Shown here piece by piece: positions 1-64,000 of a stretch of DNA of 64,000 nucleotides (position 1 is the stretch's first letter; every line of letters begins with the position of its first letter). The notes below the pieces were generated by a model that was not told the DNA's origin, searched no databases, and worked only from the letters and a program-made list of their open reading frames with translations. The position numbers and the translations under genes were made by a program. The DNA comes from Stachybotrys elegans. Its lineage: Eukaryota; Ascomycota; Sordariomycetes; Hypocreales; Stachybotryaceae. The DNA lies in assembly GCA_020746835.1 (NCBI GenBank), contig JAGPNK010000008.1, forward strand, positions 496,001 to 560,000. The letters run 5' to 3'.

Positions 1-70
1 CTGGCGTCGCAGCCGCAGCGTTCGCAGCAAGAACTATGACGGCCGCCGCGTCAAGGAAGAGTATTCCTAG
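1..70 (+). CDS. 3' end of an unidentified protein-coding gene (partial)
   Basis: Reading from base 2, 22 sense codons run into a TAG at 68-70. The visible C-terminus is basic and Ser/Arg-rich (begins WRRSRSVRSK, ends VKEEYS). The rest of the gene lies outside the window. No family can be assigned from so short a tail. It is read as coding because the frame is open from the window edge and no other frame is better, but the segment is too short to be sure. It would converge on the PBS2 gene. Confidence 0.4.
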   Translation, partial: WRRSRSVRSKNYDGRRVKEEYS

Positions 71-1097
71 ATGTTTACGAGCCCCGGTTCTTGAGATCTG
101 ATCAACCAAACAAATCATCGGTCTAGCCAGGCGCGGGGGACGTCGATTGGGAGGTACATCTTATCCTAAGCTGTATTTTCTCTCCCTTCTTTTTCTTGTT
201 TCTATTCACTCGTTTTCCATCCACTGCCTCACTACATTGTGATGGTCATGATTTGCATTGGCTCAGGGCGCATGAAGGCAGGGATGACTCGTTAGGCGAG
301 CTTTGAACGACTACAAAGGGTGTGGTAATGGAATGTTGATGAGATGGTTATGATGGTTGTTCACTTGGAAAGGTTAGGTGTTTATGATATCCATAATTAA
401 TATAAAATTTGAAGCATAACAAGTACGTTATCCTATCTAGACAGAAATGACATGTCATGCATGAGGGGAAAATACAATTTTATAACCAACTGATCTGTCA
501 ATCTACTGCGTGCTAAATGAGACCGCCCTCCTTGGACGCCTGACAACCACGCGCTAACATTTTGGACCATGACAGCCTTGACTAGGTACTACTGTATGTG
601 GACTGAATGATGAGAGATTCATCTCTCCAATAACTACCTAATGCAGGATATACATGCATCCCTTCTATACTTTGCTATAGTACTTCTGACTCGGACGCTT
701 AAGAGTCTTCACGGAGGAATATGGCAACTTGACACTGACATTTCCCGGTATCCTTTCGAAAGGACAAACTAGATGTATGATAAAAAAGACCCTTTCTAAA
801 GACCGTCCCAATACGTATACAGGGGTTAAAGCGTTTATCAGACACATGAACACAAAAGAGATAGGGCGTGATAGGGAAGTCGTCAAGGGGTGTCTCGTAG
901 AGAACTTGGCGAAGAAAATATGGTGGAAATAGGAAATCAAAGGACACCAGCCAACGCTGATGTTTTCGTGCTCAAATAAGGCCGGGCAGATGCCAGCTCT
1001 GTCGGCCAATACTGACGTTACTCCTGGTCCAATCTCCCACTTTTCCCACGACGCCCTCACCCCGGCAGCACCACGCGCTGCCTGCCTTCGCACGTCG
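71..1097. other. Intergenic, between converging gene ends
   Basis: About 1 kb between the possible upstream gene and the stop of PBS2. It is T/A-rich around 360-480 and 590-680, as expected for 3' untranslated and termination sequence. The short open frames at 665-1093 lack a codon pattern, splice logic or family resemblance, so I see no gene here. Confidence 0.5.
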
Positions 1098-3089
1098 CTA
1101 TACTCCCGCCGCCGGACTTGCCAGAGGGCTTACCGTGTCAAGGTTAACCTTGTGCAGAGCTGGCGGCGAGGCGCCGTCTACGCCCTGGCCTTCATTCTTG
1201 CGCTCCAACACGCTCCTCACCCACTCGGCTACCTCCTCGTCGTGGGTGCCAGAATCAAGGTTGATCTTGCCCACTGCATCTGCGACTTCGTCGGCCTCGT
1301 CCCCTTCCTCGGCTTCCTCGGTAATGGTCTCCGGCTTCGTGAGAGGCTTCAGCCAGGGGTGGTTCAGCAACATGGCGTAGGTTGGTCTGAGCTTGGGGAC
1401 CTTGTTCAAGCATCCCTTCACAAAATCTCTAGAGATGTCTGTAAAACCGCTCTCCGGCAGGTCTGGGGGGTCGCCTTCAACAATGGCCTACTATAGTTAG
1501 CATGATGGGGAATGGTTGGCGCTGGAGACTTGGAGACTTACGCTAAGTTGGCTGAAGATGGTATGTGACACCTCAGGAGGGTAAGGATAACGACCCGTAG
1601 CGCATTCGATGATAGTAAGGCCCAGACTCCAGATATCGCTCTGAACGCTGTATGTGCCGTCCGCATTGCCGGTCGGGGCAAGTTGTCCGCCCGAAATTCT
1701 TTCCGGTGCCATGTAGCTTTGGCAGCCGATGTTCGTCTTGGCTATACTGGCCACTAGGTTGCCGCTGACGCCAAAATCGCAAATCTTGACTTGTCCTTTG
1801 GTGTTGACGAGAATATTTGTCGGCTTCACGTCGCGATGAATAATGTTGTGGTCGTCCTTCAGGGACTTGAGACCCATGACTGTCGAGTAGGTAATCTTGC
1901 GCAGAATATTCTCGGGGATACCGCCGTGGTAGAGCTTGTCGATTGAGCCACCGTCCATGTATTCGATGCATATGTATACCGCTCCCTCCTGGAAGAACGC
2001 TCCGTAAAAGTCTATAATGTAGGGGGACACGCATTCGTGAAGAATGACCAGCTCCTTGAGAATGGTGGTGAACTTGGCATCGTCGAGCTCTAGTCGGATC
2101 TCCTTCATGGCCATGGTCACGCCAGTCGTGCCATCTTCCGGGTCTTCGTTGGTCGAACCATCGCGCCGTACGGGTGAAGGGTCCGAGTGGGCGTGTACCA
2201 GCTGCGATCTACTCAGGCCGGACAACCCAGTTCCGAAGCGGGGGGCTCGAGGTTTTGCGTGCTTCACCTTGTAGACAGTACCATAATTGCCCTTGCCGAG
2301 TTCTCCGAGTATCTCTACTTCATCAAGAGAGATGCTAAACGTCTGTCCGTTGTGGAAGTTGACGCCTGTCCGCGTAATGGTGGCAGCGCCGTCGAACGTG
2401 ATCCAGCCCTTGTCTGTATCGATGTATTTCTTGAAGTCATCCATCTTCGATCCCTGCTTGGAGGAGCCATTCTGCCCAGACTGAAGTGCTGGTCCCGGCC
2501 CAGCGTCCGATAGCTTGGGTGCACCTGGTCGTCGCAGTCCAGGAGAAGGGGCGGCGCCTCCCATGTCCGAGAGCTTCATGCCCATGCCCATTTTGGCCCT
2601 TCTCTCGCTCAGTGACGGCTTGGGCAGATTCGGTGCAGACCGTGGGTGCATGGGAGGGCCAGGACGTTGCAGATTTGGGGGCAGGGCCATGTTGGGCGGG
2701 AAGCCGTTGGGAACGCCGCCAGGGTTGGGATTTCCCATGGGCGAGGCGGGATTGCTGGGCGACGGGTTCAGGCCCTTTGCCTTGCGCTGCTCTTGAAGGG
2801 CCCGCACCTTTGCAAAGACGCTGTTGTCCATGGTGCCGGCGCCAGCGGCGAAGGTGGAGGGCGAGGAGACGGGCTTGCGAACATTGTCGAGAAAGCCAAG
2901 CGCGGTAGAGCTCGGGTTCATATTGCGAGGGTCGGAAACGGATCTCAAGGACGGGAGTCTCCTGGGGACCTCGTTCGGGCTCTCTGCTGTGTGCTCATCC
3001 ATGGGCGTGCTGGCCTCGGAGGAGTCCTCGGACGCGGGAGAACCAGGCGTCGTGGCGAAGTCCTTGATCTTGGGGCCTTCGTCAGCCAT
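1098..3089 (-). CDS. PBS2: MAP kinase kinase of the HOG osmostress pathway (Pbs2 / OS-5 type)
   Basis: CDS complement(join(1098..1487,1542..3089)), 645 aa; the single 54-bp intron is phase 0. The long N-terminus is low-complexity and Pro/Ser-rich, as in fungal Pbs2 scaffolds. The kinase domain starts near residue 255 with a GKGNYGTV P-loop (about 262). A Ser/Pro-rich insert precedes the catalytic lysine in MAMKEIR. The catalytic loop HRDVKPTN lies near 416 and DFGVSG follows. The activation segment SIAKTNIGCQSYMAPERI is diagnostic of Pbs2 rather than Ste7 or Mkk1, and carries the Ser/Thr pair phosphorylated by the upstream MAPKKK. The family activates Hog1 in osmotic stress and fungicide response. 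The start at 3089 was chosen for its CACCATGG context. A further in-frame ATG at 3215 would add a Ser/Thr/Asp-rich leader and is less likely. Confidence 0.95.
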
Positions 3090-4330
3090 GGTGGGGGAGT
3101 CGAGGTCGGTCTCGATGTCAATCGAAGTCGGGAACAGAGTTGGAATCGAAGCGAGCACCAGCACGGCGGTAGCTATAGGATCGCGGGATCCGGCTCCAGC
3201 ACAGGAACCTAGCACTTCCTCGCTCGGTGGGCTGGGTAAACGATTACCATTCAGCGCAGTGCAGGCGGGGCACTCGATCGAGAGGCAAAGCGGCTAGACG
3301 GCGAGAGCGAGAGCAAGGTTCTGCGGGTGCGGGCTTTTCGAATCGTGAGATGGGCTAGGACGGCTACTCCGAAAAGCATGCAGCGAAAGTGGCGCGGGTG
3401 TGGTGTAGAGTGGTGCGAGGGGATTGCGTTGTTGTGTGTGTTGGGGGAATTTTCGCAAAGGGGAGGAGGGGCAGAGGTAGAAGGTTGCGATAGACGGGTA
3501 GGCGCGATCTGGTCGATGGCTGCTCTGGGTATCGTGGGTGCGATTGGGACTAAAAGACTAAAAGACTTACTTCTTGAGATTAGCTCGCCGTAATTAGTAG
3601 GACTGCTCCGAGGCCACAAAGTGGGTTGAACCTAAGGGGCCCTGACTGAGGTCTTGGGTACCAAGATACCAAGTACAGCAGTTGAGGTACTGGCTGTTAT
3701 CCTGTTGACCTTGGCTACTATTTTCAGGCACGGCAGAGAAACTATCACCAGCACAACAGAATAATGAATCAGGTACCTTGGGGGCTTGTACCTGCAAGGG
3801 CTGATGCGCATGCACTCATGCACACATATACATATCCTTGACGTCTTCGCAGGCCCTTGCTGTTGATAGAGAAGCGCGCCTACATACGTCAGCCAAAATG
3901 TACCCTGTTTCCGCATCCATCCTTCCAGCACGCTGAGGGCGTCCCACCCTGTTTTTTGTCACCTCTTGGACTGGGGCTGGTGCGGGGAACATCGACTGCT
4001 GCTCGAGGGTACCTTGCAGTCAGAGAGCACAATCCACCAGTGAAGCCGGGTCCCGCCGCAACGACGGACGGCCTTGTCAGTCTTCTGCCTTGATATAGAC
4101 GAGAGCACCCTGCCGAGTTACGGTTCTATAAGACAGATATTAATATGGCCGTCATGTCGGATGCATACAGCTGCCAAAGTGGATTCAGGTACGGGTCTTG
4201 GAATGGGTTGATGAGTTCATGATACGAGCCTTTGTCCCCAGCCATGCTACGCGCAGAGACATGCATCCATACGACAAGTTGCCCAGTCTACGTGCAAACC
4301 AAGCCTAGAAACCTCTATGGAATAGCCACA

Positions 4331-4342
4331 CGAGGTACCTCG
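4331..4342. repeat. Perfect 12-bp palindrome centred on AGGTACCT
   Basis: The sequence CGAGGTACCTCG equals its own reverse complement. The same AGGTACCT core or a close relative recurs in several intergenic stretches of this window (for example 33941-33948 and 34831-34838). Function unknown. Confidence 0.6.
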
Positions 4343-4380
4343 CTGTGTGCTGCTGTGTGCTGCTGTGTGCTACTGTTTGC
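4342..4380. repeat. Short tandem repeat, 10-bp unit
   Basis: The unit TGCTGTGTGC occurs about three times with one decayed copy (TACTGTTTGC). It lies immediately after the 12-bp palindrome in non-coding sequence and is probably a minisatellite. Confidence 0.6.
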
Positions 4381-5569
4381 TGAGAGCCAGGAAGAAATGA
4401 TCCGGATGCCCCACCAACCCAGATTGCTGTGTACCGTACCTGGGGGTTCTCGCAAGGCAGCTCTATCAACTACACCAGATAGAAAGGACCGTCGCCAGGA
4501 GGAGTACCTGTACGCATGTGCCCCTGTCTTGCGCATGCACCCAAGATAAAGGGGATTGTGGCAACAAATAGTGGTTGATATCACTGCTGTATGTAGCATT
4601 GGGAGCCTCCCTGTAAGACTTTCACATGACTCGGGCCGCGCGTTATTACACATGTAGGTGGCCTTCCAAGGTGGGGGCTTGCGAGAGCCATCAAGTCCGG
4701 AAGCGAGAAAAGCTGGCTGGTTTCATCACGCAGCCATGCAGAAGAAAGGCGGAATAAAAAATACAACCGGAGTATGTAGTCAGTCCCCATTAGGGGTTGA
4801 ATGTGGACTCTGATAACCAGCATCTCCTGACATCAGACCTGTCACCAAGACCCCTGCAAGGCGCCGGTTGGGGACAGGCCAATGCCCCTCTACTATGACG
4901 TAGACGCTGGTATCCGACAACCCAATTCCCTGTCGCCCAATCTGTTTGCCCAATTACATATGCCATCGGGCCACAGTATCTCGAACCAATCAACTACCTA
5001 GATATCTCGTCGGCTCGGGCAGCTGAGCGATCCAACTGCTCCTCTTCTGGCATCCGCGTCTCTCGGTCATGGAGTGGGTACGGAGGAAAAAACTCATGGG
5101 CCAGTGCGGCAGCGCTGCTTCAGCCCGTTCGCAGATCTCATCTGTTCTCGTCCCCGACGCGAGACTTGTGGCACGATAGCCGACACAGATTCGTACGTAG
5201 GATGCCTTTGCGTGCTTCGCCACGTCATGTATCATGGGACAATGCTCCTGATTCTGATGATCGCAATGGCTTTTCGAGACGACTTTGCCCGCACTTCTCG
5301 ATCCGGCTTGTCCAAGAACCCCTGGGAGAGCATAGTGAGCTGCTGAAAACCATGCAAAATTGCCCATCCACCCTGGTGATTTTACAGTGAGATCACCAGT
5401 GCAAGCACCCTTACTAATTTTGCAACATGGGAAACAATTACGGCCCCAACTGCCGGCCAGAGTCGATGTTTGAAACGTGGAGATAGCCCGATCTGATCTT
5501 TCCCTTAGAGAACGGACGGCATATTCCAGTAAGGGTCAGTCCTGGTGGTGTGATGTCCCATATAACAAC

Positions 5570-5580
5570 GGGGGGGGGGG
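5570..5580. repeat. Homopolymer run of 11 G
   Basis: Uninterrupted G tract in non-coding DNA. It is a candidate slippage site and its exact length is liable to sequencing error. Confidence 0.7.
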
Positions 5581-6970
5581 TGCTTGAAGATCCTAAAGTT
5601 TGCCCCAATTGCATAGGAGAAGAGATATTGGCATTGCATCAATATGCATGTTTCTCTCTCGATTTCCCCTCCCTTCTGAGCTCGTCTGCTCTGGTCACCA
5701 GCTTCGGTTCACGATTCGCCTGCGAGTGAGATCATGGGATAGATGCCGCCTCATGATGTGACGACAGAGTTACACGTGTGGTTTGCAGTTATCTGCGTGT
5801 TATGATGTCAACTTCCTGCCAGGCGTTCATGAAGTGGCTATTATTGACAGAAGCACGATCGCAACAAGAGCCGAGTGCCTATGACGGCGAGCTGTATGTA
5901 AGGGTTTCATTGTCAGCCCTGGACCTGCAAGCTGCCCTTGCTTCGGCCAAACGCCGAGACTCATACACCTCCGCGGCTCATAGCTGGTCGCATGCAGTGG
6001 CGTTGCATGCTTCCCACCAGGGTCTTCGATTATCACTCATGTGTCCTTTTGACAAGGTCCCATAGAAGTACGACTATTGCTTTGTAGAGTGAAGGGGGGC
6101 TTCGGGCAGCCTTTCGAGTCTCTTGGTGCATGTTAGGGGACGTATATCTTGATACCTAAGCGGATGCCGCGGTGGCATTGCTTCGACAGGCGTTGTTCAA
6201 CATCCGCCATGCAGCAACTCATATGAATTGAATATGCAGTGGCAGAAATCCATCACTTAGGTGGTTGTGAAAAAGCGCTACTGGGGAGGGGAGTCAATAC
6301 TATAGGTCTAGGGTAGGTATGCAGGTTGAATTGCTTCCCGGAGGAACTGCTCCCTTGCTGGCTGATCTGAACACAATCATCGTCATTATGTGCTCACGGG
6401 GATCGGAAATGCAAGAAATCGGGCCAAAAAGAAACAATAACGGTTGGTGGCCGCCCTTGACCCGTAATATGGTGGACGCAAGTATGGGAGTTGACTGGGA
6501 AAACAGTCCATGACGTTTATTGATGACTTATCGCCCGTCAGCCTAGACCTTCTCTCAGCGGCAACGGGATGGAGACAAGTGATGACCAGTATCCAAGAGA
6601 GTCATCACGATGCACCCAATACCCATCAATAGCAGCCAAGCGGGAAACGAGAGCTCAATGGGACTTGGCTTCTGGGAAACGGACGGACCGCACGCGAGGT
6701 CTTGCCGGTCACAGGCGGCGTGGCCAGGGTGCTCCGTCAGACCATATCACTGACGTTATTTCGAGTGCGATGATGAATTTGTCGCGGAGAGGCAGCCAGC
6801 CAGTGCCTTGGCATGCGCAGGCAATGTGGCTGAGGCTAGCTGATGCGGCCCTGACAATCCAGCGTAACCACGAGGCGCGTGCTCAAGCGAGGCGATCCAA
6901 TTGGTCAGAGCGCAGAAGTAGCCAGCGCACCGGATCTACCGCCTACTTACGGATGCACACGTAGCAATAT

Positions 6971-6998
6971 CGTGGCGCGTGGCGTGGCGCGTGGCGGG
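6971..6998. repeat. CGTGGCG short tandem repeat
   Basis: About four imperfect copies of CGTGGCG/CGTGG in non-coding DNA. No function is apparent. Confidence 0.55.
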
Positions 6999-7274
6999 CG
7001 CAACCTCTTTCTCTGCCCGCTTTGCCGAAGGAGAATTCCGTGGCCTGAGTGTGCTTGGACTACCACGGAAGTTTGCAGGAAGCACAGACACAATTTCTTT
7101 ATTTACGACCGGCAACTGAAGAAGTGGAAGGAAGATCAAACAATCGGGTGAAACCTCCCTCACCAGTTCCAAACACTGGGTCAGGTATCGTGGGCTGGAT
7201 AAGTTCCTACTGTACTATTGCGCTGCCACGTCGGACCCACATCGACTCACTGGCGGCATGCTAAACTTCAGGTC

Positions 7275-7290
7275 ACCTAAGTACTTAGGT
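7275..7290. repeat. Perfect 16-bp palindrome
   Basis: ACCTAAGTACTTAGGT is self-complementary and is followed at once by ACCTAC. It belongs to the same ACCTA/TAGGT-rich class of intergenic elements seen near 17.4-17.8 kb. It lies about 800 bp before the carrier start codon. Confidence 0.6.
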
Positions 7291-8082
7291 ACCTACTCGG
7301 GCACTAAATGTTCCAGAAACCGGGGGCTGCGCTGTGATATCAGGCTGCAGGCAGATGATAGCAGCAAGAGAAGACGAGAATGCTTCCACAGAACACAGCA
7401 TCCGTTTCCTGCTTCTCCTCGAGTAGCAACGTACAACAAGGCAGATCTACGGGGCCTGCATGGCGTGGTAAACGAAACAGGTGCGGCGGCGCCAGGACAG
7501 TGGAAACAGGAAAAACCTGTGGCACACATGGTGGCACACCCTCCCTCTCCCCTTGTGGCAAAACGATCCCCAGCTCAGGTCGCTTCTAGGCCCGCCTACC
7601 GACCCCGACCCCCAACTCCTGCAAGGCCTGCATGGCCATGCGCTGACCATCAGTCATTTCCTCCAAACCTAATTGTTGGGCTGGTTGTGCGTTAGAGCGT
7701 CTCGGAAGAGGCTGTGTTCTCCGTGCAGAGCTGTCTGAACCCGCTCAGACACTCTTGCTGTTTCTCGGGCTTGTCCTCTTCTCCTTGCTCCGTGTTCTGG
7801 TCTGGTTCCGTTATCTCTACTTGTAACTGCCCAAGTACCCACCCACCCGTGACGGCAGCACAATCCACCCCTGCGCCGTCTCGCCCTGCACCTGCAGTCA
7901 ACCTAAAGGCTGCATGGTACCTAAATAGCTATCTCGCCCGCCGACGCAATCCCACACACCCATCTTCCACGGCCGACCATCATCCATTACACACTTACTC
8001 ATTACACTTCTTCTCCTCCCTTTACAATCAATTGTCGCAAAGAAACGCCCGTGTCATCGTCAATCACCCGTCTGGCTGCTTG

Positions 8083-9914
8083 ATGGCTTCGTATATCGGT
8101 GCCTCCGTGACGGCGCCCACGTCTTTCCGACTTTCGCAGCTCGCCGATGCCGCCTACGACACGCAGTTCCGCGTCTTTCAAAATGCCCACGAATCCCACC
8201 CGGACCTGGCTCACCTGGTCCTCCTCGTCTTCGAGGCTGTCCTGGAGGTTGTCTGCGTCAGTCTGCCCGGCTACATAGTCGCGCGACTTGGCCATTTCGA
8301 TGCCGACAAGCAAAAGTTTCTCGCAAACCTCAACGTCATGCTCTTTACGCCTTGCCTGAGTATGTTCAACATCCCTATCAACTTCTACTGGGCGCATTAC
8401 TGACCTCGACCTCACCAGTCTTCACCAAGCTCGCATCCCAGCTTAGCGCCGACAAGCTCTCCGATCTCGCCATCATTCCCGCCATCTTCATCGTCCAGAC
8501 TATGGTATCATGGGTTGTCGCTACCCTCGTTTCCAAGGCGTTCCGATTCAACAAGCGGGCCTCCAACTTTGTAACTGCCATGGGTGTCTTTGGAAACTCC
8601 AACTCGCTGCCCATCTCCCTCGTCATATCTCTATCCCAGACGCTCAAGGGTCTGCACTGGGACCGCATCCCCGGAGACAACGATGACGAAGTTGCCGCCC
8701 GAGGCATTCTTTACCTTCTCATCTTCCAGCAACTGGGTCAACTCGTGCGCTGGAGCTGGGGCTACCACGTTCTCCTCGCCCCCAAGGATAAGTACCCCGA
8801 GTACCAGCAGCACCTTATTGAGGAGGGCCAATACCGAGACGACCCGCAACACGACGAGGCTGAACGAAGCCCCCTCATTGAGGGCCTGGACGGCGACACC
8901 GAGGATGACTATGAGGATCGCAGCGATTCGGAGGCGTACATCCCTGCCGGGCGCACTCCCATTGGCGGTACATCTAGGGTATCTCTCGCCGATGCTGGCG
9001 ACGACGATATCCTTCCCAAGAAGCGACTCGCAAAGAACCCGACAGCTCTCGGCGGTAACCACCCGGTTCTCAACGGAGCAGATAGCCACATACTTTCTTT
9101 CCCCAGCATCCGCCCAGTTGACGAGGTCGACACTCCTCCCGAGACCGGCGTCATTGCCCGAAGCCGACGTTCCATCTCGAACAAGGCGGTGGCCGTCAAG
9201 ACCAGAATTGCCGAGGCCTTCACTCGCTTCTACCAGGGCTTGCCCAAGCCGGCTCAGTCGCTGCTCTGTGGAATTAAGAAGGTCGGAAGCAAGGCCAACA
9301 ACTTCATCTGGGAGTTCATGAACCCTCCTCTGTGGGCCATGCTCCTTGCTGTCCTGGTGGCTTCTGTTCCTGCACTGCAGAGTTTGTTCTTCGAAGAGGG
9401 TTCTTTTGTCAAGAACAGTGTCACCAGCGCCATAAAGTCGAACGGCGGTGTTGCTGTTCCTCTGATTCTTGTCGTGCTGGGCGCCAACCTCGCGCGCAAC
9501 ACCATGGCCAAGGATGACGAGCATGATCCTGAGGAGGAAGTGATCGGCACCAAGCTGCTTATTGCTTCCCTCATCAGCCGCATGGTTCTGCCCACCTGCA
9601 TTATGGCGCCGATCCTGGCCCTCATGGCTAAATACCTACCTATCAGCATTCTCGACGACCCCATCTTTGTCATTGTCTGCTTCTTGCTCACTGGCGCCCC
9701 CAGCGCCCTTCAGCTGGCTCAGATCTGCCAGCTTAACGCAGTGTACGAGAAAACGATGGGACGAATCCTGTTCCAGAGTTATGTCATCTGGTAAGTCGTT
9801 CACCTTACACCAATACAACGTGACCATCGCTAACGCATATGTAGGATTCTTCCTTCGACACTTGTCTTGGTCATGATGGCTCTTGAGGTGGTCGAATGGG
9901 CCACCCAAGCCTGA
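8083..9914 (+). CDS. Auxin efflux carrier (PIN-like) family membrane transporter
   Basis: CDS join(8083..8359,8419..9790,9845..9914), 572 aa. Two introns (59 and 54 bp) have ACTGAC/CTAAC branch points. The first join restores the family motif TPCLIFTKLASQL. The N-terminal half has hydrophobic helices around residues 40-200 with conserved TPCL and GNSNSLP segments. An acidic, Ser-rich cytosolic loop follows (about 245-390), then five hydrophobic helices including VPLILVVLGANLA and LLTGAPSALQLAQI. This is the arrangement of the fungal auxin-efflux-carrier/ECM3 family (membrane transport protein, PF03547-like). Substrate is not known; some yeast relatives are placed in the ER. The start gives MASYIG with no competing upstream in-frame exon. 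Its 3' end faces the PPOX-like gene. Confidence 0.92.
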
Positions 9915-10304
9915 TACACCCACACCCCCACGTTCACTCATCTTTTCCTGTTGTTTTTGTCTTTCCTTGCAGCGATTCTATTGGTGTAGTTTGGCGTTCT
10001 AGGCTGGTATCTATCTTCTATTATCCACGGTATGGGATGAGCAAAAGCAAGAAATTGGAAGACAGCGGAAATGGCCGGCAATGGCCAGCACGGCGATCGT
10101 GCGTGTAAAAACAGATCAAGTCAAGACAATCTTTATTTGATTCAAGAGATACATGTTGCCTCGGCTTCAGGAATGCTGGCGTGCGTGCATCGTAGACTGA
10201 TGGTGGTACACATGCGGAACGAAACAGGAGGCCTATGCCCCGAGCTCCCGTAGGCCTAAAATTAAATTATTATAATATCAGTACATCTTGACCACTGGCA
10301 ATGT
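9915..10304. other. Intergenic, converging 3' untranslated sequence
   Basis: 390 bp between converging stop codons. It is AT-rich near 10255-10280 (ATTAAATTATTATAAT), consistent with termination and polyadenylation sequence. No gene is seen. Confidence 0.5.
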
Positions 10305-11160
10305 TTAACCAGTACCATTGACGAGCTGCTCCTGGGGCACCAAAGCCCAATCCCTAACAGTTCCCTTCCAGTCACTGATGCGAACGTCCTTGATATCCAC
10401 CACAATCACCCGCACCGCTTCGCCGGCTACAAAGTGCGCCGCGCGGCTGTCCGTGTCGTTGCTGCCGCCCTGTGGGAAGGGATTGCCATTCTCGAAAGTG
10501 TTGTTCTCTAGATGCTGGTCGACATAGTACTTCTCCTCCTCAGAGCCGGCCGGGGCTAGCCTTGCGAGTCCTCCTATTGTCGCGCTGATGCTGGACATGG
10601 CCGAGGAGTTGAGGTTGAGGAGGAGGGAGGCCAGGCTCGATCGGTGCTCGGGACCGGGGGAGCCGCCAGAGGGGCGGCGGCCGTGGGTCGGTGGTCGGTG
10701 CGAGACCCCTGCGTTGGGTGGTGTGAGCGGCCATCCGATATTTGGATGCTTTCAAGTAGGGGATTGGGTGGTCGGCTTACAGTCGTGGACGAGGAGGGAG
10801 ACATTTGGGTTGGCGATGATGTTGGTCGTCTTCCGGGATGCCGGGTTCGAGGTGAGGACGATGACGGGCGACGACGAGTAGGGCGACGAAGGCAGGTAGG
10901 TGTAGTTCATCAAGGAGACGTTAGGGACATTGTCGATGCATGTCGCGAGATGGAGCTATGCGCTTCCGTGTCAGTAACGATGTCGGATGGACAGGACCAG
11001 CTGCCCATGTCAGGTGGGGGAGGGGTAGCTGTTTGCTTGGGAGGCTGCGTACAAACCGGGCATTTTCGAGGCATTGGACGACCTCCTGGGGGAGGACGTG
11101 CGTGGTCTGCTTGTGCGTGTCGCCCTCGGAGGCTTCATAGTTGAGGGGGATCTTGTCCAT
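10305..11160 (-). CDS. Pyridoxamine 5'-phosphate oxidase-like FMN-binding split-barrel protein
   Basis: CDS complement(join(10305..10708,10781..10955,11053..11160)), 228 aa, introns 97 and 72 bp. The splices give NARFLHLATCIDNVPNVSLM at the first join and VHDWVSHRP at the second. These match the fungal PPOX-related family of yeast YLR456W/YPR172W. The N-terminal block (about 25-100) contains the beta-barrel segments ending in SPVIVLTSNPASRKTTNI and NPNVSLLVHD. The C-terminal block has FVAGEAVRVIVVDIKDVRISDW, a typical final strand. Family members bind FMN, but the pathway is not established and true pyridoxine oxidase activity should not be assumed. The first exon begins MDKIPLNYEAS in a good context (TCCATGG). 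Confidence 0.88.
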
Positions 11161-12095
11161 GGCTGGATATGCTTGGCTGGGCCTGGCTGGAAGAGTTGGG
11201 TGAGGATGGAGGAGCAGCATGAAATATGGGTCGGTTGGGTTGGAGATGGGTTGGCGCTGTAGCTGCGTTAGGTAAGGTGGGGATCGAGCTGGCTGAAGCT
11301 ATTCTGCGAGAGGCATTCGTGGGATGACGTTGATATCACGATTGATGCGCATAATGGCTTCAATGAAAGCTTGTCCTGTGAATTGACATATGGAATGCGT
11401 ATGGCTGTCAGAAGCAGCCCTGTTACTTTCGTTTGGCGCCATGGGCCAGCACTCCAGCCAGTTGATGGAGTTGCACTGCCTTTTTGCCGTCAGACATGAA
11501 GAAACCACCACCACCTCAGGATAGTTTGTCTCCGGTGCTTCCCCTCACACTCTCCTTGATTCTAGTTCAGACTTGTTTTGTGCTGCCAAGTAGACATATC
11601 TTGAGGCAATGGAAACAGTGACAGACCGAGAACCCAGCCTGGATCAACTCTTCGAAAGAGGAGCAAAGAAAAAAATACATCCTATTAATTCTCACTGAGA
11701 CTTACCGTACTCCAGGTCTTTAAGAATCCCAACACCACACACACATATACACTCCTACTTACCTTGGCAAGTATATAGATGCCCAGGTAGGTTGCTTCGA
11801 GGCAGGCAAATAGCGCCAAGCCGCTTATCTTCCCCCACAGCATCCCCGCGATCCAGTGCTACACTAACCGCACGTGACGCCCCGTCATAGCCCAGAACGG
11901 CTCAGACACAACGGCTACTCTCGGCTCTCTGGCAGCTCGGCAGTCCTGCCGTGATCATACACACACAATGTCCCGTCGCTTCCCTCGTCTTTGGTAGCAA
12001 ATTCCTCTCGATAAATCAATCTCCTCCTCCTCCCCCTCACCACAACTCGCGCGGCCCAGATCTTGTTGCCTACTCAGAAGCATCGAGATAACACA
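11161..12095. other. Divergent promoter region between the PPOX-like gene and MCC-alpha
   Basis: 935 bp between divergent start codons. The half next to the carboxylase (about 11,990-12,060) is C/T-rich with runs such as CTCCTCCTCCTCCCCCTC, typical of fungal core promoters. No coding frame or RNA gene was recognised. Confidence 0.5.
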
Positions 12096-14366
12096 ATGCG
12101 CTGCCTACGATCCAGCCGCGTGCCCTTGAGGACCACGACCCCTCGCTTCCTCTCCACATCCTCTCCCTCTGTCCCCAAAGCCACCGCCATCAACTCCGTC
12201 CTCATTGCGAACCGAGGCGAGATCGCCCTGCGCATCAATCGCACCGCAGAGCGTCTGGGCATTCGCGCCACCACCGTCTACACCGATGTGGACGCTTCCT
12301 CGTGGCACGCCTCGGCTGGATTCCAGGCACTTGCTCTTGGTCCTGCCAACGGCTACCTCGACGGCGAGAAGATCATAGCCCTCGCCAAGAAGCATGGGAT
12401 CCAGGCTCTGCACCCTGGATACGGCTTCCTGTCCGAGAACTCGGCGTTTGCCGAGCGATGCGAGCAGGAGGGCATCGTCTTCGTCGGCCCTCCCGCCACC
12501 GCCATGGCCGACATGGGCAACAAGGCGCGAAGCAAAGAGATCATGACCGCTGCGAACGTACCCTGCGTGCCCGGCTACCATGGAGCCGACCAGGCTGAGG
12601 AGCAGCTTCTGGAGCACGCCAGGCAAATCACATTTCCTGTGCTACTCAAGAGCGTGCGGGGTGGCGGCGGCAAGGGTATGCGCATCGTCCTGACAGAGGA
12701 CGAGTTCCCCGCTCAGCTACGAAGCGCCCGTGCAGAAGCCAAGGCGTCGTTCGGAGAGGGAGGCGAGGTGATGCTTGTGGAGAAGTACATTGTCTGCCCT
12801 CGACACGTCGAGGTCCAGGTATTCGCTGATAAATGGGGCAACTGCGTTGCCCTTGGCGAGCGCGATTGCAGCGTGCAGCGACGACACCAAAAGATCTTGG
12901 AGGAATCTCCCGCGCCGGATCTCGACGAAGCGACGAGGCAGGACCTTTGGGAAAAGGCCAGACAGGCAGCATCGGCGGTAGGGTACGTAGGTGCTGGCAC
13001 CGTCGAGTTCATCCTCGACAAGGACACCGGCAAGTTCTACTTCATGGAGATGAACACCCGGCTGCAGGTCGAACACCCCGTGACCGAAATGGTGACTGGG
13101 CTGGACCTGGTAGAGTGGCAATTCCGCGTCGCCGCGGGAGAGAAGCTGCCCCTAACCCAAGCCCAGGTGGAGGAGGCGATGAAGCAGAGAGGCGCCGCCA
13201 TCGAGGCGCGCGTCTACGCTGAGAACCCAGAGAAGGGCTTCATGCCGGATTCCGGAAAGCTCGTGCATGCTCTTCTCCCCCAGTCTGTCCGAGATGACGA
13301 AGATGTCAGGCTGGACTGGGGCTTCGGCTCCGGAAGCACCATCTCGGAGGCATACGACGGCATGATTGCCAAGCTCATCGTCAGAGGCGAGACGCGGGAG
13401 AGAGCCATCGCCAAGATGGAATCGGCCCTGCGGGCGTTCGAAGTCGTCGGTGTCAGCACCAACATTGAGTTCCTGAAGCGCCTCTGCAAGTCGGAGGCAT
13501 TCGTCGCCGGCGATGTCGAGACGGGCTTCATCGACAAGTGGCGGGAGGAGTTGTTCAGCCCACGCCTCATCAAGAACGAGGTCTTTGCCCAGGCTGCGCT
13601 GGGCGTCGTGGGCCTACAGAAGAAGAATAAGGCGCCGCACGGCCAGACGCTCGGCTTCGGAGAGGCGAGCGCGACGAGCGAGCGCAAGATGGCGTTCAAG
13701 GTCCTCGACGGCTACAGCAAGCAAGAGGGCGACGTCATCGAAGCCAGCGTCACGCAAACGGGCCACAATCTCTACAACGTCGCCGTCTCTCGGAAAGGAG
13801 ACGAGACGCCCGAAGTCTTCTCCAACGTCGTGTGTGAAGCCGAGGCCGACGGTGCTGTGATGCGCCTGCAGTCCTTCTTCCCGCTAGAGCGCATCAGCTC
13901 CTCCGTGGTCCCCCAAGAAGATGCCAACGATACCAAGATCACCATCTTCCAGCACGGCGTCAAGACAGACCTGGCGCTTCTCCCACCGTCGTGGTATGAG
14001 AAGGCCCTCGGCTTGAAGGAGATTGCTGCCTCTGTCGCGGCACCCATGCCCTGCAAGATTCTGAGAAACGAGGTGGAGGAGGGGCAGAGCGTCAAGAAGG
14101 GCGCGCCGCTTGTTGTGTGCGTATAATTCTCACTCTTCCTGCGTTCCGGAATCCAAGCTTACTTTTCCTCTCAGCATCGAGTCCATGAAGATGGAGACAG
14201 TAATCCGATCACCACAAGATGGCATTATCAAGAAACTAGCTCACAAGGCTGGAGTAAGCTCTCCCCATGAAGCTGCCATGGGCGACTCACTGACATCTCC
14301 CAGGATATCTGCAAGGCTGGCACAGTTCTGGTACTATTTGAGGAAGAGGAAGCCGGAGACAAATAA
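12096..14366 (+). CDS. mccA: 3-methylcrotonyl-CoA carboxylase alpha (biotin-containing) subunit, mitochondrial
   Basis: CDS join(12096..14116,14175..14253,14304..14366), 720 aa, with two 3' introns (58 and 50 bp). It has an Arg/Ser/Thr-rich mitochondrial presequence, then biotin carboxylase from about residue 33 (SVLIANRGEIALRI). The ATP-grasp glycine loop RGGGGKGMR is near 187, and EMNTRLQVEHPVTEM near 317 carries active-site residues. The C-terminal biotinyl domain ends the protein: splicing restores VVIESMKMETVIRS, with the biotinylated lysine at about residue 679. Length and architecture fit MCC alpha rather than pyruvate or acetyl-CoA carboxylase, since no carboxyltransferase half is present. 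The enzyme works in leucine breakdown; its beta subunit is not in the window. An in-frame ATG at 12063 exists, but MRCLRSSR gives the cleaner targeting peptide. Confidence 0.95.
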
Positions 14367-14476
14367 GGATGCCTTGATACGGCGTTTGGGTCTAAAGCAT
14401 GCATGTAGGTTACTTTTACAGGGTGAGCGGGAAACCAATATGAAATTATGGTATACAAAAATTGTCTATATCGTCA

Positions 14477-16056
14477 TCATCTATCGTCCCATCGAGGCCT
14501 GCTCATGATGATGGGTCGCGCCGGGTCCCATGGCCCGCGAATCTCGTTCTTGTACTTTTGGAGCCCTATGAGCCACCAGCTGCAGCCTCCTGTGGCCAGG
14601 GTCGCTATCAGGGCACCTACGACCATACCCAAGAGGCCACTCCTCCACGGCCATTTGCCAGCGTCGGCATCGCCCATGACAACCCCAACTCCCCATCCGG
14701 CCCCCAACACCAGCAGCACGGACAGGAGCATGTGGTACTTCCAGCTTCGGTGCCGCACGTGGCGCCGGAAGACGGGAAACAGCCCGAACACCTCGATGCT
14801 GAAAAGCGTGAGACTGAACACCTGGTTCGTGGATGGCAGCCGGCTGGCGAGCACGGTGGATGCCATGAGCGCGGCATTCGTAGAAAGGGAGGCCGGGAAC
14901 TTTGCGCCCACGCCGCCCGAGTAGTCAAAGAAGAAGATGTTGATGGCGAGCAGCCAGAAGGACATTGCCCAGATGCTGTCGCTGGATGTAGACTTCGTGA
15001 GGGACTTTAGGATCGGGCTGAGGCCCAGAAGTGTAAAGTAGATGAGCAACGCCGACTTGATGGTGCCCATTCTTTGGTGAGTGCGGCTCTCCTCTGGTGG
15101 GGTCGGGGTAGTTGTGTCGGACATATCCTGGTACACTATCCTAGGGACCTGAAGGGGCGCATTGTTGAGGCTGCTTTGTGACGCAAGAGAGGTGGTGGAT
15201 GTCGCATGTGAACTCTTTGATGTAACTTGCAGGTTGATGGGGGGGTTCGTGGGAGGGCTGGTGGGATGTTGAATGTGTAGGCTGATGGTTGAGCTAGCGG
15301 CAGAGGGGGCAACGGAAGGGCTCGTGGAGGGAACAGTCGAGGGAGGACCAGAAGGATTCAGGGATGAAGCCGTGGTCACATCCAACGTGGAAGACTCGGG
15401 CTGCAGAGGAGGCGGGCGGCGTATACTGCCCGCCCGTCCACGCCTCCTCAGGCTGCCACTCCTGCCGATGCCATTGGCGCTGCCTTTGGCCAGCTCCACG
15501 GCCGCCTCCTCCTCTGCGACCCAGCGCTCCCACAGAAGCCAGCCCAGGAACGTGCCGAAGCTGCCCCAGCTAAGGACAGAAAAGGGCGACACGCGCTCCT
15601 GGAATATCCCGACGAAGCACACGACGAAGATGATGACGGAGCAGACGTGCTGCAGTATGACGGTAGAGTCGGCTACCAGAGGCCAAAAGTCGTACGGCTT
15701 GAGCCGGGGATTGCGCTGGAGGTTATCGAGGAACGTCGCCTGGTCGGTGTAGTTGTCCGGATCTACCAGCAGAGAGGGTCAGCGGGACTGTTTGGTAACT
15801 TTTGGGGGGGTTTATTTTTTTTTCTCGGTTGGCGAGGCGTACACGACTGCTTCACCCACATGAGCTTCTTAAAGGCCCTCTTGCGCCGACGGCTCCGGCT
15901 CCGATCGCTCAGCCGGGGGCGGGACTCGGGGGTGGCGTCGCCCTTGTAGGCGTGCCTCGACGGGGCAGCAAAGGCATCGTCGGGCGAGAGATGGGAGCGT
16001 TCGAAGGCGCCGAAGCTGCCTGGCAGCAGCGATTCCGATTCCGTGGGAGACGGCAT
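14477..16056 (-). CDS. GPI2: GPI-GlcNAc transferase subunit C (Gpi2 / PIG-C)
   Basis: CDS complement(join(14477..15762,15843..16056)), 499 aa, intron 80 bp. The join reads WVKQSYPDNYTDQATFLDNLQ, the conserved PIG-C opening, followed by a first pair of membrane helices (VILQHVCSVIIFVVCFVGIF; WGSFGTFLGWLLW). A Ser/Thr/Pro-rich hydrophilic linker of about 150 residues follows (about 152-302). The remaining helices include LLIYFTLLGLSPILKSLT, SIWAMSFWLLAINIFFFDYS and VGALIATLATGGCSWWLIGL. The protein belongs to the ER complex that makes GlcNAc-phosphatidylinositol, the first step of GPI-anchor synthesis. The N-terminus (1-70) is charged and Arg-rich. Its stop lies 110 bp from that of MCC-alpha. 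Confidence 0.94.
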
Positions 16057-17862
16057 TGTCCCCAGTGGCAGCGCAGGTCTCTGCTACACTTCCACGGCAG
16101 CGAAACAGGACATGTCGGCGGCCGAATATGCCCGGGCGGGAGGGAGGTCGTCAAGGTTGGTTTCGAGGAATGCTGTGGGGGAATTGTGCGTCGCAAGCAT
16201 CGTCATGAGCTTGGAGTTCGCCTGTAGTGGGGCTGCCAAATCGTCCCAGTACAGGTGTCCGCCTACCCTAGAGCGCGGTGGTTCTGGAAAGCTTCCAGGC
16301 ACCTACTCGAATGTTTGCCTCTTGACCTGGCACGGTTCCCAATAACGTTTCACGGACAGACAAGTGGGGAAAGGCATTTGTTTGAGCAGGTAGCCGCGTG
16401 TTTAGTCGGCAGGATTCTGCTGCTTACTTTTTCACGATATATGCCACCAATCGGTCATTTGCACACGCTCAGCCGTACGGTGGCGCGCACTTTTTCGGAA
16501 CGTACAAGTGCTCAGACAGTCTGGTAGAGGCAGAGGCAGAGGCAGCAGAAGGGCGGATCGCAGACTATCCCACCATCCTGGCTGCTCTGTCCCCCCAACA
16601 CAAGGCCTGCCGGCTCCCACAGGTGGCTTCCGACTAGGTGGCAATAATGAACGCCTCACTCACCATCCCCCCGACAGTGAAATCACGGTGGGTATAGTAC
16701 TCGACAGCACGCAGGGTTGGTGATACGTGACACGCGTGACAGGCGTGCATGGCTGTTGGGGCTGAAATGTGCGGTCGTCACCGTCATCACCAACGCTGGG
16801 GGAGCCTTTCATCTTCGTCACCATACCACTCTACCCGAGACGCACATCCGCCCATCCCTCCATCCCAGGATGAGGCAGGTAGGTGCTCAGGCACGGCACT
16901 CCGTGGGTTGCAAAAGGATGCAGTGACGGACTATTCTGGCACATCAGCACATGTGATGGAAAAGTTGGGGCTGCAGGATGCAGCAATACAGCCTGGCCAC
17001 CAACTAGGTAGCTCCCTGGTCTCTGCAATCAAAGGAATACGGGGGGGCGCTGCCATCAGCAACCCTTGCGCACCACAACGGAACGATGTTGAAATCCTGG
17101 AAGTCCTGAAAGCCCTGGAAGCTCCCTGGGCTGCAAGTGAGCTGTATGGAAATTGTGCCTTCTTACCCATGCCGGGTGGAGCTCGGAGCATTTCCGGCCT
17201 TGGGATGACTGTGGTTGTTCGTCTGATTTTCGTATTCTGCCTGAAGACTAGCTGGGCCATGCTGATGAAGGAAGGATGGTTGTCAACTGATGGCTGTCCT
17301 CATCTCACCTCGAGGATCCAAGGGATCCAAGGGAGGGTCAGGGCTGCCCCATACAGGCACCTAGTAGTCCTGGGCCGCCTACTGGAGGTGCATTCGGTAC
17401 CTGTAATTTACCTGTACCGAGGTATACCAAGCTGGGGAATTGCCTTAGCCGGCTAGTAGTAGGTCGTCACCTGACGCTCACAGGTATTCGATGGTAGGCG
17501 GCCAAGGTACTAAATTACTTACCTACCTGTAGGAGGCCCTTCTGACAACTGGAACTACATACTACCTGCACGTACATACATTAGTATGTAGGTACATAAG
17601 TACAGGTAGGCAGGGTGACAGCATGGGAGGTGCGGAAATCGCCTCGGCCACCTCCGTCTTCCATAGTGCCGTTCCTACCTGCCGCTTACCACCAACCTCT
17701 ACCCTACCTACCTAGGTACCCAGTACCTATAGTAGCACTATAGAGGTAATACACCACCACCTACCTCGTTTGCCTGCCGTTCATCCTATCCATAATACTC
17801 CTCGAAGCAACCACCTCGCACCTCCCCTTGTCCTGTCCTGGCAGCCCGCAAAACAACAAGCC
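16057..17862. other. Divergent intergenic region between GPI2 and the hydrolase
   Basis: 1.8 kb containing both promoters. A 235-codon frame at 16749-17456 has no family resemblance, no splice support and a biased Pro/Ser/Gly composition, so it is not called. From about 17,400 onward the sequence is dense in ACCTA/TAGGT words. Confidence 0.5.
17395..17765. repeat. ACCTA/TAGGT-rich low-complexity promoter segment
   Basis: Clustered copies of GGTACCT, TACCTGTA, TACCTACC and related words occur in both orientations. They include the perfect palindrome TACCTAGGTA at 17709-17718 and an inverted pair around 17397-17420 (CGGTACCTG ... CTGTACCG). Similar words are found in other intergenic stretches of the window but not in its exons. 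They could be a local repeat or a regulatory-site cluster for the gene starting at 17863. Confidence 0.5.
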
Positions 17863-19120
17863 ATGGCGACGTACGAGTCGGCACCGAACCAGGTTGTCGC
17901 CGTGAATGGAAATAACTTCGCCTACCGTCGCCTCGGACGGGCAGACGGGGTCCCCCTTGTCCTCCTGATGGGCTTCAGGTTGGTACACCACGCATGAACG
18001 ATGAGCCATGGGCATGAGCATGAGTACCTGCGCGGACACCAGAACCACAGCCAAGGCCACGACCAGAGGCACAACCAGAGGCCTTCCCGATGACTGGCTG
18101 CTGGCTGCTGGCTGATGGCTGAAGGCTGATGGACGGCAACACCTACTGCTCAGAGATTCGGATGGATGCTGATGCGTCACAGGGGCACAATGGACCATTG
18201 GGACCCAGCCCTGGTCAATCCCTTAGCGGCGCTTCGGCCCGTGCTGCTTATCGACAATGCGGGCGTTGGGCGATCTGAAGGCGAGATCCCAAAGACCTTT
18301 GTGGCCTGGGCAGAGCATTACATTGACGTCCTGAGTGCCCTGCGAGTTGCGCGGGCTGACGTGATGGGCTTCTCCATGGGTGGGTGTGTTGCCCAGCTCA
18401 TGGCCCTCAACGCCCCCAACTTGGTGCGTCGCCTTATCCTCTGTGGCACCATCCCCAGCGCTGGTGACGGTGTGATAAGAGCCCCCATTGGGCCCTTTAA
18501 CAAGCTGAGTGCCGCCACCACCCTCGATGAGCACCGAGTTGCCTTTCTCGAGACCTTCTTTACCACCTCCTATACGAGTCAAGCCGCCGGCGCAGCTGCG
18601 TGGCACAGGATCATCACCTCCCGATCCGAAAGGAGCGACTTTGTTGGTCACGCTGCCGCCCATCGGCAAGCTGTAGCCTTTGCCAAGTTCATGGACCCGA
18701 ACCAGGCACGGGATGCCTCATACCAACGCCTGCACGAGCTGACGATGCCTATTTTGATTGCCAATGGTAAGCCTGCCGAGGGAGTCCACATGCCGCATGC
18801 ACACACCCACGCACGCGCGCAAGTACCTACCTTCCAGGGGGAGGGGGGGCGCCATGTAAGCTGTTGGTGCTGACAATTGGCTTGTTGTGTTTCTAGGGAG
18901 TGACGACCTGCTTCTGCCCACCAGCAACAGTGTGACCATGTGGCAGAAACTCAGCCACGCCAACGCGCAGCTTCACCTCTACCCCAACTCCGGACATGGC
19001 TTCCTCTACCAGTACGCTCCACAATTCGCGAAGCTCCTGAACGACTTTCTCGATGGGGATGATGAAGCGGACGACGGGGGCGAAGGGGATAACAACAGCC
19101 CAAGGCCCTCACGGCTCTGA
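17863..19120 (+). CDS. Alpha/beta hydrolase fold protein
   Basis: CDS join(17863..17978,18183..18766,18897..19120), 307 aa. The first join restores GFRGTMDHWDPALV, the oxyanion-hole region of this family, and the second joins PILIANG to SDDLLLP. The nucleophile elbow GFSMGG places the serine at about residue 104. The acid is probably in SDDLLLP (about 237-240) and the histidine in NSGHGF (about 272). Length and motifs fit small soluble epoxide hydrolase/haloperoxidase-like hydrolases; the substrate cannot be inferred. No signal peptide is seen. Intron 1 is long (204 bp), uses the uncommon donor GTTGGT and holds a GGCTGCT/GGCTGAT repeat. Start context CCATGG is good. Confidence 0.88.
18091..18132. 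repeat. Short tandem repeat inside an intron (TGGCTGC/TGGCTGA units)
   Basis: Five to six imperfect copies of a 7-bp unit lie inside the 204-bp first intron of the hydrolase gene, which may explain that intron's unusual length. Confidence 0.6.
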
Positions 19121-20262
19121 TGGACCGTACCGTAATAGCTGACTCGTGCTCACGAAATTTTACGCGTGGCACACGTCGCAACCCCAGGGGGGTAGGGGTG
19201 GCGAGGAATCGTGGATAAGACTTGGACAGCCTCCCAGCCTACCGACCACACACAGTCGGACCTGGACGCAGCCTCCTCGGCGCGTTTCCCTCTTCCGTGC
19301 CTGGCTGGGCTGATAGCGTACAAAAGTAGGGCAGGCCATGCTCGGATGGCGTGAAAAGGAATATGATCCAAGATTTCCCAGGTTCGTTTCAATCCTGCTC
19401 ACCGATAGATTGGATCCCCAAGCTCGTTTGCAGTGGAGCTCCCAGCGGGATGGGCGAGGGTGTCGCACGTGGCGGTCCGAGATGGGGGGCTGGGTTATCA
19501 AGTTAGTCTTCCCGCGTCGCGGAGACAACCCTGGTCGAGGAACGGGGGCACGTCTGCTTCCAGCTAGCGGCTTCCCCATTGTACGGGATTGAGGGCTGCT
19601 CGTGGGCCAATACTTTTGATAAGGCTTGTGCTGAGACATCGGAGGAAGGGGTGTGGTGACCTCGACGCCGCCGGGATGGCTGCTGACAAGACGTCCCATG
19701 ACGGGACGAGCCATACGACACGATACGTGGTACTCCCGTAACAGGCTGCATCTTGTGAGCATGGGGCCGGCTCGCTACGTACGCGTCTATTGGCGTCCGC
19801 CGTGCCCCCAACCCCCGACCCCGACCAAATTGATCGGCACACCACATGGACCTGTGCCTAGCCACCATGGGTATACATGCCTTTCGGTGAGGATCCCCTT
19901 GCTCGTGGCTGGGGTCGCTGCACAACGAACGCGTTGCAAGGATAGATCGGGACCGGGACGCACTGTCTCATCCACGATGGCTTCATGGGATCAATATTTT
20001 CCCTCCGCCGAGCATGCCAGCCCGCCCGCAGCTGTCTCCCCCAACAGCTAATAATAAGACAGCCCATTCCTTCTCGTCCCGTTCCGGTCATCCTCCAGCA
20101 GGGACGGCCGCTGACCACGTCATTTAAGTCCAACCCTTCCCCTGGGCTGGGCTCCGATACCGTCCCTCCCTTTTCATAACTTCTTCTGCCGACCGTCCGT
20201 CACCTAAGTTGCTGCTAAATGCTTTGACTCATGATCGATTCTCAAGCTGTGTGATTTGAAAT
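19121..20262. other. Intergenic, nothing recognised
   Basis: 1.1 kb between the hydrolase stop and the 2EXR gene. Several short overlapping frames on both strands (up to 200 codons at 19160-19762) show no protein-like composition or family motifs. Confidence 0.45.
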
Positions 20263-21234
20263 ATGACTCTGGCACGCTCGACCGCAGTTGATGCTGGTGC
20301 TGTCCAGAAGCAGAAGCCGAAGCCGAAGCACGAGCAGCAGCCAGTGTCCAAGTTCGCCCAGCTTCCCGCCGAGCTTCGGCTCAAGATTTGGTCATGCGCC
20401 GTGGAGCCCCAGATAGCCATCCTGGACGACCTCGTCCACATGGACAGGTCGTATCCACTGCCGTCAGTCACGCAGCTCAACGCTGAAGCACGGATGGAGA
20501 GCCGCGAGGGCTATGAGCCCGTTGGCCGCGGGTCGTACTTCAACTTCTCCCGAGACATCCTTGTCTGTGACCCCAATATTTCGGACCAAAGTCCAAGCAA
20601 ACCTCTGGAAGACCTCGCCCCGCGTATCCAGAGACTGGCCTTCTGGGACTGCTTCCCCGACGACGGGAGGGTAGATGGGCCCTACCACTACTCGGTCTAC
20701 GTGACGGCATGGTACCGCCAGCAAGACTTTGGCAAGGTCGAATTCGACAAGTTTCTATTTCCCAACCTGAAAGATCTATGGATCATCAAGGTTGGCGATA
20801 TAGACCGGTCATGGCGGATCGGTGTCGACCACGACCTGCCGTACGAAGTTCGCCTCAGGAAAACAGCGCGCCAATTCAGGTACTGGATTGACGACAACAT
20901 CATCGAGATAGCGCCTCTCGATCTCGACGAGGCCGACACCAAGGCCGTGCTGAAAGAAGGACGGTGTGGCAAGGAAGACTGCCAGGCGCTCAACGCGGGT
21001 CGCAACAAGATGGTGTCCAAGATCATGTTCATGACGGGAAAATACGAGAAGTCGGAGGACGCCGAGGAGTGGGTGCGCATCCTGCCCTGGTCCACCAAGA
21101 AGGAGAACGACGAGAACCGCATGCGATGGATCATGGTGGAGAGGACCCTGACCTTCTCGCTGCGCTGGGAAAGCGAGGATGAAGACGAGGACGCATCGGA
21201 GATGTGGCCCTTGGAGGAGGAAGAGTCTCAATGA
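20263..21234 (+). CDS. 2EXR domain-containing protein
   Basis: Single-exon gene, 323 aa. Residues about 28-125 form a 2EXR (F-box-like) domain, with the diagnostic KFAQLPAELRLKIWSCAVEP at the start and a later SVTQLNAEARMES segment, where this family usually has a Cys- or Asn-containing helix. The middle holds several Trp/Tyr-rich strands (AWYRQQDFGKVEFDKFLFPNLKDLWI). The C-terminus is strongly acidic (EDEDEDASEMWPLEEEE). The family is greatly expanded in Pezizomycotina and its function is largely unknown. The start is the first ATG of the frame and no intron is needed. Confidence 0.85.
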   Translation: MTLARSTAVDAGAVQKQKPKPKHEQQPVSKFAQLPAELRLKIWSCAVEPQIAILDDLVHMDRSYPLPSVTQLNAEARMESREGYEPVGRGSYFNFSRDILVCDPNISDQSPSKPLEDLAPRIQRLAFWDCFPDDGRVDGPYHYSVYVTAWYRQQDFGKVEFDKFLFPNLKDLWIIKVGDIDRSWRIGVDHDLPYEVRLRKTARQFRYWIDDNIIEIAPLDLDEADTKAVLKEGRCGKEDCQALNAGRNKMVSKIMFMTGKYEKSEDAEEWVRILPWSTKKENDENRMRWIMVERTLTFSLRWESEDEDEDASEMWPLEEEESQ

Positions 21235-21925
21235 AAAGAGACCGCGTCAACATGGACTAGGATGCTTCTTAATGCCAACCACTGCTGGCAGTGAAATGGC
21301 ATAGACCAGCGGCTCACGCCTGCCGTCTATATGGGATGGCGTCGGTGGAAAATTTGGATCACGGGGACTTTCCCCCTTTGTTGGATATGGATTTCTTCCG
21401 CTTTCTGGCTTTTTCGATTTGACGACTTGGTTCTCCTTACGCTATCTTGGGTTCTCTGTTCTTTGGGAGGACAATTGACTGGATTATTTGGGAAGGGGAA
21501 GGCTTATGCAAGGTTCAAGGTTGCTTCATCACGTCTGAGCAAGGGCAGGGGGGATTTGGTGGTAATTATTGGAATCTACAAGTATGTAAATGTATGTTAT
21601 GTGTCTGTTATGAAACGTAAGCAAAGTGTTTGGATGCGCGATATGACTGTCACCTCGTCTCCTTTGCTCGGCCACGGTGATACGCTTTGTCCATCACGGG
21701 CAACGTCCATCCATACATTATCAATACCTCTTCGCATTCCTGACGCGTATTCACACTATCCAAGAAAACGAGTATATTCAAACACACTCAAAGGCTCACC
21801 CAACAGGAGATACTGCTACATTACGTCAATAGAACGCTTCCCAAAAGACTCAGACAGACCTGCTCGGCTACCTGGTCCAAATGCCGACAAGAAATTACAC
21901 GCTCCTCCTAGCCTCCCATATCATC
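21235..21925. other. Intergenic, converging gene ends
   Basis: 690 bp between the 2EXR stop and the MTC5 stop, T-rich in 21,340-21,620. The open frame across 21331-22056 runs into the antisense of MTC5 and is not a gene. Confidence 0.5.
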
Positions 21926-24900
21926 CTACAAGAAACCCGTCCTCTTCTCAGTTCGTCTCAGGCTCGACGCCCGCGACCACTCGCCCGCTGACTTCTTCAA
22001 CCCTCCAAAACCGAGGTGTGAAGGGTTGGTGGTGGACCTGTCCAGACGGCTCATGAGGCTTCGCCCTACACGCTCAAAGCCCTTATTGTCCTCCAATGGT
22101 TCTTCATCGCCGCCCCCCACAATCGTAGGAGTAAGCGAGGACTGTTTCTGTGCCTTCATCATGGCACCTTGTAGAGCCGCCCACGATTCCACCTGCCCAT
22201 TGGATGCTTCTTCCACGCAGTTGCACTCGTCTCCCGCCGGACAAGATGTTTCACCAGCAGCGTGCCATTCTGCCAGGCATCTGTCGTGGCTAGCACATCC
22301 GCAGGATAGACAAGGTGGGTACAGCCCGTCCACCGGCTCTAGACAGTACACGCATCTTAGTTGGCTCTGTGTGAGGTGGCACCTGTCGCATGTGCCCACG
22401 GCGCCACCAAAATTGCCAGACGACGAAGTGTATTGCAAGGGCTCCAGCTGGATTTCATGTATCCGACAGATGCCAGTAACGTCCAGGCCACGTCCTGAGT
22501 TGACCAGAGAGTTGAGTTGATCCTTCTTACCCATTGCAATAGGCGATGAGCCTGTCTTTGCACGGCTTGTTCCTGCGCTTGCAGCCTCGTGAATAGAGAG
22601 CGAGTCGCGGAACGTTCCCCGGAGATCTGTCGGCATGTCTTCTTTCAGAATATTAAACTTCATGATTTCAAGCCGAGCCAAGGATTCGTTCCACATCTGC
22701 AGCATCTCTGCGTAGATGTACCTGTAATTCACGTAGGCAGCCCCACGACTGGGCTCGAGTAATGGCGTGTTAAGCCACCCGTCGTCGTCAAACATTGTTT
22801 GATTCTCGACCAGCACGTGGACATCAACAGGAACCAGAGGCAAGTTGTCCTCTCTGCGATGCTCGTCGTCAGAAAGAGATGTCCTACCAGCACTAGAATC
22901 ACCTGTAGCGTTAGAGCTTCCCCAGCCAATGCCGCTCGTGCTCGGCGCAAAGCTATGCAGAATGGCCTCTGCAGGACTTGGCTTCTTTCGCCCCTGGTTT
23001 GGGGGTGACGAAGAATGGCCTCTGGTAAATGATCTTGGGAGATTTGCTGCGAATGCTGACGCAAACCCAGAGTTGACCCGTGAAACCATATTGCTTTTTG
23101 GTGACTTTGACATCCTTGAGGACGACCCCAAATCCGTCCCTTCATCCCTCCCCTTTGTCGGTGGTGTATTGCCACAAGAATAGGAGTTGAGATCAGGCTC
23201 GCCGTGCCAAATAGCCTCGTCCGATAAAGGAGACCCTGAATAGCGAACAGGCGTGTGGAGGGTTCCAGGGGTAGTAACCGCCGAGTTTGTATAGCTTCTG
23301 CCATAAACCTGATACAGAGACGCGTCCATGGGAAAGTAGTCCACCGAGAAGGACGGCGCCTTCATCGGCAATGGTGTTTCTGGCTGTGGCAAATGAGATC
23401 CAGCGTAAGCTGCTGCGTCCTCAGTCGAGGCCTCGCCAAAGATGCATGATAACATGGCCAGCATCTGTATGTCAGCCATCTTCTCATAGTAGTCGAAGAG
23501 ATCCGCGATAAACTCCGTAGCCAATGGGTGCTGACCCCACTTGACACGGCCCTTTAGACCCGTGATACTTTCAGGGTATGTTTCTTGAGGCTTCTGGCGG
23601 CTGTCCTGTGGCCCATACTTGGACACTGCGTCGCGAGCGATAACGATGATAGAATCTCGGTTCTGATTTGCAGAAACCATCTCCAGAGGAATGCCCGTGC
23701 GCAAAAGCAGAGCTAGGTAATGCCAAACATGCTGAAGGTCTGTATGCCCATACTTTTCAGCAACACTTGCATTATGCTCGCAAACATCTGCCCCGTCGCC
23801 AAAAATGGCATATTCTCTGGCAAACTCTTGCTTGGACGGCAGGTGCGCACGCATGTCGTGGATGGAGACCAAGTTCCTAGGTCTGCCAATCCGTCGCCGG
23901 CTGATGCCAGTCCCAGTTCCAGTTCCGACTCCCGTCCCTGTTCCTCCACCACTCGAGCGTATCGAACGGTCCTCGCTCCAGGTCTTCCTAAGCTGCCTTG
24001 TGGAGTGGTACCAAAGGTTCATCTTCGGAATTGATGTCGATTCAGAGTCACTGGATGAAGTCGATGAGCTTTCGGATTCCTCCGAGTCTGATTGATCAGT
24101 AGCTGAGGCATCGTCCGCCATGTACCTAGACCTCGTTCCAGACTCAATGGCGATCCGGCCAAATCCATCAAAGAAAGGTTCTCCCTTGGGCCTCTCCTTG
24201 GTCACCTCAGCGGATGTCAAGAACAATGCGCGGGCCTTTTCTTCCTTGGTTGGGAAAAAACAGATGAGGCGACCGTCATGGGAAAACCGAGCTCCGCATG
24301 TTCTAGGGGGTGGAGGGACGATCGTGCGACTGAGGGACGCTATGGTCGCATCGCCATTATGGTGAGGCACCAGTTCCTGTGACATGGAAGCCGAACCGCC
24401 TGTTGGTATATCTTCGTCTTCCTCACTTGAGCTCTCGTCGTTGAGCCCTCCCATATCATCGTCAAGGTCGCGCACATTCTTGAACAGCGTAGTACTAGAC
24501 TCGAGATCCACCTCTCCGAGAAGGTACGTGAACGCAACCTCCAGGCAGTTCTGCTTTCTTTGCAAGAACTGGTCTGCCAGTTGATGAATTTCTCTTGTCA
24601 GCCGGCTGTGGGTCTCCGCTGGCATGAAAGACGTTTTCTCAATGACGAATTTAGGCGCCTTGAACCGTGGGTAGCTTGTAGGGATATCAATCTTGACTTT
24701 GATGAATATGATTTCTCCATCCACACCCCAGGGACCTTTCAGAGAGGCCCGGAGGTTCAGGTTGTCCATGTCGATATTGTCCCAAGCAACCTTTGGGATC
24801 TTTTTGCTCACCCGTAGCAGCTCTTCCTGTATTGTATCAGGCTCCTCCCATTCATTCTCGGGATATCCGTGACCCAGAAGACTAGGGTCCTTTTCTGGGT

Positions 24901-26388
24901 GACCTCTTTGGCCGTCTGCTGATATTTTCCGTTTCGTCATGGTGATGCCCTTCATCCACCCTATTTGTGACTGGCTCCGGTCCGTGACTGAATTGGAGGC
25001 CACTCTGGCTTTCATCGAGGGCCCACGCCAAGCAGAGCTGCTGTGAGCTCCATTTGGATTGGTTGTCCCCATTCCTAGGGTGAGAGCGCTCTGCCTTAAG
25101 CCAGCAGCCATGTTGGTGGACCTGGAGTCGCTCATCGTTCCTGTTTTCCTATCCCGACCCATGCTTTCATCAATGGTTCGGAACGTCTTGTAGGCTGCGC
25201 CTTTTCGTGTGAGGTTCAGGCCCTTCCTTGCTGGGCCATTCTTGATATGACCCACGGATGATAGAACGTCTGTGTCGATACAGTGTAGTTTGAGCTCGCT
25301 GCCAGTACCCCAAGAGACGAGCTGAAATTCGCGATTATCAAGGCCATCCTCGGTAATACCACCACGGCTCCGCCACAAGAACTCTTTTGCCTTGCAATCT
25401 CCATGACCGGGGAAGACAGCCACGGGATCAACGTGCTTGTCCATGACGGGGCCTTCCTCCCACCGTCTGTCATAGAGATAGAGATCACCTGGTTCATTCT
25501 GCGGCATGGCAAGGAGGCCACAGCCGAAAGGGGTGTGACGCGCTCTCCATACAGGATAATCTGTACGAATGACGTATTCTAACTGGTCGACATCGTTATC
25601 ATAGTCCCAGAACTTGATGCTTTTGTCAAGGGAACAAGTCACGATGCCAGTTGATCGTGTCCTGTTCCAGTCCAAGCCATAAATCTTCGAGGTGTGCGCA
25701 CTGATGGACTTGAGAGGCTCGCGCGCAAAGCGATCATCCCATATATGAAGCCAACGATCGTGGGACGAGGCAAGAATGTGTGGATCCTGCCTGTTGAATT
25801 TGACCTGCGTTGCGCCCGCAAACCAATCGCAGAAGGTTACAACAGGCTGTCTTGGCCGCCGCAGGTCCCAGCAGTGAACGTAGCCATCCACGGAACAAGT
25901 TGCCAGGACATCTGGGTGGTGAGCTGAGAAGTTGATGTCAGTGATGGCTCTGCTGTGCCCTTCCAAAGAGTGCTCAATCGCGCCCGAGTTGGAATCTTCC
26001 CTCATGTTGAGATTCCAGACTAGAGCACGGTGGTTGGCCGTAGAGACAACCCAGTAGTCGCGCGCTGCGAAGGGGGACCACTGAACGTCCACGACAAGCC
26101 ACGGTAAGCCATGACTGCGCAGCCTCCGCGGCGGGTTATACGGAGAGTCTAGGTCGATGATTGCTAATCCATCGGGTCTTGAGCAATGTTAGCGACGATC
26201 AAAAGTTGTGGACGAACAGCTACTCACGAAGCCAGTGCTATGTCTCGACCAGAGGGGGAGATGGTGGCGGAGCCAGTAAATCCATCAACATGGATCGTGC
26301 CATCGGCTTCGAAACTCTCGCTGTCGTATGCAGACTTGATGATTTTGCCCTTTTTGGGCAAGTCGAGGGTCTGGTCAAAGGACGGCAT
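21926..26388 (-). CDS. MTC5: SEACAT/GATOR2 subunit Mtc5/Sea3 (WDR59 orthologue)
   Basis: CDS complement(join(21926..26177,26228..26388)), 1470 aa. The 50-bp intron ends in CAAG. Residues about 60-330 form a WD40 propeller (GHSRAITDINFSAHHPDVLATCSVDGYVHCWDLR; later SLDKSIKFWDY). An RWD domain follows near 495-610 (QEELLRVSKKIPKVAWDNID). The C-terminus carries a Cys/His-rich RING-like module about 1310-1385 (CDRCHLTQSQLRCVYCLEPVDGL, then SCGCASHDRCLAEW and CPAGDECNC). WD40-RWD-RING is the order in WDR59/Mtc5, which acts at the vacuolar membrane upstream of TORC1. Middle regions are Ser-rich and likely disordered, with a GTGTGVGTGTGTG tract encoded by a small repeat near 23,905-23,945. It diverges from UBC13. 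Confidence 0.92.
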
Positions 26389-27190
26389 TGCGACAGACGT
26401 GCGCCAGGGATGGCGCCTCAGCCTCTGTCTTTGGGTTCATCCGCGCCGAAGACAACCATGCGAAGGCTCTACTGCATCATCGGGAGTCTATAAATGCTGT
26501 CGCGATAAGTTTGTCGTGCCATATTGAGATGCGAGTCCAAAGTTTGATGAATATGCAAGGTCAGGGAGATGAATGCATGGGATGAGGTCAAGCTGCAGCC
26601 GACACATGCACCAGCTTGCAAGGTTAGCACCAGATCCTACTAGCCGAGACCGAAGTTTCCCCCCACATAATTTCAGTGCAGAAATACATCCCCACTCCTT
26701 TCAGCACTGCTCACGGTACAGAGCCCGCTGGTGGTTTAGCTTTATTGCAGGGCAAAATGGATGCTCTGGTCGAGCTTTTTGGACAGAATACTTCCCAGAC
26801 TCTTGGATCAAACGAGCGAAAAGACTGGCCTTGGATAAGCTGCGAACGTCTTCGGTGTTTGGCCTTCACTGCCTTGTTTTCTAGATCTTCTGGTCCTTTG
26901 CGTCACTGCAAATCCAGCAGCAGACCCAACAGGTCTCAGCCACATTAACAGACAGGACAGTCAGAAGATAGAGGTACCTTAGCTTTCGTATTGGTCTTGG
27001 TACCTACCCCAAGCCCATCCTTTCCTGCCCCGCCTCGATAACCCCCCCTCCACCAACGACAAAGACGTGCAGTGCGGCTTGGAGATATCAGCAACTTCAT
27101 ATGATACAGACTTAAACCCGCCCTTCTGCTCTGTTGCTGCGCCACCTCTCTGCTTCTTCTCGGATATACAGTAGTCACACCACCGCGACC
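26389..27190. other. Divergent promoter region, MTC5 / UBC13
   Basis: 800 bp between divergent starts. The part next to UBC13 is rich in C/T. Short frames only; no gene is seen. Confidence 0.5.
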
Positions 27191-27825
27191 ATGGCTCTTC
27201 CGAAGCGTATCGTCAAGGAAACGGAGAGGCTGATGGCTGAGCCGTACGTTGCCGCCTTCGCAATACCTGCAAAGCTTCCCAAGGCTTTCAACTGACGAGT
27301 TGCGCAACAGAGTCCCAGGCATCAGCGCCGTGCCTCACGAGGAGAACCTACGATATTTCGATGTCGAGATTCACGGTCCTGCACAGTCACCCTACGAAGG
27401 TCGGTAGACCAAAGCCTTGCTCTTATCCCCGCGACCACCTATCTGACAAGTCTTCAGGCGGTATCTTCAAGCTCGAACTCTTCCTGCCCGACGACTACCC
27501 CATGACGCCACCCAAGATCCGCTTCTTGACCAAGATCTTCCACCCCAATGTCGACAAGCTCGGCCGAATCTGCCTCGACGTTTTGAAGAGTCTGTCCCCG
27601 TCCCATCCGAGACGGATCTTCTCTTCCAACCCGCTGACGTACTCTGTAGACAACTGGTCGCCCGCCCTTCAAATCCGCACGATTCTTCTCTCGATCCAGG
27701 CGCTTCTTGGAGCCCCAAATCCCGATGACCCCCTCGCAGCAGACGTGGCCAAGAGCTGGAAGGAGGATGAGCAGGCGGCCATCGCCACCGCGAAGGAGTG
27801 GACTGCGAAATATGCCAAATCTTGA
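27191..27825 (+). CDS. UBC13: Ubiquitin-conjugating enzyme E2 Ubc13
   Basis: CDS join(27191..27243,27311..27399,27458..27589,27650..27825), 149 aa; introns 67, 58 and 60 bp. Hallmarks of Ubc13 are [11 protein letters not shown] with the catalytic cysteine at about residue 86, HPN upstream of it (FHPNVDKLG), [10 protein letters not shown], and [29 protein letters not shown] at the end. With its Uev partner (Mms2) this E2 makes Lys63-linked ubiquitin chains for error-free post-replication DNA repair. The third join gives LKNNWSP; the donor there is GTCTGT, which departs from consensus, but the reading frame and family alignment leave little choice. An uninterrupted frame from 27361 reads through introns and is not the protein. 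Confidence 0.95.
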
Positions 27826-28362
27826 TTGATTCTGTGGCAGGACTATTCTTACTCAATTTTAGCGGAGGCGATTACATCACGGAATGACTTGTGCCTTGAG
27901 GGAGTTCGGGTCCAACTATCTAGAGAAAACGCTGTCATAAGACCGATGAGATATGCATGCTTTGACAGGCTATATGAAGATCAGGAAGACGAGCTTTGTT
28001 CAGTGCACAAAGAAGCAGAGGACATGTTTCCAACGTGTTTTTATTTTCTCAAGAATAAATTCTTAGCCTGCGAGTCAATACATTGCACAGTTGTCGGAAA
28101 ACACGATCCTAAGCGAGGCGTGGCGGATACATGACGTTGTGGCGATTGAAACCCTAAGGAGGGGTTTTTGAAAGCAAGCAGAACCTCACTGAGGCATGGA
28201 CCCGAGACCTTCCGTCGATACCGATGTGGGATTAAGAGTATGTGATCTGATTGACACATCAATTTGGGTATAAGCAGTTTTAGGTCTGCTCTTCGAGTTG
28301 ATGTATCTACAAGGCTAGAGTACACAAAGGGAAGTCGAAATGCGTTGTTAGACGCGTATTGA
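27826..28362. other. Intergenic, converging UBC13 and ATP7 ends
   Basis: About 540 AT-rich bases between converging stop codons, consistent with two 3' untranslated regions. No gene is seen. Confidence 0.5.
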
Positions 28363-29112
28363 TTACACAGCGGCGAGATCGCCAAACTTCTCCTGTAGTG
28401 GGTGTCAGCTCTGTGCGAGTCGTAGGATCCCGAGCAACGTACCTTGTATCCCGGCACCATCCAGCGTCCCTTGGAAACGAGCTCGGCGGTCTTCTCGTCG
28501 ATGGACTTCTCGGCGGCAGCAACCTCGTCCTAGAATTGGTGAGCACCTCCATCACAAGCACACAGGTGTCCAGACGTACGACAGTGAGGTCCTCGAAGGG
28601 TCGGGCAGACTCGATGTTGTTCAGGGTAGCGGCGAGGTCCTTGAGCTCGAGGTCGACGGCCTGCTTGGTGGCCTCGGCGTTCTTGACAGCCTCAGCCTCG
28701 AAGACATCGATGGCCTTGAGCTGACGGCTGACGTCGTAGGTGGCGGGCTTGAAGTCCTTGAATCGCTTCTCGATCTCGTCGATGACGGCCTGGTTCTTGA
28801 GGACGGATCGGTAGGCGGAGAAGTCCACGGTCGTGGGCTGCTCGGACAGCACCTGAACCTTGCGGCGGGCATCCTCGTTGCGCTTCTTGAAGGCCTGGAG
28901 GGAGGACACGGTCTGGCCGCGGAGGCCCAGTGAGCTGGTCACCTTGACCCAGTCAAGCTTGAGAGCCGCGCTTCGCTGTTGGAGAGGAGAAAGAAAATTA
29001 GCTCAACAGATCCGGGCTGTCGCGCGAAGGCAATGCCGCCTCGACGCGGGTCTTGCATGCTCAATTGTCATCACAAAGGGGGAATGAACCGGACGAAACT
29101 CACCGTAGCCAT
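28363..29112 (-). CDS. ATP7: Mitochondrial F1Fo ATP synthase subunit d (Atp7)
   Basis: CDS complement(join(28363..28392,28443..28529,28580..28975,29104..29112)), 173 aa. The first exon is only nine bases (ATG plus two codons) before a 128-bp intron; the last is 30 bases. The protein reads [21 protein letters not shown], then the peripheral-stalk helices [19 protein letters not shown] and [20 protein letters not shown]. It ends [18 protein letters not shown]. Length is normal for fungal subunit d. It is part of the stator linking F1 to the membrane sector on the matrix side. All three introns have strong donors (GTGAGT, GTACGT, GTACGT). Confidence 0.95.
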
Positions 29113-29624
29113 TTTGTCGATGAGTGCGATTGGGGGTGGACGGAGGAGTGTGATGATTGATGGTCTTGACTGACTTTGCCGAACTTGACCGGTCAGGGAA
29201 GCCCAGCCAAGGGACGTCACGTGACGGACCTCGAGCCTCCAAATTCACCCGACATGGAATTTAGATATACGCCGTAAGACAACCAATTCCAACATTGAAA
29301 AATGCTCATAATTCACCAAGCATGAACTAATGAACCGCGCTTCTTCCGTTGCTGACACTGTATCCATGACTTTCGCGGCTATCACGGACGCTTCTGAAAT
29401 GACTCGACACAATCACAGAGACACGGAGACACGTAGACACGACAATGGATCAAGCTCACAATAAGCTCATTGCTTCGGCAGCCCTTTTTATTTTGTTAAT
29501 CCGAACCGGTTTAATCCATACTTGCTTCTCAAGAACCATGTACAACTCTTGACAATTATCGAGTCAACTGTGCGCTTCATGCTACCAGCCATGCCTGTTT
29601 GATGGGCAAGACGACAACTCATGT
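29113..29624. other. Intergenic between EGD2 stop and ATP7 start
   Basis: About 510 bp holding the ATP7 promoter and EGD2 terminator. No gene is seen. Confidence 0.5.
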
Positions 29625-30379
29625 TCAGATACTTAGAGCCATGATGGAGTTGACAATGTCATTGTCGTTCTCCTTGAGGGCCTTGATGGCCTTCTTGCGG
29701 CTGACGTTGGCCTGGGTCATAACCAGCTCGATGTCCTTATCCTCGAGACCCTCGGCGTCGACCTCCTCACCGTCATCCTCGTCGTCGTCCTTCTTGGCCT
29801 CAGCAGCCTCGGGAGCCTTGCTGGGCTCGCCGTGGTTGTGGCCAGAGTGGTCCTCGGCGTTGGCAGCGGCGAGCTGCTGGGCAGCAGCCTGCTGAGCCGT
29901 GGCGTTCACGTCCTCAATCTTGGCCTCACCAAAGACACTTCCAAGAGTCAGCGACAAGCACCAGGTTTTTACAAGGCTCGACAAACTTACATGTAGGTGT
30001 TGCTGTTGGGAGACTTGTAGACCTCGGGGGTGTTGATGACGAAGAGCATCTGTTCGCCAAGTCAGCTTCCATCTCTCTCCTCGCCCCCTCGGCGGGGCAC
30101 CACATAAATGCGTCCGCATCACCCATCAGGAGCTTCACATACGTTCTTGGGACGGCGGAGAGTGACGCGAGTGATGCCAGGTACTCGGGTCAGGTGGAGC
30201 TTCTCGAGGGCCTTGCGAGCCTTCTTCTCGTTGCGGGAGTGAACGATGTTGGTGGAGCCGGCGGGCAGGCTGCCATCGCCAGTCTCCTCGACGTCGGAGT
30301 CATCGCTGGAATCCTGATCCTCGACGGTAGGGTTCTGAGGCTCGTCGTCAGGGAGCTCCTCGACTCTGGGGTTCGCCAT
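29625..30379 (-). CDS. EGD2: Nascent polypeptide-associated complex subunit alpha (Egd2)
   Basis: CDS complement(join(29625..29937,29991..30049,30143..30379)), 202 aa; introns 93 and 53 bp. An acidic N-terminus precedes the NAC domain ([21 protein letters not shown], then [27 protein letters not shown]). An Ala/Gln and acidic linker ([12 protein letters not shown] ... [11 protein letters not shown]) leads to the C-terminal UBA domain ([34 protein letters not shown]). With the beta subunit it binds at the ribosome exit tunnel and prevents mistargeting of nascent chains. The second intron ends GGAAG, a non-YAG acceptor that the NAC-domain alignment requires. Start [10 protein letters not shown] is the first ATG. 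Confidence 0.96.
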
Positions 30380-31115
30380 TTTTTCGATACTGATGTGGCG
30401 GGCACAAGTTAGCTAGCCTTGTCGAATTTACTGAAACCCAAATCACCCCGCAGTTGCTCGTCGCCGTGGCCGCTGGAACGAGCTCCGGGTAGTAACAACG
30501 GGGCAAAATAGAGGAGGGACGGGCTACATACGAGGTTTATTAGCCTGGCGTCGTCTGTTGTAAGGTCGGTTCGTTGGAGTTCGTCTTGCGATTTTGTGAT
30601 GCAAAACCACAGCAGAGGAAATTCTAGGGCTTGGTGGTGGGAGGGAACGGCTAAGCTCAATTAGGTAATCAAGGTTTATCACTTGCAGAATGAGAATGGG
30701 CGGGTGGTTCGGTGGTTCAATTGCCTCGCAGCAGCCTCCGCCGCCGCCGCCTGTCGCCTGTCGCAAACGGCTGGAATACTGTGGAAAACATGATGACGGC
30801 AATCTACAAAACACTCGAGTAAACACGGAATTTGGTTGATATGCCCTGTATTTGCTTTTTACAACAATTCACCGTATGCTCATGAATAATCTCCTTTGCC
30901 TTTTAAATTCATTGGATCTCTGAATTTCCGTGACGACGCCGTTCATCATCAAAGATGAAATGTGACATACAGCCCTTCCAGAACGGGAGCAAAGGTAAAT
31001 CCAGCAGCCCTTTGCCGCCAACTATGCCTTGCCTATCCGGATCCGGGTCCATGCCCAACGATCTAATTCCAGCTTCCAAACATCCTCCGTAGACTCCCAA
31101 GCCCAAACCTCGCGA
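30380..31115. other. Intergenic between RPL14 stop and EGD2 start
   Basis: 735 bp with EGD2 promoter and RPL14 terminator. It contains a GCCGCCGCCGCC-like stretch near 30,740-30,752. No gene is seen. Confidence 0.5.
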
Positions 31116-31621
31116 TTATGCCGAGGCCTTGATCTTGGAGAGGGCCTTGCGTTCCTCGAATCGGCGCTGCTTCTTGAGTCGCAGAACCTTGAAGCGATCG
31201 AAGTCGGTTAGGGCCTTCCTTCGGGCAATCTGGTCGCGCTTCTTGGCCCAGTTGGTCTCCTTCCACTTGGCGTCAATCTCCGACTTTTCCCAGTCCTCCT
31301 TGAGGCTGGCGTGGCGGGCACCGCGGTTCAGGCCCTCGACGGACAGGGAAGACAGGAGGCACTTGGAGAGGGGGACGGATTGGCGGGGGACGACGAGCTC
31401 GGGGTTTGAGGAGGGTCCTTCGACAAGAACCTGCGGGCCAGTTAATATTTCCTGCTCTCTCGTGTCGCATTCAGGTCGTCGAATCAACGTACTCGCTTGT
31501 GGTCGACGATCTCGACAATAGCGGCCAGGCGGCCAGCGAAGGGGTGGTCGCCGTTGATGACAACAACGCGGCCAACCTCAACGAGGCGCCAGCTGGAACC
31601 CTCAATCAATGCTTCGCCCAT
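31116..31621 (-). CDS. RPL14: 60S ribosomal protein L14 (eL14)
   Basis: CDS complement(join(31116..31430,31493..31621)), 147 aa, intron 62 bp. The join reads IVDHKRVLVEGPSS. The N-terminal KOW/SH3-like fold (SWRLVEVGRVVVINGDHPFAGRLAAIVEI) and the eL14 core (KEDWEKSEIDAKWKETNWAKKRDQIARRKALTDF) are both present, followed by a basic tail rich in Lys/Arg. Length is typical for fungal eL14. The start MGEALIEGSSW has a CACCATGG context. The in-frame ATG at 31714 lies within a probable 5' untranslated intron and is unlikely to be used. Confidence 0.96.
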
Positions 31622-31632
31622 GGTGACAGTGT

Positions 31633-31730
31633 CTGGTGGTGATTGGTCAGTCCCAAATCGGATTTTTGAGGTTTGGATGCGGTGGGGGAATATTGCTGTG
31701 CGTGCTGGGTTCAAGGAGAGGTTATCATAC
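31633..31730 (-). other. Probable 5'-UTR intron of RPL14
   Basis: On the minus strand, donor GTATGA at 31730 is followed 98 bp later by CACCAG, with a good branch site ACTGAC 12-18 bases before the acceptor. It ends 11 bases before the RPL14 start codon. Leader introns are common in fungal ribosomal protein genes. Transcript evidence is not available here. Confidence 0.5.
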
Positions 31731-31979
31731 CGGTAGTCGAAGATGCTGTTCCGTTAGTAGAGAGTGGATGGTGGATGGATTCACACACGCCGAAGACGCC
31801 AATAACTTTTTGCTGACCGGCTCTGCAAGTGTGCGGGCAGAAATCATCCCTTGCCCTAACCAAAATTTACGGTCCTTTGTTCTACCGGTTCCGACCACCA
31901 TCTGTGGATCCTGGGGGGATGAGCTGAATGACTAAGCTTTTCAAGGCTCCGTGCGCTAGGCGAGAATAAAGTCTTCAAC

Positions 31980-32381
31980 ATTTTTTTCTTCACTCTGACC
32001 CTTTACTCTCTTGTCCTTCGACACTCGACCAAACTCCTGAGAATCATGGTCTCCGTATGGTAAGTGACGATGCATTTTTTCCTTCTGCCGCAACTCTTAT
32101 GATGAGGTAATTTGCGATTGATTCTTTCCGGTGGCTCTCTTTCGCCGGAGTGGCTAAATCGGACTGATACATGATAGTCAATTCTTACATATTCTGAATT
32201 GGTTGCGTTTCGAACCTAGCATGACATTTTTACACCATTGTTATTGCATTCGCTAACCTATGGTTTGCAGAACTAGAATTCGCTGCTGTACACCTTACTG
32301 CATCGCGATGCAACGCGGCTGCAGAGAACAGGCGGACAATTCCCTTTCGTCGCATCATTATACCATGGCAACAGAGAAAAG
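31980..32381 (+). ncRNA. Putative spliced non-coding transcript, possible snoRNA host
   Basis: A promoter-like C/T-rich stretch leads to a strong intron. The donor is GTAAGT at 32060, the branch GCTAAC at 32251-32256 and the acceptor TTTGCAG ends at 32270, giving 211 bp. Joining the flanks gives ATG GTC TCC GTA TGA, so the only upstream ATG is followed by a stop and no useful protein results. Another GTAAGT lies at 32382. The intron holds a C-box-like ATGATGA (32099-32105) and a CTGA D-box-like motif about 65 bases later (32164-32167), as in an intron-encoded C/D snoRNA. I could not find a convincing terminal stem or a known rRNA target, so this stays tentative. It would share a divergent promoter with RPL14. 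Confidence 0.3.
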
Positions 32382-32609
32382 GTAAGTCAGAGTGTAGAAC
32401 CGTGTAGGGCCGTCTAGATAAATTAGATTCAACAATAAATGATGAATTTTCCGTCCATATACAATGAACATATAGAAGCCTTTCGTTCTTGGCACGAGAT
32501 GACATTTCTGGGGGCGCTGCAAACTACCTATGCAAAGTATGTGGAAATGGATCGTGAATTCGTACAAGTTACACTAGTTCCGTTCTAATGGTACTCCATT
32601 GGCCTCCAT

Positions 32610-33109
32610 TTAAGCCTTGCCCTTGCGCTTAAGGTATTCTTCCTCCTCGTTCTTTAGCTCAGCATCGAGCTTGGCGCCCTGAGAGGGTTCGTTGCCGTGC
32701 AGCTTGGCCTGTAGAATGTTAGCGAATGGCAGGAATCCCAATGTTTCGAGAAGCCGACGTACGGGCAGCGTGGGGTCCTTCTTGAGCGCCGTGGTTTCGA
32801 GATCTTCGTGGCTCTTAGACTTTTGCTAGGAGGATTGGTTAATATCATGTAATCGGAACGGGCCCATGGCTACAAACCTCCTCAGCAGCCAATCGGTTGG
32901 CGATTGATCGCTCATCCTCTGCTTGTCATCAGCGGCTGTCGTGCAATTGATAAACAGCATGGGTAAGGTTTACTGGAATCGAGGGACTGGTGAGAGTTGA
33001 CCTGGCCCTCCTCGTAGGGCGTCGACTGGTTCAGCTCCGACTGCTTGACATTTCGCTGGTCGCCTGCTTCGTAGACGCCGCGGTTGCCGACCTGAGAGTA
33101 TCCGCTCAT
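32610..33109 (-). CDS. Small conserved hydrophilic protein, function unknown
   Basis: CDS complement(join(32610..32708,32763..32825,32878..32918,32974..33109)), 112 aa from four exons; introns 54, 52 and 55 bp with GTACGT, GTTTGT and GTAAAC donors. The protein starts MSGYSQVGNRGVYEAGDQRN. It continues with NQSTPYEEGQ, DERSIANRLAAEEQKSKSHEDL and KDPTLPAKLHGNEPSQGAKLDAELK, ending in a basic KRKGKA tail. It is charged, poorly hydrophobic and probably largely disordered or helical. I recall similar short proteins annotated as hypothetical in many ascomycetes, but no function. Four exons that all keep frame and have standard signals are good evidence that it is real. It diverges from the Fmp46-like gene. 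Confidence 0.8.
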
Positions 33110-33998
33110 TGTGAGTGTTTTGTATGAGAATTAAGTAGATTGGATTGACGAATAGTGTCGTTATCTTGCTGTTCAATGTTGATTGACGTGAATTGCTGCA
33201 GAAGCGTTGGAAGGTCGTTTGTGCTTTTTGTACCATCGGCATGCTCCACTGATCGCGATAATCGACGTCATGATATGGCGAGTAGTTTGACATCACCGCG
33301 TGTACGTCATAGAGAAACGCCCAGATTACAAGAGAAGCATAGCAGGATCGGCAAAGGCCCAGCCTGTGCCTGAGTCTGAGTTTTGAGTTGTAGGGTCTGC
33401 ATTCTGGATTGCTGGCAATGGGGTTATTCTAAGGGCCATTTCAGCTCGGGATGTGAGCACAACCCATGTGCATATTCCATGGCCTCGCATGAACCAACCA
33501 TATCCAGGAGCAAGGATGTCCGATTTTCGAATCTGATTGAGACCACTCTACGTCCCTTCTATTCACCTGACATCAGATAGAGGCCAAGGCGAATAACTTA
33601 GTACTCGAACACCATTACTGCAACCTGCCATGCCTTCAATCTACCCTGTAACATTGAGTCTGCCGGTGTGTGCAAGCCAGCAGGGCTATAAACACTGCAC
33701 CCCTTTGCAACCAGGTACAGTGATCAATTGTATGATGCAATACAGTATATGAAATGGTCATGCCATAACTGCAGAAGATGTCGATGGAAGAGCCTCCAGT
33801 TCGGCGCATCTCTCTGTTGTAACATGTTGTTGGGGGACATGTGAAGCGCACAGGCCACACGCAGCTCAGTCATCACGTACTCCAGCTATCCGATTTGGGA
33901 TAGGTTCAGTCAACCTCGTTCGTCATTACGTCCCACTGGCAGGTACCTCCTGCTAGATTCACGTCAAGGTCCGATTTCACGCTCCAAAGGCCATCAAC
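33110..33998. other. Divergent promoter region
   Basis: 890 bp between the small protein gene and the Fmp46-like gene. It contains an AGGTACCT element at 33941-33948, about 50 bp before the latter's start codon. No gene is seen. Confidence 0.5.
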
Positions 33999-34536
33999 AT
34001 GTTCCGATTCGTATGTCGCAGCAATCGCCCCCTCCAATGCCCAATGACTCATGCTAACACCAAGCACAGCGCAAAACCCTCGACATCGTCACCGTCTTCC
34101 ACAAGGCGAGCTCGCCTGCCTCTGTGCGGGTGAGCAACCTGATGAAGCAGGCCTCGGCCAACGCTTCAGCCGGAGCCACCCTCGACCAGGCCAGCGACCA
34201 CAGCGCACAGAACAAGTTCTCTCGAGATCCCTTTGAGCTGAACATAACTGAGGACCCTCCTACGACCGACCAGGTGCAGACCATTCTCGGCTACGTGGGC
34301 AAGGGTGGTATCTCTGCCATCATCAAGGGCGCCAAGGACGAGCAGGACGCCCTCAAGCGATTCAAGGAGAACAAGGATAGCTTCTTCAGGCCTACGGTAT
34401 GTCATTGCGCAGCCGAATATCTTGTCATACTGGACGCTGTTCTAACGAGCACAGGTTGTCGATTGGAACAACGGCAAGGCCGTAGTGGGAGACAACGAGT
34501 CGGAGATCTTGAAGATGCTGAGCCAGAAGGAGTAAC
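33999..34536 (+). CDS. FMP46: Fmp46-like mitochondrial redox protein (thioredoxin fold, DUF1687)
   Basis: CDS join(33999..34010,34070..34396,34456..34536), 139 aa. The first exon is 12 bases (MFRF), followed by a 59-bp intron with GCTAAC branch; the second intron is also 59 bp. The protein reads MFRFRKTLDIVTVFHKASSPASVRVSNLMKQ. This matches the Fmp46 family, whose fold resembles thioredoxin and where the N-terminal strand-loop (TVFHKASSPAS) replaces the usual CxxC region. The segment TTDQVQTILGYVGKG is the conserved centre, and RPTVVDWNNGKAVVGDNESEI is the final strand-helix. No CxxC is present. Function in mitochondria is poorly known. An uninterrupted frame from 34051 reads through the second intron and is not the protein. 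Confidence 0.88.
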
Positions 34537-35706
34537 AGACCCGATACGTATACCGGTTTACTGAACAGCCAGGATTATTTTCTTGTAAATTAAATGGTTT
34601 GTATGATTGTCAAACGAGAGAGGCAGCGGGACCAACGAGAACGACCCCAAGCCGAGATGGATTGATCTGCTGAACAGCAAGCAATCTCATAGCTTGCTTG
34701 CCTGCCAGTGTATGGAACACATGCTTGCAAAGCAAAATAAAACCACTTTCCACTCATCGATGCGATCACATTCCCTCGTGGGTTTCATCATCATAAATCG
34801 CCGTTGTGCTTGCTTGCCAGGTTAGTAGGTAGGTACCTGGTTGGTTTCCGTGACCTTTGCGTCTGCAGCTGGCGGATCCATACTGTTTGATGGGTTGCCA
34901 AACGATATTCGGTGTTAGTTCCTTGACGGCCCGAGGCGGTTGGCAAAGAACAGGGAAAGGTGTTTGTTGACACGCTTTCATCCTCCCCAGATTTAAATGC
35001 GCGCTCCCGTTTGGCAGGTTGCCGACCCTCTCCTTCCCTTCCAGCCACCACTCCTTCTGTTGACCATCGTTGACCACCAGCTCGAGCATCCTCAATCGCG
35101 AGCAAAGAGCACAAACACGGCCGACGAGAAGACCTGGCTCTAGGCTCCGTGTGATCCTGCACACGAGGCTTGGTAACATACATCTCTCACAAGATCCAAC
35201 GCCCAAGCAATCAGCCCTCGATGAAGAGTGCGCCAAACGTGTTTGCTGCGCTTCAAGTACCTGGGGAGAACATCCTTCTCACCTGAACCCTCGCTTCTCA
35301 CATTTTTCTCACCAACACTCCCGTTCTCCCTTCTTCTCGCCTTAACCCGCGCTCCTTCGACTTCGACCTTCCGCTATATCGCCAACCAACGCAGCTATCC
35401 CGCTGTGCATCATCCTTACTCACTTGTTGCCGGCCTTGGATAGCGCGTGCTTTGTTTCAGCGTCGAAGCTTCATTGCATTAGCCTACAGCGTTCAGTACT
35501 TTCATCTGCCACCCTTGGTTCAGCGTTCGCTCTCCTCACAACAGGCATTGCCAGTATCTGTTCTCAGTGAGCGAAAATTCGAGGTGAGTCCACTCCTTTT
35601 AATGTCCTCGTGCAAGATCGAGGATCAACTCTCAAGATCCAGGCACAGCATTCGAGCCTCAAAGCTGACCCGGTAAATACAGGCGGTGGAATGACCAAAC
35701 GCCACC
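34537..35706. other. Promoter and long leader of the large ORF gene
   Basis: 1.2 kb. It contains AGGTACCT at 34831-34838 and C/T-rich sequence from 35,020 onward. Short frames here have no family resemblance. Confidence 0.5.
35584..35682 (+). other. Probable 5'-UTR intron of the large ORF gene
   Basis: Donor GTGAGT, branch GCTGACC at 35664-35670 and acceptor ATACAG enclose 99 bp. The ATG at 35707 follows 24 bases downstream in a perfect GCCACCATG context. This supports 35707 as the translation start. Confidence 0.6.
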
Positions 35707-38700
35707 ATGAATGGACATTTACCTGAGGGCGACGGCCCTCCCCATGCCATTCTTGACCCGGTTGCATTCCCAAAGATCCAAGCCAGCCACATGCCAGCTA
35801 GCCAGAGAACAATGTTCACTCAGTTCTATCCAAATGGCTTACCTGAGGTCTACAACATGGTCACCCCTTCGGACAAGACTGCCGTGGCCCAGACCTATGT
35901 CGATGACCTCCTGCCCGTCGGATTCTTCACCAACGCACCACCTGATGCCAAAGCGCTGTTCTCGACAGCTGAAGGCAAACAGCCCTTCCGACATATGAAG
36001 CACATACTACCCGTCCGTTGTGTCCATCTTTGGAACAAGCACGAGATCCAAGCTGTGTGCAACTCCATCCGCAAAGCGTTCTGGCACATCATGAAACAGA
36101 TGAGACAGCCATACTGCTGGGACGATCTCTGGACCTACTTTGATGCTCACGACCTCTACCACTATGGTGCCCTCAACCTCTGGAATGTCGTCAACACGCT
36201 TTTCGACGAAAATAAAATCATTTTCGCAGACGTGATGAAGGAAGCCGCGGTACAGGTTGGGCAATGGACCGACGCGTGGATCGTCAGCGACCACAACAAG
36301 CAAAAGCTTCGCCAGTGGGATGAGCAAACGGTCTCGGTTCTTCACCTCCTGGATGCATGCGACTGGGAGAGTCTGGGGAATATCCCAGACAACATTCTTG
36401 GTCTCGTTGCTAGTGCTCTGAGAGCACGCCGAGAGATGATCGCCCAGGACCGAAAGCGTCGAGCTTCTGACGCTCCTATTGATCTGAGCTCAGCATGCCG
36501 GAGTAACCAGGTGCAGAACTGGCTCAGCGGCCTTGACCAAAGCATTTTGAAGATGCAAGCCTCGCATCCGAAAGTAGCCATGGCGAACAGGTTCCAACCG
36601 ATTGGGGTTCCCCCACTAGATGTCCCAACAGTCGCAATTCTTCCAGACACTGCACAAAGCTCGTATCATGTTTACCAGGGAAGGCACTACTTCGTGCCTC
36701 ACGGCAAGCCCTCTGACAAGACCAACGGACCGGCTCTCTCGAACAAGACAGTTGAGCAACTAAAAGAGTCTGCCGATGCCGCTATGGGTAGGCGCAACTC
36801 TTCCACTAATGCAGAGACCATCACAATTGCCAAAGGTACCTCGAAGTCTGCCTCGAGCGTTACCGAAACCCGACGCTTCGTTGAGGGACCTTCTGCATCC
36901 GAGCTGTTGGAAAACATTGACAAGAGGCCTATGGCAAGTTCTCGAAAGAGGTCAGACTCAACTCCATCGCTCTATGCTGGGCCACCTGCCTGGAGGAACT
37001 TACGAGCAGATGGCTTAAGCCCACGCATTGTCACTATCTCTCAGCCTATTTCTGTCATACAGGAGTATAGCGAAATGACAGAAGGAGAAGAAAGCCCGGA
37101 AGTAGCTACGAAGCCATCTCTTTCTGGCCAGGCATCTGATGTTGGTGATGTCGATGGTGCTGGACGATCCGACTAGAAGTCGAAGTCACCGCAACCATTG
37201 CATGAAGAAAGGAAACGACCGGAATCAGGGCCAGCTCCCGAGGGAAAGCAGATTGATTACCAAGAGGCCACTTTCGCCCCATCAACAGGTCCTGGGGCCC
37301 CGCCATTTGCCCATCACCAGACAGAACTACGGTTCCCGCTGGCATCCCAGTCCCTGGAGCAAGCAGCCGAAGCTATCCAAGCAGAGTTGCCTTACCCAAA
37401 GCCCAACTCTCAGGGCCCGAGTGACCTGGAGTGGCGCCGACCATCAAACGAGATGAATACATTGCGCAAGGTACCCTCCATCGAGTATCAGACTGGTCAT
37501 CTGGGCACTGGCAAGGCTTCAGGGGTCGCTCAAGCTCCTGCCGGCTACGTCCACACTCGAAGGCCTTCCAACCCGCTTAGCACCGCAAGCGAGCATGCAA
37601 ATACTACCCGAGTAAGCGGCGACGTTCGGAATCATGTCACAAGCCAACTTGGAGATCAGAATCGGGACAATGGCCGGTTGGATACGTCTCAGCCAGAGAA
37701 TCGCACTTTCCGGCGGAATTATAAAGGCAATGGCCGTCGTGCTTCTATTCCGAAGCCTGCCTATGTTGAAGACACGCAAATGGCCGGCCTTCACCAGCAG
37801 CCTAGAGATGGTGGGCGGCAAATCGGCATTCAATCACAGCACCAAGCTCCTCAAGGATTTCGCAGATGTGCAAACATCGGGCTCAATTCTGGATACCAGC
37901 CGTGTGACTGTGACGACTGTGGACGAAGGAACAGATCCGTGTATGTCAGGGTACAAAAGGGTCCATGGAATAAGAGCCCTGCTTTTCAATCGGAGCTACG
38001 GGAAGGACTGGGCGCTCATTTCGGCGCGGTCGAGGAGGTGAACCCGGTATCGCCCAAAGGTGGCACGTACATTGTGAGGTATAGTGAACCCAGCCAGAAT
38101 GAAGATGAAGCAAGGCGGCTAATAGGGTACTGCAGGTTCCGCAATGAACAGTCAACACTCGATGCTCTGAAGGCGGCTAGAGACATCATGCCAACATCGA
38201 AGATCAACGTCTCTATTGCCCCGTGGAACAGGACCAAATGGAACTCCAACTTTGCGGAAGAAAGACCAGATGCCTTGCCTCTGCAACTGGCTAGGGTCAA
38301 TGACATTAATACCGCGATTCCGTCACACCAAGGCCTACCTCCTTTGCCATCTGCCTTCCCCCAGTCGTTTCCCAGCGTGGGCCAGTTCCTGACACAAGCA
38401 TCTGCTCCTCCAGCACCTGCAATGCCCCCAGCGCACTCCTTCAACCCCTATGCACCCGCAACAATACCGCCTAGGCAACAAGCTATTTCGCACGCACAGT
38501 TTCATTATCGTCGGGGCCCTGCAGTGCCACTTTACCACAGCAATTGCGACCCAAGACGACAGGCAGCTACGCAGAGCCAATATACCCCTCCGACATATTT
38601 GGATGCAGCGGATCATCCTGCTATTGGAGTCAACACAGATTTCCACCCAGGACTGCAATACCAAATTGGTCTGAACCCCTTGGTAGAGCAGGAGCCGCAT

Positions 38701-40704
38701 CATTTCCTCACCGGAAGACCCTCACCTCATGCTACGCCAATGGAAACAGAGCCGTGGTCTAAGCCAACAAATGAAGATTTCCCATCATCATCTAAGGGAG
38801 AAGACACGCCTGATTCTGAGCAAGCCGATGAGGAAGAGAGTAAGAGGGTTGTCTTGCAAATTGCATGTGCGACTGAAGAAACCGAGCAGAACGACAACAC
38901 TGTGCTTGATTCCAAAGCCAAATCTCCGTCGGAGACTCAGACACCATCGACTGCCTCGATTGAAGGGAATCATGCGAATATCAAGGAAGAGGATGCGAAA
39001 ACCACCAAGCTCCCGATCGAGGGTGAGAAGTCCTCGGAACTGCCAGTTCAACCCGGGACACCAAAGCAGCCCTCTATTGCGAATACTGAGACGTCCATGG
39101 ATGGAATTGGTGCAAATGACACACGAAAGCATCAACGAGTGCCCAGCATCTATTCAAAGGAAGAAGTCAAGGACCGGAAGAAGGCATGGGCTAGGATTCC
39201 GATGCCGCTGACCTCACAAAGATCCAAAGAGTCCAAGGTAGATACTCATATGAATCTTGCGGATTCTCATGCTCCTATCAAGCCGTCACCAATTTCCGCT
39301 CCTTCTTCCGATGCAGCCCAAGAGGCGTCTATCGGGCCCGAGACCGTTGAGAAGCCATCGTCTCATGTGGCTCGTGTTGACGAGCGCAAGGCGGTGGCGC
39401 ACCAGTCTGAGGCGCCGTCCAAAGCAACAGAGAGGGATAACCCAAGCCAGGAAGCGAGAGGGAAGGAAACAAGTTCCGCGGGAAAAGTGCCCAAGAACGA
39501 CGTGCCGCCTGCCCAGAATCTCCTCTCCGAGCAACAGGTTGCTAGTGATGGTCGTTCGAAGAACGACAAACAACCTGCACGGTCCATTCAACTCAAGGAT
39601 AATTCTCGCCCAGAGTCTCCCATAGAGCCTGTGAAGAACGACAAGTCTGGAAGAGGTAGTCCCGAGCAAACGCATGGGTCTGTGTCAGCGCTTGATTCTC
39701 TAGAATCTTCGGGTGTTCTGGTTCCCGCAAATGTCGGTAACCAGGTTCCGGAGAAACAGCAGGGCGGAACCATCAAGAAGAAGTCCAAGAAGAAAAAGAA
39801 GAAGTCTCAGCCTGCAGCGGGCGACGAAGTGGGCAACGATCCTGAAGCACGCACCGCGACGCCTGTGTCTACCATCGGCAGATCCAAGGGGGTTGGCGTT
39901 GCATCTGATGGGCTTGCCACTCCACCAGTCAACTCTGATCAGACTGCGGATGTAGATGTTTCTGCACACATAGAGACCCTCAGACTCATTCCTGGCCGTC
40001 CTCTCCCGATTCCCCCGATCCGAAAGCGCGCGTCTCCCGAAGACGTCTTGCCCCAGCCTTCTGATGACTACTCAGGAGAGGGCAGTGCAACCGTGAGACT
40101 CCCTGATTACTCTGACGGCAAAGGAAGCTCCTTGAAATTTCCCAAGCGTGGGAAGAAAGGGGGCCCTTCCATCACCTACAAGCGCAACGGAGAACTGGCT
40201 GGCTCGGAAAGTCTGCCTCAGGATCTGGTGGATGGATCATTTGCGGCGACGCTACCAGCTCACATACGCCAGTCTGTCGCGGAACAGGATGGGCAAGGGA
40301 CTGTTCGAAAGTCTCCGTCCAAAAGAGGATCCATCAAGCGGCTACTCGAAACATTCACGCCGCCAGATAGCCACAAGGGTGCACCGTCCTACGACAATTC
40401 CAACGACACCAAGCCACGAGACAAAGCGATGGGAAACTTCACAAAATACACCGACGGCGCCCGGGAGACTCCGTCAGCGGCAACAGCCTCCGGATACTCT
40501 GCGGAAAGCCAGCGACGTCCCAAGACGGGCAGAAGCCCCGTGAAAACAGAGGCACCCTCGTCGTCTCCGAGCAAGGCGGAGCAGGAGAAGCTCTCGCTGA
40601 ACGATCATGAGTGGCCATCATTGTCCGCCTCGCATCAACGGGTGCCCGCGACGCCCTCCCCAAAGCATACCTGGCGATCCAAATCCAAGCCCGATGTTAA
40701 CTGA
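35707..40704 (+). CDS. Large unidentified protein whose frame is interrupted by one in-frame TAG
   Basis: One frame runs from 35707 to the stop at 40702-40704: 1665 codons with a single TAG at codon 490 (37174-37176). The first 489 residues include a conserved-looking, Trp-rich helical region about 95-200 (HLWNKHEIQAVCNSIRKAFW; WDDLWTYFDAHDLYHYGALN). Past the TAG, the frame continues without a break for 1175 codons. It includes a CDCDDC cysteine cluster and an RRM-like stretch (RSVYVRVQKGPWN, about 735-840), long Ser/Pro/Lys-rich disordered segments, a lysine run near 1355 suggesting a nuclear or nucleolar signal, and a C-terminal LSLNDHEWPSLSASH motif. I do not recognise the family. Two separate genes only 21 bases apart in the same frame is implausible in fungi. 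The stop is probably bypassed by RNA editing, readthrough or a weak intron, or this allele is broken. An RNA-binding role is only a guess. Confidence 0.75.
37170..37182 (+). promoter_or_regulatory. Hairpin presenting the in-frame TAG; candidate A-to-I editing or recoding site
   Basis: CGACT at 37170-37174 pairs perfectly with AGTCG at 37178-37182, leaving loop A-G-A; the A of TAG (37175) is the first loop base. Outer pairing is possible between 37164-37165 and 37185-37186, and between GGTG at 37156-37159 and CACC at 37187-37190. The base before the A is T and the one after is G, the neighbours favoured in fungal mRNA A-to-I editing. Such editing would convert the stop to Trp (UGG). Confidence 0.5.
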
Positions 40705-41165
40705 GGGGCCATCAGCGACTTGCTAACAGAGAGGGGTAGTACAAAGCGAGATGGATGAATCATTGACAGCGAAGGGGAGTAGCTCGAGGGAGCGTATTAT
40801 GGAAGTACCGTCAACAGCAGACTAGCTCAGAAAATAAATAAATTGCATGCATGATGTGAGCTCTTCACTGGCTGGTGGTAGAATTACCGTTGCGACGCTT
40901 GATCTCACCAGCCAATGCTCTTATTTGGCCACAAAGTAAGCAGGTCTGAAGCCTGTATGTATGCTTGGTTTCGATGGCGGAGGTCGTAGTGCTCGAGAAA
41001 CACAGCACTGTCCACCCCACGGTCTGGATCCCATCTTCGGATTCAAATCGATATCCCGTTCCGCTCCCGAAGTAGTCGTTATCGCGGTACCGAGCGAGAT
41101 AATAGTAGTGGTACATTCTTTCTAGTCCATATATACAGCCGAGCCGTTCTCTGGCACGCTGCCCC
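40705..41165. other. Intergenic, converging gene ends
   Basis: 460 bp between the large ORF stop and the complex I gene stop. An 83-codon frame on the minus strand (40865-41116) has no recognisable features and is not called. Confidence 0.45.
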
Positions 41166-41637
41166 TCATGCGCTGCCGCTCTTGACCAGCCCTGTGACGG
41201 CGTCCTCGATCTGCTTATCCGTCATGCTCTCGAGCGATTGCGACTTTTCGATGCCGAAGTCTGCCAATGTCGCCACATATGTCAGCGAACCCTGATTTTC
41301 GCATACGCTGGTCTGCATCTGGGAGAAGGGTGGCGTTCATACCGTAGCGGGCGTAGATCTTGGGCTGCGTTCCCGAGGCCTCGCGAATCATGATGGGAAT
41401 GTTGGGGTTGTTCTTCTTCATGATGGGGTACGCGCGGTTAAGAAACGTCCTATAGAACAAGGGCAGGCAAAGGCCCCAAAAGGTCAACCCTCCGGCCTCA
41501 ACTGCTCATTGACTGAGGTTCATCCCGCGAAAGAGCGAGAGAAAAACATACCGTACTCCGGCGCTGTGCTCCGACGTCTGGCAGAACAGGAAGCGCACCT
41601 CCCTGAGGGAGTTTGAGAAGGCGTATCGGGCCGACAT
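41166..41637 (-). CDS. NADH:ubiquinone oxidoreductase B8 subunit (NDUFA2 / 10.5 kDa)
   Basis: CDS complement(join(41166..41260,41343..41449,41552..41637)), 95 aa; introns 82 and 102 bp. It belongs to the L51/S25/CI-B8 thioredoxin-like fold. Recognisable segments are LREVRFLFCQTSEHSAGVRTFL, IMKKNNPNIPIMIREASGTQPKIYARYDFGIEKSQSLE and DKQIEDAVTGLVKS. This is an accessory subunit of respiratory complex I, matrix side. Length matches the family (about 95-105 aa). Both introns were placed by restoring GVRTFLN and ARYDFGIEK. It shares a 600-bp divergent promoter with the pyruvate carrier gene. Confidence 0.94.
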
Positions 41638-42239
41638 GGCTGTGCTGCTGTGCTGGAGGAGGAGGGAGGTGTTTGCGAGTCGGATCCGTGGCTCAATTGC
41701 TGTTCGTTCGCTTCGTCCTTTCTGTTTGACGGGAGAGCTTCCCTCAACGAACGTTGGATTCCTCAGCTACGGCACCTTACGTAATCTGAGACTTGTGCAC
41801 ACCACATGCGGCATAAAGCCGGGTCTGCATAATCGCCGCGTGTTATGCAGGCAAGCCGATTTCGCACTACCAACGATAATCACCAAGTCCGGGCCTCCCT
41901 TTGGCCCCATAACTTTTTCCCGCCCTAGTTCGGACCTGCGTCGCCGTATCTCCAACGTCTTCCTTCTGAACCCTCTAGCGAACCCTTTCCACCCTCACGC
42001 GTTCGCAGCGACAACGTTTCTTTCCAGGTAGGCGAAACCCCCACCAGCTGAATTGAGTTCCTGGCGCGCTGGCGCAGGGCGTGTCGACTTCCGAACGACG
42101 AGGCCGACGGGGCGCACGAGGCATCTTCCTCGGCGAATATATGCGATACAATTTGCTCTGCTTCTTTTCTTTTCTTTTTTCTTCTTCTTCTATCTCTAGT
42201 TGCCCATTGCTAACTGCTTTGCTCCTCGCTTCCTTTAGA
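41638..42239. other. Shared divergent promoter, complex I B8 / MPC2
   Basis: About 600 bp between divergent starts. The side next to MPC2 has a strong pyrimidine tract (42,160-42,205, TTCTTTTCTTTTTTCTTC-like). A GTAGGC donor at 42030 and TTTAG just before the MPC2 ATG could mark a leader intron, which is unproven. Confidence 0.5.
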
Positions 42240-43040
42240 ATGGCGCCTTCTAGCAACGTATTCCGCGCGGCCCAGCCGCTGTTCCGCCAAGGCGTCTTCG
42301 CCCGCCAGGCCTTCCGCCCTCAGCAGTTCACCCAGCAGTTCCGACAGCAGAGCAAGCGATGGCAGAGCGCGGCGTCAACGGCCGAGCAGTCCTGGTTCAA
42401 GAAGATGTGGGAGAGCGAGGTCGGCATCAAGACGGTGCACTTCTGGTATGTTTTTCAATACGTGGTTGTTGGGCAATCATGGATGCTCATTTTCTGCTTC
42501 TTCTTCTTTTTTTCTCTCTTTTTGCTGAACAGTTCGTCGCAACAGGGCTCCCGTCATGAAGGTACGTAACGAGACGACGGCGATAAGAGGGACGCTGTGA
42601 AATCGCCGGGGGGAGACTTCGGGTAGAGGTATTCGGTTTGGAAGCTGACGCTTGTTGCTGCAGTGGGCTCTCGTCCTCGCCGGTGTCGCTGATTTCGCCC
42701 GTCCTGCCGAGAAGCTGTCCTTGACGCAGAACGCCGCCCTGACCGCCACCGGAATCATCTGGACGCGCTGGTGCTTCGTCATCAGGCCTAAGAACTACCT
42801 GTAAGGCGGCACCCCCTTCCCTCACCTTATGCGCTTTCTCGAAAGCATTTCTGACACAGCTCCCTGTCTTGCAGGCTGGCCGCCGTCAACTTCTTCCTCG
42901 CGATAGTCGGTACGGTTCAGGTCTCCCGTATCGCCATGTACGAAATGGACAAGAACAAGTCTATTGCCGGTGCCGTCGAGGATCTCAAGGAGGACGTCAA
43001 GGCAGAGGTGAAGGAGGCGAACAAGGCCGTCAAGGCTTAA
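42240..43040 (+). CDS. MPC2: Mitochondrial pyruvate carrier subunit 2 (MPC2 type)
   Basis: CDS join(42240..42445,42546..42561,42664..42800,42875..43040), 174 aa; introns 100, 102 and 74 bp. The second exon is a 16-base microexon. With it the sequence reads VHFWAPVMKWALVLAGVADFARPAEKLS, the MPC2 signature. LTQNAALTATGIIWTRWCFVIRPKNYLLAAVNFFLAIVGTVQVSRI then covers the remaining helices. The 60-residue N-terminal extension is rich in Arg/Gln/Phe and acts as mitochondrial targeting sequence in this family. The C-terminal tail is Lys/Glu-rich. MPC1 and MPC2 form the inner-membrane heterodimer that imports pyruvate. A read-through of the first intron gives a plausible-looking but wrong longer frame. 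Confidence 0.94.
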
Positions 43041-43916
43041 ATGTCCTTGGTCAGTTGGGTGTCGCAAGATAGGCGTTGGCCATTTCCAGGCTGAAACATG
43101 CGAGTCGCCCGCCGCATGGACCGGATTAAAATATTCGACGTGGGCCTGGATGGCCAAGATTTCCAGCTGCAAGGCCCAATAGATCATGTATAAATATAGG
43201 GCAAACTAGATTTGCCTTGATGATGGCTATTACCGTTGGTGCCACTTGGGAAATGCCGGGCAAGGGTTTCATTTTGAGCCACGTGGGCGATATTATAGAA
43301 ATTCCAAATACGGATCTTTGTATACCGTGCTCCAATAGCCGTGATCACCGTGCACACGGCGTTGTTTGCCTTGGACACGCGAGCAATAGATATATCAGGC
43401 AGTCCGGATACACCCTACACAGGAACTATCTAGATGCAGGGTAGACGTGGGTACTAATAAAGTTGCCTTGATGGGTTTGAGCTTCTCAACAACCCAAGAA
43501 CCTTACGGCACATGGAAATATAAGTGCACAGGCGCCCATGCGTCTGCGTCTCTTCCCACTCCTCCCTGGATACCATCCTTGTGCAACCAGTATTATACTG
43601 CCCTACCCGTACATCATACAACTGTACAGTTAGCTTCCTGTCGGCACCGCATCATTATTCCTCCGGCCCCTGTTTCCAATCGGTAAGCTCCATTCGTTAC
43701 GAGAGCAAGGTCGCAGTGTTGACTTTGGCCGCTTCCTCCCGATTTGAGCCGGAGCGATATTTTTTCGATACGCCTTGGTTTACCTTTCCCCCTACTAATT
43801 CACCCTTCCATTTGACCCAACAAACGCGGGCGTTGGCACCCATTTGCTGATTGGTCTCACTCTGTTTGTAAGCACGCGCTTGTCACAGCCACCTCATCCA
43901 CCACCATCAATTGGCA
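43041..43916. other. Intergenic, promoter of fumarase
   Basis: 875 bp. It is AT-rich just after MPC2, then C/T-rich from about 43,540. No gene is seen. Confidence 0.5.
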
Positions 43917-45083
43917 ATGTCGTCTCGAGCTACAGCTGCCATGTGCCGGGGCGGGTCGAGCTTGCCGAGGGTATGCAGGCACTTGTCCTCCGTCCCGCGC
44001 CGCCTCCCGTCCTGCGCAGCTTCAACCCCGCAGCTTCATCTTCGACTTGGATTCGCTTCCAGCAAGATTGCCTCCTCCTCCTCCGCCCTCAGAACCTTCC
44101 ACAGCACAGCTGCCACCATGTCCAACACCCGAACCGAGAGCGATGCCTTTGGCGAGGTCCAGGTCCCCGCCGACAAGTACTGGGGCGCCCAGACGGAGCG
44201 CTCCCTCGAGAACTTCCGCATCAACCAGCCCCAGGACCGCATGCCTCCTCCCATCATCAAGGCCTTCGGTATCCTCAAGGGCGCCGCCGCCACCGTCAAC
44301 ATGCGCTTCGGCCTTGACCCCAAGATTGGCGCTGCCATCCAGCAGGCCGCCAAGGAGGTCGCCGACGGCAAGCTGCTCGACCACTTCCCCCTCGTCGTCT
44401 GGCAGACTGGCTCCGGCACCCAGTCCAACATGAACGCCAACGAGGTCATCTCCAACCGTGCTATTGAGATCCTAGGCGGCCAGATGGGCAGCAAGAAGCC
44501 TGTCCATCCCAACGACCACGTCAACCGCAGCGCCTCTTCCAACGACACCTTCCCCACCGTTATGCACATTGCTGCCGTTCTCGACATTGAGCAGGAGCTT
44601 CTGCCCGCTCTCCGCAGCCTCCGCGCCGCCCTCCAGGCCAAGGTCGATGACTTCGAGGCCAAGAACATCATCAAGATCGGCCGCACCCACCTCCAGGATG
44701 CTACCCCCCTCACCCTCGCCCAGGAGTTCTCCGGCTATGTCGCCCAGCTCGACTTTGGTATCAAGCGCATCGAGGGCTCTCTCCCCGATCTGCGCCTGCT
44801 TGCCCAGGGCGGTACAGCTGTCGGAACTGGCATCAACACCTTTGAGGGCTTCGCCGAGGCCATTGCTGAGGAGGTCACCAAGATGACCGGCACAGAGTTC
44901 AAGACGGCCCCCAACAAGTTCGAGGCCCTCGCTGCCCACGATGCCATTGTCCAGGCCCATGGTAGTCTCAACACCCTCGCCGCTTCCCTGTCCAAGATTG
45001 CCCAGGACATCCGCTACCTCGGCAGCGGACCCCGCTGCGGTCTCGGTGAGCTGATCCTGCCCGAGAACGAGCCCGGAAGCAGC

Positions 45084-45121
<38 letters not shown>

Positions 45122-45592
45122 TCTGACCATGGTCTGCGCCCAGGTCATGGGCAACCATGTTGCCACCACCATCGGTGGCATGAACGGCCAGTTTGAGCTC
45201 AATGTGTACAAGCCCCTCGTCATCCGCAACCTCCTCCACAGCACCCGACTGCTGGCGGATGGTATGAGGTCCTTTGAAAAGAACCTCGTTGCTGGCCTCC
45301 AGGCCAACGAGGAGAAGATTGCCAGCATCATGAAGGAATCGTAAGTTGTGCCACACCAGCCATTCTATGTACTCGACCACTAACCGCGCTTCTCTTGTCC
45401 AGGCTCATGCTGGTTACCTGCCTCAACCCCAAGATTGGCTACGACATGGCCAGCAAGGTCGCCAAGAACGCCCACAAGAAGGGTCTTACTCTCAAGGAGA
45501 GTGCGTTGGAGCTCAACGCGCTGACCGAGGAGGAGTTCGACACGCTGGTTAAGCCCGAGTTGATGGTTGGACCCAGCCCTTACAAGGGCTAG
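43917..45592 (+). CDS. FUM1: Fumarate hydratase, class II, mitochondrial (possible cytosolic form from an internal start)
   Basis: CDS join(43917..45340,45403..45592), 537 aa, intron 62 bp. An Arg/Ser-rich presequence of about 65 residues precedes the class II fumarase core starting [24 protein letters not shown]. Active-site landmarks are [49 protein letters not shown] and the signature [16 protein letters not shown] (about residues 387-400). It converts fumarate to malate in the TCA cycle. A second ATG at 44118 (codon 68, GCCACCATG) begins exactly at the mature enzyme and could give a cytosolic form. The frame is open two codons upstream from a TTG, but ATG 43917 is the first usable start. 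Confidence 0.97.
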
Positions 45593-46198
45593 AGCTGTGT
45601 ATATAAAGTGAGAGTGTAAAAATAGTCAGCATATACCCACGGCATATTGCATCCAACGAGCTAGCTGAGAAGCTACTGCCATATAATCACTCCAAGTGTG
45701 ATGAGAAACATATGCATCATGTCTTTTTAACTTGTCTTACCGCTGCGCCTTCACAAACAACGATTCCTGGCCATCTGCACGTTTCTTGCTCATGCATTCA
45801 CCTTGTTGCCGCGCTGTGGGAAGAGTCAGAATTGATGATCATTTATGTCTTCCATCACATTCTCTGTACAGTTTGAATAGAAGCGCTGAAGAACAAGATT
45901 CCAATATAAATAAAACGCCGTCAAAGTTAACCCAGCCAAGCAAGAAGAGTTGACAGATCTGAGCGCATGGCCCATTCTCTCAGACACTTCTCGCCATTGT
46001 CCCAATATGAATTAGCCAAAATTTACCCGGCGAATCGTGTCTAGTATAGTGTTGATGCAGAATATGATAAAAAGGAGGTAAAGATAGAACAAAACGGTCT
46101 TAGGCTGGTTCCCGAGACACGTCCCAACGTTTTCATGTGCGATGTAAGGTGTAAAATGGACAAACAAAATGAATTAGTCTTGAGTGACAAGGGGGTTA
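45593..46198. other. Intergenic, converging ends of fumarase and GH16 genes
   Basis: About 600 AT-rich bases consistent with two 3' untranslated regions. No gene is seen. Confidence 0.5.
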
Positions 46199-47719
46199 TC
46201 AAAGTTCCTCGTCACCATCGCATTGCTGCATAATGAGGACTCGAGAGACCTCAAGCTGTGGCGATTTCCAGGTGGGCAGCCACTCATCACGAGCGTCCCA
46301 GAAATCCTTTTTGGCGTTGGGAGAGCCATTGAGCCAAGGCTTGCCCGATTGCCCGTCCTCGAACCAGCCGTTGGTGCCACCGACGGCCAGATTGAGGATG
46401 AGGTAGAATTCGTGATCGAAAGGAGTGTTCTTGCGATCTGTCTGACTCCACAAATCGGCCAATCGCGTTCCATTGCCTGATGTCTGCGGGAAGGCTCCGC
46501 GTTGCCACATGGCTTGATCGAAGTTTGTGTAGAGCACTTGCAGCAGCTCGTTGTTGATGTAGGTAAAGATGTACTTTTGAGACCACTCAAGGCCAAAGGT
46601 GTTGAAGCCCGCACTGTATGTGGTGCGCAGGGCCTGGCGCTTGTTGTTTGTCCTCCACCAGGCATCGTTGGCTGGGTCAGGGCCCCAATGAAGGGCTGAC
46701 GAGGCAATGTCGTTGCCACCCTGCCCATAGGTCCAATTGTTGCCGCGAGACTCGACGATATCAATCTCACCGGATGCCGGCCACGGGCCGTACGTGTCGG
46801 TGACGGGAAGCATCCAAATAGCAGGCCAGAGCCAGTCGCCTTCAGGCAGTTTCGCCGTGACCTCAACCTTGCCATACTTGATGGTGGCACCCTTCTTGGT
46901 ATGGATGCGACCTGACAGAGTAGGTGGCACAATAGAAGCGTTGCCAGTGGTAATGTTGGTGGCGGCAACACAGTCTGAGAACCGGGTGGACGTGCATGTC
47001 CCATCCTCAAGCAAGTCAATGACTGTATTTCTCTCAATCTTCTCCGCATCTTGGAGAGAGGCCTTGATAACCAAGCGGCCGTCTTGGATGAAGACGTTGG
47101 AGTCGTCCCCGGTGGTCATCTCAAATTCGCCGTTGCTAAGAGCAGACAGTTAGCAAACACGAGCTGAGACAGATTAAAGGTGAGTGGCCATGTTAGGAAC
47201 GTACCCGAAACCACCGACTTGCACCTCCTTGGTCCAGATATTGGAGTCTAGTCTGCCGCTGGAGAAGTTCTCGTCCAGAACTGGACAATAGTCGTGGTGG
47301 ACAACACTTCTGAGGCCATCCCAGACCAAGAAGCCAGAAATACCGAGGCCGATGAAGATGCCGATGATGGGGAGAATAGTCACCCACTTCTCCTTGGGAT
47401 GTACTTTGCTCAGCCACGGCTTCTCAACCTCTCCCTTGCGCACGAGCCTGGAGTGGAAGTATCGCGAGGCGCGCTCGTCGAAGCGGGCTCCAAGGGCGCT
47501 GGAAGACCCGAAGCTGGAGCCTGGTCGTGAAAGATCTGGCGTGCCAAATGGGTTGGTTTCCTGAGCCCGGCGGTGCACAGACATGCCATCTCCGGCATCG
47601 CCAAAGGGGTTGCGGACAGAATCAGTGTTTGGTGTCCCCGGACGCAAAGGCGTGGGGATGGCTGATGTGGCGGCCGAGGGGACGACGGGCCGTCCATAGC
47701 TGCGAGGGTCGTGATCCAT
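46199..47719 (-). CDS. Type II membrane glycoside hydrolase family 16 protein (beta-glucanase-like)
   Basis: CDS complement(join(46199..47135,47205..47719)), 483 aa, intron 69 bp; the join reads VGGFGNGEFEMTTG. The N-terminal 110 residues are Pro/Ser-rich and cytosolic-like. One transmembrane helix follows (WVTILPIIGIFIGLGISGFLVW, about 111-132), then a lumenal or extracellular GH16 domain. The catalytic motif GEIDIVESRG (ExDxxE) lies near 294-299. Other family features are GRIHTKKGATIKYGKVEVTAKLP, WPAIWMLP, GFNTFGLEWSQKYIFTYIN and LILNLAVGGTNGW. Such proteins act on or remodel beta-1,3 or mixed glucans of the wall, and the membrane anchor suggests a role at the plasma membrane or Golgi. Three NxT/NxS sites are consistent with secretion-pathway passage. 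It diverges from the GT2 gene across 6.3 kb. Confidence 0.92.
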
Positions 47720-50700
47720 TGTGAAAGAGAGGAGGGGTAGTGAAACAAAGGTGATGCCGAGTAGGATAGACGGCCTTTAGGACAAGAAAGTATGATATAG
47801 CCCAGTCACGAAGTTGTCCAGGAAGTCGTAGCAAGCTGGAGCAACAATGTTGACTCTGCTGCTGGTATGACAAGCGACAGCGGCCCGGCTCGCGGGTTCA
47901 AATGGTTGGTCGCCCCAAGTACGAGTCTGAAAGTCAGAAACGAAGGGCTGGATTCCAGAGAGAATGGAAGGTGATGGCAGGAGAAAAAGAAATGGGTGAC
48001 GGGGTCAAGCTAGAAACGCGCAGCAACAGCAGCAACCTAGGCAGAGCAAGGTATTGACGTGGGCTTGACGTATGAATAGAGGGCTGCCTGCTAGATGCCG
48101 GGAGCGGGCAAGGACAGAAAGCAAATTGGCTCGCGGCTGAGGGCTACGATCGAGGCTTTCTGCTCATCAAAAAGGGATGGTTGGTGGCGTCCGCTGTTTG
48201 CCAATGCCGAGAGATAACCTTAGGTACAAGAGGTAGCGAGCGATGGGCTGAAGGGCAGCGACGGGGGGGAAAGATGGCCAGAGAGGATCCTGACAGAGTG
48301 ATGGTGTTGGTAAAATCCAGGACGAGCTGTCGATAGATCCGTTAAGGTGGGATGGAACCATGAGCATCCGTACCTACACTTCCTTAGGTCGTGGGCGGGC
48401 GGGCTGGCGCCGACGGTGGGCAGGAGGAGTGGCCCGAACGGTTGATGGGCGGAATGCCCTGAATCCAGACCTCTAGTTGGGTTTAGGGCCAGTAGAAGGT
48501 GGTCCTCGGTACCTTCAGCACAGCATGTGGAGTCGGTCCAGGGATAGGTAGGTCACCTTGGCAGGACAGGAGCATGGGGCCTGAAGGAAGCCCCTGCGGG
48601 GCCTGAAGGGGGTGGCCGTGCGAGCGATGGGCTGAATCCCGTATCTGCTAGGTGACGATAGTGGTGGCCTCGCCCTTGTTCGGCCCTCTTCGTCTCAGGT
48701 AGCAGGAAACAATAGTGCACTGACATTCCATTGTCCCTCGCCTTAGGCTGCCTACTGATCACCTTTCTTCACCCTTGGAACCTCGGAACCCATGCGATGA
48801 TAAGTCTTGACAACTTGTTCAGCTCAGCGGACCAGGGTAACCTGATGAAATGACATTGAGCAAGCCAAGCGCGCGCCACGATACCTACCCAGCAAAATCC
48901 AGCTATCACCTAACGTATACCTAATGCGTATGTTCTACTCTTCCATAAAAGGACAGTGCTGCGCCTAGAATCATCTAGTGCATCCATCTATTTGGCTTGG
49001 CTTTATTTCCCATGAGCACATGGCGCTGGAGATTTCCATCCATCCTCCAGCCACAGTTCCTCAACCGCTTGTGTCACAAAAGCGGCGGCAGCTTCTCTAC
49101 CAACACGCCCCGTGCCCTGTACTACCCGAGATTAAGTGCTCGGTGGCTTTTTAGTGGGTTCGGATTCAGGAGTCGATTGTAGGTCCACCGGATCTGGCAC
49201 CAACATTGAGGGCAACGGCAAGTACGGACTCATCTTTTGGGAACGTGGCATGGCTTGTGCACTTCTACCGATATCATTCGCAAATGCAGTTGAATTGGAC
49301 CGAATTCTCAGATATGTTGGCTAAGCCAAGCTCGCAGCCTAGGATCGCATCTTCTCTTCGACAAGGCACCCGGTTCGATCAAACCAAAGAAGGTAGACTC
49401 GTGTCGCACGAGCGAGTGCTTACCGACGACGAAGCTCGGTCTCCCTCCCTTGTGCTGTCCCGGCGCCTTGGGTTCGCGGTGACGATCCCTTCTGTTTCTA
49501 CCACTGATTTCAAGTTCCATCAAGGTTGTGGGCTCATCCGCTTCCTGCCATATGTACACGCCCTGTCTGGGATCCTTCGCCTTGACAGCACATCTTCTTG
49601 ACGTCGATTGTCCATCACGGCACATATCTACGCAGTAAAGTAATGTACGAAGCCAAAGAAACGAACTGGCGTGATATCCAAGTCCCGCCATACACCTTCA
49701 AACAGCGCATCCAACCTGCATAGGCGATGGCAGACTGGCTACCAATCACTGGCTCAGCCCAGCAAGTTCGCTTCAATACGAAGTCGCGTGCATGCAACGG
49801 CTCCTCTATCTGCATGTGCATGCGACGTGCATGCGCTTGCATGGTGCACCTCGGTCCAGGGCAGCTAACCAACCAACCACCCACAAGAGCCTCCAAATTT
49901 TCAAGCTTTTCCCTCTTATCAACAACAAACATCTACTACGGAGCATACGTGCCGGTATTATTAGCACAGGCTGCTCTCTATGACGCGAGATGTCGCCAAA
50001 ATGACAGGTTACTCGGTATCTGTCTGTCGCCCGCAGGCCGATATGGCACGGTGTAGTTCGCCACACAAGGTCCCACTGTCGTCGTGCCCTTCGTGCACAT
50101 TGTGCCCGTGTACACCGTCCTCGATTGCTGGCGTTGGCATGGATGGACGTACCCGAGCCTTGTAGTTCGTATCCAGCAAAAGATAGGAATACACCGCAGA
50201 ACTAAAGACCAAGATGGATGTTTGGATGGTGCCGAAACTTTCAACAAGGGCTAGATGTGTCGATCTCTGGTGGGCCGACATGAAGCGAGGAAACGTCGGT
50301 TATCTTCAGTCCTGCTTCTGATGGCATGTGGGCCTATCCATGACCTCTTGGGCTGCTTTTCACATTGGCCACTTCTTGATGCTGACTTGCTGGACTCGAA
50401 AGTTTTGGGTTGCCACGCGGGTGATGTAATGCAACGGCATTTCCGATGCCATGCCGCCGCCTCCTTGTACCAATGAGACAGACGGCAAGTCTCGCCTCAG
50501 GTCACTAAAGTATTCACCATTTCCGGATTGCTCAGGTGCATAGAAGAGCAAATCAAGTTCACAGTTGACGAGACCCTGATTTCGCACAGCATGCTTTGCG
50601 CAAACAGCTCGTTCGATAAAGGTTCAAATAAAGGTACTTGTTTTACCTATGCTTGGGAAATTGGTCGGCAGCAGCCATTCATCCCTGGATACGAAATACT

Positions 50701-53700
50701 GGGGACAAAAGAGAGCATGTAAGGAAACAGTTCATAAGGAGGATAATATGTATAGCCATTTGCCTATCTACCTCCTAAAAATATCGCAGAATTGGCAACA
50801 CACACCCCCACCATCGAGATCTTCAAGATCCCAAAGATTTTGGGAATGGTCCTCCCGAATGGTGCGTACAGTGCCAGCAAGGGTTGATGAGGAACAGGGA
50901 AGTTAGGCCCTGGTGCGGAAACAGACAGTTAACTGACAACCAACTCATCTTCACTCTTCTGCTTTTTTTCACTGTTTTTTTTTAGACGGCGAAGTGGGCT
51001 CTGGGCTCCGAAAGGGCCGAGAGTGTGGTGCGTGGGCCAGAACCTCAACTCCGCAGACTGGCTCCGTGCTAAAGGAAATTGCACACAAGTAGCTTCGGCC
51101 AATCCAGGCGGACAGATCGGCGCGAATACGTGTAGAAGAGGGCTTGCCGTTTCTCTCTCTCTTTTTTCTCGTGTCCATCGTGATTGAGGCAGTAATAATA
51201 CCGGTTGTATTATGAATGATGATGCGTGGATGACCGTGGGGATGTGAATATGACGTCGCGTTGCGATCCGGATGCTTCTCATAATACCACGATGCCGGCC
51301 CGTCATGGCGGGTCGTACCAGGGTTGCATTCACCTGGCCTCCTTTTGATTCGAGTCTGAAGCTCGGTCTCTGCAAGCAAGTCATTAGTCATAGCTGGAAG
51401 GCGAAACCTTTCAGCTGCTCGGAGATGAAGAGGGAAGGCCACCTGGACAGACAAGACTTGTTAAGGCGGAAAAGCAGAGGTGGCACGGTGTATCGCCCAG
51501 GCATGCCGTGTTCTGAGCTGAGGCCTGGCCTTAGAGAATACGAGGTTCAACTGGCCAACCACGCTTCGTTGTCTGTGTCAGGCGTTTGCGTACCGACATG
51601 TGGTATGTGCAGGGAGCCTCCAATAATGCAGCTCTGCCGATGCACAGACAACGCACAGCGGCCCCCAATGATAACCACCGAGCTAGACGGCATATAGATG
51701 TCGTTAACGACATCTTTTGGCCGAGCTTATCCACGGCGGCAAGGCGGAAATAAATAATTTCCGCAATGACGCATCATTGAAGTTTATTTGCTTTCCGGGC
51801 TGGTCGGCGCTGTACGGAGCAGTTAAAGATAAGGCACCCTGGCTTCCTCCAAGGACTTTGCATGGTGGTCGAGGAACAAGGGAGCCGTATCGCGTATCGC
51901 TGCTTGGAGCAAAGGAAGAGAAATGTGATGAGACGGGTAACAAATCTCCACATTGTGGACGCTACCGATTTCCCCTGTTCCTGCGGGGGCCGTGACCCTC
52001 ACCTGCCCTAACCGGCCCTCCTGGCCACACTTTTCTTGGCGCTTGTACCGTGTCAGGTACCCGGCTGTTAGTTCCTTCCGTTGTTAAGCCACATCGTCGC
52101 CGCTTTTAAAGGCCAGCGAAATGGGGGTATCTCTCTCCTTTTCCCCGCGCCACCACCACCACCACCACCACCATCAACATCCAACCTTAGTACCTTATCC
52201 TCACCTTTCTGACCACCACCCTTTCATGGGAAAGCCAGCCACTGACCAATGGTACATCGCTCTCGGCCAATGCCCTGCTGACAGAGCTTCTTCACATGGC
52301 ACACATGTGAAGCCGTTCATCTATCTCCAGTTGCAATGCATGTGCGCGCTCAAAGTTAATCGTCTTTAGGGTCCAGCCTCCTCTTGGCTGGCTGGAACAC
52401 ATGAAGAAACGGATTCACGCACGGCTTGCAGTAGCCTCATAGTGTTGGTTCATCCGTCTCGTCTTAGTTGAGATGTTCTCCATCGCACCAAGCAAAGTGT
52501 ATGCCGTCAACGCGACGACGGCAAAGAGACCAGAGGGCTTTGGATTCTTAGCGCGCGACTCGCACAATCAATAGTTGGGTAGGAATCATCTCGCTGGCCA
52601 GGTGCTATCGGTTTCATCGTCAGGGGACGGACGGTCTTTCGCTGAGCAAGCTCTGGGCCTTGCACACCACCAAGCCTGCTACGGTAGCGCCCCGAGTGTC
52701 ATCACATCGCATCGCATCGCACTGGCGCAGTCCCGCCCCTACTTAAGTTGCCATTAGTCAAGAACGCGCGCGCATAGTTCCGTCAGCCGTGGCCGCGGCT
52801 GAATTGCCTAACCTTCCGAACCCCGTTTGAGTAGCGCCATCGCACACCTGAGATTCCTGAAGTCGTCCAAAGCGCACCGTCATGGCTCATGGAAACAGTC
52901 CTTGTGCAAGCCACAATCGCCTGAGACGAGCCGGTCTGAGCCGAGCTCTAAGTTCTGCCTCTTATCCAAAACCGCGGGCGGATACAACCTTCTTCTGCAT
53001 AGGCCAAGAAGTCGCAGGAATCCGTCCATGATAGTGGCAACCAAAGGTTCCTGGTGCTGTGTGCTTGGCAGGCTCCCGGTGGTATCCTCTTCTGTTCTTC
53101 ATCTCCTCCGTCTGGAAAACGTGGATGCGAGCCGGAATGACCGGGGGTTCCACCAACCGCTCTATCAACACTCCCCCCTTTACCCTGTCGACCTGCCCGC
53201 CTTGTCGCCCTGCGCCCTGTCGAAACCCGGCCTCACCACCATCGTCGTGCTAGCCTAGTGGTAGCCGACGTGCGAGGATTGCCCACGCCCACGGCTGTCA
53301 GTAGCTCGTCGTCGAGCCCTCGGAAACGGTGTGGCGCTCCGAAATGCTCCCCCAATATGTAAATTGCTGCATCTTGTCAACTCTCTTTAAGCCCCTGCCC
53401 CCCTACTCCTCCCACCACCCAACACCAACACATCACAGCCCACCCATCCCAGGTGCAGATCGAGCGAGATCCACCATCTCAAGCACCATTGTGTATGCTG
53501 GTGCATACCCTGGTCGCTTGCCCAGTCCTCGACACGGGCTGCTCCACCCACCTCTCTTTTCGATCGTTGCCCACCGTCGTTTAACACTCCCTCTTCTCTT
53601 CTTCCCCCTCCAGTCGTTCAGCGTCAACAATCAACCACCCTCCAGGCGACCAGCTTGTGAAGGTCAATGACTGCTTGAGGGCCCCTCGTTAACCCAGCCG

Positions 53701-54003
53701 CTCTTTGCTGGATAATATAATCCAACTACTTTCATTCGCTATCATATCCACCGCTGCGGCTGTGGTGTCTTTGTCGTTACTTATTGTTAAAGAGGCCTGT
53801 CGCATCACTATCGCTCGACCCTGATATCGACGTTGTCATTGTTCCCGCTCGGTACACTCGCGACTATCACGATACCTTTGGACACTTCAGCACAACCGAC
53901 TTGGACTACCGTCCTGCTCTTCACTCGGTAGAGTCAAAAACACCAAAAAGTTGGGACAAGACGAGAAACCTAGATCAGTCGTGGTTCCAACCCATACGCA
54001 ACC
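47720..54003. other. 6.3-kb gene-free interval between two cell-surface genes
   Basis: Head-to-head promoters of the GH16 and GT2 genes. Frames are all under about 160 codons, overlap on both strands and have no family resemblance. The sequence is not AT-biased, so it does not look like RIP-degraded transposon DNA. The last 800 bp are strongly C/T-rich with many small runs (for example 53,385-53,450), typical of a long leader. It could hold a non-coding transcript or distal regulatory sites, or a spliced gene I could not see. Confidence 0.45.
52151..52172. repeat. CAC trinucleotide microsatellite
   Basis: Seven CAC/ACC units in a row in non-coding sequence within the long GH16-GT2 interval. 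Confidence 0.75.
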
Positions 54004-56935
54004 ATGGGCATTGGAAGCTACTTCAAGGCTGATACAGCCGTCCCACCGCCTCCGCCGGTCGCTGCCCCAGCGCCTGTTCACCGAAATCAGCACTCCAATG
54101 TCTCGGAGAAGCCGCCTTCTTCGGCAGCTATGCGAGGCTCAGACATCGAGCTTCAGCCACCCAACTTCTCCCGGCCGCAGTCGATCTCGGCACGCTCTGC
54201 GCGTTCCGTACGCTCACATGTGAGCGTGCTAGACGAGATCAAGCATGAGGTTATGGTCAACTACCTCTACCAGCAGCAATGCTCTCAGCTCTGGGTCAGT
54301 GATGGTTCTGGGGAGATCGAAGGTGTTCTGCTCCGCAAGGCCCGAGGACTCTACATGGCCTGCCCTCCTCAACTCGGCCAGTCCCCTTTCGCAGCTGCAT
54401 GCGCTGCCCTCAATGTCCAGGTAAGGCGTCCTGTCGGTCCATTATTTTCTGACGAGATCTAACGGGAGTACAGTGCGCCATGACTGTCAACTCGCGTGTC
54501 ATCAAGACGTTTCTTCAGTGGTCCCCAGATGCTGTGGATGTCCCTCTCATGAACGGCCTTCGTGTCCAGATCCTGCCCACAATGGACGATCTTCCCCGTG
54601 CAAGAAAGCACCAATTCGCTGCCTTTGTAGCTTCCGAGGGTCTGCTGGTAGTCTGGGACGACGATGCTCTTCACCTCGTCCAGCGCGCCAAGGCTATCGA
54701 GTCGGAGCTGATGGAGCTCGTCTGGAGGGCTGGCAACAACGACGAGGACGAAGACGAGAAGAAGGGCCCTGGCGTTGTCGAATTCGAAATCGACGAGGAG
54801 AGCGGTGAAATCAAACCAGAGAAACGACCGGTTCACCTGCTCAACACCTATCTCGTTTCCATAACCCTCGTCCTCGTTGTCGTCTCTCTGGGCGCTGCAT
54901 GGAGACAGCTAGCAATCCAGGTCTCGGTCGATGGCAATTATGTCCGTCTCGCCCTCGCGGCCCTCTTCCCGCTGCAGATCTTCTTCACCCTCTTCTTCGC
55001 CCAGGTTATTGTCGGTTGTCTGGCGCAGATCTTTGGTCCTATCCGTCAGCTCACCATCAACTCCAAGTTCTACTCGGCCCGCCCACCTCCTCGCCTGCAG
55101 AGCGCCATCCTTCCTCACGTTACCATCCAGTGCCCTGTGTACAAGGAGGGTCTCGCAGGTGTCATTGTCCCCACCGTCAAGTCCATCAAGCAGGCCATGT
55201 CCACTTATGAGTTGCAAGGCGGCTCTGCAAACATGTTCATCAATGATGATGGTCTGCAGCTGATTCCCGAGGAGGATCGTCGCGCCCGTATCGAGTTCTA
55301 CGCCGACAACAGCATCGGCTGGGTTGCCCGTCCCAAGCATGGTGAGAACGGTTTCGTCCGCAAGGGCAAGTTCAAGAAGGCCTCCAACATGAACTTTGCC
55401 CTTATGATTTCTTGCAAGGTCGAGGAGAAGCTGCTTCAGATCAACCGAGGCTCGGACTGGACCCAGAATGACGAGGCTCTTGCTTACGAGACAGCCCTCA
55501 AGGAAGTTCTCGAGAAAGATGGTCGTGCTTGGGCCGATGGCAATATCCGCATTGGAGACTACATTCTCCTTATCGACTCCGATACTCGTGTCCCCGCCGA
55601 CTGCCTTCTCGACGCTGTCTCTGAAATGGAGCAGTCGCCTGATGTCGGCATCATGCAGTTCTCCTCCGGTGTTATGCAGGTTGTCCACACGTACTTTGAG
55701 AACGGCATCACCTTCTTCACCGACCTGATCTACTCTGCTATTCGGTACACCGTGTCCAACGGCGACGTGGCTCCTTTCGTCGGCCACAATGCCGTGCTTC
55801 GCTGGTCCGCCATCCAGCAGGTATCGTACCAGGATGAGGATGGCTATGACAAGTTCTGGTCTGAGAGCCACGTCTCTGAGGATTTCGATATGTCGCTGCG
55901 TCTCCAGTGCAGTGGCTACATCATCCGTCTCGCTGCCTGGGCCGGCCAGGGTTTCAAGGAAGGTGTGTCGCTGACGGTGTACGATGAGCTGGCCCGATGG
56001 GAGAAGTATGCATATGGCTGCAACGAGCTGCTCTTCCATCCTATCCGCACTTGGCTTTGGCGCGGCCCCTTCACGCCCTTGTTCCGTCGTTTCCTCTTCT
56101 CCAACATCCGCTTCACCTCCAAGATCACCGTCGTCTCGTATATCGGAACGTACTATGCCATCGGGGCTGCCTGGATCATGACTTCGGTCAATTACTTCCT
56201 CATGGGCTGGTTCAACGGATACCTCGACAAGTACTACGTCGATTCCTGGCAGGTTTGGTTCTCCATCATCATCGTCTTCAACGGACTGGGCAACATTGCC
56301 CTGGCCGTCATGCGATACCGTGTCGGAGAGCGCGGACTGCTGCACTCGCTCTTCGAGAACTTCATGTGGACGTTCATGCTGGCCATTTTCCTGGGTGGAC
56401 TGTCTCTGCACGTCAGCCAGGCTCTGCTTGCTCACATGTTTGAGATCGACATGACATGGGGCGCGACTAGTAAGGAAGCCGAGTTTTCCAACTTCTTCAT
56501 CGAGGTGCCCAAGGTTTTGAAGAAGGTAAGCTCTCTATTTCTATTATTTTCTGCCCAAGCTTCATCACAGCCCCACCAGATCCAGATCTGTTATTTTTTT
56601 CAGCTCTGACGGTCACCCTCATTTTCTGACATGGACCAATCGTCTTTCGCCTTGTCATCTCTGGGCGACGACACTATGCTTGTTTTGCTTCCAGCTCACC
56701 ACGCTATTGATTTGATTTATGCAGCACGCTGACCAGTCCTTTGCAGTTCCGAGTCTCGATGACCTTCTCCCTTATCTTTATCGTTGGCATGATCATCCTT
56801 GCTGTGGCACCTTTCATCCCCCATTACTGGCGTATCACCGACTTTGTGGCTATCCTGCCCATGGCCACAGTGGCCGCCAGTCATTTCCTCCTTCCCCTTG
56901 CCCTCAACCCAGCTCTCATGACATTCTCTTGGTAA
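54004..56935 (+). CDS. Membrane glycosyltransferase family 2, ZtGT2-like
   Basis: CDS join(54004..54420,54474..56525,56747..56935), 885 aa; introns 53 and 221 bp, both phase 0. The hydrophilic N-terminus is followed by two membrane helices (about 265-330: LVSITLVLVVVSLGAAWRQL; LALAALFPLQIFFTLFFA). The GT2 core comes next: IQCPVYKEG, MFINDDGLQ, LLIDSDTRVP (nucleotide-sugar and metal-binding aspartates) and SHVSEDFDMSLRLQ (catalytic ED). At least five C-terminal helices include the short third exon's MTFSLIFIVGMIILAVAPFIP. This arrangement matches the fungal type 2 glycosyltransferase described in Zymoseptoria and Fusarium as needed for hyphal growth on solid surfaces. The polymer made is not known. 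Start MGIGSYFKAD has ACCATGG context. Confidence 0.88.
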
Positions 56936-57897
56936 AGCAAAAAAATACAGAAGCGAACTGCCCTTCGCTTGTCTTTCGCTATAGAACTCTCGCTCTCTTG
57001 TCTTTCTGTTTCTCTCCACTGATTGGACTGGATGCATCCGCAACCAAGTAGCACGCGCATAAACGGAATCCAGGAGTTTGTTCATTCACTCTTTGCCATC
57101 TATGATTCAGATGGCATCTTTCATCACTCACCAACCACCCACCCTCCATCTTGGACACACCAACCTCATCAATACGGATCTTTGAGGATCAACTTGACGA
57201 ATTTCCTTTGCATCACATCATCTTCTGATTTTTAACACCTATGACCTATTCACCCCTGACCTTCATACTGCAGATGTCCGATTGGATCTATTGGGCCCAT
57301 GGTCGGACTGCGCGGGGTCTTTCTGTTCGTATCTGTCTATTCTTAAAACCTCTACATTGTTTTTTATTCGGGATAATGAACTGGGATATAGTGGCAAGAA
57401 ATCAGAAGGACATATGCTCTTGACGTACATAGAAATCTCTGCAGGTATGCGCATAACGCAACCTTGATAGAAGAAAGAAAGAGTAGCAAAAAGACGTGTG
57501 AGCCTCCACTCCCTGACGAGAGTGAGATGACCATGTGCCGGATAATCACGCCTTGTTATGGATGCAAAGAAATGGTCTTCAATTGAAGAGCTCTGACCTA
57601 TCTAACCCAAACGCCTCTATCTAGTACTCGTAGTCCAACGCAGCATATGAACGGATGGTTCGTCTATCTCTCGTCTCGACTCTGATACGCGATCTATTCT
57701 AACCCAGGCATCTTTCACTTTCCCAACTTTTCCCATATAAACAGCAAGCAAAACAAACGACGTCACGGGGGCCAGATTTGTCATACTTCGCCCAAATGAA
57801 CGGCAAATGAATATGGCTGAGTGACATCCCACCACCCGCCCTGGCGGCTATCGCGCGGGCTGCATCATTTGACAAAGGAGATACGCTATTGGTTTCT
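56936..57897. other. Intergenic, converging gene ends
   Basis: 960 bp between the GT2 and New1-like stops, T-rich on the plus strand. Short frames only. Confidence 0.5.
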
Positions 57898-60800
57898 TCA
57901 GTTGTCCTCATCGTCAGTGTCGGGCGGGTGAGGCGTGCCCTTGGGGCTGTTGAGCCACTCAATGTGACGGAGACGGCGGCGGACATCGCGCTCCTTGAGC
58001 TCCTTCTTGGTCATCTTCTTCTTCTTTCTGGCGCGGAACTTCATGTCGCCATTGTCCTCGACACCGCTGGGTGCGGCGCTGGGAGCGGCAGAGCTGACAG
58101 CTGAGCTGGCCGCCGTGCTGGTGACGCCGCTGCCGGGACGGCTGTCCTCGAAGCGGTCAAGGCTGATGGAGGCGTTGCCACGTTGGGCGACGCGACCGTC
58201 ACGAACGTGCCACTGCTCGGAGCACAGGGCGCCGACGAACTCCTCGTTGTGGGAAATGAGGATCACACCACCCTTGAAGTCGCGGATGGCCACGGCGAGA
58301 CCACCAAGGGAGTCACGGTCCAAGAAGTTGGTCGGCTCGTCAAGAACCAGCAGATGGGGATTGTTCCACATGGCGCCAGCGATGACGACCTTGACCTTCT
58401 GACCTCCAGAGAGGGAGCCAATCTCGTTGTGGTTGGCAATCTCAGGGTCGAGACCGAGATCGTCGAAGTGCTTCGAGATAACGGTGGGCTGCAGCTCGCG
58501 GTATCCGAGACCCTCACGCGATGCCTCGTGGTCATCAAATTCCTGGACCAACTTGTTGAAGCCCTGCTCAACGAGCCACTCTCGCGACAAATGGGTGTTG
58601 TGCTTGGGGAGCAGGCCACGCCACTTACTGAAAGATTGTCAGCAAACTCGCCGATCGAGTAGGGGAAGAAGGGGGCTATGTTCTTACACTTCATATTGGA
58701 AGGTCTTCTTGAACTTCTGGCGACCGACAAGCGCTTCGACCTGTCGAGGCGACTTGCCATCTTTGAGGTCAATCCACTTATCCATCTGTTCGCGATCGGC
58801 ATCCGACAGCACACGGGTCTGCTTCATGTGGACCTCACGATCATCACCGTGGGCATATCTCCACTGGAGGTACTGGTTGGGGGTCTTCTCGAGATGCATC
58901 TCAACGTGCTCGAGAGCGTGTTGCTTGATGTAACCAATACGGAGATTGGGGTGCTTCTCGACCTTTCCAACGTCGGGAATAACCTCTCCAGTCAGCAGCT
59001 TGATGAGCGTAGACTTGCCGGCACCGTTGGGGCCGATGATGGCCACACGGGACGACAGAGTCAGCTGGCAAGACACCTCGGAAAGTGATGGCTTGGGGGC
59101 CTTGGGGTAGGTGTAGGTGACGTTGCTCATTCGCAGGATAGCTCGGGTGTTGGACTTGACACCGGTCAGGATACCTGGGGGAGGGAACTTGAACTGAACA
59201 TTAGAAGCCGACAGAGTATAGTAGCTCTTGGCCTCAGGTCGCAGCTTGACAAAGTTGGCAAGGTTGCCCTTGTAACAAGCCAGTTTCTTGTTTGGCTCAT
59301 AGTGGTAGATGTCAGTGGTGACATTGTCAAGGAATCCCGAGTCGTGGGAGACGATCAGACTGGTGATATCCGTGTGCGACTTGAGGTAGTTTTCCAGCCA
59401 GGCGATGTTTGCAACATCGAGATGGTTAGTCGGTTCGTCCAGGAGAAGGACATCAGCACGCTGAAGCATAGCTCGAGCAAGAGCGAGCTTCATCTTCCAA
59501 CCACCAGAGAGCGATCCGACCTTTTGAGCCTGACGTCCTTCGGGGCCAGCCGTGAAGCCGAACTCACTCAACACCTCCGAGATGCGCTCAGTTCCCTGGG
59601 TGGCAATCTCGGGATCCTTGGAGACAAACTCAAGAATGCTGATATCAGCATCTTCGCCCTGGTTGTGCTCGACGTAGCAAGTCCTTAGAACGTCCTGGGG
59701 AGGGAAGCCCTCAAGCTTGCCGCCAGCGATACTGCGCATGAGCGTAGACTTGCCAGCACCATTGCGGCCACAAAGACCATAGCGATGGCCCTTGAGAAGA
59801 CGCAGGTTGGTGTGAGAAAGCAGCAGCATACCACCATATGCCAGGGAGAAATCAGCGTTCACAATCTCCACCTCGCCGTCGTCCTCCTTCTCGGGAACAC
59901 CCCAACGGCGCTCATCCTCCTCGATGTAGAACTGCTGGACTTCATCGGCAACCTTCTGAGGAGCATCCCCAGACATGAAATAAGTGAGGTAAGGAGCGAT
60001 GCGACCGGATATTCTGTTGATAAAGCGGTAGTTTACGTCAAGGGCAATCATCTCAGAGATGTAGGGTTGTGCAATCTCGTACAGCTCGTGGTTGGCGGCG
60101 ATGCCGTTGTTCTTCTTGACGTGCTCTTGGAGAACCTTGGCGACGTCTTCAGCACTGGCTCGAGCGACAATGTCCTGATCGTCGCCCATGGCCTTGTTCA
60201 TTGTGGCCAGCGCTCGTTCCGCCAGCTCTCGGACCTCGGGGAGTGAAGCGCGATCAACGACTGCCTTGACACCCGGTGTCAGTTTGGGCAGGAAGATTCT
60301 TGCCTCAATTGGGTCGTGAACAAGCTTAGTCAAGTTCTCCACGATGACGACTGTCTGTCGGAGGACTTCCTGAGCAGTAGTGGGGGTGTTGAGAGATCGC
60401 TCCAGGAAGGGGGTCAAGAGAGCCAAAACAGGCGAAGTAACAATGGCAACAAAGGTCGTCATGGACAAGGCGTGTATCGCCTTCTGGAGGGTCTGAGCAG
60501 AAGGGTTGTGCATCGTGTCAATCAGAAGTGGAATTCTGGGAGCAACATCGTCGTTGGAGAGCAGGGTAGTCAGGGAAGTCATGGTCTGTACGGCCTGCTT
60601 CTCAACCTCGGACTTGAGATCGTGCATACCCCCCTCAACAATAGGGATCAAGGTAGCAATCTTAGCTCCCATAGCCTCGCGCAGCAGATCCTTCTCCAGA
60701 GACTCCTCCTTGGTGGAACCGACAACAATCTGAGCCTTGTCGGCCATTTTCTGGATAAGCTTGTATGCGGCGACGGTACCTTGCCACTTGCCAGTCTTCT

Positions 60801-61296
60801 TTGAGAGGTACTGAATCAAGGCAGGGAGCAGGCCAACAACGAGGGACTCGGGGCCGAGATTAGTGAACAGAGCGTCGATGCCATACTGAGCAGCCTCGCG
60901 GACGACATTTCCCTTGTCAGCAAGGGCATCGAGAGCACAAGCGACCATTCCCTCAGTCTGGGCGAGGATAACGACCTCGCTGACACTCTGCCTGGGAGGG
61001 AAACGCTCGAAGATGGCGCCGAGAAGGTTCTGGCTGCTCTCTCTCCTGAGACCACTCTTCTTATCAGAAGCAGCCTTCTTGACCTCGGCGAGGATACCGT
61101 AGAACGTAAGGCCGGCGGGGCCGACCGAGTTGAGGAGTAGTTCGCAGAGGGCATAGCTGGCATCGACCGAGGCAGCAGAGGACGAGGCTGTAAAGATGGT
61201 GTTGAGGAAAGCGGCGACGTCCTCCTGCGATGGCGGGGGAGGGGCATCTTGGGACACCATGGTGGGCGCGGATGGAGGGGTGACGGGGTGAGGCAT
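57898..61296 (-). CDS. NEW1: ABC-F ATPase of the eEF3/New1 family (New1/Elf1 type)
   Basis: CDS complement(join(57898..58627,58688..61296)), 1112 aa, intron 60 bp; the join reads FQYEVKWRGLLPKHN inside the chromodomain-like insert. N-terminal HEAT-like repeats cover about 30-430. The first ABC domain has Walker A GRNGAGKST (about 509) and LSGGWKMKLALARA with LLLDEPTNHLD. The second has GPNGAGKST (about 753), with the chromodomain insert before LSGGQKVKVVIAGA and LVLDEPTNFLD. A basic C-terminus (FRARKKKKMTKKELKE) follows, as in eEF3. The long insert ending EASREGLGYRELQPTVISKHFDD points to New1 of yeast and Elf1 of fission yeast rather than canonical eEF3. These act on ribosomes, New1 in termination and recycling. 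MPHPVTPP (61296) is the first ATG with A at -3; MVSQDAPP at 61260 has the stronger CACCATGG context and would give 1100 aa. Confidence 0.9.
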
Positions 61297-62457
61297 CGTG
61301 GGCGACGATGGTGAGTGAGAAAGAGGCTGTATTAGACTTTGGTGAGTTTGGCAGATGTGTTCACCGTGTCCTCGGCTCGTAGGTGTCAGCGGCGTGTCAG
61401 CGGGCGTGTGAGATTTTTTTTTTCTTTTTTTTTTTTCTCTTTCTTCTCTCTTCTTCCGAGATCTGTCTTCCTCCTCTTCGCTCTTCTCGTTCCTCTCCTT
61501 CGCTTTGGGCGTCGAAGCACGAGCCGGCAAAGAAAAGAATACGAAAGGATAAGCCACGCGCAAGAGTCTTGCCGCTCTCTCGTGAGGGAATTTGGAAGAG
61601 GAGGTTGACAATGAAGATGTAATTAGAGAAAATGAACTTTCCCACTGTAACAACGCTGTCTGGAGAGTGGCGGACGGACCACGCAGCCCACACACAGAGA
61701 AACTTTCAGGGACCCCGCTGTTATCGCCCTTTCCCTACCAGATTTTTTTCCCCCCCTCTCTCTTTGGTCCCTTTTCCCTCCTTATCCCTTATCGCAACCC
61801 CACTTCTATTCACTTGAGGCATGTGGCAGTTTGGTCTTACCGACACAAGTAGGTACTTTACTTATGTAGTATATGGCTGGTTGCAAACAGTAGACCATTC
61901 ATTGGACAGGTAGCTTTTCAGGTGGCTCTTGTATTGCTTCATGTGATATTTGAAAAATGCCAGGATGATCAAGTTGAACAATCTTCTCTCAGTGGCTTAC
62001 CAGCAGGGCGATACATTCAGGACTCGATGCCTCCGACCAAACCTCCACCCACGTGGGTATCTCGGATAATATTCCTGGATCAGGGACCAACGCTCTCTAG
62101 TGGGCTGTAACGGGATCTTCCTGTACAGTTAGTAAGGGAGCAGGAAAGGGCTGCATATCGAAACGACCATAAGTAGGCAACAGACAGAATCAATATTATT
62201 AGCAATCCTAGACAGTCAAAGTATCGGTAGCAGAGCGAATGACTGCTGCCGCAACATGTGACAATAATTCCAAATGCAAAGCATAACCCAACAATTCCAA
62301 GCAAAACTCGATCCCAAACTCAAACCTGCGCCATGCTTAAATCATGGTCAAGAGAAAACTCTATACAAAAGCTCGGTTCCCATGGGTACAATGCCCAGGT
62401 TCTGGTTCATACGGCGTTGCTGTACTGCCACTGTCGTTTGAGTCTGCAAGAATGCAC
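61297..62457. other. Promoter and leader of the New1-like gene; amidoligase terminator
   Basis: 1.2 kb. A long pyrimidine tract on the plus strand (about 61412-61500, runs of T with C) reads as polypurine in the New1 transcript and keeps the frame open upstream to 61695, encoding Lys/Glu/Arg repeats. I take this as leader, not protein. No other gene is seen. Confidence 0.5.
61412..61460. repeat. Polypyrimidine tract (T-rich with C), promoter-type
   Basis: Runs of nine and thirteen T joined by short C-containing words, 100-150 bp upstream of the New1-like start on the opposite strand. It is a likely nucleosome-poor promoter element. Confidence 0.6.
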
Positions 62458-63694
62458 TTATCGTGTCTGCATTCTTGTGTATTCATCCGGGAGGTATCGT
62501 TTCATTCGAGATTTCCTAGCTGCACGTCGAATCCGCTTCCACCAGTCTTCAATGGCAGAATCGAACTTGGGGTCCTCGGGTGACACGTACGAAGAGAACT
62601 TGTGAAGAAGATCCTGCCATGCATGAGTTGAGATGCCAAGAGACGCCGGGAATTTGTGCTTACCTCTTGCAGAGCCAGTGTGATGAACCCCAACACAAAG
62701 GCCACCCAGGCCAGTGTGCCTTTGGTGTTGAGGAATTGGTTCCCACCACGGAACTCTACCGTTCCAGTACATCGCCCAGTCTTGGGGTGAGGAAAGATGT
62801 TCTGGAAGTTCCAAAGGACGTAGCGGTTCCCCTGCATGTAAAAGTAGAGGTCTGTCTCTGTCGTCTTGGACCGAATCTCGGCTGCCACCTGCTGCAGGGT
62901 TGCATTGTTTTTGCCATACAACAAGGTCTCTCGGAGGCCCGAATCCACGCTCTTACTGTTCATGATGCAATATTGGTTCTCACGGCGTGCTGGTGGTAGG
63001 CAGGCCGCTACGAAGTCCTCATACACGACACAGGCGAAGGCAATTTTCTTGAGCGACCGGAAAGAAAACTTGTTGTTCAGGCTCACAGGGGTGACGTGCA
63101 CATGGCCGCCGCAGGACACATCTTTCTGCGGGTTGAAGTGCACCCGCATCGCTTCCCAGAAATCCGAGAGGATGCGGCTAATGTGCAGCGTGGTATCCAG
63201 CCTAGGCGAGACTACCTCCATACAGACTGCCGATGGAGAAGGCCATATTAGCGTCCTGGTCCTTGCTAGAAGTCAAGCGAGTGGATAAGAAACCGGGAAG
63301 AGGGTCCCGGAGGGCTGGCGAAGGGCAAGGAGGCGAAGGGGCGGACCGGGCAGCGACGGCATGAAGCGAAAAAAAAACAGAGAGGCGGACAGGTGCCGCC
63401 AATGGAAGAAAGGAGGCTGTCAAAATGAGAGGGAAAAAGCAAAGAAAACGTTGGCGCCTTACCGAATGGCCGTGGCCTCTTCAATGAGCCGTCGCGAGTG
63501 ACGAACCACTTGCCACCATAATACTCGGGATGCTTGCTGTATTTGGAGTTGTCGTCATGGACAGCCGAGATTCCCCTGTTGCGAAGCTTCTGCGCAAGCT
63601 GGCGATACCAGTCAACGTTGGTGAAGCTCTCCCCTCCACCATAGGGCTTCGCAACGGCCTCGATCTCGACGCCGAAATTATAGTGGCGGACCAT
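62458..63694 (-). CDS. Amidoligase-family enzyme (COOH-NH2 ligase fold), substrate unknown
   Basis: CDS complement(join(62458..62613,62664..63226,63463..63694)), 316 aa; introns 50 and 236 bp. Family landmarks in order are MVRHYNFGVEIEAVAKP at the N-terminus, WFVTRDGSLKRP, VCMEVVSPRLDTT just after the first intron, CGGHVHVTP (about 114-122), and GTVEFRGGNQFL (about 233-243). These match the putative amidoligase family (PF12224-like), distantly related to glutamate-cysteine ligases and glutamine synthetase folds. The conserved Glu/His/Arg residues are expected to bind ATP-Mg. In bacteria relatives sit in peptide-modification operons; fungal members are uncharacterised. The 236-bp intron is long, and an alternative TAG acceptor 48 bases upstream would also keep frame, adding 16 residues. 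No signal peptide or membrane helix is evident apart from one hydrophobic stretch (LAWVAFVLGFITLAL). Confidence 0.86.
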
Positions 63695-63954
63695 GGTGAT
63701 GGATATGTGTGGATTAATTTGAGCGAGCCGCCGTGACCGCAGGCGGAATGGATCCTCGACGACGACACATGCGCAGAGAGATAAATAGGATAGCGAGCTG
63801 AACGGGCAGCAAGCTGCGCTTCCTTCGGGCCCGCGTCGTGTGATGTCAACACGTCTTTTCAGTCTGCTTCCCGCGGCGAGGTGGATGTACACGATAGCCG
63901 GCCTTGTTCCGCTTGGCAGTACCAGAATACCATCCGTCTAGAATCCCCATCAAC

Positions 63955-64000
63955 ATGGACAAATCGGAGGACGAGAAAATGAAAAAGGAAGAACGGCGGC
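63955..64000 (+). CDS. Possible 5' end of a further gene (partial)
   Basis: ATG at 63955 in AACATGG context opens a frame that stays clear to the window edge (MDKSEDEKMKKEERR). It would diverge from the amidoligase gene across 260 bp, a normal fungal arrangement. Fifteen charged codons do not allow identification, and chance is possible. Confidence 0.35.
   Translation, partial: MDKSEDEKMKKEERR

Follow-up and report, generated by a model that had tools for sequence, protein, structure and literature searches.

A likely A-to-I edited stop codon within a 1665-codon reading frame of Stachybotrys elegans

We analysed a long reading frame in a window of 64,000 nt (the whole stretch of DNA under study) from Stachybotrys elegans. 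The frame is interrupted once, by a TAG at codon 490, and this TAG is very likely a premature stop codon that is corrected by A-to-I editing of the mRNA in sexual tissue, where UAG would become UIG and be read as Trp490. This reading draws on the continuity of the frame, the coding content before and after the stop, the predicted hairpin, the neighbouring bases (5 of 6 preferred), the poor signals of the introns that could remove the TAG, the in-frame TAGs of PUK1-type and AMA1-type genes in the same genome, and an Ame1-type cofactor that carries Met-Val. The same evidence supports the editing mechanism proposed in an earlier note on this DNA.

In vegetative cells, where the mRNA would stay unedited, translation would end at 489 aa. 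A deaminase of the Tad2-Tad3-Ame1 type would, in sexual tissue, convert A37175, which follows a U and is predicted to lie in a hairpin loop, to inosine; UIG would then be decoded as Trp, and translation would run on to give a protein of 1665 aa. Editing of the 35707-40704 transcript, its timing, the enzyme responsible and the long form as a working protein are what we infer from the evidence below. The parts of the frame are as follows (all on the plus strand).

35707..40704, plus strand: whole frame, interrupted by a single TAG and closed by TGA at 40702-40704; present once in the genome and without a Pfam or PDB sequence family.
35707..37173, plus strand: upstream part, 489 codons, the product made without editing; 0.139 bits per codon.
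37174..37176, plus strand: in-frame TAG (codon 490) whose A, A37175, is the base proposed to be edited, in the context CT(A)GAAG, 5 of 6 preferred positions.
37177..40701, plus strand: downstream part, continuing the frame for 1175 codons; 0.054 bits per codon.

One frame on both sides of the TAG

Translation of window positions 35707-40701 gave a single frame of 1665 codons whose sole interruption is the TAG at 37174-37176; with the terminal TGA, positions 35707-40704 hold 1666 codons, of which the TAG is codon 490. The start codon, ATG at 35707, is embedded in CGCCACCATGA. The layout of 489 codons, TAG, 1175 codons and TGA (40702-40704) agrees with the 1665-codon count, broken by a TAG alone, that the earlier note had given. 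Its claim that so long an open tail is not expected by chance also held, as 1175 open codons after the TAG have a chance of about 3e-21 at the local base composition. We also scanned 184,018 bases (both strands, all frames) for frames broken by a single stop, a small sample of a genome of 43.4 Mb in 61 contigs, with loci partly picked for kinases or deaminases. Only the 35707-40701 frame was open for 400 codons or more both before and after its stop; at a limit of 250 codons there were three such breaks. The second of these three (L014) was rejected as an edited stop, being a 54-nt intron with full splice signals. The third (L030) is a TGA at 8651-8653 that separates 592 from 326 open codons of the same frame.

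Around the frame, window positions 27241-34564 and 42057-45592 hold neighbours that, judged by eye, are of housekeeping type. Among them are putative genes for an E2 enzyme, ATP synthase subunits d and g, NAC alpha and ribosomal L14; the identity of a fumarase gene is supported by comparison with PDB.

To measure coding content we used a codon-usage score that had been fitted to 30 long frames, none of them the target gene. The score in frame was 0.139 bits per codon upstream of the TAG and 0.054 downstream, and it was negative in the other two forward frames and in all three reverse frames. The 92 codons between the TAG and the first in-frame ATG (37453) scored 0.001, higher than 96% of wrong-frame windows and 99% of flanking noncoding windows; compared with the gene's own windows, the same stretch ranked at the 17th percentile. 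The coding signal is thus weaker downstream than upstream. The proportion of small, polar and charged residues near the TAG was 0.61 and 0.62 on the two sides.

These values bear on the explanation that the TAG is a genuine stop with a second gene behind it, or that ribosomes read through it without editing. The in-frame ATG at 37453 could start a second gene, but there is no intergenic gap, and the 92 codons that precede this ATG score as coding in the same frame. We conclude that the tail after the TAG does not represent a second gene preceded by a leader of its own. A known readthrough context in fungi is UGA CUA, and the codon after the TAG here is AAG, which speaks against readthrough. 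Taken together, a second gene or readthrough is exceedingly improbable, and the UAG lies within one continuous coding frame, as in genes with premature-stop-correction (PSC) editing.

The product of 35707-40704 gave no Pfam family and no significant PDB sequence match; the PDB sequence searches returned matches at chance level only, four with E of 0.45-0.59 and three with E of 0.89-1.8. Residues 1-298, in the upstream part, were predicted with very low confidence to be mainly helical (pLDDT 34.6). The region encoded at about 37852-38331, downstream of the TAG, was modelled with a weak RRM-like order of elements, again with very low confidence (pLDDT 42.4). No match in a fold search reached E 0.001, and several U1A-type RRM chains were among the 50 weak matches listed; the structure models are too poor to name a fold. 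One possible, though rather doubtful, reading of these models is that the edit acts as a developmental switch, in which the 489-aa form would lack the putative RRM-like domain and the edited mRNA would add it only in sexual tissue. As the domain would be attached only after the edit, RNA editing would in that case set the timing of an RNA-binding regulator.

Splice signals and bases around the TAG

Most of the in-frame stops that we met in this genome are intronic, so an intron is the main ordinary explanation of the TAG. This explanation holds that splicing removes the TAG, most plausibly as an intron at 37102-37176 with the TAG as its 3' splice site, leaving a protein of 1640 aa and no editing. 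Three features are relevant here.

37102..37176, plus strand: highest-ranking of the frame-preserving introns that could splice out the TAG, but considered unlikely; donor GTAGCT, CTGAT 41 nt before the acceptor, coding-like content.
35584..35682, plus strand: probable 5' UTR intron just upstream of the ATG, with GTGAGT, CTGAC and CAG; identified by eye, unscored.
37170..37182, plus strand: 5-bp stem with the triloop AGA that holds A37175, a predicted fold; a further outer stem lies at about 37148-37203.

The census of kinase genes shows why introns are favoured beforehand. We scored 123 of 240 first-look candidates, which gave 136 matches, 27 of them with stops, and viewed all 27 by eye. In 26 of the 27 the stops were at introns or exon ends, and the only exonic ones were the tandem TAGs of PUK1. 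Many kinase TAGs were at first apparent candidates; all but the PUK1 pair were rejected by eye as introns or exon ends. Stop-bearing matches to RhoGAP, 2 of 9, were likewise both intronic.

The interval 37102-37176 had been named in the earlier note as the intron that could overturn the editing reading. It was indeed the best of 132 frame-preserving candidates: its length of 75 is a multiple of 3, and GT, CTGAT and AG are all there. Its signals, however, are not those of the real introns of this genome. On a simple consensus count, which is not a trained splice model, its donor GTAGCT scored 2.0, whereas the best donors of 11 TAG-bearing kinase introns scored 2.5-4.0, with GTRNGT at 51-74 nt in 6 of the 11. 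The branch-like CTGAT lies 41 nt before the CTAG acceptor; in 9 of the 11 kinase introns a CTRAY branch is found 14-23 nt from the acceptor (by the same rule, L011 and L013 have none). The probable 5' UTR intron at 35584..35682 gives an example of how introns of the same gene look. The content of 37102-37176 is also coding-like, its coding score ranking at the 46th percentile among windows of the gene itself and at the 95th among wrong-frame windows. A point in favour of splicing is that one published target, FgBUD14, is subject to both editing and alternative splicing (PMC11156358); on balance, we consider it very unlikely that an intron removes the TAG.

The editing reading calls attention to the bases around A37175. 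In the predicted fold, CGACT (37170-37174) pairs with AGTCG (37178-37182) and leaves the loop AGA (37175-37177), of which A37175 is the first base; this is the 5-bp stem with an unpaired A that the earlier note had drawn. The further outer pairing that it had suggested, GGTG with CACC, was absent from the MFE structure, in which a different outer stem spans about 37148-37203. The 5-bp stem persisted in the MFE structure when the flanks were varied from 50 to 250 nt per side, and the 61-mer around the TAG had a folding energy of -21.2 kcal/mol (z -2.6, P 0.0135; 2000 dinucleotide shuffles).

Editing sites in Fusarium graminearum are described as preferring C/U at -2, U at -1, G at +2 and a purine (A/G) at +1, +3 and +4; sites that lack only the +2 preference outnumber those that match throughout, and more of them are also expected (PMC9600606). 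The neighbours of A37175 fit 5 of these 6 published positions, including U at -1, and only +2 deviates, in line with the preference that had been proposed for this site. We compared the site with 3002 control TAGs, taking the thresholds from the values of the observed case, so that the counts are descriptive. A predicted hairpin loop held 947 of the 3002 controls; a stem of at least 5 bp was found at 287, and such a stem in combination with 5 or more of the 6 preferred neighbours at 52. With the additional limit of an MFE of -21.2 or lower, 1 of 3002 was left.

A loop position is a preference (over 62% of sites) and not a requirement of editing. Among genes of known edited type in this genome, both PUK1-type sites and AMA1-type site 2 were predicted to lie in hairpin loops, while AMA1-type site 1 was paired and site 3 lay in another unpaired element. 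The argument from the hairpin therefore stands in that A37175 is in the predicted loop, and is weaker than had been implied, as 947 of 3002 controls share this position and 2 of 3 AMA1-type TAGs fall outside loops. Because loops are common among control TAGs and the positive-control sites are mixed, the hairpin supports the editing reading and does not decide it.

Editing machinery and edited stops in the host genome

We asked which components of mRNA editing the genome encodes. The locus L004 (C45:1637839-1638369) encodes a DUF726 protein of Ame1 type, in which, counted from the catalytic Ser, Met-Val occupies S-31/S-30, Asp +58 and His +98. In FgAme1 the corresponding residues are MV500-501, S531, D589 and H629, and acquisition of Met-Val is described as a critical step by which Sordariomycetes came to Tad3 binding and to editing of mRNA (PMC11087585). 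The spacing of the residues in L004 is that of FgAme1, and two DUF726 paralogues have Ala-Gln and Ser-Leu at the Met-Val positions. Judged by spacing, L004 would be the Ame1 orthologue, with Met-Val placed at the predicted Tad3 interface.

Genes known as edited-stop genes carry in-frame TAGs here. A PUK1-type kinase (L023 2951-2956; C1:2090450-2090455) has the tandem TAGTAG that is the hallmark of PUK1 (PMC4817773), aligned to Trp-Trp of yeast CBK1. An AMA1/CDC20-type gene (L044) has three in-frame TAGs and no other stops there, at 1303, 1453 and 2146 (C56:2089802, 2089952 and 2090645), and AMA1 is itself a published edited-stop gene (PMC11156358, PMC4817773). The third of these TAGs is opposite Trp in both structures compared (Slp1 and human fizzy-related protein), the first is opposite Ser in the sole alignment that covers it, and the second lies outside the alignments. 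The CDC20-type search returned 154 matches, with at least 10 stop-bearing rows among the matches listed; 4 of the 10 were viewed (two AMA1-type, one intronic and one apparent true end), and the other 6 were TAA-only. With these six TAA-only rows left out, the exonic stops in the inspected kinase and AMA1-type genes were TAG in 5 of 5 cases. The catalytic frame of a RID-type DNA methyltransferase (L032; C13:154279-155145) had no in-frame stop, FgRID being a published edited-stop gene. The sole DCP1 match had no internal in-frame stop. These two results count against a simple sharing of the published targets. The markers found suggest a Sordariomycete, a placement drawn from the markers themselves and not from a tree; a search for MAT1-1-2 gave no match, which carries no information, and the fumarase of the window was not informative on the species.

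The explanation that remains to be weighed is that one strain's otherwise intact gene has recently acquired a nonsense mutation, or contains an assembly error, with a TAG that is unregulated and a product that is truncated. It is compatible with the data in that a single genome was analysed, and a young mutation would keep the frame and the coding content as observed. It needs, however, a chance hit on a TAG with 5 of 6 preferred neighbours and a stable hairpin (52 of the 3002 descriptive controls for motif and stem), in a genome where the inspected kinase and AMA1-type exonic stops, the TAA-only rows again left aside, are all TAG. We regard a mutation or assembly error as very unlikely, and editing of the UAG as the best explanation of the frame.

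Relation to known edited stops

PSC editing of fungal stop codons is already known, and the 35707-40704 gene is probably one more example. The closest system is that of PUK1-like genes in F. graminearum, described for PUK1, AMA1, RID, AMD1 and BUD14, and about 70 genes in all (PMC4817773, PMC11156358). The gene analysed here resembles them in having one frame broken by a TAG alone, U at -1, the A in a predicted hairpin loop and a coding tail, and also in that an intron is a tempting and probably wrong annotation, as reported for the published genes in these sources. It differs in that its product has no recognised domain and its edit is proposed from genomic sequence.

In stop-loss editing, which in F. 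graminearum and N. crassa affects the canonical UAG of hundreds of genes, a change of UAG to UGG likewise would lengthen the C terminus. The difference is one of extent: two hyphal examples gain 28 and 11 aa (PMC11169179), whereas the extension here is 1175 codons, is coding and is more than twice as long as the upstream part.

The OLD-ZAO/CHE1 antiviral module shares PSC editing of a UAG, and its editing acts outside the sexual stage (PMC12754623, PMC11169179). In contrast to this module, no C2H2 zinc finger was recognised in the 35707-40704 protein, and no OTT_1508 deaminase was found within the window, the five matches in the genome all being elsewhere. At one other locus (L029), a C2H2 zinc-finger frame at about 1468-2546 on the minus strand and an OTT_1508 deaminase on the plus strand, at about 4964-5164, are arranged divergently. 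An in-frame TAG lies at 2163-2165, upstream of the zinc fingers, and the two genes are possibly an OLD-ZAO/CHE1-like pair.

Edited stops make genes look broken, and annotation pipelines therefore truncate such genes or invent introns (PMC4817773, PMC11169179). The present case shows that a single genome is enough to propose an edited-stop site when the continuity of the frame, the signals of introns, the coding content and controls within that genome are taken together. The set of markers met here, namely the PUK1-type TAGTAG, the AMA1-type TAGs and the Ame1 Met-Val, may help to predict mRNA editing in fungal genomes. If editing is confirmed, a 1665-aa protein of no known family would join those that, like the products of the PUK1-like genes, become full-length only upon editing of a stop codon.
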